The translations under genes were made by a program, and so were the position numbers. 46,506 nucleotides of DNA, taken from contig JAFQTK010000015.1 in assembly GCA_017409065.1 (NCBI GenBank), positions 1 to 46,506 on the forward strand. The letters run 5' to 3'. The DNA comes from a bacterium (GTDB lineage: Bacteria > Cyanobacteriota > Vampirovibrionia > Gastranaerophilales > Gastranaerophilaceae). The stretch's first letter is position 1, and every line of letters starts with the position of its first letter. Under the pieces are notes generated by a model. It searched no databases. It saw only the letters and a list, made by a program, of their open reading frames with translations, and had not been told where the DNA came from. Positions 1 to 46,506 of the stretch are shown here, one piece after another.

Positions 1-288
1 TATACACATAAAAATATTTTTAAAAACAAATGCAAAAATGATTAAACTTGCAATTAAAAGCATATTATCAGCTAAAAAAGGAACTTCTTTAAATATAGGA
101 ATAAATTGAGCATCAACACTATCTTCTTTTTGCAACAAAAGCAAAATAAGAGGAAATATTAGTGCTATTCCCATAAACTCTAAAAAGCCTGCAATTACTG
201 ACATTATTAGCAATACAATTATTTTGAGTTCATAACCTTTTAAAAATAAGGCTAAAATTTTTTTAAAATATGCCCCAACTCCAATCAT
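1..288 (-). CDS. ABC transporter permease/ATP-binding protein, N-terminal part (partial)
   Basis: The open frame runs off the left edge; only the first 96 residues are present. It begins with an amphipathic stretch (MIGVGAYFKKILALFLKGY), then a hydrophobic helix at about residues 22-46 with a small-residue pattern (MSVIAGFLEFMGIALIFP), and a second hydrophobic segment near residues 75-95. That arrangement, with the glutamate in the first helix, is typical of the first transmembrane domain of exporter-type ABC half-transporters of the PglK/MsbA kind that flip lipid-linked sugars. The ATPase domain would lie outside the window, so the type cannot be confirmed. The ATG overlaps the TGA of the upstream gene (ATGA), which indicates translational coupling. 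The family call is an inference from the helix pattern alone. Confidence 0.55.
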   Translation of the reverse strand, partial: MIGVGAYFKKILALFLKGYELKIIVLLIMSVIAGFLEFMGIALIFPLILLLLQKEDSVDAQFIPIFKEVPFLADNMLLIASLIIFAFVFKNIFMCI

Positions 289-998
289 TCAACCCTCTCA
301 AAATACCTTTTAACATAAAAATTACACGAGTTTTGAATCGAATCCGCGATCCCTGAATATTCATCAAGATTACCCAATAATTTTAATATTTTAGCAATTT
401 TCTCATCTATTGTATAGTCCCCAAAACTAATTGCTCGTTTCATTAACTCAGCCAATCTTTTGTTTTGCTCAAATTTATCAAATTTTTCTAACAATGCACC
501 GACGGCCTCAAAGCACCAATACAAATTAAACAAGCGTACAGTTAAAAAATTTTTTTGATTTTTATCCGGATTGTCAATACGAAAGAATATATCTTCTAAC
601 TTTTTCAGCAAAAAATTTAACAAATAATTTTGATTTTTTAAAATAGGTAAAAATTCTATAACAAAACGACAAATGTTAGGATTAACATCACAAACAGCAT
701 CTACATAAACAGGGTAGAATCCTTCATCATCTAAAACACTACAATTTTTTTCTAAAATAAGTTCTCTTAGTTTAATAGCCACAGCTTCTCTTATTGGTCC
801 ATCTTGCCCTGTTAAATGTGAAACCAATAAATTCGCTTGAGCAACAGCATGCAAATTTTCTAATTTTAATATTGCAATCTGTTTTTCAACATCATCATTT
901 TGAGTCAAAACATCAAATATTTCCTGCATTTTATACTCTTTATTACAAAGCTTAAATGCTTTTTCAAATATGTCTTTGTCTAAATTAATTACTTTCAT
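285..998 (-). CDS. HEAT-like alpha-solenoid protein, function unknown
   Basis: The 237-residue product has no signal peptide and no membrane segment. Residues about 30-130 form paired amphipathic helices, for example around VEKQIAILKLENLHAVAQAN and IREAVAIKLRELILEK, with the spacing of HEAT-type repeats. The rest is also helical and rich in Leu, Lys and Phe. Such proteins usually act as scaffolds; no catalytic motif is visible. The stop codon overlaps the start of the following ABC transporter gene, so the two are probably one transcript. The assignment to a HEAT-like fold is by eye and the repeats are weak. No known function is recognised. Confidence 0.6.
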   Translation of the reverse strand: MKVINLDKDIFEKAFKLCNKEYKMQEIFDVLTQNDDVEKQIAILKLENLHAVAQANLLVSHLTGQDGPIREAVAIKLRELILEKNCSVLDDEGFYPVYVDAVCDVNPNICRFVIEFLPILKNQNYLLNFLLKKLEDIFFRIDNPDKNQKNFLTVRLFNLYWCFEAVGALLEKFDKFEQNKRLAELMKRAISFGDYTIDEKIAKILKLLGNLDEYSGIADSIQNSCNFYVKRYFERVE

Positions 999-1111
999 AA
1001 AATAAATATAGCATAATCGGGGATGAAAAATCTCACAAAATAGTTTTAATATAGGATATGCATAAAAGAAAAATTATCTGATAATAATTTTAAAGAGTAA
1101 AGGAGCATAAA

Positions 1112-1291
1112 GTGAGAGAAATACTTGATTTTTTTAAAGATATATTTATGATTAATAAAGAACCAAAATATGTTATTGGGTTGTCGCAGTTCAATGTCCG
1201 AAAAAAAGAATTAGCAAAAACAACACAAACACCAAAAACTAAGAAAAGCATATTAAACTTCACAGACTTAATGAATAGCACTCCAAACTAA
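1112..1291 (+). CDS. Small conserved-looking protein of 59 residues upstream of aroQ
   Basis: A GTG-initiated frame of 59 codons lies 12 nt before aroQ. It has a good Shine-Dalgarno sequence (AGGAG, 6 nt before the GTG). The product starts MREILDFFKDIFMINKEPKY, an amphipathic helix, followed by a basic Lys/Thr-rich middle and ends FTDLMNSTPN. It is not hydrophobic enough to be membrane spanning. The frame is supported by the ribosome site, the tight spacing to aroQ with its own ribosome site, and the lack of a competing gene on either strand. I recognise no family. It could be a small regulatory or membrane-peripheral protein; no function is proposed. Confidence 0.6.
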   Translation: MREILDFFKDIFMINKEPKYVIGLSQFNVRKKELAKTTQTPKTKKSILNFTDLMNSTPN

Positions 1292-1303
1292 AAGGAAGAA
1301 TAA

Positions 1304-1750
1304 ATGAAATTACTACTAATTCACGGTCCAAACCTAAATTTACTTGGTGTTAGAGAACCGGATAAATACGGAAAAGAAAACTATGATGATATTAACAAAG
1401 CACTTTATGCGTACTGTTTCAAAATCAACGTAGAATTAGAGATATTTCAGAACAATTGCGAAGGAGCAATAGTCACAAAAATTCAAGAAGCCTTGAATAA
1501 TTGTGATGGAATAATTATAAACCCAGCAGCATATACTCACACTAGTGTCGCAATAAGAGATGCTATTGCAGCGGTTAACATTCCAACAATTGAAGTTCAC
1601 TTATCTAACGTATATGCACGAGAAGAATTTAGACACAAATCATTAATTGCCCCTGTTTGTTTAGGACAAATTGCCGGATTCAAATCTCACGGCTACAAAA
1701 TGGCGATAGATGCAATGTTAGAACACCTTAAACAAAATAATGAAGCTTAA
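1304..1750 (+). CDS. aroQ: 3-dehydroquinate dehydratase, type II
   Basis: The product catalyses dehydration of 3-dehydroquinate to 3-dehydroshikimate, the third step of the shikimate pathway, as a cytosolic dodecamer. At 148 residues it has the standard type II length. Visible signatures are GPNLNLLG near the N terminus, with Arg17 and the catalytic Tyr22 in the flexible lid (REPDKYGKE), the substrate-binding segment NPAAYTHTSVA at about 73-83, and EVHLSN with catalytic His99, followed by AREEFRHKS. The ATG has AGGAAG about 7 nt upstream. The last 11 nt overlap the next gene. The family call is secure; type II enzymes share no sequence with type I AroD. Confidence 0.97.
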   Translation: MKLLLIHGPNLNLLGVREPDKYGKENYDDINKALYAYCFKINVELEIFQNNCEGAIVTKIQEALNNCDGIIINPAAYTHTSVAIRDAIAAVNIPTIEVHLSNVYAREEFRHKSLIAPVCLGQIAGFKSHGYKMAIDAMLEHLKQNNEA

Positions 1751-2231
1751 AAATATAGTATTTAGCATTGTTTTTGTATTAATTTTACTTGGACAAAATT
1801 CATTTGCCCAAGATTATTCCGCATTAAAATCAAGATTAATTAATAATTTTCCAAACACTTTTGAAGGGAAACCAGTTCATCCCCGAACATATTCCTTTGG
1901 TATGGCAATAATCAATCAATTAATAGAAGATTTTAGGAAAATAGGATTTGACGAGTCAAATGCATACTGGCTACATGCAACGGATTATGTACTTTACGAT
2001 GCAAACACAAATAAAAGAATAGGAAACACCTACTGGATTGTTTATAAGTCAGAAGACGATAAAGTTATCGGAACCTATATGATGAACTGTGAAAACCCAG
2101 CAAATAACAGACTTATGCATACATCATACAAAATGTCTGGTGGTTCATATAAAATTAAAAAGAAAATAACTCTTCATAACTTTTCTCACATAGTTTGCAA
2201 ACAACAAACAAAAAGAATCCAAAGATTTTAA
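1740..2231 (+). CDS. Secreted or periplasmic protein of unknown function
   Basis: The 163-residue product has a clear signal peptide: MKLKN, a hydrophobic core at residues 6-17, and a likely cleavage after NSFA at residue 23. The mature part is about 140 residues with aromatic-rich beta-type segments (YWLHATDYVLYD, TYWIVYKSEDD) and only two cysteines (in MNCEN and VCKQ), which could form a disulfide. The gene overlaps the end of aroQ by 11 nt, so it is probably translated from the same message. No family is recognised. It ends 21 nt before the convergent gene with no evident hairpin terminator between them. Confidence 0.7.
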   Translation: MKLKNIVFSIVFVLILLGQNSFAQDYSALKSRLINNFPNTFEGKPVHPRTYSFGMAIINQLIEDFRKIGFDESNAYWLHATDYVLYDANTNKRIGNTYWIVYKSEDDKVIGTYMMNCENPANNRLMHTSYKMSGGSYKIKKKITLHNFSHIVCKQQTKRIQRF

Positions 2232-2252
2232 CACTGAAAAAGGCTTCTAAAA

Positions 2253-5200
2253 CTATGTTAATGCAACTTTTTTAAGCTGTGCAAAAGTTAAAAGTGACTG
2301 ATATTCCTTCTTTAAATCTTCAACAATATTTAATAAACCAAGTCTTGAAGCCAATGTAATTGCCTTTTCATACAATTTTTTTGCTGCAATCAAAGAAGAT
2401 GAACCTGATTCTTTACCGGATTCAAACATTTCTATATGATACTTCGCATAGAAATCATATAATTGAATATTCAAATATTCCAAGTTAAATTTCTTTGTAA
2501 TTAACAATGATTTATCAAGATACATCTTTGCAGCTGCAAAATCTCCTTTAATCAAGTACACCTCGGCTATTAATCGCTTAAACATAACTTGATAATAGAA
2601 AGAATTAATTTTTGGATTTTTAGCAACATCCAATGCATTTGTCGCTATCAATAATGCCTTATCTGAATCAGACCATTTCAAACATAAATCTGCCATCAAG
2701 TACCAAGTAAGCAAAGCACCTACGGCGATTTTTTCTTTTGCAAAGTATGTTATTTGGTCATTATAAATTTCCGCAGCTTTTGTAAAGTCACCTTCATTTT
2801 CTAAAAGTCTTGCCAATGCACTTTTCAAAAGGTTTTTACCTAGATAATCACCAACATTATTTGCAAATGTAACAGCTTCATACAAATAGTTTTTCATATT
2901 TGAAAAATCTTTTTTCATAAATCTTATAAGCACTTGCAACAAATTCAAACGACAAATCAAATCAACTTCAAGCTGTTCTTCTGCCTGAACCGCTGCCACC
3001 GTTTCGATTAATCTTTCAGCCTCTGCAATTTCTCCCTTCATGGTTGCAGCAAAAGCTTTTGTAAAAGATAATGCTAACTTATACTTCGGCAACTGCTCTA
3101 CATGTGCTGCAATTGCCTCTTCCAAAGATGCTATTACATCATAGACTTTATTATTCCCCTGCAAAATTAATGAATCAGCCAACACCAAGTTTGTTTCTAT
3201 CCAAGTTTCAAAAATCTTAGAGATAGGCAAATTGTAAACCGTATAGTTTTGGGATAAAGCATCTTCTAAATGCGGGTTGATATCATTTTCTATCACATTA
3301 ACCAATTGCTCATAACTACCCAAATTAAACATTGTTTTAATTTTACGAGTATTAATCAATGCAATTTCTAATTTGTATTTTTCAGGCGGAGTAAGCATTT
3401 TTACAACATTATCTACAATTTCTATGACCGCATTATAATTTCCGATACGATTTGCAGCAATTACAGCATGTGATGAAACATCAACAAAATTCGTAATGTC
3501 ATTTTTCTCTAAATCTAAGCTTAAAATTGTTGTCAAAAAGTCTAAAGACAACTCCGGCTCTGTCGAACACAACAACTTTCCTAATCGCAATTTAATATTT
3601 GAATCAATAGTTAGTTTGTTTTGCAAAGTTAACTCTAGATTCAATTTCAAACATTGTTTTTGAGCCAAGACATAGAGATTAACATCTCCTATATACGAAG
3701 ACAACTTCATAACCTGTGTCCATAATTCAAAAGCCCTGTCGGAATTTTTTGAATTTTGTGCCATCAAAGCTTTGTATGCAATATTAGTTAAACGCAATTT
3801 TTCAATAGTTAAAAGCATTTCACCTGAACACTGAGCAAATAGCTCATCTTGTTTAACATAGTCAAATAAATACTTCCACGCAACAAAAGTTGTAAACTTT
3901 GCCCAATCATCTTTTAATGGTTGGATAAAGGCAATAGATTCAAAGTATTGTATAATTTCATCTAGACCAGCTTTGTCCACACCAAGAACAGCTTGCAACA
4001 TTGTGAGATTAAACTTAACCCCCAACATTGCAGAATAAATCAACGCCCTATAAGCATCGGGGATTTCCGCTTTAAGCTTTTCCAGTCGCTTATGTATAAT
4101 CGATGCCAAATCAACAGGTGGCTCAAATGAATCTTTATCAACCAAACAAGTTAAAGTTGTTCCATCAAAATTAAAATATCCGGATTCATTCATATAAAGT
4201 AAAACTTGTCCCAAATAAGCAGGCGAGCCATTAGATGCCTTCACTATGATATCTAACAACTCATCAGAGAAAGGATTAAATCCGTTCAAAATATTTTTAA
4301 TTAACTCAACAGAGTATTCTCTACTTAATTTACCAATAAAAAATTTATCACACTGCTCTGCCGACATCTGTGCAAGCTGCAAAAATCCATCAATATTACG
4401 CTGAGTTTGTGCAGTTACAAGCAGCTTAAAATTATCGCCAAGTATTCCCTCTTTATGCATATCCGCCAATAGCTCAAACGAAGACGCATCTATCAAGTCA
4501 AAATCATCAATAGTCAAAATAGACTCGCCTTTTGATGATTCATTTACGAAAATTTTCTTTATCAAACTTTTTGTTTTTTCTTTATTATGCAAAATTTCTT
4601 CATAATATGAAGTTTTAGAAGGAAATAAAAAGTTAAACAAAATACTTGCATCATCCGAAGTTAATCCAAATATTTGCTCCAACATTTTGATAAAATCGGA
4701 TTCTTTCTGCTGTCCTTCTACAAAATAATTTGGCATGCCTGTTGCAGAAAGAAACAAATCTTGAAAAACACCAAAAGGTGACAACTGGGTAACAGGAGTA
4801 GCTTCCAACGCCCAAACAGAAATATTTGCAGCATTTATATCTTGTTTGATAAATTCGAGAATATGAGTCTTTCCATACCCTTCAGGAGCAATTATTGCAC
4901 ACAAATTACATTCTGAATTTATTAAAGAATTAACTACCAGACTTTTTACTTCTTGTTGTTCTTTTTCCTCATTTTCCAGTTCAACAGAAACTTCTTGCTC
5001 TGAAAAAGGTTTTTCTTCAATCCCAGCCTCTTCCATCTCTAAAGTTTCAGACTTGGATGTAACTTTGGGTGCATTTTCAACAGCATCCACATTATCAGCT
5101 GAAACTGTTTCTTGTACTTCAATTTCTGAATCAACAATGGTTTCTATAATTTCAATTTTTTCAACAAGAGAAGTCGAACATTTTCTGCAAACCTGAGCAG

Positions 5201-5387
5201 TAGGCAAGTTGTATGAACCGCAAGCAGAACATTTTCTCAACAATTCAGTCGCACAATTAACACAATTTAGGGCATTAACTTTATTCAAAGAACCACAAGA
5301 CGGACACTTTGAGCGAACCTTGACACCACAATTCGCACAGCGTAATGTCTTTTCTGAAACTTCCGTCTTACACTTCGGACAAAGCAT
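2253..5387 (-). CDS. Triple zinc-ribbon, STAND-type ATPase and TPR-repeat protein
   Basis: The 1044-residue product begins with three consecutive four-cysteine ribbons: CPKC/CANC (3-20), CPSC/CVNC (28-45) and CSAC/CRKC (53-70). An acidic, low-complexity linker follows (about 78-148). A P-loop ATPase domain comes next, with Walker A APEGYGKT at 167-174 and Walker B ILTIDDFD near 290-297, followed by a winged-helix-like region with HKRLEKLK near 430. From about 560 to the end the protein is a TPR-like solenoid. This order matches signal-transducing STAND ATPases of the MalT or cyclase-associated AAA type, where the TPR part senses a ligand or partner. It sits 3 nt after a sigma-like gene, suggesting joint work in one pathway. 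No output domain is seen; the ribbons may serve that role. Confidence 0.8.
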   Translation of the reverse strand: MLCPKCKTEVSEKTLRCANCGVKVRSKCPSCGSLNKVNALNCVNCATELLRKCSACGSYNLPTAQVCRKCSTSLVEKIEIIETIVDSEIEVQETVSADNVDAVENAPKVTSKSETLEMEEAGIEEKPFSEQEVSVELENEEKEQQEVKSLVVNSLINSECNLCAIIAPEGYGKTHILEFIKQDINAANISVWALEATPVTQLSPFGVFQDLFLSATGMPNYFVEGQQKESDFIKMLEQIFGLTSDDASILFNFLFPSKTSYYEEILHNKEKTKSLIKKIFVNESSKGESILTIDDFDLIDASSFELLADMHKEGILGDNFKLLVTAQTQRNIDGFLQLAQMSAEQCDKFFIGKLSREYSVELIKNILNGFNPFSDELLDIIVKASNGSPAYLGQVLLYMNESGYFNFDGTTLTCLVDKDSFEPPVDLASIIHKRLEKLKAEIPDAYRALIYSAMLGVKFNLTMLQAVLGVDKAGLDEIIQYFESIAFIQPLKDDWAKFTTFVAWKYLFDYVKQDELFAQCSGEMLLTIEKLRLTNIAYKALMAQNSKNSDRAFELWTQVMKLSSYIGDVNLYVLAQKQCLKLNLELTLQNKLTIDSNIKLRLGKLLCSTEPELSLDFLTTILSLDLEKNDITNFVDVSSHAVIAANRIGNYNAVIEIVDNVVKMLTPPEKYKLEIALINTRKIKTMFNLGSYEQLVNVIENDINPHLEDALSQNYTVYNLPISKIFETWIETNLVLADSLILQGNNKVYDVIASLEEAIAAHVEQLPKYKLALSFTKAFAATMKGEIAEAERLIETVAAVQAEEQLEVDLICRLNLLQVLIRFMKKDFSNMKNYLYEAVTFANNVGDYLGKNLLKSALARLLENEGDFTKAAEIYNDQITYFAKEKIAVGALLTWYLMADLCLKWSDSDKALLIATNALDVAKNPKINSFYYQVMFKRLIAEVYLIKGDFAAAKMYLDKSLLITKKFNLEYLNIQLYDFYAKYHIEMFESGKESGSSSLIAAKKLYEKAITLASRLGLLNIVEDLKKEYQSLLTFAQLKKVALT

Positions 5388-5390
5388 TCA

Positions 5391-5957
5391 TTAATACCCA
5401 ATTACATCATTCTTAATAATTTTCACTAATTCGTAAATTCTTTTGCAAACTTCGGACTGAGAAATTCCCAATTCAGCTGCAATAACTGATTGTTTTTTAA
5501 GCTCCACATATCTTTTTACAAAAATATCATAATATGCTCTTGATTCATCTGAAGAATTAGCCACCAAAACAGCTCTACAAACCTGTGCCAATAATTCTCT
5601 GTTAGCAACGGTTTCTGAAAAATCAGAATCCGGATCCGGTAGATTATCAAGAGTAAACTCAGATTTAGTAACAGATATTTGTTCTTCCACTTCAGGAACC
5701 ATATCCAAAGAAATAGTTGCAGGAGCCGCAACAAAATCATTTTTAACTCGACGAACACGCCCTGAATTTTTCAACACAGTAAGCATGGACGTATTTACAA
5801 CTTTCTTCAAATACGGTGCTATAAAGGAAATATCACCCGCGCTCTCAGCTATTGAAACAGAACGTCTAAGTGCTTCAGCAAGAAAATCCTCGCACAAATC
5901 CTCATTGCCTTGATACTTTGCATTTAATTTAATGTACTTTAATAACTCGCTATTCAT
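5391..5957 (-). CDS. Sigma-70-family-like (ECF-like) transcription factor
   Basis: The product is 188 residues from the ATG chosen here; an in-frame TTG at 5969 would add four residues, and neither start has a convincing ribosome site. The N-terminal third (EDLCEDFLAEALRRS, then FIAPYLKKVVNTSMLTVLK and a basic patch GRVRRVK) resembles sigma region 2. The C-terminal 35 residues (LKKQSVIAAELGISQSEVCK) form a region 4 helix-turn-helix. The linker between them is long and acidic. It therefore probably binds core RNA polymerase and redirects it, but the region 2 match is distant and a plain DNA-binding role is possible. It lies between the TonB-like gene upstream and the STAND ATPase gene downstream on the same strand. 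Confidence 0.65.
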   Translation of the reverse strand: MNSELLKYIKLNAKYQGNEDLCEDFLAEALRRSVSIAESAGDISFIAPYLKKVVNTSMLTVLKNSGRVRRVKNDFVAAPATISLDMVPEVEEQISVTKSEFTLDNLPDPDSDFSETVANRELLAQVCRAVLVANSSDESRAYYDIFVKRYVELKKQSVIAAELGISQSEVCKRIYELVKIIKNDVIGY

Positions 5958-5972
5958 ATCCCTAGTCAAAAC

Positions 5973-5998
5973 TTAATTAATTATATGTGATTAATTAA
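5973..5998. promoter_or_regulatory. AT-rich inverted repeat upstream of the sigma-like gene
   Basis: Nine-base arms TTAATTAAT and ATTAATTAA are separated by 8 nt, just upstream of the sigma-like gene in the gap after the TonB-like gene. The repeat covers a TATAAT-like hexamer on the minus strand (5980-5985). It could be an operator for autoregulation. The arms are partly self-palindromic and the DNA is AT-rich, so chance is a real alternative. Confidence 0.25.
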
Positions 5999-6010
5999 AT
6001 TCTAACACAC

Positions 6011-8536
6011 TTATATTGAAATAACCAGAATTACTTCTCTATCTCCAACATCTGAGGTCATTACAGGCGTATTTATATATTTTAAAGTTTGCTTAATGCT
6101 TTGTAACACAAGCTCATCGACCGACTTTGATCCACTTGATTCAACGACCTTAACATTCTTAACAGGAGCGTTATTTTTAACGGTCATAGAAACTTTAATT
6201 TTGTTATTATAAGCAAAATCATCAGTATCTAACAAATCTGATGCCAAATTAATCTTAATATTTTTTCCTGCAATTTGTAAATATTTGTTAAATATTGCAT
6301 CATTTGAAATTGATGTTGGAACTTGCCATGCAACAGATTTTAAAATCACAGGTGCTGCACCTGCCTGTTTAGATAATGATGAAACAATCTTTGTTTCAGC
6401 CGGTGGAGCAGCAGGAGGTTCTACAACTTTTGGCACTGATGGAACTTGCACAGGAACAACGGGTTCAGGCATGCTCTTTGGTAATTCCGCAGCTGGCGGC
6501 ATAGGAACATTTGCAAAATTATCATTTTTATCCATACTTGAAATATCATTTGGCATGTCAAAATCAGAAGTTCCTTTATTCAATAGTTGTTTAGATGCAA
6601 CAAACCCGCCAGCCAAAACAATAACAATTGCAACCAAAGCAATCAGACTATTTTTAGAATTTTTTGTTTTACTTGCAGTACTTGCCCCAACTAAACCTTC
6701 TCCCGGAAAACCTGCAGAACTAGCAGTATTTTCCTCATTGTATAGAACTTCAAAAACCTGCTCTTTTTCTTCAGATTCAGTATAATCTTGTTCTTTCATA
6801 GCCGAAGAACCAACAACTTGCTGTTCAACCTCATTTTTAGTAACTTGATTAATTGAATCCGATTCAACATTTAACGTACTCTGAGATGAGGGTTCTATTC
6901 CCAATATAGCTAAAACCTCAGAATCATCAATATTATCTTCATTTGTTTGTTCTACACCCAATAGTGACAACAACTCGTCATCCACAACTTCATTTGTATC
7001 AACTGAAGACAAAGTAACTTCTTCCTGTTGAGGTTGAGCAAATGAAACTCCTTCTTGCTGAGTTTCTTCTACAACATTTTCTTCTGAAAAGTGAACTTCC
7101 ATACCTTCCAAATCTGAATCAGAAAACTCTTCATCTTCAACAATATCAATATTTTCCACTTCGTCTTCATCAAAAGTAATCAACATCATTTCTGAATCTT
7201 GTTCACCACTTTCCTGAACATCATCTTGAATTTCTTCATCAGAATTAGCTTCATTCTCAACATCAGTTTGAACCTCAATCGGTAATTCAATAACCGGCTC
7301 ATCAACTATATTCTGTTCAATAAGTGATTCTGATTCATTCAGCAATGAGCCATCTTCCAGTAAATCATCAATTGAGTCTAAAGATTCCAACAAATCTTCA
7401 TCCAATAACTCCGATTGAGTCAAAAATTCATCATCTGATTTTTCAAATTGAATTGATGTTGATTCCGAAATTTGTTCTTTTTCATCTACAATAGACGGTT
7501 CAACTTCTTCAAATGTTAAATCATTTTGAGATTCTAAGTCATCACTTTCCAAAGATTCCAATAATTCCGGTAGTTCTTCTTCCTCTTGTAAGGAATCTTC
7601 TTCCAAGTCCAAAGTATTCAACTCATTAACTGACTCATTTTCAACTTCAGAATCAATTGTTTCTTCGTTATTCTCAAGTTCAGAAGCCATATTCATTGAC
7701 AAAGACTCTAAATCAACACCCAAATCAATATCTTCAGCACTTATTTCTTCAGGCGAATTATCGCTTAGTGCATTCAAATCATCCAACAGATATTCGTCTT
7801 CTGTCGAATCATCAAAAGATTCATCCACGCTTCCACCTAAAATAGATAAAAAGTCGTCTTCTAACAATTCAGGGTTATTATGAACATCCAAACAAACTCT
7901 ATCGAATCGTCCTAAATCTGCAAAAACAGCTCTTAATTCTTCTGAGTTATACAACAAGCATGCCAATTCAGATAAATCTTGTTCATCCAAATCTTCATCC
8001 ATAAAACCGGACATCAACTCAAAAAATCTCTCAGATACATCTGCTAATGTCATTTGAGAATCCAAAATTTCAATATCTTCAAACCCGTTTATACTTCTTA
8101 ATTTCGAAAGATTAACTTTTTTATCATATACGATTTTGCTATAATCTTTTGACATAAAATAACCCATAATTTCAGCTGTTTTTAAATCCTCTGAAATTCT
8201 GGCAACTACATAACCATATATATTTGAATGAATGTCATCATGCAACACATTAAACAACATTTCATCCGAATCCGGTTTTAAAATTATTAAATCAAAAACA
8301 TTGTTATTAACATAAAAGTCGAAAAGACGAGTTAATGCATAAAATCTTCTTCCGTAAAAAAGAGAATCTGACATTTCGACTAAAGCATTTTGTTTTTTAA
8401 ATGCAGACAAAATCAAATATTTCAAATAGATTTCTCTTCTATCATTTACATTTTCATAAGGTGATGCTACTGCAGCTGCATCTTTATTTTTCAAATCCAA
8501 TTCCAATAAATCGTTCATTGTCACACTCTTCTCCAT
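6011..8536 (-). CDS. Single-pass membrane protein with acidic cytoplasmic region and TonB-like C-terminal domain
   Basis: The 841-residue product has a folded N-terminal domain of about 230 residues (aromatic-rich, around SLFYGRRFYALTRLFDFYV), then about 370 residues dominated by Glu, Asp, Ser and Leu with no clear fold. One transmembrane helix follows at about 629-648 (SLIALVAIVIVLAGGFVA), then a Pro-rich spacer (about 670-715). The C-terminal 100 residues carry VKNVKVVESSGSKSVDELVL, the strand-helix pattern of TonB C-terminal domains. TonB proteins have a short cytoplasmic tail; here the cytoplasmic part is over 600 residues, so this is probably an envelope-to-cytoplasm signalling or anchoring protein rather than an energy transducer. 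It is the first gene of a set with the sigma-like and STAND genes. The N-terminal domain is not recognised. Confidence 0.7.
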   Translation of the reverse strand: MEKSVTMNDLLELDLKNKDAAAVASPYENVNDRREIYLKYLILSAFKKQNALVEMSDSLFYGRRFYALTRLFDFYVNNNVFDLIILKPDSDEMLFNVLHDDIHSNIYGYVVARISEDLKTAEIMGYFMSKDYSKIVYDKKVNLSKLRSINGFEDIEILDSQMTLADVSERFFELMSGFMDEDLDEQDLSELACLLYNSEELRAVFADLGRFDRVCLDVHNNPELLEDDFLSILGGSVDESFDDSTEDEYLLDDLNALSDNSPEEISAEDIDLGVDLESLSMNMASELENNEETIDSEVENESVNELNTLDLEEDSLQEEEELPELLESLESDDLESQNDLTFEEVEPSIVDEKEQISESTSIQFEKSDDEFLTQSELLDEDLLESLDSIDDLLEDGSLLNESESLIEQNIVDEPVIELPIEVQTDVENEANSDEEIQDDVQESGEQDSEMMLITFDEDEVENIDIVEDEEFSDSDLEGMEVHFSEENVVEETQQEGVSFAQPQQEEVTLSSVDTNEVVDDELLSLLGVEQTNEDNIDDSEVLAILGIEPSSQSTLNVESDSINQVTKNEVEQQVVGSSAMKEQDYTESEEKEQVFEVLYNEENTASSAGFPGEGLVGASTASKTKNSKNSLIALVAIVIVLAGGFVASKQLLNKGTSDFDMPNDISSMDKNDNFANVPMPPAAELPKSMPEPVVPVQVPSVPKVVEPPAAPPAETKIVSSLSKQAGAAPVILKSVAWQVPTSISNDAIFNKYLQIAGKNIKINLASDLLDTDDFAYNNKIKVSMTVKNNAPVKNVKVVESSGSKSVDELVLQSIKQTLKYINTPVMTSDVGDREVILVISI

Positions 8537-8631
8537 GCTTTTTAAACTTCTATACTTTATACGATTACAAACAAAAAAAAATTATTCCAAAATCTATCAC
8601 TTTGTAAAGTAATGTAACAAAATAAAAAAAA

Positions 8632-8660
8632 TTGCCAATATTATAGCAATAAAATATAAT
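8632..8660 (+). promoter_or_regulatory. Sigma-70-type promoter of the small gene at 8712
   Basis: TTGCCA (8632-8637) and a perfect TATAAT (8655-8660) are separated by exactly 17 nt. Transcription would start near 8667, giving a 5' leader of about 45 nt that ends in a perfect AGGAGGT ribosome site. This is one of the best matches to the housekeeping consensus in the window. Confidence 0.75.
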
Positions 8661-8711
8661 TATAGGTGTTAAGTAGTTACCTAGTGTTAATATTAATTCA
8701 GGAGGTAATAA

Positions 8712-9116
8712 ATGAACGTAAACTCTGTATCCTTCGGTGGACAAAAATTCATGGAATTAATTGATTCACCCCCTACCAATAGTACAGTTGCAGCTGCTAG
8801 TTTAAATGAATCACAACCGGATTCGTTTAAAAAATCAGGTTCAACCGGCGGAAAAATTTTAAAAACGGCACTTGTATTAGGCGGCATTGCCGGAGGTTTG
8901 GCTCTACTTAGAGGCAAAGTTAATGCATTCAAAATGGATCTCAACGGTATCGGTAACCAAACCGGTGTTTGGGCAAAAACAAAATATGTAATTGCTAAAG
9001 CAGGTCAATCTGTTATCGACGGTTGGAACTATGTAGCAAAATTATTTAAAAAACCTCAAGATGCTCCAGCCGCTCCGGCACCTGCCCCAGCTCCTGCAAC
9101 ACCACCAGCGTCATAA
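8712..9116 (+). CDS. Small lineage-type protein with N-terminal VSFGG motif and Ala/Pro tail
   Basis: The 134-residue product starts MNVNSVSFGGQKF, the motif class shared with other proteins in this window. A Gly-rich hydrophobic segment (ILKTALVLGGIAGGLALL, about 49-66) may insert in a membrane. A helical stretch follows (VWAKTKYVIAKAGQSVIDGW), and the last 20 residues are an Ala/Pro repeat (APAPAPAPATPP). The start has AGGAGGT 6 nt upstream. The gene stands alone, with its own strong promoter at 8632 and a terminator at 9136, which points to high, independent expression. It has no signal peptide of the usual kind. No function is known to me; a structural or membrane-associated role is only a guess. 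Confidence 0.8.
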   Translation: MNVNSVSFGGQKFMELIDSPPTNSTVAAASLNESQPDSFKKSGSTGGKILKTALVLGGIAGGLALLRGKVNAFKMDLNGIGNQTGVWAKTKYVIAKAGQSVIDGWNYVAKLFKKPQDAPAAPAPAPAPATPPAS

Positions 9117-9135
9117 AATTCATACTACTAGATAC

Positions 9136-9162
9136 AAAAAGCTCGGATACCCGAGCTTTTTT
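9136..9162 (+). terminator. Rho-independent terminator after the small gene
   Basis: The stem GCTCGG (9141-9146) pairs with CCGAGC (9151-9156) across a 4-nt loop. It is followed by six T and preceded by five A that extend the stem. It lies 20 nt after the stop codon. Confidence 0.9.
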
Positions 9163-9216
9163 GTTCTAAAAATTTAAGTTGTTAACATTCGAAACAATGT
9201 TGCAGATTCTTTTATT

Positions 9217-10191
9217 ATGTTTGATAATATATTAAGCATGTCTGATAAAATTAACTTGGATTTGAATACATTACTGCAAGAGTGCAAAATTGCCACAGGA
9301 TGTGACAGTGAATCAGTCGTGGCTAATATTCAAAAACTCGAGGAAAAACATTCAACGGAAGAAATTGCAATAATTTACAACTATTTCCTTCAAAATGAGC
9401 ATGATCCCGAAGTTTTGCTATACATAATAAAAAGCATTAATGCACTTAAACCCCAAGTTTGTTTTGACACCCTTTTGGATTTAATGTTACTGAAAGAAAA
9501 TTTCAAAGACAATTTATCGGATGCTGAAAAATATGTAAACTTAAGGGTTAACACCGCTAAAGTTATCTCAAATTATAAAGATAATAGAGCTGTATTGCCA
9601 CTTATGTATTGTATGAATAACAAAGACGAACATTACAAAGTTCGTTTAGCATGTGCAGAAGCATTAGGAAAAATAGGAGATAAATACGCAGTTACTCCGC
9701 TTATTGACCTAGTATCAGACGAAAATGAAAAATCTGTATATGTTAGAGAATCAGCTGCAATCGCACTTGGTATGATTGGAGATATGAGGGCGGTTGATTC
9801 GTTGGTAAATATTTTAGAAGCAAAAAAAACATTTTTGAATAAATTCACATTTTTAAAAGAGAGAGTTATTGAAGCACTTGGAAAAATCAACAAACCGAAT
9901 GAAAGAGTGTTTAAAGCACTAAAAAATTCTCTTGATGATGAATCACCACAAGTAAGAATCCAAGCCATAGAAACTCTTATGAACAGCGAATCAAGAGAGG
10001 GTGTTGAATTAATAAAAAAAGCCCTTTCTGATGAAAATGAAGAAGTTGTGGAAAATGCCGTAATTGCATTATACAACCTTGAAGGCGGGGAGTTGCTGGA
10101 ATCACTTATTGAAAGCGAAGAATACTCTTACGTTGTTAAAGAAAAAGCAAGAGAGATATTAGACGAATACGAAAACGATGATGAAGAATAA
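9217..10191 (+). CDS. HEAT-repeat (PBS-lyase-type) protein
   Basis: The 324-residue product is an alpha-solenoid. Clear repeats run from about residue 105: NRAVLPLMYCMNN, then VRLACAEALGKIGDKYAVTP, VRESAAIALGMIGDMRAVDS, VIEALGKI and VRIQAIETLMNSE. Each has the Asp/Ala/Val-Arg pattern of the HEAT-like repeats found in phycobilin lyases and scaffold proteins. No signal peptide is present. The ATG at 9217 has no Shine-Dalgarno; a second ATG at 9238 lies just after a GATAAT hexamer and could be used if the message is nearly leaderless. The end overlaps queC by 14 nt. It is probably a protein-binding scaffold; the partner is unknown. Confidence 0.8.
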   Translation: MFDNILSMSDKINLDLNTLLQECKIATGCDSESVVANIQKLEEKHSTEEIAIIYNYFLQNEHDPEVLLYIIKSINALKPQVCFDTLLDLMLLKENFKDNLSDAEKYVNLRVNTAKVISNYKDNRAVLPLMYCMNNKDEHYKVRLACAEALGKIGDKYAVTPLIDLVSDENEKSVYVRESAAIALGMIGDMRAVDSLVNILEAKKTFLNKFTFLKERVIEALGKINKPNERVFKALKNSLDDESPQVRIQAIETLMNSESREGVELIKKALSDENEEVVENAVIALYNLEGGELLESLIESEEYSYVVKEKAREILDEYENDDEE

Positions 10192-10825
10192 AAATGCAAT
10201 AATACTTCTTTCCGGAGGGCTGGATAGTCTTGTATCTGTCGCTCTTTCACAAAAAGATTATAATATTAGCTATGCAATTCACTTTGATTATGGGCAAAAC
10301 CCAAGTAAGAAAGAATTAGAATCATCAAAAAAGATTTGTGAATATTTTAAAATCAATTTAAAAGTTATCAAATTAGATTGGTTAGCTGATTTAGCAAAAG
10401 ATACAGCATTATGCTCAAATAAAGATTCAAAAGACAAAAAATCATTTTGGATTCCAAACAGAAACGGTTTGTTTGTAAACATTGCATCTTGCTTTGCCGA
10501 AGCAAATAACTGTAAATATGTTATCATTGGTGCAAACAAAGAAGAAGCTCAGGTTTTCAAAGACAATTCAGAAGATTTCATAAAGAAAACAACTGAAGCC
10601 CTGCATACTTCTACTCAAAATAATGTCAATTTGATTGCACCACTCATTAATTTAACAAAAGAGCAAATCATCAAAAAAGCAATCGAAGTCGAAGCCCCGC
10701 TTGAACTTGTTTGGAGTTGCTACAACAATAATGAAAAACATTGCGGAGAATGTCCGTCCTGTTTATTATTAAAATCCGCACTTAGTGCTAATAATAGACA
10801 AGACTTGCAAAAATTATTATTTTAA
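10178..10825 (+). CDS. queC: 7-cyano-7-deazaguanine synthase
   Basis: QueC converts 7-carboxy-7-deazaguanine to preQ0 using ATP and ammonia, a step in queuosine tRNA modification. The PP-loop ATP pyrophosphatase motif SGGLDS is at residues 12-17, followed by HFDYGQ. The zinc site is complete, with Cys181, Cys189, Cys192 and Cys195 (CGECPSC at the end of it). WIPNRNGLFVNIA is the usual conserved segment. At 215 residues it is of normal length. It overlaps the preceding HEAT gene by 14 nt and is followed 14 nt later by a DUF366 gene. The partner genes queD and queE are not in this window. Confidence 0.95.
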   Translation: MMKNKNAIILLSGGLDSLVSVALSQKDYNISYAIHFDYGQNPSKKELESSKKICEYFKINLKVIKLDWLADLAKDTALCSNKDSKDKKSFWIPNRNGLFVNIASCFAEANNCKYVIIGANKEEAQVFKDNSEDFIKKTTEALHTSTQNNVNLIAPLINLTKEQIIKKAIEVEAPLELVWSCYNNNEKHCGECPSCLLLKSALSANNRQDLQKLLF

Positions 10826-10839
10826 AAGAAAATGAACTA

Positions 10840-11400
10840 ATGAAAACAAAATTTATTTCGACAAAAATTAAATACGACGGAACACAACTTAGTCCCCATT
10901 TCATATACAAGAACTATGAAATTATGGGTGATGCGATTATATCTTTTATTGGACCTTGCGATGTTGACCTTAGTAAAATGGTTGATATTGAGGATGTTGT
11001 TAATAACGAGCCAATTTATAGTGAAAAAATGCTCCACTTTATTTGTGAAATTTTCAATACAGATTTGGTTCAAGGTGTTTACATGCAAAGACTTTTAGTA
11101 ACAATTATTAAAGAACAACTAGAAACAAAATATGGTAAAACATTAATTCGAAGCGGAGATGATTTATTCGTTGGAAATGGCAAGTTATCAGTTTCAATTG
11201 CAACAAAATCACCAACATCAGTACTTATCCATACTGCGTTAAATATAATTACTAACAATACACCTGTTAAAACATCCGGACTAAGTAGTGACTTAAACAT
11301 TTGTGACATTGAAAAATTTGCAAACGAAGTACTGGAAGCATATAGTGCGGAAGTTAAAGATATTTATTTGGCAACAACAAAAGTAAGAGGAGTAGTCTAA
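10840..11400 (+). CDS. DUF366 family protein
   Basis: The 186-residue product matches my memory of the DUF366 family over its length: YDGTQLSPHFIYKNY at the start, IGPCDVDLSKMVDIEDV, EKMLHFICEIFN, RSGDDLFVGNGKLSVSIA and, at the end, AEVKDIYLATTKVRGVV. The pattern of conserved charged residues (GDDL, GKLSVSIAT) suggests an enzyme, but its reaction is not known to me. It is cytosolic. It sits between queC and a SPOR gene and shares one base with the latter (TAATG), so the three are co-translated. A link to deazaguanine metabolism is suggested only by this neighbourhood. Confidence 0.8.
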   Translation: MKTKFISTKIKYDGTQLSPHFIYKNYEIMGDAIISFIGPCDVDLSKMVDIEDVVNNEPIYSEKMLHFICEIFNTDLVQGVYMQRLLVTIIKEQLETKYGKTLIRSGDDLFVGNGKLSVSIATKSPTSVLIHTALNIITNNTPVKTSGLSSDLNICDIEKFANEVLEAYSAEVKDIYLATTKVRGVV

Positions 11401-12086
11401 TGCCTTCTGTTGATAACAAGAAAAAATCACAACAAAATAAACTTTTATATATTTTTTTAACAACATTTTTTGCTACGTTATTAATTTTGGTATATTTAGC
11501 AACCGCACTAACACCAAATATAGATGTAGATGTTCCGTCTGAAGAATCACAAACTACAACATCTGATACTGTTCACCAAGATATAGATAGCAGGCTAAAA
11601 GATATACAGCAAGATGACTTGGCACCAACAGAGGGAAGAATTTCTGATGAGTCATCAAATTCAGATTTATTCGAACAGCTAAAAAAGATGAAAGAAGAAG
11701 CTATTGCAAAGCAAATTGATAACGAAGAAATTGAAATTCAAAATGATGAAGACCCAATGATTCCGGAACAAATTGCAAAACCTAAATTAGCATCTCCTGA
11801 ATACAAAAGAGAATCTGATGTAAAAGCACAATCTCAGCCGCCTGTAAAAGTTCAAAAGTCTACTAAAATGGCAAAAGTCTATGTTGGGAAGTACACAGAT
11901 TTTGACCAAGCAATAAAGGTTCAAGATGCATTGATTAAATCAGGTTTAGCCACTTCTCCTTTCATAAAAAATCTTGGCAATTATTATGTCATTCAAGTTG
12001 GTTCTTTTGTTAACCACCAAACAGCACAAAACATTGCTGAAAACTTGATTGAAAACGGATACAGTGCAAGAATGTTACTTGAATAA
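11400..12086 (+). CDS. SPOR-domain membrane protein
   Basis: The 228-residue product has a basic cytoplasmic N terminus, one transmembrane helix at about 17-38 (YIFLTTFFATLLILVYLATA), an acidic and Gln-rich periplasmic linker, and a C-terminal SPOR domain from about 155 (VYVGKYTDFDQAIKVQDAL, then YYVIQVGSFVNHQTAQNIA). SPOR domains bind peptidoglycan strands lacking stem peptides, usually at the division septum. The order of parts is as in FtsN-like and DedD-like proteins. Its start overlaps the DUF366 stop. Involvement in cell division or wall remodelling is inferred from the domain. Confidence 0.85.
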   Translation: MPSVDNKKKSQQNKLLYIFLTTFFATLLILVYLATALTPNIDVDVPSEESQTTTSDTVHQDIDSRLKDIQQDDLAPTEGRISDESSNSDLFEQLKKMKEEAIAKQIDNEEIEIQNDEDPMIPEQIAKPKLASPEYKRESDVKAQSQPPVKVQKSTKMAKVYVGKYTDFDQAIKVQDALIKSGLATSPFIKNLGNYYVIQVGSFVNHQTAQNIAENLIENGYSARMLLE

Positions 12087-12095
12087 GCTTTTTAA

Positions 12096-13859
12096 CTATT
12101 CATTTCGCATAAAAAAGTTCGCAATTTCGTTATGTGTAAATTTCTTAAATATTGGTCGACCATGAGGACAAGTATGTGGATTTTGGGTTGTTTTCCAACG
12201 AGCAATCAACTCTTCCATCTGCCACATATTTAACTCCTGACCGGCTTTCACAGATGCCTTACAAGAAATACTGGTTAGCATATTTTCATAAAAGCTTCTT
12301 GATGAAGAATCATTTAACGTTTTAATTATATCTTCATACAAATCTTTAACCGGTACATGTGCGACAACTTGAGGAATTTTTTTGAAAATAAGTTCTTTCT
12401 CATTGATAAAATTTATCTCATAACCTATTTTTTCAAGTTCTGCAAGCTTTTCTAAGAGCAACTCTTTTTCATTACTTTCAACCGGTATAATATCTGAAAA
12501 TAATAAAACTTGTGATTCTGAGTAGTTTTCTGACATGAGTTGCTCAAATCTGTATCTTTCATCGGCTATATGCTGATCAACAATTTCAAAACCGTCTTCA
12601 TATTCAATAAGAATATATGTATTTTGATATTGCCCAATTATTTTATAATCTTTTTTCTTTGGTAAAACACTAACAACTTCTAATTTTTGCTGTTCTAAAG
12701 GCTCAACTACAGGCGAAACACCAGACGGAACAAAATTTTCTACTGATTCAATAAAGGATGCTTGATTGATATGTTCATCAGACACATAAACAACATCGTC
12801 CATTTCTGTGGATTTATTTGTTGAAAAAAGCTGAACAACTTTATTCTCCGATGTCGAATCCGAAAAATCAAGCTTTGCTGCAATAGCCGAAGCAACAGCA
12901 CTCATGACAAACTGAAAAATTTGATTTGTAGATTTATACCGAACCTCTTTTTTCTGAGGATGAACATTTATATCAACATCAGATGTCGGAACTTCCAAAT
13001 TCATCACAACAAAAGGATAACGTTTAATCGGCAACATCGATTTATAAGCCGTTTCAATAGCTTTACTCAAAACCTGACACTTCACGACTCTTCCATTGAT
13101 AAATGTTATTATTGATTTTTTTGAAGAACGGGTAAAATCAGGGGTCGCTGCAAATCCACTGATTTTTAAATCTGATAACAAATCTGTCTTGTTTATAACT
13201 CTTAATTTGTCCAAAAAAGAATTAGTATAAATTTCACAAATTACAGTTTTTAAATCACCTGAACCGGAAGTGCGAAAATACTCAGAATTGTTATTTTTCA
13301 ACACAATTGACACAGAAGGATTTGATAATGCAATTAACTGTGAAATTTCTGCAATATAGCTAAACTCAGTTGTAGGATTTTTCAAAAACTTCAATCGAAC
13401 AGGCAAATTATAGAATAAATCTTTTACGTCCATAACCGTTCCAATTGCACAACCCGTTTGAGTTTTTTGGACTTCTGATTTTTCACAATCAACCTTATAC
13501 CCATAATCAAACTCACTTGTTCTTGAAGTTGCACTAACTTTAGCAACTGAAATTATACTAGCTAAAGCTTCACCTCGAAAACCAAGCGAATGAACATCAT
13601 ACAAGTCCTTATCATTCTGAATTTTGCTTGTAGCATGTTTTACAAATGCCAATTCAATGTCATCAGGATGTATTCCTGAACCATTATCAGCAACTCTGAT
13701 ATTTCGACAATCATTGCTGATAGAAATTTCTATCTTTGTTGCCCCTGCATCAATAGAATTTTCTACCAATTCCTTAACAACCGAAGATGGACGTTCAATT
13801 ACCTCTCCCGCCGCAATTTGATTTATTGTATGTTTATCTAATAAATTAATTCTTTTCAT
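12096..13859 (-). CDS. mutL: DNA mismatch repair protein MutL
   Basis: MutL couples mismatch recognition by MutS to strand incision. The N-terminal GHKL ATPase shows QIAAGEVIERPSSVVKELVE, then DNGSGI, LGFRGEALASI and LFYNLPVRLKFLK. The C-terminal part carries the metal-binding endonuclease motif as DQHIADERYRFE near residues 424-435, a variant of DQHA(X)2E(X)4E with Ile for Ala, together with CKASVKAG and CPHGRP (about 562-567). It is therefore probably a nicking MutL, as in bacteria without MutH. At 587 residues the length is usual. It begins 2 nt after the upstream phosphate-permease-like gene ends; mutS is not in the window. Confidence 0.96.
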   Translation of the reverse strand: MKRINLLDKHTINQIAAGEVIERPSSVVKELVENSIDAGATKIEISISNDCRNIRVADNGSGIHPDDIELAFVKHATSKIQNDKDLYDVHSLGFRGEALASIISVAKVSATSRTSEFDYGYKVDCEKSEVQKTQTGCAIGTVMDVKDLFYNLPVRLKFLKNPTTEFSYIAEISQLIALSNPSVSIVLKNNNSEYFRTSGSGDLKTVICEIYTNSFLDKLRVINKTDLLSDLKISGFAATPDFTRSSKKSIITFINGRVVKCQVLSKAIETAYKSMLPIKRYPFVVMNLEVPTSDVDINVHPQKKEVRYKSTNQIFQFVMSAVASAIAAKLDFSDSTSENKVVQLFSTNKSTEMDDVVYVSDEHINQASFIESVENFVPSGVSPVVEPLEQQKLEVVSVLPKKKDYKIIGQYQNTYILIEYEDGFEIVDQHIADERYRFEQLMSENYSESQVLLFSDIIPVESNEKELLLEKLAELEKIGYEINFINEKELIFKKIPQVVAHVPVKDLYEDIIKTLNDSSSRSFYENMLTSISCKASVKAGQELNMWQMEELIARWKTTQNPHTCPHGRPIFKKFTHNEIANFFMRNE

Positions 13860-13861
13860 TT

Positions 13862-14863
13862 TTATAAACTAAAGAAATGCAAAACTGTATTCTTTATTAT
13901 ATCAAAATTAACCAACAATTGAACAATAACTATGGAAACCACCAAACCAATAATGGTTTTAGTTAAGTCTTTTGCAACGTGTTTGTACATTTTCTTTGGC
14001 GATTCAAATCTTAACCTATGATACATCGCCATTTCTCTACCTGCCAATAACCCAATAAACACCCAAGTCGTAGACATAGGTACATTATTCAATGTTTGGA
14101 AATACAACAGAATCGCAGTATAAACCAAATCTATAATAGTTGCCGAACGCATATCCTGAGTATTGGTTTTAATTTTTAATATATTTTGAATCTCTCCACC
14201 ACGTCGATACGCAACCATCCATAAGAAGATAGAAAATCCAATTATAACTAAAATTAACTGTAACAATGATGCTTTTCTAGGCAAATAAACAAACAAGTTT
14301 GCGGCATCTTGCATAATCCAAGATGACCATAAAAACGCTGTTGCACACCACTTTGCAATAGTCCAAGCCTTTACATGTACCATTTTTTTAAGTAAAAAGA
14401 CACGCTCTATCGGACGTGCTATGATAACATACAAAATAAAAGATGATACAAATGCGATGAAATAACCATACAAAGACTTAGTCAAAATCATCCCGACAAC
14501 AGCACTCGATGAAAATACACTTAAAATCAAGAACGTAGTTGATACAGGGATTCCAAATCTCGTTAAGAAAACCAACACAATAGGCGGAACAACCTGCCAC
14601 CAGTAAAATGTTTCAGGAAACGGTATTCGTTCCAAACGTCCAAATGCCATATCACCATCATTAACAATCCAACCAACCGTTAAGGTTACAGCTAATACAG
14701 CAGTTGAAAAAAGCCAAATCATCCAGACGGGTTTATCTTTATTTGCACTTAAAAACGTACCTAAAGTTTGAATAACATCATTGAAAACGCAAGAGTACAT
14801 GGAAACTGTGAATCCAATGAGCATAAATATTGTACTTAGTGATATATCTATATTTAGTGTCAT
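13862..14863 (-). CDS. PiT-like (PHO4 family) phosphate permease homologue
   Basis: The 333-residue product has about ten hydrophobic segments. Two halves carry degenerate forms of the PiT signature: FNDVIQTLGTFLSA near residue 27 and QDAANLFVYLPRK near residue 187. Each half also has the serine-threonine loop, as GIPVSTTFLI and VPMSTTWVFIG, and a conserved GREMAM follows the second. These repeats fit sodium- or proton-coupled phosphate transporters. It is shorter than PitA (about 500 residues) and the first motif lacks the usual Asn-Ala-Gly pattern, so the substrate is uncertain. The gene is upstream of mutL by 2 nt, which looks like an operon of convenience. Confidence 0.7.
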   Translation of the reverse strand: MTLNIDISLSTIFMLIGFTVSMYSCVFNDVIQTLGTFLSANKDKPVWMIWLFSTAVLAVTLTVGWIVNDGDMAFGRLERIPFPETFYWWQVVPPIVLVFLTRFGIPVSTTFLILSVFSSSAVVGMILTKSLYGYFIAFVSSFILYVIIARPIERVFLLKKMVHVKAWTIAKWCATAFLWSSWIMQDAANLFVYLPRKASLLQLILVIIGFSIFLWMVAYRRGGEIQNILKIKTNTQDMRSATIIDLVYTAILLYFQTLNNVPMSTTWVFIGLLAGREMAMYHRLRFESPKKMYKHVAKDLTKTIIGLVVSIVIVQLLVNFDIIKNTVLHFFSL

Positions 14864-15019
14864 ACTCTACTTTCCTACACATGTTTAGTTTACCAAAAAA
14901 ATTTTTACAAGTATCATTTTTTATCAATAAGTAACTTTTTATTAACTAATGTAAAATTTACACCAATATATTAACCAATATTTTCCTGTTCAAACATTAT
15001 AAAAAACAAGGAGTCGAAC

Positions 15020-17953
15020 ATGAATATAAAAATAAATAACATCAATTTCAATTTAATATCAGCTTCCCCCATACAAGCTAAAAAAGAAAAAATTAAAAAT
15101 CAAAATACTACAAATAATATGACATTACCTGGATTTGAGGTTTATAAAAGCCTAAGCTTTGGACGTTCTCAAATCTCTCTACCACCTCAAGATTTTTTAT
15201 TACCTGAAAATTGCCCACCGGATAAATATCAGGTAGAAGCTGCACTATCAATCCTTAAAGGCAATAACACAATAGTTACAGCACCGACAGGAACAGGGAA
15301 AACTGCAATTGCACATTTTGCAGTAAAAAAGAATTTTAATGACGGTAAAAAGACCTTTTACACAACCCCATTAAAAGCACTAAGTAACCAAAAATATAAC
15401 GACCTAAAAAAACTGTTCGGTAAAGAAAATGTAGGGATTATGACCGGTGATAGAAAGGAAAATACCCAAGCACCAATTATCATAATGACTACTGAAATTT
15501 ACCGAAACATGGTAACATCTGACTATTTTGGTAAAAAGAATAATTTACTTAAAAACTTAAAAACAGTGGTATTTGACGAATTTCATTATATGGGAGATCC
15601 CGACAGAGGCAGTGTTTGGGAAGAAAGTATAATGTACTCGCCCCAACAGGTACAAATTTTAGCACTTTCTGCAACAGTTGGAAACAATAAAAAAATCTCC
15701 AGTTGGATAAATGGAACAAAAGGAAAACCAACCGACTTAGTAAATGTTCCACCTGAAAATAGACACGTACCACTTGAATTTAGAATTTATAACCCAGAAG
15801 AAAAAGCGTCAAACAGACCTAGACACCAAGCTAACTTAAATATGAAACACCTCACAAAAGAGTATTACAACAATAAAATGTCAGATACTCAAATAAAAGC
15901 ACTAAACGAACTAGCTGTCCAAATGGGTTCTAAACCTTCAAACAAAGGAAGAAAAAGAGTTATAGAAATTCTTCGTGACGAATATAATCAAAAATCAGTA
16001 CCCATTGAAGAAATACAAACATTCTTAGATGAAGCTTTTAATATACCTGAAGACAATTCTCATTCTTTATTGATTAAGCTTACTGACAAAAAATCAGAAA
16101 AAGGTCGTTCAATGATGGGACGTGTTGTTGGAACTATAAATCCAACAAAACGCAATCCGGTTCATATCACAAAGCTTATAGATGAACTTAAAGAAAAAGA
16201 CAAGTTACCAGCTATTGCGTTTGTTTTTAGTAAAAAATATTCCGAAGAGTTACTTAAAACATCAGCTCAACGAGGAAAAGTTTTAACAACAAAAAAAGAA
16301 CAATACGAAATCCACCAAACATTAAATAAATACAGAAAAGAGTACGGGTTTTATTCAACAAACCTAAATGAAGAAGCATTACTGAAAGGATATGCAATCC
16401 ACTCAGCCGCAATTTTACCAATGCAAAAACAATTGGTTGAAGAACTATTCAACAAAAAACTAGTAAAAGTTGCGTATGCTACAGAAACACTAGCTGCGGG
16501 CATAAACATGCCAGCTCGTTCGGTCATTATGACTGATTATCAAAAACCTAACGGATCTATCACCTCTATTGGTTCGAAAATAGATGTATTAAGACCACTT
16601 AGTGCAAACGAATTTCACCAAATGGCTGGCAGGGCAGGTCGACGTGGCATAGACAAAATAGGATACGTTTATTTGATAAACGATTCGCCAGAAAAAGAAG
16701 CTCAATTCGAAAAGCTAATAGAATCCGACCCAACGCCTATCAAAAGTGCGTTAAAAGTAGATGCTTCAATGGTTACAGGATTTTATTCAGCATTAAATAC
16801 GCCTCAAGACATGGAACCAATTCTGGCTAAGTCCTTTAGTGTAAGCGAAGTGCCTAAAGAAGATAGAGCTGCTAAACTCAAACAACATATGAGAGAGTTT
16901 AAAGATTACACAACCTTACTTAATGAATATGGATTTATAAAATCTGTTCAAAATGGTTACACAACAACTCCAAAAGGAGAAATGGCTAATAATCTCAAAG
17001 GCAAACCACAAATTCCTATTATAAATGCTATTTTAGATAATAGATTCGAAAAAGCATCAGTTACTGATATTGCGGGTTTAGTGGCAGGCATTGCAGCTAA
17101 TCCTGGTACAGATGATAAAAATATGCTACCAATTTATACAGACACCACTCAATCAGATGATGATTTAGCTATTATCAACAAAGAACTAGGAGATATTCTC
17201 AATAAATTCTTGTATTTCAAGCCAGAAGAAATTAATGAATCAAACCTCAATGATGAAATCATTGACGCAATTGAAACAAAGTTTGGCCACATTTTAAATA
17301 AAGATCTTGACGAAATCCGAGAAAAAAGAGAAAAGGTAATAAACCTCATTAAAAAAGAAGAAAAGAAATTTCGAAACAATTATGAGGCAAAGGCTTTCAA
17401 TTATATCACAAAACTTAGAAATGTTGCAGAACAACTCAGAGAAGAAAAAGCAATAATTAAACGGGCTAAAAGAGTTAGAACACTACTTCAAGCTAGATTA
17501 TCATTATTAGCACAACAAAAACTTCACAATAATAACGATAATCACCTAAAATATAACATTTATAATACTCTTAGAAAAGATTTTATAAATTATAACGATA
17601 GAGTTGAAAAAATGTTAACAAGAATCCCTCAAATTACACTCAACCCAACGGCATTTGTCTTGGTAAATAAGTGGGCATCTCTAAATGAAAAATCAGACAA
17701 TTACAATGAGAACTGGGAAAAAGTTTGTACCTTATTGAAAGAAGTTGGCTCCATTAAATATGAAGGTGATTTGTTTAATGCCGTAGCACAAACTGTTGAT
17801 TTCTTGAACCAATTAGATGGAATGTTAGATTCCGCAATAAAAGCAAATCCAAATAACGAAAACAATGAATCTTTCAATCAACTTCGTTTAAAATGCAAAG
17901 AAGCGATAAAACCGTTAAAAACTCCGCCTTTGTATAATAGCGAAGAAATTTAA
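15020..17953 (+). CDS. Ski2/Mtr4-like superfamily 2 RNA helicase
   Basis: The 977-residue product has all main motifs: Walker A APTGTGKT (88-95), TTPLKALSNQK (Ia), the DEFH form of the DExH box (186-189), LALSATVGN (III), TETLAAGINMPAR (V) and HQMAGRAGRRG (VI, 533-543). This set is typical of Ski2-like helicases, which unwind RNA, in eukaryotes for exosome decay. After the core there is a long region with coiled-coil character (about 755-830, Glu/Lys/Arg rich) not seen in standard bacterial helicases. The first 60 residues are polar and include LSFGR (44-48), akin to the VSFGG motif elsewhere here. AAGGAG lies 7 nt before the ATG. A role in RNA turnover is inferred. Confidence 0.88.
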   Translation: MNIKINNINFNLISASPIQAKKEKIKNQNTTNNMTLPGFEVYKSLSFGRSQISLPPQDFLLPENCPPDKYQVEAALSILKGNNTIVTAPTGTGKTAIAHFAVKKNFNDGKKTFYTTPLKALSNQKYNDLKKLFGKENVGIMTGDRKENTQAPIIIMTTEIYRNMVTSDYFGKKNNLLKNLKTVVFDEFHYMGDPDRGSVWEESIMYSPQQVQILALSATVGNNKKISSWINGTKGKPTDLVNVPPENRHVPLEFRIYNPEEKASNRPRHQANLNMKHLTKEYYNNKMSDTQIKALNELAVQMGSKPSNKGRKRVIEILRDEYNQKSVPIEEIQTFLDEAFNIPEDNSHSLLIKLTDKKSEKGRSMMGRVVGTINPTKRNPVHITKLIDELKEKDKLPAIAFVFSKKYSEELLKTSAQRGKVLTTKKEQYEIHQTLNKYRKEYGFYSTNLNEEALLKGYAIHSAAILPMQKQLVEELFNKKLVKVAYATETLAAGINMPARSVIMTDYQKPNGSITSIGSKIDVLRPLSANEFHQMAGRAGRRGIDKIGYVYLINDSPEKEAQFEKLIESDPTPIKSALKVDASMVTGFYSALNTPQDMEPILAKSFSVSEVPKEDRAAKLKQHMREFKDYTTLLNEYGFIKSVQNGYTTTPKGEMANNLKGKPQIPIINAILDNRFEKASVTDIAGLVAGIAANPGTDDKNMLPIYTDTTQSDDDLAIINKELGDILNKFLYFKPEEINESNLNDEIIDAIETKFGHILNKDLDEIREKREKVINLIKKEEKKFRNNYEAKAFNYITKLRNVAEQLREEKAIIKRAKRVRTLLQARLSLLAQQKLHNNNDNHLKYNIYNTLRKDFINYNDRVEKMLTRIPQITLNPTAFVLVNKWASLNEKSDNYNENWEKVCTLLKEVGSIKYEGDLFNAVAQTVDFLNQLDGMLDSAIKANPNNENNESFNQLRLKCKEAIKPLKTPPLYNSEEI

Positions 17954-17989
17954 TAAAACAAAACACCCGCAAATAAAATTGCGGGTGTT
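17952..17989 (-). terminator. Rho-independent terminator of the HU gene
   Basis: Ten-base arms AACACCCGCA and TGCGGGTGTT (17962-17971 and 17980-17989) enclose an 8-nt loop. On the minus strand the stem is followed by a T-rich run (TTTTGTTTT), 20 nt after the HU stop. The plus strand lacks a T run, so it acts mainly on HU transcripts, though it may also slow transcription from the helicase gene. Confidence 0.85.
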
Positions 17990-18008
17990 AAAATCTGCAC
18001 TCAAAAAA

Positions 18009-18281
18009 CTATTTAACAAGTTCTTTGAATTTTTTACCAGCTGAAAATGCAGGAACAGTTTTAGCAGCAATTTTAATAGTAGCACCGGTTTGTGGGTTGC
18101 GACCATTTCTTGCAGCTCTTTTTCTAGCTTCAAATGTTCCAAAGCCAACCAAAGTAACTTTTTTACCTTTAGATACAGTTTTTTCAATAGTTTCCAATGT
18201 TGCAGAAATTACATCGGATGCAGCTTTTTGTGAAACTTTAGCTGATTTAGCCACTTCTTTTACTAATTCTTCTTTGTTCAT
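18009..18281 (-). CDS. DNA-binding protein HU
   Basis: HU is a small basic dimer that bends and compacts DNA. The product is 90 residues: MNKEELVKEVAKSAKVSQKA at the start, then GKKVTLVGFGTFEARKRAAR and the DNA-binding arm RNPQTGATIKI with the intercalating proline, ending FSAGKKFKELVK. The frame is open further upstream to 18383, but AAGGAGG stands 5 nt before the ATG at 18281 and the promoter lies at 18309-18336, so the longer start is excluded. A terminator follows. The gene is monocistronic, as expected for an abundant nucleoid protein. IHF subunits look similar, but the sequence is closest to HU. Confidence 0.97.
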   Translation of the reverse strand: MNKEELVKEVAKSAKVSQKAASDVISATLETIEKTVSKGKKVTLVGFGTFEARKRAARNGRNPQTGATIKIAAKTVPAFSAGKKFKELVK

Positions 18282-18308
18282 AAGAACCTCCTTTTTAATA
18301 ACATTATG

Positions 18309-18336
18309 ATTATACTTATTTTTCAGAAGTTGACAA
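18309..18336 (-). promoter_or_regulatory. Promoter of the HU gene
   Basis: On the minus strand TTGTCA (18336-18331) and a perfect TATAAT (18314-18309) are 16 nt apart. Transcription would start near 18302, about 20 nt before the start codon, with the AAGGAGG site in between. Confidence 0.75.
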
Positions 18337-18418
18337 GTACTTTTTTGCATAAAAAAGCACATTATCAGCGGGGTTAAAACCATTCATCGCCACAAACCAA
18401 TACAGACAAGGCTTTTAA

Positions 18419-19294
18419 TTATATAATCCAATCGGGATGCAGTTTACCAAACTTAACATTATTGTAAAAATAAGTTAATATTTGGTAGGCACTATAGCCT
18501 TTACCGGCTAAATTGTTGGCACCGTGTTGACTCATGCCGACACCATGACCATTTTTTTTCACATTCCCATCAAAAGAAGGAACAGCTCGAATATACGGTA
18601 AATTTTTCATCCAAACATCGCCTGAATTAACGGTATGTCCGCCGGCACTAGCAGAATAATAAGCAGGAACAACTTTTTTGTCATATGTTATGACTATACC
18701 AAAAGTGTCAGAACAAGCTTTGTTAGTCCTGTCAGTTTCACTTGACGCACCACCGTAAGCCTGATCTTCAGGAGTATCTTTCAAATCATATCCTCTAGCC
18801 GCTCTTTTTCCAAGATTAGCCACAGCATAACTTCTAGCTGCGATAGCTTGAGCTTTATGAGCTTCTATGTTCCATTTTGAAGGCATTTCAGAAGGAACAA
18901 CTCCTCTCAAATAATCTTCTATATTGATGTTGTTTATAACAACCAATTTTCCATTTATATTTCTAAGGACTAACTCCCCTCTATACCAACGTTTTTTAAC
19001 ACAACAAAAACCGTCATTTTGTGGTTGAACTTGAATCCAATCAGACCCCAAAGAATATTCTTTATTTCCGACTTCTATCACAATTTGACAACCTTTAGCA
19101 CGAAACTTGTACGGTTGCATATCTTTTATTCTATATATTGATTTGTTTGTGCGTGTATCGATAATATAACCTTCAGTAGAAGTACCGACATAAGTAAAAG
19201 GCACACCATCAACAAGCCCAATCTTAATTGCATAAGATGGCAACGACATCGCAAAAAATATGAATAATGTTATTAATAACTTGATGGCTTTCAT
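18419..19294 (-). CDS. SpoIID/LytB-type amidase-enhancer protein, exported
   Basis: The 291-residue product from the ATG at 19294 has a signal peptide (MKAIKLLITLFIFFAMSLPSYA). A TTG at 19312 would extend it by six residues and is less likely. The SpoIID domain is clear: IEDYLRGVVPSEMPSKWNIE, AHKAQAIAARSYAVANLGK, YYSASAGGHTVNSGD and GHGVGMSQHGANNLA. Members are lytic transglycosylases or enhancers of wall amidases acting on peptidoglycan; outside spore formers they act in general wall remodelling. No sporulation is implied. It lies 61 nt after the pilin-like gene on the same strand. A TATAAT hexamer lies 6 nt before the ATG, so a near-leaderless message is possible. Confidence 0.9.
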   Translation of the reverse strand: MKAIKLLITLFIFFAMSLPSYAIKIGLVDGVPFTYVGTSTEGYIIDTRTNKSIYRIKDMQPYKFRAKGCQIVIEVGNKEYSLGSDWIQVQPQNDGFCCVKKRWYRGELVLRNINGKLVVINNINIEDYLRGVVPSEMPSKWNIEAHKAQAIAARSYAVANLGKRAARGYDLKDTPEDQAYGGASSETDRTNKACSDTFGIVITYDKKVVPAYYSASAGGHTVNSGDVWMKNLPYIRAVPSFDGNVKKNGHGVGMSQHGANNLAGKGYSAYQILTYFYNNVKFGKLHPDWII

Positions 19295-19355
19295 ATTCTT
19301 ATTATAAAACAACCAATTTATTTTTTAACATTTATTCGTAGGAATTTATCAAAAC

Positions 19356-20165
19356 TTACGGCATTTTACAAGCTTTCAATACAACCGTTTTGGGACGATT
19401 TTCATCCGACACATACACCTGTCTTGCATTATCGAAGGAATTTAGATACGAAATAGTTGTATAATGAGTTGAATTTGTATCACTTAAATCCGCTGGTTCA
19501 AGATAAGTAACATATTTACTCAATGGATATGTCCCCACACCGTGAACATAATAATGATTGAAGATTGGATTAGTGGTAGTAGGCCAATATCTTGATGTAT
19601 AATCATCTGCGAATCCAAATTGAGTCGCATTAGCCTGCTCTAAATAACCAAAAGCACCACCTAACAGATTATAGTTTTCTAAAGTTTCGACATATGTAAT
19701 ATTGCGTCTATCATAGGTATTTAAATTTGGCTTAATCGTAACAGGAAAACCACCATTTGGTACAACATTAGCATCATTTCCGGGTAAAACACCCCAAACC
19801 CGTCTTGTCGCTTCACCTTGCAACGTTCCAGCTGCTAATGAAACATCCTCCCTCTCCGCAGACACACAACTTCCACTAGCACTTTCACCTTGTTTATCAC
19901 AAATATTATACTTACCAGCAATACGCACATATCTTCCTGCATAAGAAGAAGACATATCAGTCCAGCCCCGAGGGCAAGCATTTTCAAAAAACATAATTCC
20001 ACCGGACATTTTATCAAGTTTATCCTTAATAAAAAGGATTTCAGCATTGGTTAAATTAGCATTTTTCATTTGCTTTGACACAAGCGGTGCGGCCATACCA
20101 ATTGCAACACCTACAATAGCCAAAGTAATAAATGCTTCAGCAATAGAAAAAGCTTTCTTTTTCAT
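19356..20165 (-). CDS. Pilin-like protein with phage tail-collar-like body
   Basis: The 269-residue product begins MKKKAFSIAEAFITLAIVG, a class III prepilin signal: basic leader, cleavage after Ala (canonically Gly), Phe at +1 and Glu at +5, then a hydrophobic helix to about residue 28. The body differs from common pilins. It has CPRGWTDMSSSYAGRYVRIAG at 64-84 and ends NRPKTVVLKACKMP, both of which resemble phage tail-collar or fibre domains (CPxGW and RPxNVALxxC patterns). Four cysteines may pair. It would be processed by a prepilin peptidase and displayed on a type IV pilus or secretion pseudopilus. No pilus assembly gene is present here. A run of eight G precedes the start codon. Confidence 0.75.
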   Translation of the reverse strand: MKKKAFSIAEAFITLAIVGVAIGMAAPLVSKQMKNANLTNAEILFIKDKLDKMSGGIMFFENACPRGWTDMSSSYAGRYVRIAGKYNICDKQGESASGSCVSAEREDVSLAAGTLQGEATRRVWGVLPGNDANVVPNGGFPVTIKPNLNTYDRRNITYVETLENYNLLGGAFGYLEQANATQFGFADDYTSRYWPTTTNPIFNHYYVHGVGTYPLSKYVTYLEPADLSDTNSTHYTTISYLNSFDNARQVYVSDENRPKTVVLKACKMP

Positions 20166-20166
20166 A

Positions 20167-20174
20167 CCCCCCCC
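20167..20174 (-). repeat. Eight-base G tract in the ribosome-binding region of the pilin-like gene
   Basis: On the minus strand eight consecutive G (plus-strand C, 20167-20174) lie one base before the ATG of the pilin-like gene and include the G of the TAG stop of the upstream gene. They occupy the place of the Shine-Dalgarno sequence. In such AT-rich DNA a run this long is unusual and prone to slippage. Confidence 0.8.
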
Positions 20175-20470
20175 TAAACAGCAGACACTTCAAGATATTC
20201 AATAATATCAAAAGCTAGTTCTTTTTGAACTTCAACAGGAGATATACGCAAATACTCCATTGCTTCAAAGATAGTTTCTTCTTCATCATACCAACGACGA
20301 AGGGCATAATCAAAAGCTGAAAGAAGATTATTCTTAATCACAACGCCTTTATCTTGAGCTTCTTTGATAATAAACGAAGCACAATTTTTACGAGTCAATT
20401 CATCTGAATTTCTCAAAAGACTAACAGCCAAACCTACTGTCGCATCTGCATCGTACCAACGTTTATTCAT
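20174..20470 (-). CDS. Small conserved-looking helical protein, function unknown
   Basis: The 98-residue product starts MNKRWYDADATVGLAVSLLR. A GTG six bases upstream is also in frame, but GAGG lies 5 nt before the ATG at 20470, which makes the ATG the better start. The protein is acidic and helical, with two similar segments: RWYDADATVGLAVSLLRN at the front and RWYDEEETIFEAMEYLRI in the middle (about residue 60), which look like an internal duplication. No family is recognised. It is the first gene after the promoter at 20503-20531 and shares its stop codon with the G tract before the pilin-like gene, so the two are probably co-transcribed. Confidence 0.7.
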   Translation of the reverse strand: MNKRWYDADATVGLAVSLLRNSDELTRKNCASFIIKEAQDKGVVIKNNLLSAFDYALRRWYDEEETIFEAMEYLRISPVEVQKELAFDIIEYLEVSAV

Positions 20471-20502
20471 AGACACCTCACTTTACAATTATTCTTACTT
20501 TT

Positions 20503-20531
20503 AATATAAATTATACGACTTTCAATGTCAA
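20503..20531 (-). promoter_or_regulatory. Promoter for the small helical protein and pilin-like genes
   Basis: On the minus strand a perfect TTGACA (20531-20526) and TATATT (20508-20503) are separated by 17 nt. Transcription would begin about 25 nt before the ATG at 20470. Confidence 0.65.
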
Positions 20532-20577
20532 ACGGTTTATGATACTTTATAAAGTGAAGATTTAAAGAGGTAGAAAA

Positions 20578-21588
20578 ATGGAAAAGAAAAAAATCGTATC
20601 AGGAATGAGAACAACCGGAAAACTCCACCTAGGTCACTATATGGGTGTTTTGACAAATTGGGTTGAACTACAAGATGAATACGATTGTTACTTTTTCGCT
20701 GCTGATTGGCATGCTTTGACTACAAAATACGATAAAACTGAAAACCTTAAAAATGATACACGAGAAGTTGTAACTGATTGGTTGGCGTCAGGATTAGATC
20801 CTGATAAATCAACTATTTACGTTCAATCAATGTTGCCACAAACAGCAGAACTGCATATTTATTTGAGTATGATTACACCTCAAAACTGGGTAGAACGTGA
20901 CCCAACGTTAAAAGATATGACAAAAATAATTCGTGGAGATGGCTCCGGTGCTAAAACCGACACGATTTCATATGGTTTATTAGGATATCCGGTGTTAATG
21001 AGTGCAGACATTTTGACGTTTAACGCTGACGTTGTACCTGTTGGACACGACCAACTTGCACACCTTGAAATTACAAGAGATATTGCAAGAAGATTCAACA
21101 ATATTTATAATACTGACTTTATGAAAGAACCTATGCCAAAACTTACACAAGTGCCTTTGCTTTGCGGTGTTGATGGGCAAAAAATGGGTAAATCATTTAA
21201 CAATGATATTAAAATTTCTGACACTGAAGAAGATACAACTAAAAAAATAATGAAATGCATAACAGATAGAAGCCGTGTTCGTAAAGACGATAAAGGGCAT
21301 CCTGAACAATGCGAAGTAGCTTTCAAATATTATCAAATTTTTGCTTCAGAAGAAGAAACAAAATGCTGTGCCGCTGAATGTGCAGCAGGTACAAGAGGCT
21401 GTGCAGACTGCAAACGCAACTTAGCAAAAATCATTAATGAAAAATTTGCACCTATCAGAGAAAAACGTGTAGAATACACAAACAATCCAGATATGGTGGA
21501 TGATATCATTCGTGAAGGTTCTAAAAAGGCACAAATTGAAGCACAAAAGGTTATCAACAAAGTTCGTGAATTGGTAAATATTTATTAA
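20578..21588 (+). CDS. trpS: Tryptophan-tRNA ligase with iron-sulfur cysteine motif
   Basis: TrpRS charges tRNA-Trp in the cytosol. The 336-residue product has the class I signatures LHLGHYMG (HIGH, around 16-23) and KMGKS (202-206), with GDGSGAKTDTISYGLLGYPVLMSADIL between them. In the C-terminal domain Cys245, Cys268, Cys275 and Cys278 form a C-x22-C-x6-C-x2-C pattern, identical in spacing to the 4Fe-4S site known from Thermotoga maritima TrpRS. An iron-sulfur cluster near the anticodon-binding region is therefore likely. AGAGG precedes the ATG by 7 nt. The gene is divergent from the gene at 20174 and ends 7 nt from the convergent eda. Confidence 0.96.
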   Translation: MEKKKIVSGMRTTGKLHLGHYMGVLTNWVELQDEYDCYFFAADWHALTTKYDKTENLKNDTREVVTDWLASGLDPDKSTIYVQSMLPQTAELHIYLSMITPQNWVERDPTLKDMTKIIRGDGSGAKTDTISYGLLGYPVLMSADILTFNADVVPVGHDQLAHLEITRDIARRFNNIYNTDFMKEPMPKLTQVPLLCGVDGQKMGKSFNNDIKISDTEEDTTKKIMKCITDRSRVRKDDKGHPEQCEVAFKYYQIFASEEETKCCAAECAAGTRGCADCKRNLAKIINEKFAPIREKRVEYTNNPDMVDDIIREGSKKAQIEAQKVINKVRELVNIY

Positions 21589-21595
21589 TTCTCGA

Positions 21596-22210
21596 CTAAT
21601 TCAAAGTTTTCACAGAGGAAACTGCAGCTCTAGCTTTTGTTGTAATTTCTTCCATTGTTGAGTTTTGCCAAAAATCACGACCGATTGTTACAGCAACAGC
21701 ACCTGCTTTCAAATATTCAGCCATATCTTCCAACATAACATTACCAGTTGCAATAATGTTTAAAAATGGCATTGGTCTTAATAAATCCTGAATATAAACA
21801 GGTCCGCCCATCTGCTGCGATGGAAATATTTTAATCAACGGAACTCGAGCTTTCCAAGCTTGATATGCTTCATTTGGGGTAGTTGCAGTTGTTATAACAG
21901 GAATTTTTTTAGCCTGACACAATCTAACTAAATTCGGTTGAAATATTGGGGACACAATAGCTTTAGCACCTGCCTTTATAACTTCATTGGCTTGTCTGGC
22001 AGTAATCACACCGCCAGCAACAATCATTGCATCAGTTGTATCACATAATGTTTTAACAACCGAATACATTTTAGGGTCTTCGACAGTAATTTCAATTATC
22101 GAAACACCACCAGCAATCAATGCTTGTGCTATTTGCAAAGAATACTCGCTATCATCAGTTCTTATTACCGCTGACAAACGTTCTTTCATATATTTATCTA
22201 TTGCATTCAT
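21596..22210 (-). CDS. eda: KDPG/KHG aldolase family protein
   Basis: The family cleaves 2-keto-3-deoxy-6-phosphogluconate or 4-hydroxy-2-oxoglutarate to pyruvate and a second product. The 204-residue product has the compact barrel: GGVSIIEITV with the general base Glu40, VAGGVITARQA, GAKAIVSPIFQPNLV, PVITTATTPNEA and the Schiff-base Lys127 in LIKIFPS, then ATGNVMLEDM for the phosphate loop. Where the E. coli enzyme has Leu-Arg-Thr after the glutamate strand, this one reads VEDPK, so the Arg that contacts the substrate is missing and specificity may differ. It is last in a likely four-gene run with cdaA, 7 nt after it. No other Entner-Doudoroff gene is in the window. Confidence 0.88.
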   Translation of the reverse strand: MNAIDKYMKERLSAVIRTDDSEYSLQIAQALIAGGVSIIEITVEDPKMYSVVKTLCDTTDAMIVAGGVITARQANEVIKAGAKAIVSPIFQPNLVRLCQAKKIPVITTATTPNEAYQAWKARVPLIKIFPSQQMGGPVYIQDLLRPMPFLNIIATGNVMLEDMAEYLKAGAVAVTIGRDFWQNSTMEEITTKARAAVSSVKTLN

Positions 22211-22217
22211 AATTCAC

Positions 22218-23099
22218 CTATTTTTTTGACTCTAACTTGTGTGAACGAACTTTTATAAAATTAAATACAGTTTTCTCTTCAACAATATCTTGAGCATATC
22301 CAAGAATTTTTTCCAAGTCCTGTTTCAAAAGACTCAAATCTTCATATTTTTTCAAAACTCCACCCATAGAAAGTGAAACTTCACCAGTTTCTTCAGACAC
22401 AACCAAACAAGCTGCATCTGAAACTTCACTCATTCCAATCGCAGCTCTATGTCGAGTGCCATATTTCCAACTTAGTTTGGGATCTTCTGTAAGCGGCAAC
22501 AACACACCGGCAGAAATAATTTTATTATCTCTCACCACAACAGCACCATCATGCAATGGAGTATTAGGATGGAAAATAGTTAATAAAAGTTCTTGACTAA
22601 CATCAGCATTAAGTTTTGTCCCTACATCAGGATAAATATTTTCATCCTCATCTTTTTCAATAACAATTAACGCACCTGTTCTCGTTTTTCTAAGATACTT
22701 AACACTCTCTAATAATTCATGAACTACGTTAAAGTCTTCTTCATCTACGTTCTTTTTATTGAAATACTTAGCAAAAAATCCGCCTTGCCCTAAATAGCCT
22801 AAAAATCTCCTTAATTCCGGTTGAAATATAACAACCAAAGAAAAAGAAATAATCATCACCAAAGTTCTCAAGAAAACACCGATTATTTGCAAGTCAATTT
22901 TAATCAAAATCTCGGCAAAAACCCAAATTAAAATTAAAATAAAAATACCTTTAATAAATTTTTCACTATGAGTTCCTTTTATGTATTTTCTATACCCAAA
23001 AAACATCGCAGCGACAAGTATAAATATCTCCGCTATATTTTTAGGATGAAAATCCATTGAATTAAATTGTGAAAGCACAAATGATAAAATATTATCCAA
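22218..23099 (-). CDS. cdaA: Diadenylate cyclase (CdaA type)
   Basis: CdaA makes the messenger cyclic di-AMP from two ATP. The 293-residue product has three transmembrane helices (about 24-38, 50-66 and 72-92), then IFQPELRRFLGYLG and the DAC domain with RTGALIVIE, the catalytic DGA (184-186) in PLHDGAVVV and RHR (216-218) in GTRHRAAIG. All active residues are present. The start is a TTG at 23099 with AGGCGG 5 nt upstream that overlaps the lysA stop; an ATG 14 codons inside lacks a ribosome site. The usual partners cdaR (YbbR domain) and glmM are absent; here it follows lysA. Confidence 0.95.
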   Translation of the reverse strand: MDNILSFVLSQFNSMDFHPKNIAEIFILVAAMFFGYRKYIKGTHSEKFIKGIFILILIWVFAEILIKIDLQIIGVFLRTLVMIISFSLVVIFQPELRRFLGYLGQGGFFAKYFNKKNVDEEDFNVVHELLESVKYLRKTRTGALIVIEKDEDENIYPDVGTKLNADVSQELLLTIFHPNTPLHDGAVVVRDNKIISAGVLLPLTEDPKLSWKYGTRHRAAIGMSEVSDAACLVVSEETGEVSLSMGGVLKKYEDLSLLKQDLEKILGYAQDIVEEKTVFNFIKVRSHKLESKK

Positions 23100-23108
23100 T
23101 TTTACCGC

Positions 23109-24437
23109 CTATTTTAATCTATCCGGAACACAATCGAGAGATACTAAATGTTCATAAGACTCTCTCTCTACAATAATATCAGATTGTGAATTATTTACAA
23201 GTACCATTGCGGGTTTTAATACACGATTATAATTGCTAGACATAGAATAACCATAAGCACCTGTATTGTAAACGCAGATTACATCGCCTTCTTCAAGTTT
23301 TGGCAACTCTATGTTTTTAATTAAAATATCTCCTGATTCACAAAAACGTCCGGAAATAGTCACCACTTCTTTATCCGTTTCTAACGGTTTATTTGCTACA
23401 TCCGCACAATAAACAGCTTGATACATTGACGGTCTAGGGTTATCAGCCATTCCACCATCTACTGCCACATATTTCCTTCCTTGCGGGACTTGTTTTGAAC
23501 TTCCAACTGTATACAAAGTTACTCCCGCAGTTCCAACAATACTTCTTCCCGGTTCTATATAAATTTTGGGTTCATGCAAATTCAATTCTGCGACATGTTT
23601 TTTTACAGAAGAAATAATAACTTCAGCTATTTCATATGTTGAAGGCGGAACATCATTATCTGTATATTTAATTCCTAAACCGCCACCAAGATTAATTTCA
23701 GACAATTCAATACCATACTTATCCTTGATTCGTTTCATTTCTTTATAAATAACACCGACTTCATCATAATAAACTTGAAGTTCAAATATCTGTGAACCAA
23801 TATGAGCATGCAAACCTTTTAAATTAATATTCTTATACTCATCAACAATTAAATCAATTGCTTCATCTAACTGAGTTAAGTCAAATCCAAACTTGCTATC
23901 TAAATGTCCTGTTTGAATATATTCATGAGTATGACATTCAATTCCCGGGGTAATACGCAATAAAATATCAACAACTTTCCCCTTTGACTTAGCAATCTCA
24001 TTTAACAATGAGAGTTCTAAAAAATTATCAACGGAAAAACGTCCTACACCATAATCTATGGCCATATTTATTTCTTCAACAGACTTATTATTCCCGTTAA
24101 ACATAGTTTTAGACATATCAACGCCCGCACTATAAACAGTATAAATTTCGCCACCGGAAACAACATCAAACCCAAATCCTTCATCAGCGGCTATTTTAGC
24201 TATCGCCTTTGTCATAAGTGCTTTTGAGGCATACATCATGTTAACATTTGGATAAGCCTTGAATGCATCTTTATAATTACGCATTATGCCTCTTAAAGTT
24301 GCTTCATCCATAACATACAATGGTGTGGAATATTTATCTGCAAGCTCTGTTAAATCACAACCTCCAATCTCCAAATTTCCTTTCTCATTAACTCTAAGTG
24401 TTGAAGGTTTAATATTCTGATTTAACGAATTTGCCAT
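23109..24437 (-). CDS. lysA: Diaminopimelate decarboxylase
   Basis: LysA converts meso-diaminopimelate to lysine with pyridoxal phosphate, the last step of lysine synthesis. The 442-residue product is of normal length. Key parts are YASKALMTKAI with the cofactor-binding Lys72, FDVVSGGE, HAHIGSQ, NLGGGLGIKY, EPGRSIV, the second-domain CESGD that completes the dimer active site, and NTGAYGYSMSSNYN. AAGGA lies about 8 nt before the ATG. It stands 33 nt after a glycosyltransferase gene and 9 nt before cdaA. Diaminopimelate is also a peptidoglycan precursor, so its pairing with c-di-AMP synthesis makes sense for wall and osmotic control. No lysine riboswitch fits in the short upstream gap. Confidence 0.96.
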   Translation of the reverse strand: MANSLNQNIKPSTLRVNEKGNLEIGGCDLTELADKYSTPLYVMDEATLRGIMRNYKDAFKAYPNVNMMYASKALMTKAIAKIAADEGFGFDVVSGGEIYTVYSAGVDMSKTMFNGNNKSVEEINMAIDYGVGRFSVDNFLELSLLNEIAKSKGKVVDILLRITPGIECHTHEYIQTGHLDSKFGFDLTQLDEAIDLIVDEYKNINLKGLHAHIGSQIFELQVYYDEVGVIYKEMKRIKDKYGIELSEINLGGGLGIKYTDNDVPPSTYEIAEVIISSVKKHVAELNLHEPKIYIEPGRSIVGTAGVTLYTVGSSKQVPQGRKYVAVDGGMADNPRPSMYQAVYCADVANKPLETDKEVVTISGRFCESGDILIKNIELPKLEEGDVICVYNTGAYGYSMSSNYNRVLKPAMVLVNNSQSDIIVERESYEHLVSLDCVPDRLK

Positions 24438-24470
24438 TTTTGAATCCTTTATATATTTTAAGCCTATAAA

Positions 24471-25781
24471 CTAAGTCAAGATTTCCTGTTGTACAATTTC
24501 ACCACCATGTGCGGTTTTGCCCCAGTTCATAGTTTTTTTCATAAAAATAATTTTATAAACAATGAACATTGCCAATGGGAACCAAACAACAATCAAATAA
24601 GCACTGGTTCCAACAGCCTGTACTACACTTTTAAATCTCGTTTTTTTATTATATTTCCTAATACTATAACTGGTAACTAACCAAAAACAAATACCAATGC
24701 TTAACAACACAACCAATGAGGATAGAATGTTGTTTTCATACCCTTTAATAACACGAAACGCCTGAAAACAAATTTCTGACATCATCCATACAGGCATTAT
24801 TACCTCTGTAATATATGCAGTCATATCAAGGCTGACACGCAAAGACATATCTTTTGAAAATAAAACATCCGTAAAATTTTCCAAATAACGTCTGATTGAA
24901 CCTTCTACCCAACGTCTTCTTTGGCGAAGTAACGGTAAAAACTTAGTAATACCTTCTTCATAGACTTTAACATCAGGACAAAAACGAACGTCCCATCCTT
25001 TTATTTGCATACGAGTGGACATGTCCAAATCATCAGTGATTGTATAATTATTCCACCCACCAATATCTTCCAACGCTTCTCGTTTCAACAATTCACCATT
25101 TCCACGAAGTTCAACCGCACCTTTTACAGCATCTCTTCCGACCTGCAAATGTGTATCTAGGGCATATTCATTGTTTTGACATTCAGTTAAGAAGTTATAA
25201 TCAGCATTAGAGATAATTTTTCTTGCTTGCACCGCCCCAACATCTTTTGGCTCTAATGAAGGAACAAGCTTGGATAGAAAATCTTTTTCAACCCTTGCGT
25301 CAGAATCAAAAACCAATATAGCTTCACCTTTCGCTAAAAGCAAAGCATCATTCAAAACAGCTGACTTTCCGGGGAAAGCATCTTTTGAACGAATCATCGC
25401 AGTAACTTTTTCATACTTTTGCTCTAATTCTTTTACTACCTTACCGGTATCATCATCACTACGGTCATCTATGACTATAACTTCAAAATTTGGATAATCA
25501 AGTTCCAAAATATTTTCGACTGTTTTTTCTATTACAAATTGCTCATTATGAGATGGAATCATTATGGTTACAAAAGGTTTGTAGTCATAATTAATTTCTT
25601 TAGGTTTCTTACGCAATTTACGTTTTTGGTGTTTAAATGCAATTTGCATATAAATCGCATAAACAAACATAAATGAACACAAAAATACCAATGCCCAAAA
25701 CGTAGGCATGTAGTTTTGAAAAATAAACAAAAACACCCATAATGATGCTATTATTAATAATAGAACAACTCGTTCTTTCAT
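24471..25781 (-). CDS. Processive-type family 2 glycosyltransferase, membrane-bound
   Basis: The 436-residue product has two N-terminal transmembrane helices (about 5-20 and 28-48), a GT-A domain, and three or four C-terminal helices (from about 320). The catalytic motifs are complete: IPSHNE, VIDDRSDDDT, DSDAR, ITDDLDMS and QRRRWVEG. The last is the Q(Q/R)xRW signature of processive enzymes such as BcsA, IcaA and hyaluronan synthase. It probably polymerises or extends a beta-linked sugar chain at the inner membrane. The polymer cannot be told; no PilZ domain is seen. It is the first gene of the run leading to lysA, cdaA and eda. Confidence 0.88.
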   Translation of the reverse strand: MKERVVLLLIIASLWVFLFIFQNYMPTFWALVFLCSFMFVYAIYMQIAFKHQKRKLRKKPKEINYDYKPFVTIMIPSHNEQFVIEKTVENILELDYPNFEVIVIDDRSDDDTGKVVKELEQKYEKVTAMIRSKDAFPGKSAVLNDALLLAKGEAILVFDSDARVEKDFLSKLVPSLEPKDVGAVQARKIISNADYNFLTECQNNEYALDTHLQVGRDAVKGAVELRGNGELLKREALEDIGGWNNYTITDDLDMSTRMQIKGWDVRFCPDVKVYEEGITKFLPLLRQRRRWVEGSIRRYLENFTDVLFSKDMSLRVSLDMTAYITEVIMPVWMMSEICFQAFRVIKGYENNILSSLVVLLSIGICFWLVTSYSIRKYNKKTRFKSVVQAVGTSAYLIVVWFPLAMFIVYKIIFMKKTMNWGKTAHGGEIVQQEILT

Positions 25782-25952
25782 CTCTACTTCCCAAATTTAA
25801 ATTCCGTTACACAATATTCTACCAAAAATATTTGTAGGGTATCATTATTTTACATATATTTAAAAATAAATTTACAATCAGTTTAATATTTGTAAATTTT
25901 TGTTAAATTGAAAGATTTGGCACGCAAAAAAAGAACTTTAGGAGTCTTTTCT

Positions 25953-25988
25953 ATGTCAAAAGAACATGTGCGAAGGAGTATTGTGTGA
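25953..25988 (+). CDS. Candidate 11-residue leader peptide overlapping the GH13-like gene start
   Basis: An ATG frame encodes MSKEHVRRSIV and stops at a TGA that overlaps the GTG start of the large gene (GTGTGA). AGGAG lies 8 nt upstream of its ATG. Its codons run through the AAGGAG ribosome site of the large gene, so translation of the leader would open or mask that site. The frame is very short and chance is possible; no Trp, His or similar run suggests attenuation. Confidence 0.35.
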   Translation: MSKEHVRRSIV

Positions 25989-28900
25989 AAACATCAGCAA
26001 TAAACAACGGATTAAACAACAAAAATAATAAAATCGCATTCAAAGGACATACGGCTTTTACAACCGATACAGGTTTTAAACGTCATAAGTTCTACATTCC
26101 ATATGATAACAACAGATTTGATGCAAAAATAGAATTTCGCAGCTTTGTCGATAAAAATGGTGAATGGGTTCCAAATCCGGATGATGATGAAGTTATAGTT
26201 AAAAACTTAACACCAAACGGCATACAAATTCGAAATACTGAACTATTTACCGACGACAGCAGTGTTGTCGGATATAGATATGTATTATCGCCGAAAGATA
26301 ATCCTTCACAAAAAATATACAAAATAGATTCAGGAACGGTAACAAATCCACTTTCAAAAAAAGCGGACAAACATTTTACAATTTTACATCCTAATCGCAA
26401 TGTCATTACAGACAATGGATTAACAAAACAAGTTATGCCCGACATTTTACCCGGATATAAATTTGAGTACGGACATAAAGGCACATATGAAATTAAATTT
26501 GATGAAAATGCCCGCACTCGTGCAACAAACGGAATCCGCACACATGCAAATAAGCTTGGCGGAAACTTTGCCGGCATAGCTCAAATGTTAGGTGTTTGGG
26601 AAAGAGAAGGCTATACAAAGCTTGTCGGAACACCATTTACTAAAGATGAAGTATCATCTCACCTCTATTGGACAGAAAACCCTTACCAAGTTGCAAACAC
26701 TTTAGGTTCGCTTCGTGATTTCAAAACATTGCAAAAAGAATTGTTCAAACACGGAATGAACTTTATCGCTGACGGTGCCTTTGTAAACCAAGGATTACAA
26801 GGGGTATTATTCAAAAACTTACTTAAACACGGTGAACAATCTCCATTTTTCCACTGGTTTAAAGCTTCCGGCATTCTTAGCGGTGATTTTAAATTAGGTG
26901 CAATTCCAAGAAAAGAAAAAGCTAGAGAAAATTTCAGATTCCGACTTGTTAATGCACCTGTTAATCTTGTTGAAAAAGACGGAATGCTTTCATACGAAAA
27001 GAATAGAGAATATGATTCATCTAAAACAAGCTACCTACAACTTTATGACAAACGACTGGTAACACAAAAAGAATTAGACAACAGTTCCGAATTACTCACA
27101 AGATATTCCATAACCAACACAAAAAATCCTTATGAAATAACCGGACATGACGACACAACTCAATTGTTATCATTCGAAATCAATCCAAAAGATTATGCCT
27201 CAAAACTAATAAAAACACTAAAATCTACTCCTGAAAACAAACGTTCATTCCAAAACAGAGGAATGATTGAATCACTGCTTACCTTCCCTAATTATCGAAT
27301 AACAACAAAAGATAAAGGCGGATTCGATCTTTGGGATGGGAATATGGATATTGCCAAGTTAAGTTTCTATATTGGTAATACTGATAACTTGTTGCTTGAC
27401 AGATTCGAAAATATCGAAGACAAAGAACACGAAAAAGCAAAAATGCAAAAAGCAGTGTACCAAGTTCAAGATTTTACATTAGGAGCAGGCAAGTACTGGA
27501 CTAAGTTAGTTGCAGACACACAATTGGAATACATCGCAAATACTTTAAACAACACTCATAATCATACAACTGAAGGCTATAAAAAACTAATACACCAAGC
27601 TGTTGAAAAAGGTGCATTACCCAAAAAAGCTGAAGAAGTTATGACTGAAACTGTAATTTCAAATGTACTCAATCGAAATTACAACCTCGAACGAAACAAA
27701 AAAGATTCATTCGAAGAAGATCATTGGGTAACAGGTTACTTAAAACAAAGAATTATGGATTTTCCGCTTGAGTCAATTGAATTTGCACCTGATTTAAACG
27801 GTGTAATTGCATCTCCATTTATTTCTAAAAGAGCAACCAATGAACTCGAATTAAATCAAACCAGACTTGAAATATTTGCAAAACAGTCTAAAGACCCTGA
27901 AAATATTGATCCAGACTACGCAGGACCATATCAAGATATGGACAACTTATTAGCAGGAAAAATAACTGACTTTGCCAAAGAAATCATAGTTAACCTAAAT
28001 GAAGAATTAAACCAAGATTACGATAATGCAAACGTTCCAGAAGGTTCAGATAAAGACAGACGAATATTCAACATCGAAAGAAATGAAGACATAACAGAAT
28101 TTGGAAAATATGTTATGCCACTAATTCTTCCGGAAATCATAAAATTTGCAATGGTTAAAGGGTTAGACCCTGATGCTCATGTTGAATTTGACAAAAAGAG
28201 CGGTCAAATATTATATGATGAAGATGCATTAAGAAAAATTTCTCTAAAAACAATCGGTGCTGACGGTTCACCAAAGGACGAAGCAGCAACATTTGTAAAT
28301 AAACTCGACAAAGGGGTTACAAAATTATTAAAAGAAATTGAAAAACAAAACAATGTTGGCATTAAACCTGGCGAAGAAGATGAAAAAGCAGATGAAAACA
28401 GCGAAGTAATTAAACTTAGCAGAACTTTACAAAAAAGAGTTTCAAGAATGTCTATAAATGGTCTTAGATTAGCTGAAGCTATGATGGACAAAACAGAATC
28501 CGGCTTAGGTTGGAGAATAGATGCGGCAAAAGACATCGGAAACATTGATGCAATAAGAACAGGCAATGACAGCGACGAAAGGTTACTACACCAAATAAGC
28601 GATTTTTGGAAACGATTCAACGATACAGTCAAAGCCCAAAACAAACACGCTTACACAACAGCAGAAATAACCGATTTCCAAGAAGTTGTAAAAAGTAGAA
28701 ATGGTGTATTCAAAAATGATGTTCATGCTGAATCAAAATTCATAGAAAAGAGCGGCCTAAACAATACTGCAAACTATATGTTCTTCTACTCAATGTTGAA
28801 AAACTTATTTGCACTTAGTGCTGAAACAGGCAGAGAAGACAACTTTAACAACATTCAAGAATTTAAAGACAAACTAACCAAAGGTTGGGGTGAAAAATGC

Positions 28901-30136
28901 CACGGATTTTTATTCCAATATCCGGATGATAGTATAGCAAATTCTTATACATTTGTTGGCAACCACGATAAACCCAGAGTTTTACATATTTTTGCACTCG
29001 ACATGGGGCTATTCCACTCTGATTTTACAAATTCTGCACATAGAGAAACAGCAAAAACAGTACTTCGTACAAATTCAACAGACGAAATCGACGTTTATTC
29101 TTTGAGCGGAAAAGCCGTAGCTATGGGTTCAAGAATCTTAAAAGCTCTTGAAGAAACAAACCAAATTAAAACAATAAAAAAAGAAGATAATGAAACACCA
29201 AACGAAAAAGCGTTAAAAGAATCCATTGCTGAGTTGTCCAAAGGCATCTATGATGGTGAAAAGTTCAACCCTGACGCATTTGGGGCAAGAGATTTCAGAC
29301 ACGCAGTAAAAGATGTATTTGATATTGCACAGAAAAAGGGCTACAAATCTGAACACACTAAAGAAAATATAGATAAAGTCTTGGAAAACATTCTAACCCC
29401 AGCAATGGATAAAATGGAATCCGTTTATAAAATGTTAGTAACGCTTCCAGGGTCCCCAACTGATTTCGTTGGCGATAAAGAAGGTTCTTCCGGCTACGAA
29501 ACAAAATCAAATAATGAATTTCAACAAAACCGTAACGTTGTTCCATTCGAATGGATAAACGGTGTATTAATGAACCCATATATGGACAAAGCTGACGAAT
29601 CAAAAGCATTTGCTGAAAAATATTATGTTAGAATGACACAAATAGGTAATCTAAGAAATAAAAAAGAATTATCAGCCCTAAGAAATGGAAATACAATTGC
29701 ACTTCCAATGCAACACGGAATAGATTCAAATGGTGTTCCCACACAAGTTGCAGCAACATATCGCTATGACGACAAAGGTTCACAAGTAATTTGTTTATAC
29801 ACTACTGCGGGAGCAAACTCTGATAACTCTAAAACAATGAACAGACCATGCGTTAATATGGAGAAAATCACACTTGATACTCCTGAATCCAACTGGAAAG
29901 AAGGTATCAAAGGCGGACTCAAGGTTGGCGATACATTCTTAAAAGTGAACGAAGATGGAGAATACAAAGTGTTTGAAGAAAACGGACAGTATGTGTTAAG
30001 AAGAATAAACAATAAAGGGTACCGCCACATTTCAATCACACCTGAAGACAAAAATACAGCTGTATTCTACAAAAAAGACCCTTTAGCTTACAATACAATT
30101 ATGGCTCACATGTATAATCCGTCAATGCTCAATTAG
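25985..30136 (+). CDS. Large GH13 (alpha-amylase superfamily)-like protein with IAFKG N terminus
   Basis: The 1383-residue product carries the amylase barrel motifs in order: region I as FIADGAFVNQG (Asp263, Asn268), region II GWRIDAAKD with the nucleophile Asp846, region III TAEITDF with the acid/base Glu894, and region IV VGNHD (Asp995). All catalytic acids are present, so it is probably an active alpha-glucan enzyme. Regions I and II are about 580 residues apart, against roughly 100 in typical members, so the barrel is split by a very large insertion. The start reads MKTSAINNGLNNKNNKIAFKG, the lineage-type motif, and there is no signal peptide. GTG start with AAGGAG 6 nt upstream. Substrate unknown; glycogen handling is one guess. 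Confidence 0.78.
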   Translation: MKTSAINNGLNNKNNKIAFKGHTAFTTDTGFKRHKFYIPYDNNRFDAKIEFRSFVDKNGEWVPNPDDDEVIVKNLTPNGIQIRNTELFTDDSSVVGYRYVLSPKDNPSQKIYKIDSGTVTNPLSKKADKHFTILHPNRNVITDNGLTKQVMPDILPGYKFEYGHKGTYEIKFDENARTRATNGIRTHANKLGGNFAGIAQMLGVWEREGYTKLVGTPFTKDEVSSHLYWTENPYQVANTLGSLRDFKTLQKELFKHGMNFIADGAFVNQGLQGVLFKNLLKHGEQSPFFHWFKASGILSGDFKLGAIPRKEKARENFRFRLVNAPVNLVEKDGMLSYEKNREYDSSKTSYLQLYDKRLVTQKELDNSSELLTRYSITNTKNPYEITGHDDTTQLLSFEINPKDYASKLIKTLKSTPENKRSFQNRGMIESLLTFPNYRITTKDKGGFDLWDGNMDIAKLSFYIGNTDNLLLDRFENIEDKEHEKAKMQKAVYQVQDFTLGAGKYWTKLVADTQLEYIANTLNNTHNHTTEGYKKLIHQAVEKGALPKKAEEVMTETVISNVLNRNYNLERNKKDSFEEDHWVTGYLKQRIMDFPLESIEFAPDLNGVIASPFISKRATNELELNQTRLEIFAKQSKDPENIDPDYAGPYQDMDNLLAGKITDFAKEIIVNLNEELNQDYDNANVPEGSDKDRRIFNIERNEDITEFGKYVMPLILPEIIKFAMVKGLDPDAHVEFDKKSGQILYDEDALRKISLKTIGADGSPKDEAATFVNKLDKGVTKLLKEIEKQNNVGIKPGEEDEKADENSEVIKLSRTLQKRVSRMSINGLRLAEAMMDKTESGLGWRIDAAKDIGNIDAIRTGNDSDERLLHQISDFWKRFNDTVKAQNKHAYTTAEITDFQEVVKSRNGVFKNDVHAESKFIEKSGLNNTANYMFFYSMLKNLFALSAETGREDNFNNIQEFKDKLTKGWGEKCHGFLFQYPDDSIANSYTFVGNHDKPRVLHIFALDMGLFHSDFTNSAHRETAKTVLRTNSTDEIDVYSLSGKAVAMGSRILKALEETNQIKTIKKEDNETPNEKALKESIAELSKGIYDGEKFNPDAFGARDFRHAVKDVFDIAQKKGYKSEHTKENIDKVLENILTPAMDKMESVYKMLVTLPGSPTDFVGDKEGSSGYETKSNNEFQQNRNVVPFEWINGVLMNPYMDKADESKAFAEKYYVRMTQIGNLRNKKELSALRNGNTIALPMQHGIDSNGVPTQVAATYRYDDKGSQVICLYTTAGANSDNSKTMNRPCVNMEKITLDTPESNWKEGIKGGLKVGDTFLKVNEDGEYKVFEENGQYVLRRINNKGYRHISITPEDKNTAVFYKKDPLAYNTIMAHMYNPSMLN

Positions 30137-30154
30137 AATAAAACAATACATACA

Positions 30155-30190
30155 AAAAATAGCCTGTATAAACAGGCTATTTTTATTTTT
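30155..30190. terminator. Bidirectional Rho-independent terminator
   Basis: Stem AGCCTGT (30161-30167) pairs with ACAGGCT (30172-30178) over a 4-nt loop, flanked by AAAAAT and ATTTTT that extend it. It follows the GH13-like gene by 18 nt on the plus strand and the gene at 30207 by 16 nt on the minus strand, so it serves both. Confidence 0.9.
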
Positions 30191-30206
30191 AAAGAAATTA
30201 TTAAAA

Positions 30207-30650
30207 TTAAACACTATCTTTTAAGTAATCACGTTTACCGATAGACATAACATCATATAAAAGATATTTGGTTCCATAAGCCAACAAACCAAGTCCGCAA
30301 AGCTTACTACCTTTTTTGTTCAATAATAACGCACCCGTTGCCAAGGCTGCCGGAATAACATCAGTAACAAAACTTTTGCAAACACCTTTTACATAACCAA
30401 ATGCAGAAGTAATAGCCTCTAAAATGTTATTATCCATAACATGTCTAAACCAAGCTTTCTTAGCATTAACTTCTACTGTGCTTACTTTGTTAATTTTATT
30501 TGTATGAACATACTCATCAACCAAATGATTTGCCACAGCAGTTTTCGCATTTCTCGTTGCTGTAATAGTACCATTTTTGTGTGCATCATACAAAACAAGA
30601 CCCGCGGTTATTGCCCCTACTGCTTTTGAACATAATGATGAAACATCCAT
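30207..30650 (-). CDS. Small protein with C-terminal hydrophobic segments, function unknown
   Basis: The 147-residue product begins MDVSSLCSKAVGAITAGLVL, a Gly/Ala-rich segment that could be a membrane helix. The middle is polar. A second hydrophobic region spans about 90-132 (VIPAALATGALLLN, then LCGLGLLAYGTKYLLYDV), and the end is basic. It may be an inner-membrane or membrane-associated protein. It follows the HEAT-repeat gene directly, with the ATG right against the preceding stop codon, so the pair is co-translated. No family is recognised, although the Gly-rich helix is reminiscent of the small protein at 8712. Confidence 0.65.
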   Translation of the reverse strand: MDVSSLCSKAVGAITAGLVLYDAHKNGTITATRNAKTAVANHLVDEYVHTNKINKVSTVEVNAKKAWFRHVMDNNILEAITSAFGYVKGVCKSFVTDVIPAALATGALLLNKKGSKLCGLGLLAYGTKYLLYDVMSIGKRDYLKDSV

Positions 30651-31451
30651 CTATTTTTTCTCCATATTATTTTTTACTGAATCTTTTTTATCCGGTGCCG
30701 GTCCCGGAACTTCGACCTCAACTTTATTTCCGGCAGTTTTAAGAAGTATTTCTGAAGCCATTAAAGCATCTTCTCCAAATACATCTTTAGAAGATTGCAT
30801 TTTTTGCAAAATTTCTTTTGTTAAAGCATCACCTTCCGCATATCCAGCATCAAGTGTTGCCAAAGCTACAAATCTAACGGCTTTAGAACCATCTTGTAAC
30901 GCTTTATTTAACAAATTAGTCAAAGCGACATCGTTAGCTCTTGACTTATGTTCTTGGAATCTTGCCATCAATTCCTTTACACCCATTTCCCTAATTTTTA
31001 CATTAGAGTTATTTAAATAATTTTCCAAAGTTCTCACATAATCATCCGTAAGTTGAACAATATCCTTTTTGTGAGTTTCTTCTTTCTCAGGTTCTTGTGG
31101 TTTTGTTGCAACAGGGATTTCCTCTGAAACCTTTGAATCATCTTTTATCGCAGTATTTGCAATTGATTGTTGTGCAATTGGTTCAGGTTGGACATACTGA
31201 GGTTGTTGCAAATAATAATTAGGAGGATAAGCCTGCGGTAACATTCCATAACTATTATTAGAATTAGCAACCGTGCCTGCTGAAGGATTTACAGACGGGT
31301 TATAAATGACTATATTAACCCCTGAAGACTGCAAAGGGGAAGGCTGTTGTTGAACTTGAGGATAGTACGGTTGTGCTACCGTCTGCTGAGTCACAGGTGT
31401 AGCATACTGTGTATTTACCATATTCATAGCTTGATTTGAAACATTTTGCAT
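30651..31451 (-). CDS. Gln/Pro-rich protein with C-terminal HEAT-like repeats
   Basis: The 266-residue product has two parts. The first 110 residues are low complexity, rich in Gln, Pro, Tyr and Asn (YYPQVQQQPSPLQ, NYYLQQPQYVQPEP), and probably disordered. From about 130 to 240 it forms helical repeats with HEAT character (NVKIREMGVKELMARFQEHK, KAVRFVALATLDAGYAEGDA, EDALMASEILLKTAG). It ends with a charged tail. No signal peptide is evident. A prion-like or adaptor role is possible, but nothing specific can be said. It directly precedes the small membrane-type gene at 30207. Confidence 0.7.
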   Translation of the reverse strand: MQNVSNQAMNMVNTQYATPVTQQTVAQPYYPQVQQQPSPLQSSGVNIVIYNPSVNPSAGTVANSNNSYGMLPQAYPPNYYLQQPQYVQPEPIAQQSIANTAIKDDSKVSEEIPVATKPQEPEKEETHKKDIVQLTDDYVRTLENYLNNSNVKIREMGVKELMARFQEHKSRANDVALTNLLNKALQDGSKAVRFVALATLDAGYAEGDALTKEILQKMQSSKDVFGEDALMASEILLKTAGNKVEVEVPGPAPDKKDSVKNNMEKK

Positions 31452-31549
31452 ACAAAAACCTTACCTTGCTAAATATAATAAGTATTTTTACGCAAAATAA
31501 ATGCTACAAAACGCTATATTTTTTACAAAAATGCAACAGTTCTTTACAA

Positions 31550-32410
31550 TTAATCAGGTGAAGAACTTGAATTTTTATTAAACTTGAAGCCCCTACTTTT
31601 TAAATATTTTTCAATTTCTCTATACCAAGGCAACTTTTGCTTAAACATAATTTTGTAATCTTCAACTTCTCCTTGAGAAATAGCTCTAAAATGGTTATCA
31701 CACAATTCCTCAAAATTGGTTTCTAACATACGATTGAACTCATGCCTATCAAATTTGCTATCTGTTAGAACGATTGGCTTACCAACTTCAACAAGCACTT
31801 CAGGTCTATGTTCACGCAAAAAACAATATTCATAAGATAGTGGCACCAAATTCACTCCACCAACCTTTTTCGCCACATTTTGGGCAATATAAACAATACC
31901 GGTTTGGAACTCAATAGGTCTATAATGAGGCGGACGAATAATCCCTTGTGGGAATATCCACAAAGCGGTTTTTCTGGTTTTATCATCAACTAACAACTCA
32001 ACAGAATGCTTTAACGCAGCCATAGCAGCTTGAGCTGATTTTTTGTTTACAGGAAATGCACCGGCATAGTTAAATAACGGGAATCTATTCATTTCCTCAA
32101 TCATCATTGTAACTCTTTTATTAAAAACTCGTTTTGACAAGTTATAACATACAATTCCATCCCACCAATTACAGTGAGGTGCGTAGAAAATACAAGGATA
32201 ATTTGGATTATAATTTTCATCATACTTTTCTTTACACTTATAACGAAGGGCAAAGAAACGATGCTCAATCATTTTTCCAAACACATAATCCGCAACAGCC
32301 ACCCAAAACGGAACCCACTTGGCTTTGCGAAACTTTTCATTTCTGTTTCTTAATTGAGTTGGCGAAACATCTAAATATAAAGGCTCTTTTTCCACTATCT
32401 GTTTACTCAT
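31550..32410 (-). CDS. Lysophospholipid acyltransferase (PlsC-like) family protein
   Basis: The 286-residue product carries the acyltransferase motifs: HX4D as HCNWWD near residue 78, the acceptor-binding region around MNRFPLFNYAGAFPVNKKS, FPQG in place of FPEG (IFPQGIIRPP), and VPLSYEY as the fourth block. Enzymes of this type move fatty acyl groups to lysophosphatidate or to other acceptors such as glycolipids. Gln replaces the usual Glu in the third motif, which argues for an acceptor other than standard lysophosphatidate. No strong transmembrane helix is visible, so it is probably membrane-peripheral. AGGAG ends only one base before the ATG, an unusually close ribosome site. Confidence 0.78.
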   Translation of the reverse strand: MSKQIVEKEPLYLDVSPTQLRNRNEKFRKAKWVPFWVAVADYVFGKMIEHRFFALRYKCKEKYDENYNPNYPCIFYAPHCNWWDGIVCYNLSKRVFNKRVTMMIEEMNRFPLFNYAGAFPVNKKSAQAAMAALKHSVELLVDDKTRKTALWIFPQGIIRPPHYRPIEFQTGIVYIAQNVAKKVGGVNLVPLSYEYCFLREHRPEVLVEVGKPIVLTDSKFDRHEFNRMLETNFEELCDNHFRAISQGEVEDYKIMFKQKLPWYREIEKYLKSRGFKFNKNSSSSPD

Positions 32411-32450
32411 ACTCCTGTTTTACCACATTTCCTATTTTTTTTAAACAACT

Positions 32451-33734
32451 TTACTTATTTTTTTTACCCTTTGTAACGTCAATTTCATTATCTGAATATA
32501 ACAATTTAACTACTTTAGGATTTTTAGACAAATAGAACTTTGCATAAACAGTTTCATATTTAGCAAGAAGATTTTTTTTCAATTTCAAAACAATTTTGAC
32601 ATCTAAAGGATCAGAACCTGCCATCAAGGTCTTTAAACTTGCTAAAACATTTTCCTTATGTTCATAAATACGATTTCCATTTTTATCATACAACTCAATT
32701 ACTGCAAACAATTTTGGGATATCCTGATTTGTGATGTTTACAACCTGAAAATCATAAATAAAATCGTATTCGTTTTTTACAATAAACTTTTTAACATCAA
32801 ACTTAAAATTATTGAATAATAGTTCTCCTTCTTGAAGAACATTCTTGGTAACATACGAACGCAATCTAGCCAATTTTGCATCATACAAATTACTTCTAAC
32901 TTCATCATTATCATATGCATATTGCATTTTTAGTGAAAAAAGTATCTTTTTATAAATAGCAAAATTAATTATTGAAGGCTCTTTTTGTAGAACCGTTTCC
33001 AAGAGCTTAACAGAATATTCAGGATTTTTATCCAAACTTAAAATCGCCAATTTATAAAGCATAATAGGCATACGACATTTTTCCTTAGCCTCATCTAACA
33101 AACGAAGAGCCTTTTTTTGCCGATTTTGAGATACATAATCATCAGCCAACAGAACATAAGTCGAACACATATTAGCTTCAACCTCTTTTCTTGAGGTAGA
33201 TTTGATTTTTTTCAAATAAAACAGAGAACTTTCATACTTATTAATGGCATCCTCGTAGAATCCACGTTCACTAAGCACATCGCCATATAACTTATAGTAC
33301 CGTCCCTTTTCCAATAATATTGAATATTTTGCAGAATCCCGAATCTTATCCATAACATAATCGGCATTAGCATATTCTCCTTGCAAAACATTAACTCCTG
33401 CCAACTTAAACATTGCAGCCTTGTAATCCCCGCCACGTTTATTTAGTGCTATAAGATATTCATCCTCAGCCTGCTCATATGACTTTAACATCTCATACAA
33501 ACGTCCAATTTTAAGATTTATTTCTGCACTTTTTGGGTTTAATTCTTCCAAACGTCGATATTTACTAATCAAATACCCAATCATATTATTTTGAATTGCA
33601 TATTCTTCTTCAGAAACAAACTCTTTGACATGAAATCGTGCAATTATAAGAATAGAAAAAGATATTACAACAACACAAATCATTGTAATCAAAACTGTTC
33701 GCAAATATTCAAGATATGGTTTTTTCTTATTCAT
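32451..33734 (-). CDS. Membrane-anchored TPR protein
   Basis: The 427-residue product has a short basic N terminus and one transmembrane helix (about 11-33, VLITMICVVVISFSILIIA). TPR repeats follow from about residue 60: AEINLKIGRLYEMLKSYEQAE, then YKLYGDVLSERGFYEDAINK and ADDYVSQNRQKKALRLLDEA. The C-terminal 120 residues look beta-rich (YDFIYDFQVVNITNQDIPKL, FAVIELYDKNGNRIYEH) and resemble an extracytoplasmic interaction domain. It probably organises an envelope complex on the periplasmic side. Its first 8 nt overlap the mgtC-like gene, so translation is coupled. No known family is recognised for the C-terminal part. Confidence 0.75.
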   Translation of the reverse strand: MNKKKPYLEYLRTVLITMICVVVISFSILIIARFHVKEFVSEEEYAIQNNMIGYLISKYRRLEELNPKSAEINLKIGRLYEMLKSYEQAEDEYLIALNKRGGDYKAAMFKLAGVNVLQGEYANADYVMDKIRDSAKYSILLEKGRYYKLYGDVLSERGFYEDAINKYESSLFYLKKIKSTSRKEVEANMCSTYVLLADDYVSQNRQKKALRLLDEAKEKCRMPIMLYKLAILSLDKNPEYSVKLLETVLQKEPSIINFAIYKKILFSLKMQYAYDNDEVRSNLYDAKLARLRSYVTKNVLQEGELLFNNFKFDVKKFIVKNEYDFIYDFQVVNITNQDIPKLFAVIELYDKNGNRIYEHKENVLASLKTLMAGSDPLDVKIVLKLKKNLLAKYETVYAKFYLSKNPKVVKLLYSDNEIDVTKGKKNK

Positions 33735-34449
33735 TTAATTCCACTATCGATACATTATTTATTTCTTTGATTTCACTGATAATATCATTTACAAATTGAA
33801 TCGGATGTCTTTCTCTTGATTCAAACACGAATATTATAGCACTTTGGTAAGTATCTTTATCATACTTTTTCCTATTTATTTCAACAATTGTGGAAAAACT
33901 ATCGGTAATTTTTTTATACGCTTCATCAGAAACTGAAACAGGACAAGTTAAACTAACTTTTAATCTTTTTACTTGTTTGGATAAATGTTTAGAAATAAAA
34001 TGTTTTTCAAAAAATCGGACAAAAACAAGTACCGCAACTGAAAATACAGTAGAAACAATTGCCAACCAATACATTCCGCTACCACATGCCATACCGATTG
34101 CAGCTGCTACCCAAAGAGTTGATGCTGTTGTAAGTCCATATATAGCAGACCCATGCCTTAGCACAGTTCCACCACCAATAAAACCTATTCCAGTCAAAAC
34201 TTGTGCCGCAATTCTTGCAGAATCTCTTGTTGAAGTAGCACCGTCAGCCATCAAAACAGGGAAACCCCAAATTGACAAAATTGTAAAAATACAAGACCCT
34301 ACACATACCAAAATGTGCGTTCTCAATCCAGCCCACTTATTAGCGTACTCACGTTCCAACCCGATTGCAAAACCTAATGCCAATGAAAGAACTAGACACA
34401 ACGCAATATTCGACGTCTTTGCCTGTAAATCTATTGCAAAATACTCCAT
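33727..34449 (-). CDS. MgtC/SapB family membrane protein
   Basis: The 240-residue product shows the MgtC N-terminal domain: LALGFAIGLEREYANKWAGLRTH, VCVGSCIFT, RIAAQVLTGIGFIGGGTVLR and IYGLTTASTLWVAAAIGMACG. Five hydrophobic helices fill the first 145 residues. The C-terminal 80 residues form an ACT-like cytoplasmic domain. MgtC proteins help cells cope with low magnesium and modulate the ATP synthase in pathogens, while many homologues are of unknown role. It is of usual length. The stop overlaps the following TPR gene; the Opp permease genes lie just upstream (7 nt). Confidence 0.92.
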   Translation of the reverse strand: MEYFAIDLQAKTSNIALCLVLSLALGFAIGLEREYANKWAGLRTHILVCVGSCIFTILSIWGFPVLMADGATSTRDSARIAAQVLTGIGFIGGGTVLRHGSAIYGLTTASTLWVAAAIGMACGSGMYWLAIVSTVFSVAVLVFVRFFEKHFISKHLSKQVKRLKVSLTCPVSVSDEAYKKITDSFSTIVEINRKKYDKDTYQSAIIFVFESRERHPIQFVNDIISEIKEINNVSIVELNE

Positions 34450-34456
34450 ATCCCTC

Positions 34457-35563
34457 TTATCTCACTTTACTTTTTGGATCCAATACATCTCTTATTGTAT
34501 CACCAATCAAGTTAAATGATAAGACTGCAACAAAAATTAAAAAACCGGGAGTTAATAACCAAGGTCTTGAAACAATATTAATATACTCTTGTGCCTCTTT
34601 TAACATATTTCCCCAACTTGCATCAGGTTGCTGAATCCCTAGCCCCAAAAAGCTTAATCCCGATTCTGAAAGAATATACGACGGTACACTTAAAGTAATT
34701 GCTACTATTATGTAACTTATTGTTTGAGGCAATATATGTTTCGTAATAATCCTTAACTTTGGAGTTCCATAAGATTCAGCAGCCTTTACAAAATCTTGAG
34801 TTTTAATAGACAAAACCATTCCTCTGACAACTCGTGAAAAACCTGCCCACCCGATAAAAGCAAGAATAATTACTATCAAGCTAAAACGCTGAACACTCGT
34901 CATATTAGACGGTAAAATCGCTGCCAAAATAATCAACAAGTAAAAACTTGGAATGGACATAATAGCCTCAGCAAAACGCATCATAATATTATCAATTTTT
35001 CCGCCAAAATATCCGGAAATTCCACCATAAATCATACCTAGCGGAAAAGAAATAAATAATGCTAAAAAACCAATTGTTAAAGATATACGACCACCAAACA
35101 ACAATCTGGAAAAATTATCTCTGCCATTAATATCGGTACCAAGCAAAAACAATCTACCTTCCGGTTCAACACCTACCAAATGCCTATCACTCCCGATTAA
35201 ACCAAATAGTTTATACGGTTCACCCTTATTCATAAAATTAAGATAGTATTTTTTACTTCTATCTAATTTATAAATAATTTCATACGTTTCTTCATCAAAT
35301 TCACGAATATAATTATATGTATAAGGTTTGGAAAAATGTCCTTTTTCATCAATTGTGAAAATTTGACTTGGCGGAACATATGATTGTGTTCTATCCGAAA
35401 AATCTTTTGAATACGGAGCCAAAAAATCTGCAAATGCTACACTTAAGTACAAAATCCCCAATACAATTAATGCAATTAGTGCAAACTTGTCCTTTATCAA
35501 CTGACTAAAAACTTCTTTAAATGAAAATACAGATAAAAACTCGTTCTTCACATCAAACCTCAC
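34457..35563 (-). CDS. Peptide/nickel-type ABC transporter permease (OppC/DppC family)
   Basis: The 368-residue product has the first transmembrane helix at about 30-48, then a large soluble loop (about 55-145) that is longer than in the standard DppC and contains LGTDINGRDNFSRLLFGGRI, the family signature. Five more helices follow, with the EAA loop AAESYGTPKLRIITKHILPQ and SGLSFLGLGIQQPDASWGNML. It forms a channel with the OppB-like protein for uptake of peptides or similar solutes. The start is a GTG that overlaps the stop of the OppB-like gene. The ATPase and binding-protein genes are not in the window. Confidence 0.92.
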   Translation of the reverse strand: MRFDVKNEFLSVFSFKEVFSQLIKDKFALIALIVLGILYLSVAFADFLAPYSKDFSDRTQSYVPPSQIFTIDEKGHFSKPYTYNYIREFDEETYEIIYKLDRSKKYYLNFMNKGEPYKLFGLIGSDRHLVGVEPEGRLFLLGTDINGRDNFSRLLFGGRISLTIGFLALFISFPLGMIYGGISGYFGGKIDNIMMRFAEAIMSIPSFYLLIILAAILPSNMTSVQRFSLIVIILAFIGWAGFSRVVRGMVLSIKTQDFVKAAESYGTPKLRIITKHILPQTISYIIVAITLSVPSYILSESGLSFLGLGIQQPDASWGNMLKEAQEYINIVSRPWLLTPGFLIFVAVLSFNLIGDTIRDVLDPKSKVR

Positions 35564-36525
35564 ACCCTAACCCTAGGGTCAACAATTTTGAGTAAAATAT
35601 CAGCAATCAAATTTCCTAAAATCAACATAATTATCCCAATCATTAAAGATGCCATAACCAAGTTTATATCTGACTTTAAAACTGCTTCCAAAACTAATCT
35701 ACCCAACCCCGGATACTGAAAAACAAACTCTGTCAATGCAGCACCGCTCAATAACGACGAAAACTCAAACCCCAAAAGTGTTATCATTGGATTTATGGCA
35801 TTTCTTAACGCATGCTTATACACTACCTTTGTTTCGGAAAGTCCTTTTGCTCGTGCAAACTTAACGTAATCAGATTCCAACACATCCAAAAGATTACCTC
35901 GCATTTGTCTTTGCAAACCCGATAAAGACAAAGTAAACAAAACAGTAACAGGTAAGACTAAATGCCACAATACATCCGTAATTTTACCCAACGGCGTTAA
36001 CGATGAAAAATTAAAAGAAGTTAATCCTCCGGTAGGGAACCAACCTGTTTTAACCGCAAAAATCAACAATAATAACGCAAAAAAGAATGATGGGATTGCC
36101 ATCCCAATACTTGATAAAACAGTCAAAATCCTATCAGCAGGCTTTTTCCAATTAAGTGCGGCAAATATTCCCAACGGAATACCAACAAGCCAAGTCAACA
36201 GAATAACAAAACCAGTCAAAAGCAACGTATTAGGGATTCTTTCCATCAACCTATCCGCAACCTTTTCACCCGTAACACTAACACCTAAATCACCTTTTAA
36301 AAAACTTTTACCCCACTTAAAATACTGTACAATTACAGGTTTATCAAGTCCTAATCTTTGAATTTCAGCGTCCAAAGTTTCTTGCGAAATAGCAGGATTC
36401 ATTTTCAACTCAGCCAAAGGGTCTACCGGACTAAGACGTATTATAAAAAAGCTCAGGAACGACACAATTATTATGAGCGGAATCGTCTGCAATATTCTTT
36501 TAAATACATAAATCAATAAGTTCAT
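35560..36525 (-). CDS. Peptide/nickel-type ABC transporter permease (OppB/DppB family)
   Basis: The 321-residue product begins MNLLIYVFKRILQTIPLIII and has SFFIIRLSPVDPL after the first helix, the standard start of OppB/DppB proteins. The EAA loop is FARAKGLSETKVVYKHALRN, followed by EFVFQYPGLGRLVLEAVLKSD. Six transmembrane helices are expected. It pairs with the OppC-like protein encoded next, with a 4-nt overlap. Substrate (peptide, nickel or murein fragment) cannot be inferred from the permeases alone. The region upstream (36526-36643) is divergent with a plus-strand gene; no strong promoter match was found there. Confidence 0.93.
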   Translation of the reverse strand: MNLLIYVFKRILQTIPLIIIVSFLSFFIIRLSPVDPLAELKMNPAISQETLDAEIQRLGLDKPVIVQYFKWGKSFLKGDLGVSVTGEKVADRLMERIPNTLLLTGFVILLTWLVGIPLGIFAALNWKKPADRILTVLSSIGMAIPSFFFALLLLIFAVKTGWFPTGGLTSFNFSSLTPLGKITDVLWHLVLPVTVLFTLSLSGLQRQMRGNLLDVLESDYVKFARAKGLSETKVVYKHALRNAINPMITLLGFEFSSLLSGAALTEFVFQYPGLGRLVLEAVLKSDINLVMASLMIGIIMLILGNLIADILLKIVDPRVRV

Positions 36526-36643
36526 AACCTGATTTTATATTAACCTTGATATTTTGCCAATTATACTAAGAAATTATAAGTGGATAATAAATTTTCAATT
36601 AAACAGAGGTTTACTTTAAAAATAAAATTCTTAAAATAAAAGT

Positions 36644-37219
36644 ATGAAAAGATTATTTCCTATATTTTTTACATGTTTATTATTTTCTGCAATTCCTACA
36701 ATTGCGGAGGAGTCAAATGTAACTGATGAATGGAATGACATTGGAAAAGCCCAAGATGCTTGGGATGGGCAAAAAATCATCACAGATGACCAATTCGACA
36801 AAATTATAGAACAAAGAACTAAAAAACAAAAAGAAAAAGATGAAAAATGGTTCAAGAAAAAAATAGGAGAAGCACTTATTCCTGAAACTCAATCAGAAAC
36901 AAATATAACATCATTACGAAAAATGGCGGAAGATTATCCAACACTATTAGTGCCTAAAGCTTTGTCATTTGGAGAAACACTTATCCCAACAGGATTTTAC
37001 AGAATATTAGCTGCAAAAAATAAAAATGGCAAATTTTTTATTAATTTTTACCAAGGAAATAAACTCGTAGGAAAAATTCCGGCAAAAGAAACTAACAACG
37101 ATTATGAAGCAGAAACAATAAATTACGCTAAAATAATTTACACAGAAAGCGAACAACGTGCTAAAATTGTGTACGGCTGCCTTGAATATAATTTGGTAGC
37201 AGAAACTTATACAAAATAA
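36644..37219 (+). CDS. Exported protein of unknown function
   Basis: The 191-residue product has a short signal peptide (MKRLFPIFFTCLLFSAIPTIA, cleavage near residue 21). The mature N-terminal part is charged and helical with many Lys, Glu and Asp (about 25-75). The second half looks beta-rich: LIPTGFYRILAAKNKNGKFF, INFYQGNKLVGKIPA. One cysteine remains in the mature protein. No family is recognised. It ends 14 nt before the serB-like gene and shares its strand, so the two may be one transcript. No clear Shine-Dalgarno is seen before the ATG. Confidence 0.68.
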   Translation: MKRLFPIFFTCLLFSAIPTIAEESNVTDEWNDIGKAQDAWDGQKIITDDQFDKIIEQRTKKQKEKDEKWFKKKIGEALIPETQSETNITSLRKMAEDYPTLLVPKALSFGETLIPTGFYRILAAKNKNGKFFINFYQGNKLVGKIPAKETNNDYEAETINYAKIIYTESEQRAKIVYGCLEYNLVAETYTK

Positions 37220-37233
37220 AGCGGAGAATAGAA

Positions 37234-37866
37234 GTGAAACTGGCAGTATTCGATTTTGATTCAACTTTAATGGATGGAGAAACCATTGAATTTTTAGCAA
37301 AAGAGTTTGGAATAGAAGAACAAGTTAAACAAATTACAAACAAAGCTATGCAAGGAGAGTTAGACTTTTTTGAAAGTTTAACAACCAGAGTAAAGTTACT
37401 AAAAGGCATGCCTGTATCAAGGGTTAATGAAATCTGTAAAACCCTTCCACTTATGAACGGTGCAAAAGATGTCATAACAGAATTAAAAAACAAAGGCTAC
37501 AAAGTTGTTTGCCTATCAGGCGGGTTTAAAAATGCAACGGTTCCAATTTGTGCTGAATTAGGAATTGATGCGGAATTTTCCAACATTTTGCACGAAAAAG
37601 ACGGAATACTTTCAGGGCTTGTTGGTGGTGAAATGATGTTCAGTTCCAGCAAAGGTGAAATAATACAAAGAATCCAAAATTTACTTGGGGTAACATATGA
37701 CAATACAATTGTGGTTGGCGATGGAGCTAATGATTTAAGCATGTTCAAATATGCAGCCCAAAGAGTTGCTTTTTGTGCGAAACCAATATTAGAAAAAGAA
37801 GCAAATATAATCATAAAAGAAAAAAACTTAAGATTACTACTTGACGAGATAAATACTTTAGGGTAA
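37234..37866 (+). CDS. serB: Phosphoserine phosphatase-like HAD hydrolase
   Basis: The 210-residue product has the four HAD motifs of the SerB group: DFDST (7-11) with the nucleophile Asp7 and acid Asp9, CLSGGF with Ser95, Lys140, and VGDGANDLSM (161-170). The cap sequence LTTRVKLLKGMP is also SerB-like. The reaction would be dephosphorylation of O-phosphoserine to serine in the last step of serine synthesis. Related enzymes use other phosphoesters, so the symbol is probable, not certain. The GTG start has GGAG 7 nt upstream. The product would feed serine, which the L-serine dehydratase encoded at 44813-46365 degrades. Confidence 0.85.
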   Translation: MKLAVFDFDSTLMDGETIEFLAKEFGIEEQVKQITNKAMQGELDFFESLTTRVKLLKGMPVSRVNEICKTLPLMNGAKDVITELKNKGYKVVCLSGGFKNATVPICAELGIDAEFSNILHEKDGILSGLVGGEMMFSSSKGEIIQRIQNLLGVTYDNTIVVGDGANDLSMFKYAAQRVAFCAKPILEKEANIIIKEKNLRLLLDEINTLG

Positions 37867-37894
37867 ATTTTAAACATAGTCGTTTTGGCTATAC

Positions 37895-37922
37895 ATTGAT
37901 AATTTAATAGTGGGCCTGTGGC
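37895..37922 (+). repeat. 28-bp direct repeat, copy 1 (tRNA-Leu leader and 5' end)
   Basis: An exact 28-base segment is repeated at 38012-38039, 117 nt further on. It spans 17 bases of AT-rich leader with TTGATAAT and the first 11 bases of the tRNA-Leu gene. It marks a duplication of the tRNA 5' end. Confidence 0.9.
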
Positions 37923-37996
37923 ACTCTGCCGACGAGAAATGACTAAATGTCATTTCGAGGAGAGGTTGGTAGACGCCTTGTTTAACTCAGGGTAGG
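37912..37996 (+). pseudogene. Broken tRNA-Leu copy interrupted by a palindromic element
   Basis: The copy starts GGGCCTGTGGC, identical to the intact tRNA-Leu at 38029. After 11 bases it is interrupted by 43 nt (37923-37965) containing a palindrome, then resumes with TTGGTAGACGC of the D arm. After that it diverges. The following bases could fold as an anticodon arm with a UAA loop, but there is no matching 3' acceptor strand before 38012. It is therefore a degenerate copy, perhaps of another leucine isoacceptor. The right boundary is approximate. Confidence 0.6.
37936..37964 (+). repeat. Palindromic element, copy 1 (within the broken tRNA)
   Basis: Arms GAAATGAC (37936-37943) and GTCATTTC (37949-37956) enclose TAAAT, followed by GAGGAGAG (37957-37964). 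The core TGACTAAATGTCA and the GAGGAGAG octamer both recur in reverse complement at 38181-38211. It resembles short dispersed palindromes of the GTCATTTCGAG type known from many bacterial intergenic regions. Confidence 0.65.
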
Positions 37997-38011
37997 TGCT
38001 AAGGTTCGATA

Positions 38012-38039
38012 ATTGATAATTTAATAGTGGGCCTGTGGC
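38012..38039 (+). repeat. 28-bp direct repeat, copy 2 (tRNA-Leu leader and 5' end)
   Basis: This is the copy that belongs to the intact tRNA-Leu gene; identical to 37895-37922. Confidence 0.9.
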
Positions 38040-38109
38040 GAAATTGGTAGACGCACTAGACTTAGGATCTAGCGCCTTCGGTGTGAGAGTTCGAGTCTCT
38101 CCGGGCCCA
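38029..38109 (+). tRNA. tRNA-Leu (anticodon UAG)
   Basis: The 81-nt gene folds as a class II tRNA. The acceptor GGGCCTG pairs with CGGGCCC (one G:U), with discriminator A at 38109. The D arm contains TTGGTAGACGC. The anticodon stem CTAGA/TCTAG encloses the loop CTTAGGA with anticodon TAG. A long variable arm (around CGCCTTCGGTG) and the T arm GAGAG-TTCGAGT-CTCTC complete it. CCA is not encoded. It reads CUA and, by wobble, other CUN leucine codons. A UUCG-loop terminator follows at once. It lies between two partial copies of itself. Confidence 0.95.
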
Positions 38110-38132
38110 AATTTAAGACTCCTTCGGGAGTC
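38097..38132 (+). repeat. 36-bp direct repeat, copy 1 (tRNA-Leu 3' end and terminator)
   Basis: An exact 36-base segment comprising the 3' strand of the T stem, the acceptor 3' strand and the terminator hairpin is repeated at 38230-38265. After one mismatch the match continues for about ten T/A-rich bases. Confidence 0.9.
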
Positions 38133-38139
38133 TTTTTTA
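38115..38139 (+). terminator. Rho-independent terminator of tRNA-Leu
   Basis: AAGACTCC and GGAGTCTT form an 8-bp stem closed by a UUCG loop and followed by a run of T. Confidence 0.93.
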
Positions 38140-38150
38140 TTATAGACTCG

Positions 38151-38180
38151 AACTAATAGTTGCTTCGCAACTATTGAGTT
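38151..38180 (+). repeat. Perfect hairpin in the segment after tRNA-Leu
   Basis: AATAGTTGC (38155-38163) and GCAACTATT (38167-38175) pair perfectly over a TTC loop; flanking AACT and AGTT extend the stem past one unpaired base. There is no T run, so a terminator is unlikely. It lies just before the second palindromic element. Confidence 0.75.
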
Positions 38181-38220
38181 CTCTCCTCAAAAACGACGTG
38201 ACATTTAGTCACCTCGTTTT
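38181..38220 (-). repeat. Palindromic element, copy 2 (inverted)
   Basis: GTGAC and GTCAC (38198-38202 and 38208-38212) enclose ATTTA; outside one unpaired C on each side, AAAACGA pairs with TCGTTTT (38190-38196 and 38214-38220). CTCTCCTC at 38181-38188 is the reverse complement of the octamer in copy 1. Shared core and octamer in opposite orientation suggest two ends of one element. Confidence 0.65.
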
Positions 38221-38229
38221 CAAGGGCTC

Positions 38230-38265
38230 CTCTCCGGGCCCAAATTTAAGACTCCTTCGGGAGTC
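38230..38265 (+). pseudogene. tRNA-Leu 3'-end fragment with duplicated terminator
   Basis: This is copy 2 of the 36-bp repeat. CTCTCCGGGCCCA (38230-38242) equals the last 13 bases of tRNA-Leu; the UUCG hairpin follows (38248-38265). The rest of the tRNA is missing on its 5' side. The AT-rich tail runs into the stop codon of the convergent TPR gene at 38273. Confidence 0.85.
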
Positions 38266-38272
38266 CTTTTTA

Positions 38273-38815
38273 TTATTTAGTAGTTTTAACCTTATCCAAG
38301 CACTCAACTATATTTTGATATTCTTTATAATTAGCTTCGTTTTTAGCTGATGGGAAAATAGTTGTACGCATATCATATAACATTTTTTGTGTTTCAAATA
38401 TATCAACAGCCTTATCATAATCTTTCATTTCATAATAAGTTTTGCCCAACTCTATTTGAATCATAGAAGGAGGCTTTGGATCAACTAAAATTTTTGTATT
38501 TTTAGATTCTACATTTGCTGCACGTTTTAATGTTTTTACAGCCTTGTCATATTGTTTTGTTTCTCTATATAGCTTGCCTAAAAGTGTTAACTCTTGTTCA
38601 TTTTTCGCAGCCCCTAATTTTTGTATTTTTTGTAATTTTTGGTCATTAGTATAATTTTCGACATTTAGGTATCGGTAAGCTCCCTCCAAAGAGTCAACAG
38701 AAAGCGAATCAGACGAATCGGTTTTATTTGAAGTGGTAAAAGAATTAACCATCTGAAATTCTTTATGTTTCAAGAAGGGTTTTGAATTAACTAAAGTTAC
38801 AGGTTGTATCAACAT
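38273..38815 (-). CDS. Small TPR-repeat protein
   Basis: The 180-residue product has an N-terminal polar segment of about 45 residues rich in Ser, then TPR-type helices: LTLLGKLYRETKQYDKAVKT near residue 76 and IQIELGKTYYEMKDYDKAVD near residue 120. There is no signal peptide. Two or three repeats are too few to predict a partner. Its stop codon lies at the very end of the duplicated tRNA terminator, so the duplication reaches this gene but does not cut it. Intergenic 38816-38974 upstream holds nothing recognisable. Confidence 0.7.
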   Translation of the reverse strand: MLIQPVTLVNSKPFLKHKEFQMVNSFTTSNKTDSSDSLSVDSLEGAYRYLNVENYTNDQKLQKIQKLGAAKNEQELTLLGKLYRETKQYDKAVKTLKRAANVESKNTKILVDPKPPSMIQIELGKTYYEMKDYDKAVDIFETQKMLYDMRTTIFPSAKNEANYKEYQNIVECLDKVKTTK

Positions 38816-38974
38816 AAATTAATATCCTATAAATGTACAGACACTTACATAAATAATTAAAAAAAACAATTTTGTTAATTTATTACAAAAACTTAACAAT
38901 TTAACTAAAAAAGTAAATTTTGAAAATTCATATGTTTTCCAGAAAGTGCAATAAATTATTAAAGGAATGTGTAA

Positions 38975-39361
38975 ATGAATAGTGTAAGTTTTAAAGGCAC
39001 ACCGGTTTTTGTAAACCCAACAAAAAAAATTATCAATGCAACAGCATCAGAAATAGCTGCGGCTGTAAGACAAGCTCATGAGATGGCAAGTCGAGATTTA
39101 GGCTTTCCGGTAAGACCACTTCGTCCAATATCAGGAAAAAAGCTAAGAGAAATAAATCCTGATTCTTTTGAAAGAGCCGGTACATTAACACTTTATGGAC
39201 AAGAAGCCTTCAACTATATAAACGGCAAACAACTAGGTATAACGATAGAGTCTACACTAAACGCATATTCCAAAGCAATAAGAAACTTTATAAAAAACAA
39301 TGTTTACCATGAAAATGACGGTACAGGAAGCGTTTCAAGATATTTTGATATAATTCAATAA
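38975..39361 (+). CDS. Small lineage-type protein with N-terminal VSFKG motif
   Basis: The 128-residue product starts MNSVSFKGTPVFVNP. The rest is helical and basic, with SEIAAAVRQAHEMASRD, a Pro-rich turn (FPVRPLRPISG) and YSKAIRNFIKNNVYH. No transmembrane segment or catalytic motif is visible. AAAGGA lies about 8 nt before the ATG. The VSFKG tag matches that of the genes at 8712 and 25985 at the protein level though the codons differ. The gene stands alone between divergent and downstream neighbours. Function unknown. Confidence 0.7.
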   Translation: MNSVSFKGTPVFVNPTKKIINATASEIAAAVRQAHEMASRDLGFPVRPLRPISGKKLREINPDSFERAGTLTLYGQEAFNYINGKQLGITIESTLNAYSKAIRNFIKNNVYHENDGTGSVSRYFDIIQ

Positions 39362-39369
39362 AATCATTA

Positions 39370-39398
39370 TTGAATAACACATAAGTTTTTATTACAAT
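39370..39398 (+). promoter_or_regulatory. Promoter of the DUF1796 gene
   Basis: TTGAAT (39370-39375) and TACAAT (39393-39398) are separated by 17 nt. Transcription would start near 39405, 25 nt before the ATG at 39430. Confidence 0.5.
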
Positions 39399-39429
39399 TC
39401 AAGTTGGAAGATTAGAAATAGAAAACAAA

Positions 39430-40224
39430 ATGAAAAATAAAAAAACTTATGATTTATATGTATCTTTAGGTGCAGCTTGTTCTTGCACGGGTACTTTACG
39501 AGCACGCAACTTACAGCATTATTCATATCCTTTTGATTGGTTATATGGTAGCACGTTACCTGAAAGAGTAAATATACTTGTTAATGATTTCAAAGATTGG
39601 ATTAATAAAGAAGACTTAGAATATGTTGGGAACCGTTTGGAACCGGAGCCTTGTGATATATACGCAAATAAAAGAACAGGTATTGTATTCAACCATGATT
39701 TCCCATTAGAAGTGCCACTTGACGCTAGTTGGACTTCGGTTAATGAAAAATACACTAGAAGAATAGAACGACTTTTAGAACAAATTCAAACATCAAACAA
39801 TGTGCTTTTTGTGTATATGGAAACTCCTGCTCAACAAGATGTTCTTGATAACAACTCACTACAAGAAATACACAAAACCTTAAAAAATCGTTTTCCTGAA
39901 ACAAACATTGACATTTTATACATTTATAATTCTAATAATATTCCATACAAAGCAAAAAAGATTATTGAATGCTCAAAGAATATAACCGTTGTAAGTTTTG
40001 ATTATAACGGATATGTTCAGAATCAACCATGGGCGATAAATAAATCTCAAACCGTAAAATTATTTAAAAATTACAAAATTACAGACAAACATTTATCAAG
40101 AAAAGCAAAACTCAAAAAATGCTTAAAAAATATTTTCTCAGTTAAAAACAAATATACAGGGAAAGGCAAATATAAAATAGTCAAAATATTAGGTCGTAAA
40201 ATATCACTAAAATGGAATCGATAA
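39430..40224 (+). CDS. DUF1796-type putative cysteine peptidase with surface-glycan-enzyme tail
   Basis: The 264-residue product opens YDLYVSLGAACSCTGTLRAR and continues HYSYPFDWLYGS, the pattern of the DUF1796 family, annotated as papain-like putative cysteine peptidases. The family often occurs in cell-surface polysaccharide loci. Here the cysteine lies in AACSC and a histidine in FNHDFPLE. The last 30 residues (KNIFSVKNKYTGKGKYKIVK then ILGRKISLK) resemble the C-terminal tail common on capsule and LPS glycosyltransferases. This suggests action on or attachment to a surface glycan. The reaction is unknown. It converges with the EamA gene 2 nt away. Confidence 0.7.
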   Translation: MKNKKTYDLYVSLGAACSCTGTLRARNLQHYSYPFDWLYGSTLPERVNILVNDFKDWINKEDLEYVGNRLEPEPCDIYANKRTGIVFNHDFPLEVPLDASWTSVNEKYTRRIERLLEQIQTSNNVLFVYMETPAQQDVLDNNSLQEIHKTLKNRFPETNIDILYIYNSNNIPYKAKKIIECSKNITVVSFDYNGYVQNQPWAINKSQTVKLFKNYKITDKHLSRKAKLKKCLKNIFSVKNKYTGKGKYKIVKILGRKISLKWNR

Positions 40225-40226
40225 TT

Positions 40227-41078
40227 TTACCCCAAGATAACAGCAATTGTACCTATCACCATTATTACAGAACCACAAAGTTTCTTTATAAAATGGGATT
40301 CGTTAAAAAAATGTTTTCCAAATAAAAGACTAATAATCGTTGACAACTGAAACAAAGCAAGTGCATACGATACATTCATATTTTCAAAGACATAGTTTGT
40401 ACTCAACTGCATTATGCCAGTGCAAAGCACAATGCCAACATAAAATTTTAAGCCAACAAATGATTTATATCCTGATGTTTTAAATATTTTTAACAACAAA
40501 AAAGAAAACACACACCCAAACCAACACCAAAACCAAAAAGAAACAAGTGCAGAAGACAATACTATAACTTGTTTAATAAAAACAGCTTCTATTGCTGTAA
40601 ATACCGTTGCAAACAGTCTGTATTTTATATCCCGACGTCTTAAAAGTTTTATAGAAAATCCTTCTTCTAAGGTATCAAATATAAAATAACTACCCCAGAT
40701 TATAAGAAAAATGCCACATATGCCAACACCGGATGGAATTTCTCTCAACAAAATAAACGCAACAATTAAAGCCACAATTGATTTATAGGAATTTATCGGT
40801 CCTAATACAGAAAGTTCACCACAAGACAATGCCTTTATTAGACTTGCATTTCCTAATGCACCAAACAACCCACCACATAAAGAATACAAAACTATTTCTT
40901 TTGTTAAAAAAGTCCAATCCGCAAAAAATGCATTCATCAAACAAATTAAACTCAAAATAAAATAAGAAACAAAATTTATCCAAAGAGAAGATGAACCTTG
41001 CAAAGTAAGTTTTTTTTGAAAAACATTTGTTAATGGGTTAGATACTATTCGAAAAATTAAAGGTAAAAATATATTCAT
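40227..41078 (-). CDS. EamA/DMT family transporter
   Basis: The 283-residue product has ten transmembrane helices in two homologous halves. Typical family features are GNASLIKALSCGELSVLGPI in the first half and YALALFQLSTIISLLFGKHF followed by GSVIMVIGTIAVILG in the second. DMT transporters move small metabolites, or lipid-linked sugars in the case of ArnE/ArnF and similar. Given the DUF1796 gene and the sulfotransferase-like gene on either side, export or flipping of a glycan precursor is a fair guess. It starts 8 nt after the sulfotransferase-like gene and shares its strand. Confidence 0.85.
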   Translation of the reverse strand: MNIFLPLIFRIVSNPLTNVFQKKLTLQGSSSLWINFVSYFILSLICLMNAFFADWTFLTKEIVLYSLCGGLFGALGNASLIKALSCGELSVLGPINSYKSIVALIVAFILLREIPSGVGICGIFLIIWGSYFIFDTLEEGFSIKLLRRRDIKYRLFATVFTAIEAVFIKQVIVLSSALVSFWFWCWFGCVFSFLLLKIFKTSGYKSFVGLKFYVGIVLCTGIMQLSTNYVFENMNVSYALALFQLSTIISLLFGKHFFNESHFIKKLCGSVIMVIGTIAVILG

Positions 41079-41086
41079 AATTTACA

Positions 41087-42013
41087 CTATGGATTATAAA
41101 ATTTATCACTATACTTAACAGGAATTTCATAATCTTTAGCATAGATTTTTTTGATTCGTTCTATCTGATGAGGTAATAACATATCTTCAAACACAACTTT
41201 CTTATCTTGCGGCATCGCATTGTGCCTTTCTAATTTTATTTTAAACTTTTCTTGCATAAAATTATCCAAATCCTTCAAATGAACAAAATCTGTAATTTGA
41301 GGCAAATAATGTGCTGCATTTAAAGTTATAGGTGCTAAATGTTGATCCCAAGCATTAGTATTTAAGCAATCCAACTGAGTTACCAAAATCACTTTATCAA
41401 CAAAATCACTCACATCTTTATCATACGGAGGTCTAACCATTGATGCAATTGTATGATGACTAATATACTTGTTGTTTAAAGCACGCATAAACCTTTTTAT
41501 CGGGTCGTCATAAACTAAAAACTTAGTATATGATTCAAATTGATTTTTTACATTCTCATAATCAACTGTTGGAATAAGATATTTTTTTCTAAAATAACCT
41601 TTATGCCAAAGAGTAACATCCCATATACTTCTTTTCTTTGTAACAGACGGACTCCACCAAGTTTTCCAATTATGTTTATAAAGTCCGCTAACAACCGAAG
41701 AACAAGCATTTTTAGCTATTTCAAAATATATAGCTTTAGACTTATCAGCACGCCAAATTCCTAAAGGCTGATTGTAAAAAATGTTTCGTGAGTTAATAGC
41801 TCCCGCAACAGCGTATTTTTCATCAAAAACAACAACATTTTGGACATTAGGGGTTCTGCCTGCCACATAAAGGACATTGTCCCGAACACCCAAGATACGA
41901 GCGGCTTTTTTATCCGAATCCCGTATTAAACTCATATTAGCAATATCAATTGTAATATCCAAATACGAGCCTTTATCTAATAATTTAACAGTTTTTTGTG
42001 AAATATTACTCAT
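41087..42013 (-). CDS. Sulfotransferase-like protein with altered PAPS-site residues
   Basis: From the ATG at 42013 the product has 308 residues; a TTG at 42031 would add six. After a beta-rich N-terminal section of about 95 residues, IYFEIAKNACSSVVSGL resembles the 5'-phosphosulfate loop of carbohydrate sulfotransferases (Sulfotransfer_2), and KFLVYDDPIKRFMRALNNK resembles the 3'-phosphate motif. In that motif the usual Arg before Asp-Pro is Asp, and the usual Ser is replaced by Arg. AWDQHLAPIT matches a third conserved block. It may transfer sulfate to a surface sugar or may have another role. It lies upstream of the EamA gene in one transcription unit. Confidence 0.6.
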   Translation of the reverse strand: MSNISQKTVKLLDKGSYLDITIDIANMSLIRDSDKKAARILGVRDNVLYVAGRTPNVQNVVVFDEKYAVAGAINSRNIFYNQPLGIWRADKSKAIYFEIAKNACSSVVSGLYKHNWKTWWSPSVTKKRSIWDVTLWHKGYFRKKYLIPTVDYENVKNQFESYTKFLVYDDPIKRFMRALNNKYISHHTIASMVRPPYDKDVSDFVDKVILVTQLDCLNTNAWDQHLAPITLNAAHYLPQITDFVHLKDLDNFMQEKFKIKLERHNAMPQDKKVVFEDMLLPHQIERIKKIYAKDYEIPVKYSDKFYNP

Positions 42014-42101
42014 AACAAAAGAATACCACAACCGATTTATCTATGTACAGAATTTAATCAAAGTGCTAAACTATAACAAAAGACTTGTATGGAGAATAAT
42101 A

Positions 42102-43844
42102 ATGAACTTTGAACTTAATTTATCAACAGAAGAACTGCTAAAACGCACAAGTAAAGACTGTCTTATACCTAAAAAAATGTTAGACGTTGATAGCATAGAA
42201 TATAATAATCTCAAACAAGGAGATAAAGAAGCACTAAAACACCTCGTTTTAGCCGCAAAAAAAATGGATGAAGTATTTATGCAGCAAGACAATGCTGCAA
42301 ACCTAGCATTCAAAAAATATTTAGAATCCGAAAGCAAATCAGGTAACACTGATGCTGAAATGACACTTAAGCTATTCAATGCTCAAATCGGAATGGTAGC
42401 AGTGGATTCCGAAGCTAATAAAATCTATCTTGCAAAAGGTTATCAAGATATTCTTGGTAAAGGATTTTACCCTACGGATTTATCTACTGAAGAATTTCAT
42501 AACATACTAATATCAATGCTCAACAACGGAGAATTTGACGAAGTTAGAAACATTCTAAATCAACGTACAATGGTAATAAGAGATAATAATAAACTTAAAG
42601 CATTAGATTACACGGAATATTTCCGAGATGAATTTACTTACATTGCAAAACACTTGGAAAAAGCAAGCGAATATTCTACAAACAAAGACTTTAATGAATA
42701 CCTGAAATTACAAGTAAAAGCACTCTTAGAAAACAATCCTATGCTGGATGCTTATGCAGATAAAAAATGGGCAGAACTGCAAGACACCCCACTTGAGTTT
42801 ACAATTTCCAGAGAACAATATGCGGATGAACTTACCGGTACGGTGATGGAAAATGAGCAACTTGCAAAATTATTGGATGAAAACAACATAACCCCAATAT
42901 CAAAAGACTCTTTAGGTGCAAGAGTTGGTATTGTTAATAAAGCAGGAACTGCTAAATTATTAGAAATTAAAAAATACTTACCTTTACTTGCTCAAAATAT
43001 GCCATTTAGTGAACAATATGAACAAAACATCAGTGCCGATGATGATGAACAACAGACAATGGTAGACGTAGACATCGTAACACTTCGTGGAGATGAAGGC
43101 ACATACAGAGGCGGAATTACCGTTGCTCAAAATCTACCGAACAATGACAAACTGTCACTAACAATAGGTGGCGGAAGAAGAAACGTTTACCATAGACAAA
43201 TAAGAACAAGCAACTCACCCGAAGCCTTGGAAAAAAGACAAAAAAGGCTAAATGCAACACTAAGAGAAGAATTTCATAAGTATTACAATCCCGAAGCAGA
43301 CCATTGGTTTACAATCGGGCATGAAAATGCTCACTCATTAGGACCTAAATCCGGAACTGAAGCACTTGGCAAATACAAAAATATAATTGAAGAAAATAAG
43401 GCGGATATGGGTGCGTTAGCCCTCCTTGATATTCTCCAAGCTCAAGGAATGTACACTGAAGACGAGGTAAAACAAATTATTGTTACTTATGCGGCAGACA
43501 ATTTCTTAAAAGCACAGCCAAACTTAAGCCAAGCACACAGGGTCAGAACTGTTATGCAATCAAAATATTTTCTTGAAAAAGGTGCAGTTAAGCTAGATGA
43601 AAACAATTTGATTGACATTAACATTGGAAAAATGATTCCTACTGCCAAAGAAATGCTTGCTGAAATTATCAAAGTACAACTTTCACAAGATTTTAATACC
43701 GGTGAAAAGTACGTTTTAGACAATTTTGTTTGGACTCAAGAGATGGAAACCATATCCAAAACACTTAAAGAAATAGATAAATCTTTAAATGGAACACTTC
43801 AAACTCCACTTGCTGACAAATTGGCACAGGAAACACTAAATTAA
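42102..43844 (+). CDS. Peptidase M49 (dipeptidyl peptidase III)-like metallopeptidase
   Basis: The product has 580 residues from the ATG at 42102, which has GGAG 7 nt upstream. The frame is open upstream to 41877 but that part is antisense to the neighbouring gene. The zinc site is HENAH (407-411) in FTIGHENAHSLGPKSG, with EENKAD (430-435) matching the second M49 motif EExxAE/D. The motif is the five-residue HEXXH, rather than the six-residue HEXXGH of animal enzymes, as in some bacterial DPP III. No signal peptide is present, so it is cytosolic. It would remove dipeptides from short peptides. Its stop overlaps the start of the polyprenyl synthase gene. Confidence 0.75.
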   Translation: MNFELNLSTEELLKRTSKDCLIPKKMLDVDSIEYNNLKQGDKEALKHLVLAAKKMDEVFMQQDNAANLAFKKYLESESKSGNTDAEMTLKLFNAQIGMVAVDSEANKIYLAKGYQDILGKGFYPTDLSTEEFHNILISMLNNGEFDEVRNILNQRTMVIRDNNKLKALDYTEYFRDEFTYIAKHLEKASEYSTNKDFNEYLKLQVKALLENNPMLDAYADKKWAELQDTPLEFTISREQYADELTGTVMENEQLAKLLDENNITPISKDSLGARVGIVNKAGTAKLLEIKKYLPLLAQNMPFSEQYEQNISADDDEQQTMVDVDIVTLRGDEGTYRGGITVAQNLPNNDKLSLTIGGGRRNVYHRQIRTSNSPEALEKRQKRLNATLREEFHKYYNPEADHWFTIGHENAHSLGPKSGTEALGKYKNIIEENKADMGALALLDILQAQGMYTEDEVKQIIVTYAADNFLKAQPNLSQAHRVRTVMQSKYFLEKGAVKLDENNLIDINIGKMIPTAKEMLAEIIKVQLSQDFNTGEKYVLDNFVWTQEMETISKTLKEIDKSLNGTLQTPLADKLAQETLN

Positions 43845-44776
43845 TGCAAAAATTTGATAACTATAATCAAATAAAAGCTCTTTGTTCTGATTGCTTTGAC
43901 AAGATGGACAAGTTGATTTTTGAAAAATTATCACAAAAAAATAACGGAAATGAGTTATACAAATCGGATCTCTGCAATTACCTGCTGAAAAGTTCAAAAC
44001 AAATTCGCTCGTGCTTGATTTTTCTGTTTGCAAAAGCACTAAACATTAATATTGACAGTGAAATAATAAAATTAGCAGCTGCTGTTGAAATAATTCACAA
44101 TGCGACTTTGATACACGATGATATAATAGATGAAGCAACAAAACGAAGAGGAACAACGACTCTTCATCTAAAATATGAAAATAAACTTGCAGTGATTAGC
44201 GGTGATTTCTTACTAACTATTGCACTTGATATGTTGGTAGATTTACCGCCTCAAATTATGAAAAATTTTTCATCCGCTTTACAACAACTTGTACAAGGTG
44301 AAATAAATCAATATTTTTCAAAAAATAAAACTCCGACAATTAGCGAATATATCAAAAAATCACAATCAAAAACAGCAGCTCTATTTGTTACGGCTTTAAA
44401 ATCTCTTGCTGATTTAAAAGCTCAGAACAACACTAAAACTATGGAAAATTTTGCTAATCATTTCGGAATAGCATTTCAAATAAAAGACGACATAAAAAAT
44501 TTCATCTGTAACGAAACTCAAAAACCAACATTTAACGATTTAGAAGCTGGCATTTACACAGCTCCGGTTATATACACTTTTGGCGAAAACTCAGACATAA
44601 CAGAACTTTCTACTAATGAGATTTTAAACAAAATACAAAATAGCAACGCTATGAATCAAACTCAAAATCTTTTAAATACATACTTAAATCAAGCATTGAA
44701 GGACATTGATTTTGTTTCAGAAAACAACTACAAACAAGCAATAATATGCTTATGCAAAATGTTGGAATCAAAATAA
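43844..44776 (+). CDS. Polyprenyl diphosphate synthase
   Basis: The enzyme would extend allylic diphosphates with isopentenyl diphosphate to make long isoprenoid chains, for quinones or related lipids. The 310-residue product has the first Asp-rich motif HDDIIDEATKRRG with its diphosphate-binding arginines near 92-104, SKTAALF, and the second Asp-rich region as IKDDIKNFI, which lacks the usual last Asp. The early GGKR block is also changed to SSKQIRS. Both changes weaken substrate binding in known enzymes, so activity or specificity may be unusual; it could be one subunit of a heteromer. The start overlaps the M49-like stop (TAATG). Confidence 0.82.
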   Translation: MQKFDNYNQIKALCSDCFDKMDKLIFEKLSQKNNGNELYKSDLCNYLLKSSKQIRSCLIFLFAKALNINIDSEIIKLAAAVEIIHNATLIHDDIIDEATKRRGTTTLHLKYENKLAVISGDFLLTIALDMLVDLPPQIMKNFSSALQQLVQGEINQYFSKNKTPTISEYIKKSQSKTAALFVTALKSLADLKAQNNTKTMENFANHFGIAFQIKDDIKNFICNETQKPTFNDLEAGIYTAPVIYTFGENSDITELSTNEILNKIQNSNAMNQTQNLLNTYLNQALKDIDFVSENNYKQAIICLCKMLESK

Positions 44777-44790
44777 TTTTCAGATATAAT
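44762..44790 (+). promoter_or_regulatory. Promoter of the L-serine dehydratase genes
   Basis: TTGGAA (44762-44767) and a perfect TATAAT (44785-44790) are 17 nt apart; the -35 lies in the last codons of the polyprenyl synthase gene. Transcription would start about 16 nt before the ATG at 44813. Confidence 0.65.
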
Positions 44791-44812
44791 CGAGTGGGTA
44801 AAAGAGGTAAAA

Positions 44813-45481
44813 ATGGGACATTCTTCAATTTTTAATATTATCACGCCTATTATGGTCGGACCTTCCAGTTCACATACTGCCGGTGCAGTAAGAATAGGCT
44901 TGCTAGCAGGAAAAATTTACGGTTCCAACAGACCTAAAAAAGTTCACTTTAAACTGTATAACTCTTTTGCTAAAACAGGAAAAGGACACGGCACAGACAA
45001 AGGACTTCTTAGTGGGGTTTTAGGATTTGCAGTTGATGATGTAAGAATAAAAAATGCCCTTGAAATAGCAAATGAATTAGGTATAGACTATTCTTTCGAA
45101 TATGCTGAAGATTTCAACAGACACCCAAATTCAGTTGACATAACATTCTCCGGAGATGTTGAAATAAAAATTTCCGGTGATTCTTTAGGCGGTGCTGAAG
45201 TTGTAATAACAAATATCAATGGCTATAACGTCAATCTGAAAGGTAATTATCACACATTATTACTAATATACAAAGATATGCCGGGAATGATTTATAAAGT
45301 TACAACTCTCATCCAAGATTTTGACATAAATATTGCCTCGATGACTTGCGACAGAGAAGCAAAAGGTCATAATGCTTCAATGAGCATATGCCTTGATAGC
45401 CCGCTAAGCGAAGAAATTTTGGAATCTTTGAAAACAATTGATGAAATATATTTAATTAGAAATATTGAGGTGACAAAATGA
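44813..45481 (+). CDS. sdaAB: L-serine dehydratase, iron-sulfur-dependent, beta subunit
   Basis: Together with the alpha subunit this enzyme deaminates L-serine to pyruvate and ammonia. The 222-residue product has IITPIMVGPSSSHTAGAVRIG at the N terminus, the conserved serine-rich loop, then TGKGHGTDKGLLSG. The C-terminal 70 residues form an ACT domain (LLIYKDMPGMIYKVTTLIQD then INIASMTCDREAKG), which binds serine for regulation in related enzymes. AGAGG lies 6 nt before the ATG. Its stop overlaps the alpha-subunit start (ATGA), and a promoter lies at 44762-44790. Confidence 0.95.
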   Translation: MGHSSIFNIITPIMVGPSSSHTAGAVRIGLLAGKIYGSNRPKKVHFKLYNSFAKTGKGHGTDKGLLSGVLGFAVDDVRIKNALEIANELGIDYSFEYAEDFNRHPNSVDITFSGDVEIKISGDSLGGAEVVITNINGYNVNLKGNYHTLLLIYKDMPGMIYKVTTLIQDFDINIASMTCDREAKGHNASMSICLDSPLSEEILESLKTIDEIYLIRNIEVTK

Positions 45482-46365
45482 AGCCAATAGCAACTTTTCA
45501 AGATTTACTAATAAAATGTAATACAGAAAATAAAAAAATATACGAAATTGCACAACAAGAAGAAGCTAAATTTGCGGAATGTGAAATCTCTGAAGTAAGA
45601 AAAAATATTGAAGCTGTTTTATCTGCAATGCAAGACTCAATAAAAGAAGGTCTTAATTCTTCCGAACTTTCAATGAGCAAAATGGTTGGTGCAGATTGCG
45701 AAAAGTTAAAAAATTACTACACAAAACAAAATGGCATTTTCTCTCCGCAATTACAAAATGTTATAAAATATGCACTTGCAACCGCAGAACAAAACGCAAG
45801 AATGGGAAAAATTGCAGCGTGTCCAACAGCCGGAGCATGCGGAATTGTTCCAGCTGCAATACTTGGAATCAGTAACGCTAAAAATGCCTCAAACGAAACC
45901 ATCATAAATGCCCTATTAACCGCAGGAATTATAGGAAAAATTGTTGCTGCAAAAGCCGCTCTTGCCGGAGCAGTAGGCGGTTGTCAAAATGAATGCGGAG
46001 TAGCAGCGGGGATGGCAGCAGGAGCTGTTGTTGAAATCTTAGGTGGTACAAACGAACAAATACTCAACGCAGCTGCACTTGCAATAAAAAATATTTTAGG
46101 CTTAGCCTGCGACCCAATTGCGGGTCTTGTCGAAGTACCTTGCGTAAAAAGAAATCCATTTTTGGCTGTACATTCAATTACTGCTGCCGAGATGGCACTT
46201 GCAGACATTCAAAGCATTGTTCCTATTGACGAAGTTATTGATGCACTAAAACAAATAGGGGCGTTAATGTCACCTGCTTTAAAAGAAAGTGCTCAAGCCG
46301 GACTGGCTACAACACAAACAGGACTCAAAATCACTGAATCACTAAATAAAATATGGAATAGTTAA
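45478..46365 (+). CDS. sdaAA: L-serine dehydratase, iron-sulfur-dependent, alpha subunit
   Basis: The 295-residue product carries the catalytic 4Fe-4S site: PTAGACGIVPAAI, then GGCQNECG, and LACDPIAGLVEVPCVKRN. The first cysteine of GGC, the one in LACDP and the one in VPC are 42 and 11 residues apart, as in the structurally known serine dehydratases (from memory). The cluster binds and activates serine directly, so the enzyme is oxygen-sensitive. It fits a fermentative gut lifestyle. Its length is usual. The last four bases overlap the convergent metallo-beta-lactamase-fold gene. Confidence 0.95.
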   Translation: MKPIATFQDLLIKCNTENKKIYEIAQQEEAKFAECEISEVRKNIEAVLSAMQDSIKEGLNSSELSMSKMVGADCEKLKNYYTKQNGIFSPQLQNVIKYALATAEQNARMGKIAACPTAGACGIVPAAILGISNAKNASNETIINALLTAGIIGKIVAAKAALAGAVGGCQNECGVAAGMAAGAVVEILGGTNEQILNAAALAIKNILGLACDPIAGLVEVPCVKRNPFLAVHSITAAEMALADIQSIVPIDEVIDALKQIGALMSPALKESAQAGLATTQTGLKITESLNKIWNS

Positions 46366-46506
46366 ACCATCATATTATAATATTTTTCGTGAGAAATACT
46401 TGTTGAACGGTCATGCCCCGGATAAACCTTAACATTTTCAGGTAAAGCAAATAGCTTCTCTCGTATGGATGTTTTTAAAGTTTTATAATCTCCCCCCGGC
46501 AAATCA
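46362..46506 (-). CDS. Metallo-beta-lactamase-fold hydrolase, C-terminal part (partial)
   Basis: The frame enters from the right edge; 47 residues remain before TAA. They read DLPGGDYKTLKTSIREKLFA, then LPENVKVYPGHDRSTSISHE. This matches the C-terminal segment of the glyoxalase II-like branch of the metallo-beta-lactamase fold, in which the His of YPGHD is a zinc ligand and the T-x-I-x-x-E pattern follows. Members cleave thioesters or other esters. The front half with the HxHxDH motif is outside the window. The 3' end overlaps sdaAA on the opposite strand by four bases. Confidence 0.85.
   Translation of the reverse strand, partial: DLPGGDYKTLKTSIREKLFALPENVKVYPGHDRSTSISHEKYYNMMV

Follow-up and report, generated by a model that had tools for sequence, protein, structure and literature searches.

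The tRNA-Leu(UAG) locus at positions 37895-38276 of the window, that is, of the whole 46,506-nucleotide stretch of DNA from a member of the Gastranaerophilaceae that was analysed, can be read, with a probability of about 0.5, as a resident tRNA gene to which two mirror-image foldback units of one repeat family were added independently. Judged from the genomes searched, this family appears to be specific to Gastranaerophilales-type bacteria. A literature search returned no paper linking the clade with such repeats, and we found no previous description of the family; its closest precedent is the set of 178-bp repeats at the tyrT/rttR locus of E. coli.

The features of the locus are collected in Table 1. 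ARAGORN and Rfam call a single intact tRNA there, with the anticodon UAG (Rfam score 58.7 bits), and it lies between partial copies of itself, as a preliminary description of the sequence had stated. The exact 28-nt direct repeat reported in that description is present (37895-37922 and 38012-38039, spacing 117), and its upstream copy is indeed broken after tRNA base 11 by a 43-nt palindromic insert, hp1. The two palindromes of the locus are related in opposite orientation, also as reported, with 18-nt arms that agree at 89%. For the repeat on the 3′ side the spacing of 133 is correct, but the repeat is longer than the 36 exact nucleotides given and covers 47 nt at 98% identity (38097-38143 and 38230-38276). 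Two elements had been overlooked: the broken 5′ copy resumes after the insert with a piece of the D arm, and a short stretch of the T arm recurs as its reverse complement on the 3′ side. In the 5′ unit, S1, hp1 and the second hairpin with its closing strand are predicted to fold into a three-way junction (-41.9 kcal/mol, z -5.1). A scan of the locus against Rfam gave the tRNA plus one sub-threshold match and no other known RNA family; the rtT RNA (rttR) had no match at E ≤ 1.

Table 1. Features of the tRNA-Leu(UAG) locus and its upstream neighbour, in window coordinates
Feature	Position	Strand	Basis
HAD/SerB-like phosphatase gene, upstream neighbour	37234..37866	+	ORF list; same gene end before plain tRNA-Leu in G001
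AT-rich box TTGATAATTTAATA, boxA-like, in first leader copy	37896..37909	+	pattern match
S1, copy of tRNA-Leu bases 1-11 (GGGCCTGTGGC)	37912..37922	+	sequence repeat
hp1, palindromic insert ACTCTGCCGACGAGAAATGACTAAATGTCATTTCGAGGAGAGG	37923..37965	+	family pattern match at 37924-37965
D-arm 3′ half of tRNA, copied (TTGGTAGACGC)	37966..37976	+	direct repeat
Second hairpin and closing strand	37977..38011	+	fold with S1 and hp1
Second leader copy, box at 38013-38026	38012..38028	+	direct repeat and box pattern
Resident tRNA-Leu(UAG), intact	38029..38109	+	ARAGORN and Rfam
Intrinsic terminator of tRNA, GACTCC TTCG GGAGTC, T-run	38117..38138	+	sequence
Reverse-complement copy of tRNA T arm (GACTCGAACT)	38145..38154	+	sequence; plan shared by other 3′ units
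Small perfect hairpin AATAGTTGC-TTC-GCAACTATT of 3′ unit	38155..38175	+	sequence
Degenerate palindrome, hp1 class, reversed orientation (GGTGACTAAATGTCACGT core)	38183..38229	-	inverted pair; other 3′ units
tRNA 3′ end and terminator, copied	38230..38276	+	direct repeat; other 3′ units

The palindrome has a core that reads ACTCTGCCGA, a variable perfect stem with one of a few loop types, and GAGAGG, and its ends are ACTCTGCC and GAGAGG, not a GTAG tag. In a phylum-wide draw of genomes, it occurs in 124 of the approximately 130 from the window's family. Elsewhere in the phylum, the one sister-family genome drawn has it and the other 161 genomes do not; matches to a reversed-pattern control were near zero. 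Almost all the named matches listed from a collection of 84,980 species are Candidatus Gastranaerophilales. In a search with the locus, the stretch 37918-37972 recurs many times in the window's own genome, and among relatives it is also found in most other genera, in both cases often in tandem. About 86 copies of the palindrome are present in the richest genome (G198). Each species is represented by a single genome, in most cases a metagenome assembly, and the arrays often lie at contig ends. As the same architecture is seen at more than 100 loci of independent genomes, a chance origin is excluded, and this recurrence also argues against an assembly error. Palindrome types are genome-specific, a loop type being common to 0.535 of same-genome pairs against 0.308 after permutation (maximum 0.42 in 2,000 permutations). 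In the palindromes of many genomes, a G-G mismatch recurs at ∼5 bp from the loop (AGNTGAC...GTCANGT class), a hint that the members of this class share an ancestor. Carriage by phages was considered and rejected: the 24 pattern matches in viral contigs have, nearly all, little or no matching stem (best 6 bp, one of 10) and are presumed to be due to chance.

Many copies of the palindrome lie beside tRNA genes. In a set of 248 collected copies, partly biased by the search patterns used, 178 lie at most 400 bp from a tRNA gene, and almost all of these point at the gene: they share its strand when they precede it and have the opposite one when they follow it. The window's own genome is free of this pattern bias; of the 13 copies there, 8 have a detected tRNA as their neighbour and 4 are found in REP-type repeats. 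Upstream of tRNA genes, 111 arrays of 1-4 units each were extracted at 11 tRNA species, namely Met/Ile2(CAU), Lys(CTT), four Leu and three Pro anticodons, Val(GAC) and Ile(GAT). Their units are built in a constant order, with a tRNA start of ∼11 bases, the palindrome, a D-arm piece, a short antisense piece of the cognate tRNA, usually a box TTGAAAATTAAATA, and a leader, after which comes either the next unit or the intact tRNA. Of 93 loci, 80 have a duplicated tRNA start that stops at base 11-12, other end points being bases 8, 20 and 27. The antisense piece is specific to the neighbouring gene: a piece of at least 8 nt is found in 40% of units for the cognate tRNA and in 6% for other isotypes, and one of at least 9 nt in 23% and 2%, respectively. 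Mirror-image units, with the last ∼11 tRNA bases and the terminator, stand behind tRNA-Gln, Phe, Met and Leu genes. In many loci the outer limit of the duplicate is the mature tRNA end, or a position a few bases off; some duplicates are bounded by the terminator, and longer ones take in the box. Most loci other than that of the window have a unit on one side only, the 5′ units stack in tandem, and the unit middles are mostly 25-110 nt long and non-coding. An intact tRNA gene adjoins the unit at all listed loci; if the units were tRNA-integrating elements of the integrase type, its intact end would have come with the element.

The box that precedes the array-bearing tRNAs, and that is present in both leader copies of the window, corresponds to the pattern TTGANAAYTNAATA, which matches the genome 20 times, compared with 3 matches of the reversed control. 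It is also found before one tRNA-Lys(UUU) that has no array but a clear promoter and a hairpin (L259, contig C7 of G000), and it resembles the Gram-positive boxA. Arrays at tRNA-Leu(CAA) (G000 C50/C147, L261, L270-L272) and tRNA-Arg(ACG) (C113, L264) have the same succession of start, insert, antisense and box, with an insert that is not the ACTCTGCC palindrome, which means that the palindrome is not essential to the unit plan. The antisense pieces in these G000 arrays (L261, L270-L272, L264) reach up to 18 nt of perfect match.

Plain counterparts of the occupied genes exist in close relatives. The preliminary description had envisaged a relative with one uninterrupted tRNA-Leu and without the extra sequence, and the congener G001 is such a case, with a plain Leu(UAG) gene behind the same HAD-phosphatase gene; empty and occupied alleles at orthologous sites, as looked for in transposons and miniature inverted-repeat elements (MITEs), are thus observed. 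Pro(UGG) is plain in the congener G002, and the Phe and Met(CAU) genes are without units in both G001 and G002; these comparisons concern orthologous or same-isotype genes, with full synteny shown for some but not for Met. Unit occupancy varies among species of one genus. The palindrome is also found away from tRNA genes. A REP-type repeat, CGTCATTCTGAGC...GCGAAGAATCT, is present in the window's genome as 37 uninterrupted copies, and in 4 copies (L251, L252, L253, L254) the palindrome occupies its loop; other loop variants of this repeat are GTTA and GAGTGAAACGAA. Different palindromes are found inside arrays with near-identical flanks (L135, L194). The presence of the same palindromes in REP loops and of different palindromes within near-identical flanks implies that the palindrome acts as a loop-replacing module.

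An origin that we put at even odds is that of a small palindromic module, either non-autonomous and mobile or propagated by template switching, whose surviving events are those that duplicated the outer gene end. The module would take the place of loops, whether the D-loop or T-loop of a tRNA or the loop of a REP-type repeat. Survivors would be the events that duplicate the outer gene end, i.e. about 11 bases plus at most the leader or terminator, and selection would retain only those leaving a whole tRNA. The broken end, the palindrome and the antisense piece would then end up outside, the resident gene would stay whole, and the leader box (on the 5′ side) or the terminator (on the 3′ side) would stay beside it. 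Tandem arrays could form later by unequal recombination or by repeated events, and the sense-antisense-sense order may be the remnant expected of template switching at a hairpin. We infer that the module is mobile, that template switching or insertion duplicated the gene end, and that the host draws no benefit from it. No transposase or recombinase could be tied to the palindrome, and neither coding cargo nor an integrase was seen beside the units or between the partial and the complete tRNA. A RAYT-driven spread, as for REP sequences, was rejected because the Y1 genes are neither co-distributed with the palindrome nor flanked by it: Y1/RAYT genes were not found in the copy-rich genomes G000, G011 and G021, and only 1 of 24 Y1 loci has a flanking palindrome copy. 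The fixed-length target-site duplication of a transposon or MITE is not seen either, as the duplicate extends from the end of the gene as far as base 8, 11, 20 or 27; a duplication that begins at the gene end whatever the insertion point does not correspond to fixed-length transposition. A broader proposal is that the units represent a clade-wide class of gene-end-capping mobile DNA, in which palindromes enter a tRNA ∼11 bases from either end and copy the target end in sense and antisense while the gene is rebuilt; this is tentative and rather doubtful. In that case, the limit of the duplicate at the mature tRNA end or at the terminator would point to RNA- or R-loop-guided copying, a process that is not known for bacterial repeats.

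Other explanations have to be weighed against the palindromic module. A miniature integrative element, in which a site-specific recombinase would insert a ∼100-bp circle at tRNA base ∼11 from either end, would carry the restoring gene end together with a leader or terminator of its own, leaving the broken copy as an attL/attR remnant. The crossover point, the restored gene, the replacement box or terminator and the mirror symmetry are all consistent with such an element, and after integration of known elements at tRNA genes, one partial and one complete copy of the tRNA are present (PMC9897764). However, each unit holds the sequence of its own tRNA, antisense included, for 11 tRNA species, the crossover point is variable, the units show no coding cargo or integrase, and the palindrome also occurs in REP loops, where no gene end accompanies it; this explanation is unlikely. 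Two further readings come from the preliminary description. Three tandem tRNA-Leu genes, two of them decayed, would account for the partial tRNA sequence on either side of the intact gene, but the 5′ units have no trace of the anticodon, variable or T arm (at least 10 nt in 1 of 145), and tRNA 3′-part sequence in the unit middles is at background only (mean match 5.2 against 5.0 for other isotypes). Moreover, the S1 copies are nearly intact and the remainder is wholly gone, the same sharp boundary recurs at 11 tRNA species in many genera, and a single gene occupies the site in the congener G001. The shared boundary and the shared palindrome together refute decay, the probability of which is very small. 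The other reading was that of one ∼300-bp element with inverted ends that carries the intact tRNA-Leu, and the oppositely oriented palindromes flanking the gene agree with it. Its insertion-like character is retained, but a single element carrying the tRNA is highly improbable: the tRNA is the resident gene, present at the syntenic place in G001 without flanks, most loci have one-sided units, and tandem 5′ units occur.

The question of whether the units act as DNA or as RNA bears on a last explanation, according to which they are RNA devices. The unit would be a leader domain in which the broken 5′ copy and the antisense piece compete for pairing with the tRNA, tuning its maturation or transcription, and the box would serve for antitermination as a boxA-like site of NusB/NusE. 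For the 5′ units, the transcribed strand gives the better fold (z -3.85, and -3.01 for the other strand; better in 69 of 93), which hints at RNA-level selection, the predicted three-way junction of the window unit is stable, the boxA-like box is enriched by tRNA leaders, and in the predicted fold the 3′ acceptor strand is taken up by S1 (P 0.80). In contrast, the mirror units, which follow the terminator and have the opposite strand, fold without strand bias, and the same genes occur in congeners without units. A self-insulating leader, in which the unit would guard the tRNA from mispairing, failed, as natural middles gave the acceptor stem no more protection than shuffled middles did (p 0.32 and 0.53); the minimum free energy (MFE) structure of the tRNA alone is not a cloverleaf, and MFE pairs were therefore not used as a measure of tRNA folding. 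Mismatches in the palindrome stems (3 G-T and 6 A-C) show no G-U excess, compensating changes occur in 8 of 16 stem pairs of the aligned set, and both palindrome ends are conserved. Such Watson-Crick stems are as expected of a double-stranded DNA palindrome. In our reading, the units originated at the DNA level, any selection at the RNA level on transcribed copies is weak, and an RNA device is decidedly unlikely.

Several known systems share part of these properties. The E. coli tyrT/tyrV system (rttR RNA, tpr) also has tandem repeats beside a tRNA gene with the tRNA-gene end included; by coordinates, tyrT has three 178-bp repeats at a spacing of 178, the last copy extending 19 bp into the tRNA-Tyr end. 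This is a single locus, with repeats on the 3′ side only and no shared palindrome, whereas the window family involves many tRNA species and both gene ends, its units are mirror-symmetric and include an antisense piece, and its palindrome is clade-wide. REP sequences and the GTAG- and CGTC-tagged palindromes are short and dispersed, single or clustered, and the CGTC types are without a dedicated transposase (PMC3733652). The window family is likewise a short dispersed palindrome with many copies per genome, but it sits in tRNA loops, with the gene end duplicated, and has no RAYT association. REPINs, foldback pairs that multiply within a genome (PMC3116915), belong to a REPIN/RAYT system, whereas the window family is not co-distributed with Y1 transposases. 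The Rickettsia palindromic elements are, as here, clade-specific palindromes that enter genes; they differ in being 100-150 bp long and in residing in protein-coding genes, with no gene-end duplication or tRNA arrays described (PMC3767692). The attL/attR sites of tRNA-integrating phages and ICEs resemble the present units in the partial and complete tRNA copies and in the restoration of the gene by the element (PMC9897764). These phages and ICEs, however, measure kilobases and encode an integrase, whereas the window units are ∼90-130 bp long, have no gene and are often stacked.

tRNA genes are essential, and the usual view is that large integrases strike one of their ends. Here, a repeat family of ∼100 bp has colonised many tRNA genes, at both ends and throughout a whole bacterial family, and has left these genes alive. 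If mobile, it would be an unusually small element with a built-in sparing of its target, and the spread of palindromes that have no transposase would become a directly testable question. In practical terms, the arrays break metagenome assemblies, and the resulting tRNA fragments can mislead annotation tools.

A few loci deserve separate mention. A contig-end copy (L033) was at one point considered an insertion in the RNase P RNA gene (rnpB), a candidate that was rejected as its flank is the start of an initiator tRNA. At another contig end (L034, G000 C99), a tandem 176-bp repeat contains the same GTGACATTTAGTCAC palindrome and a terminator copy next to the end of a gene. Finally, a dense cluster of divergent tRNA genes (L036, G000 C43), possibly of phage or plasmid origin, includes a second tRNA-Leu(UAG) of different sequence.
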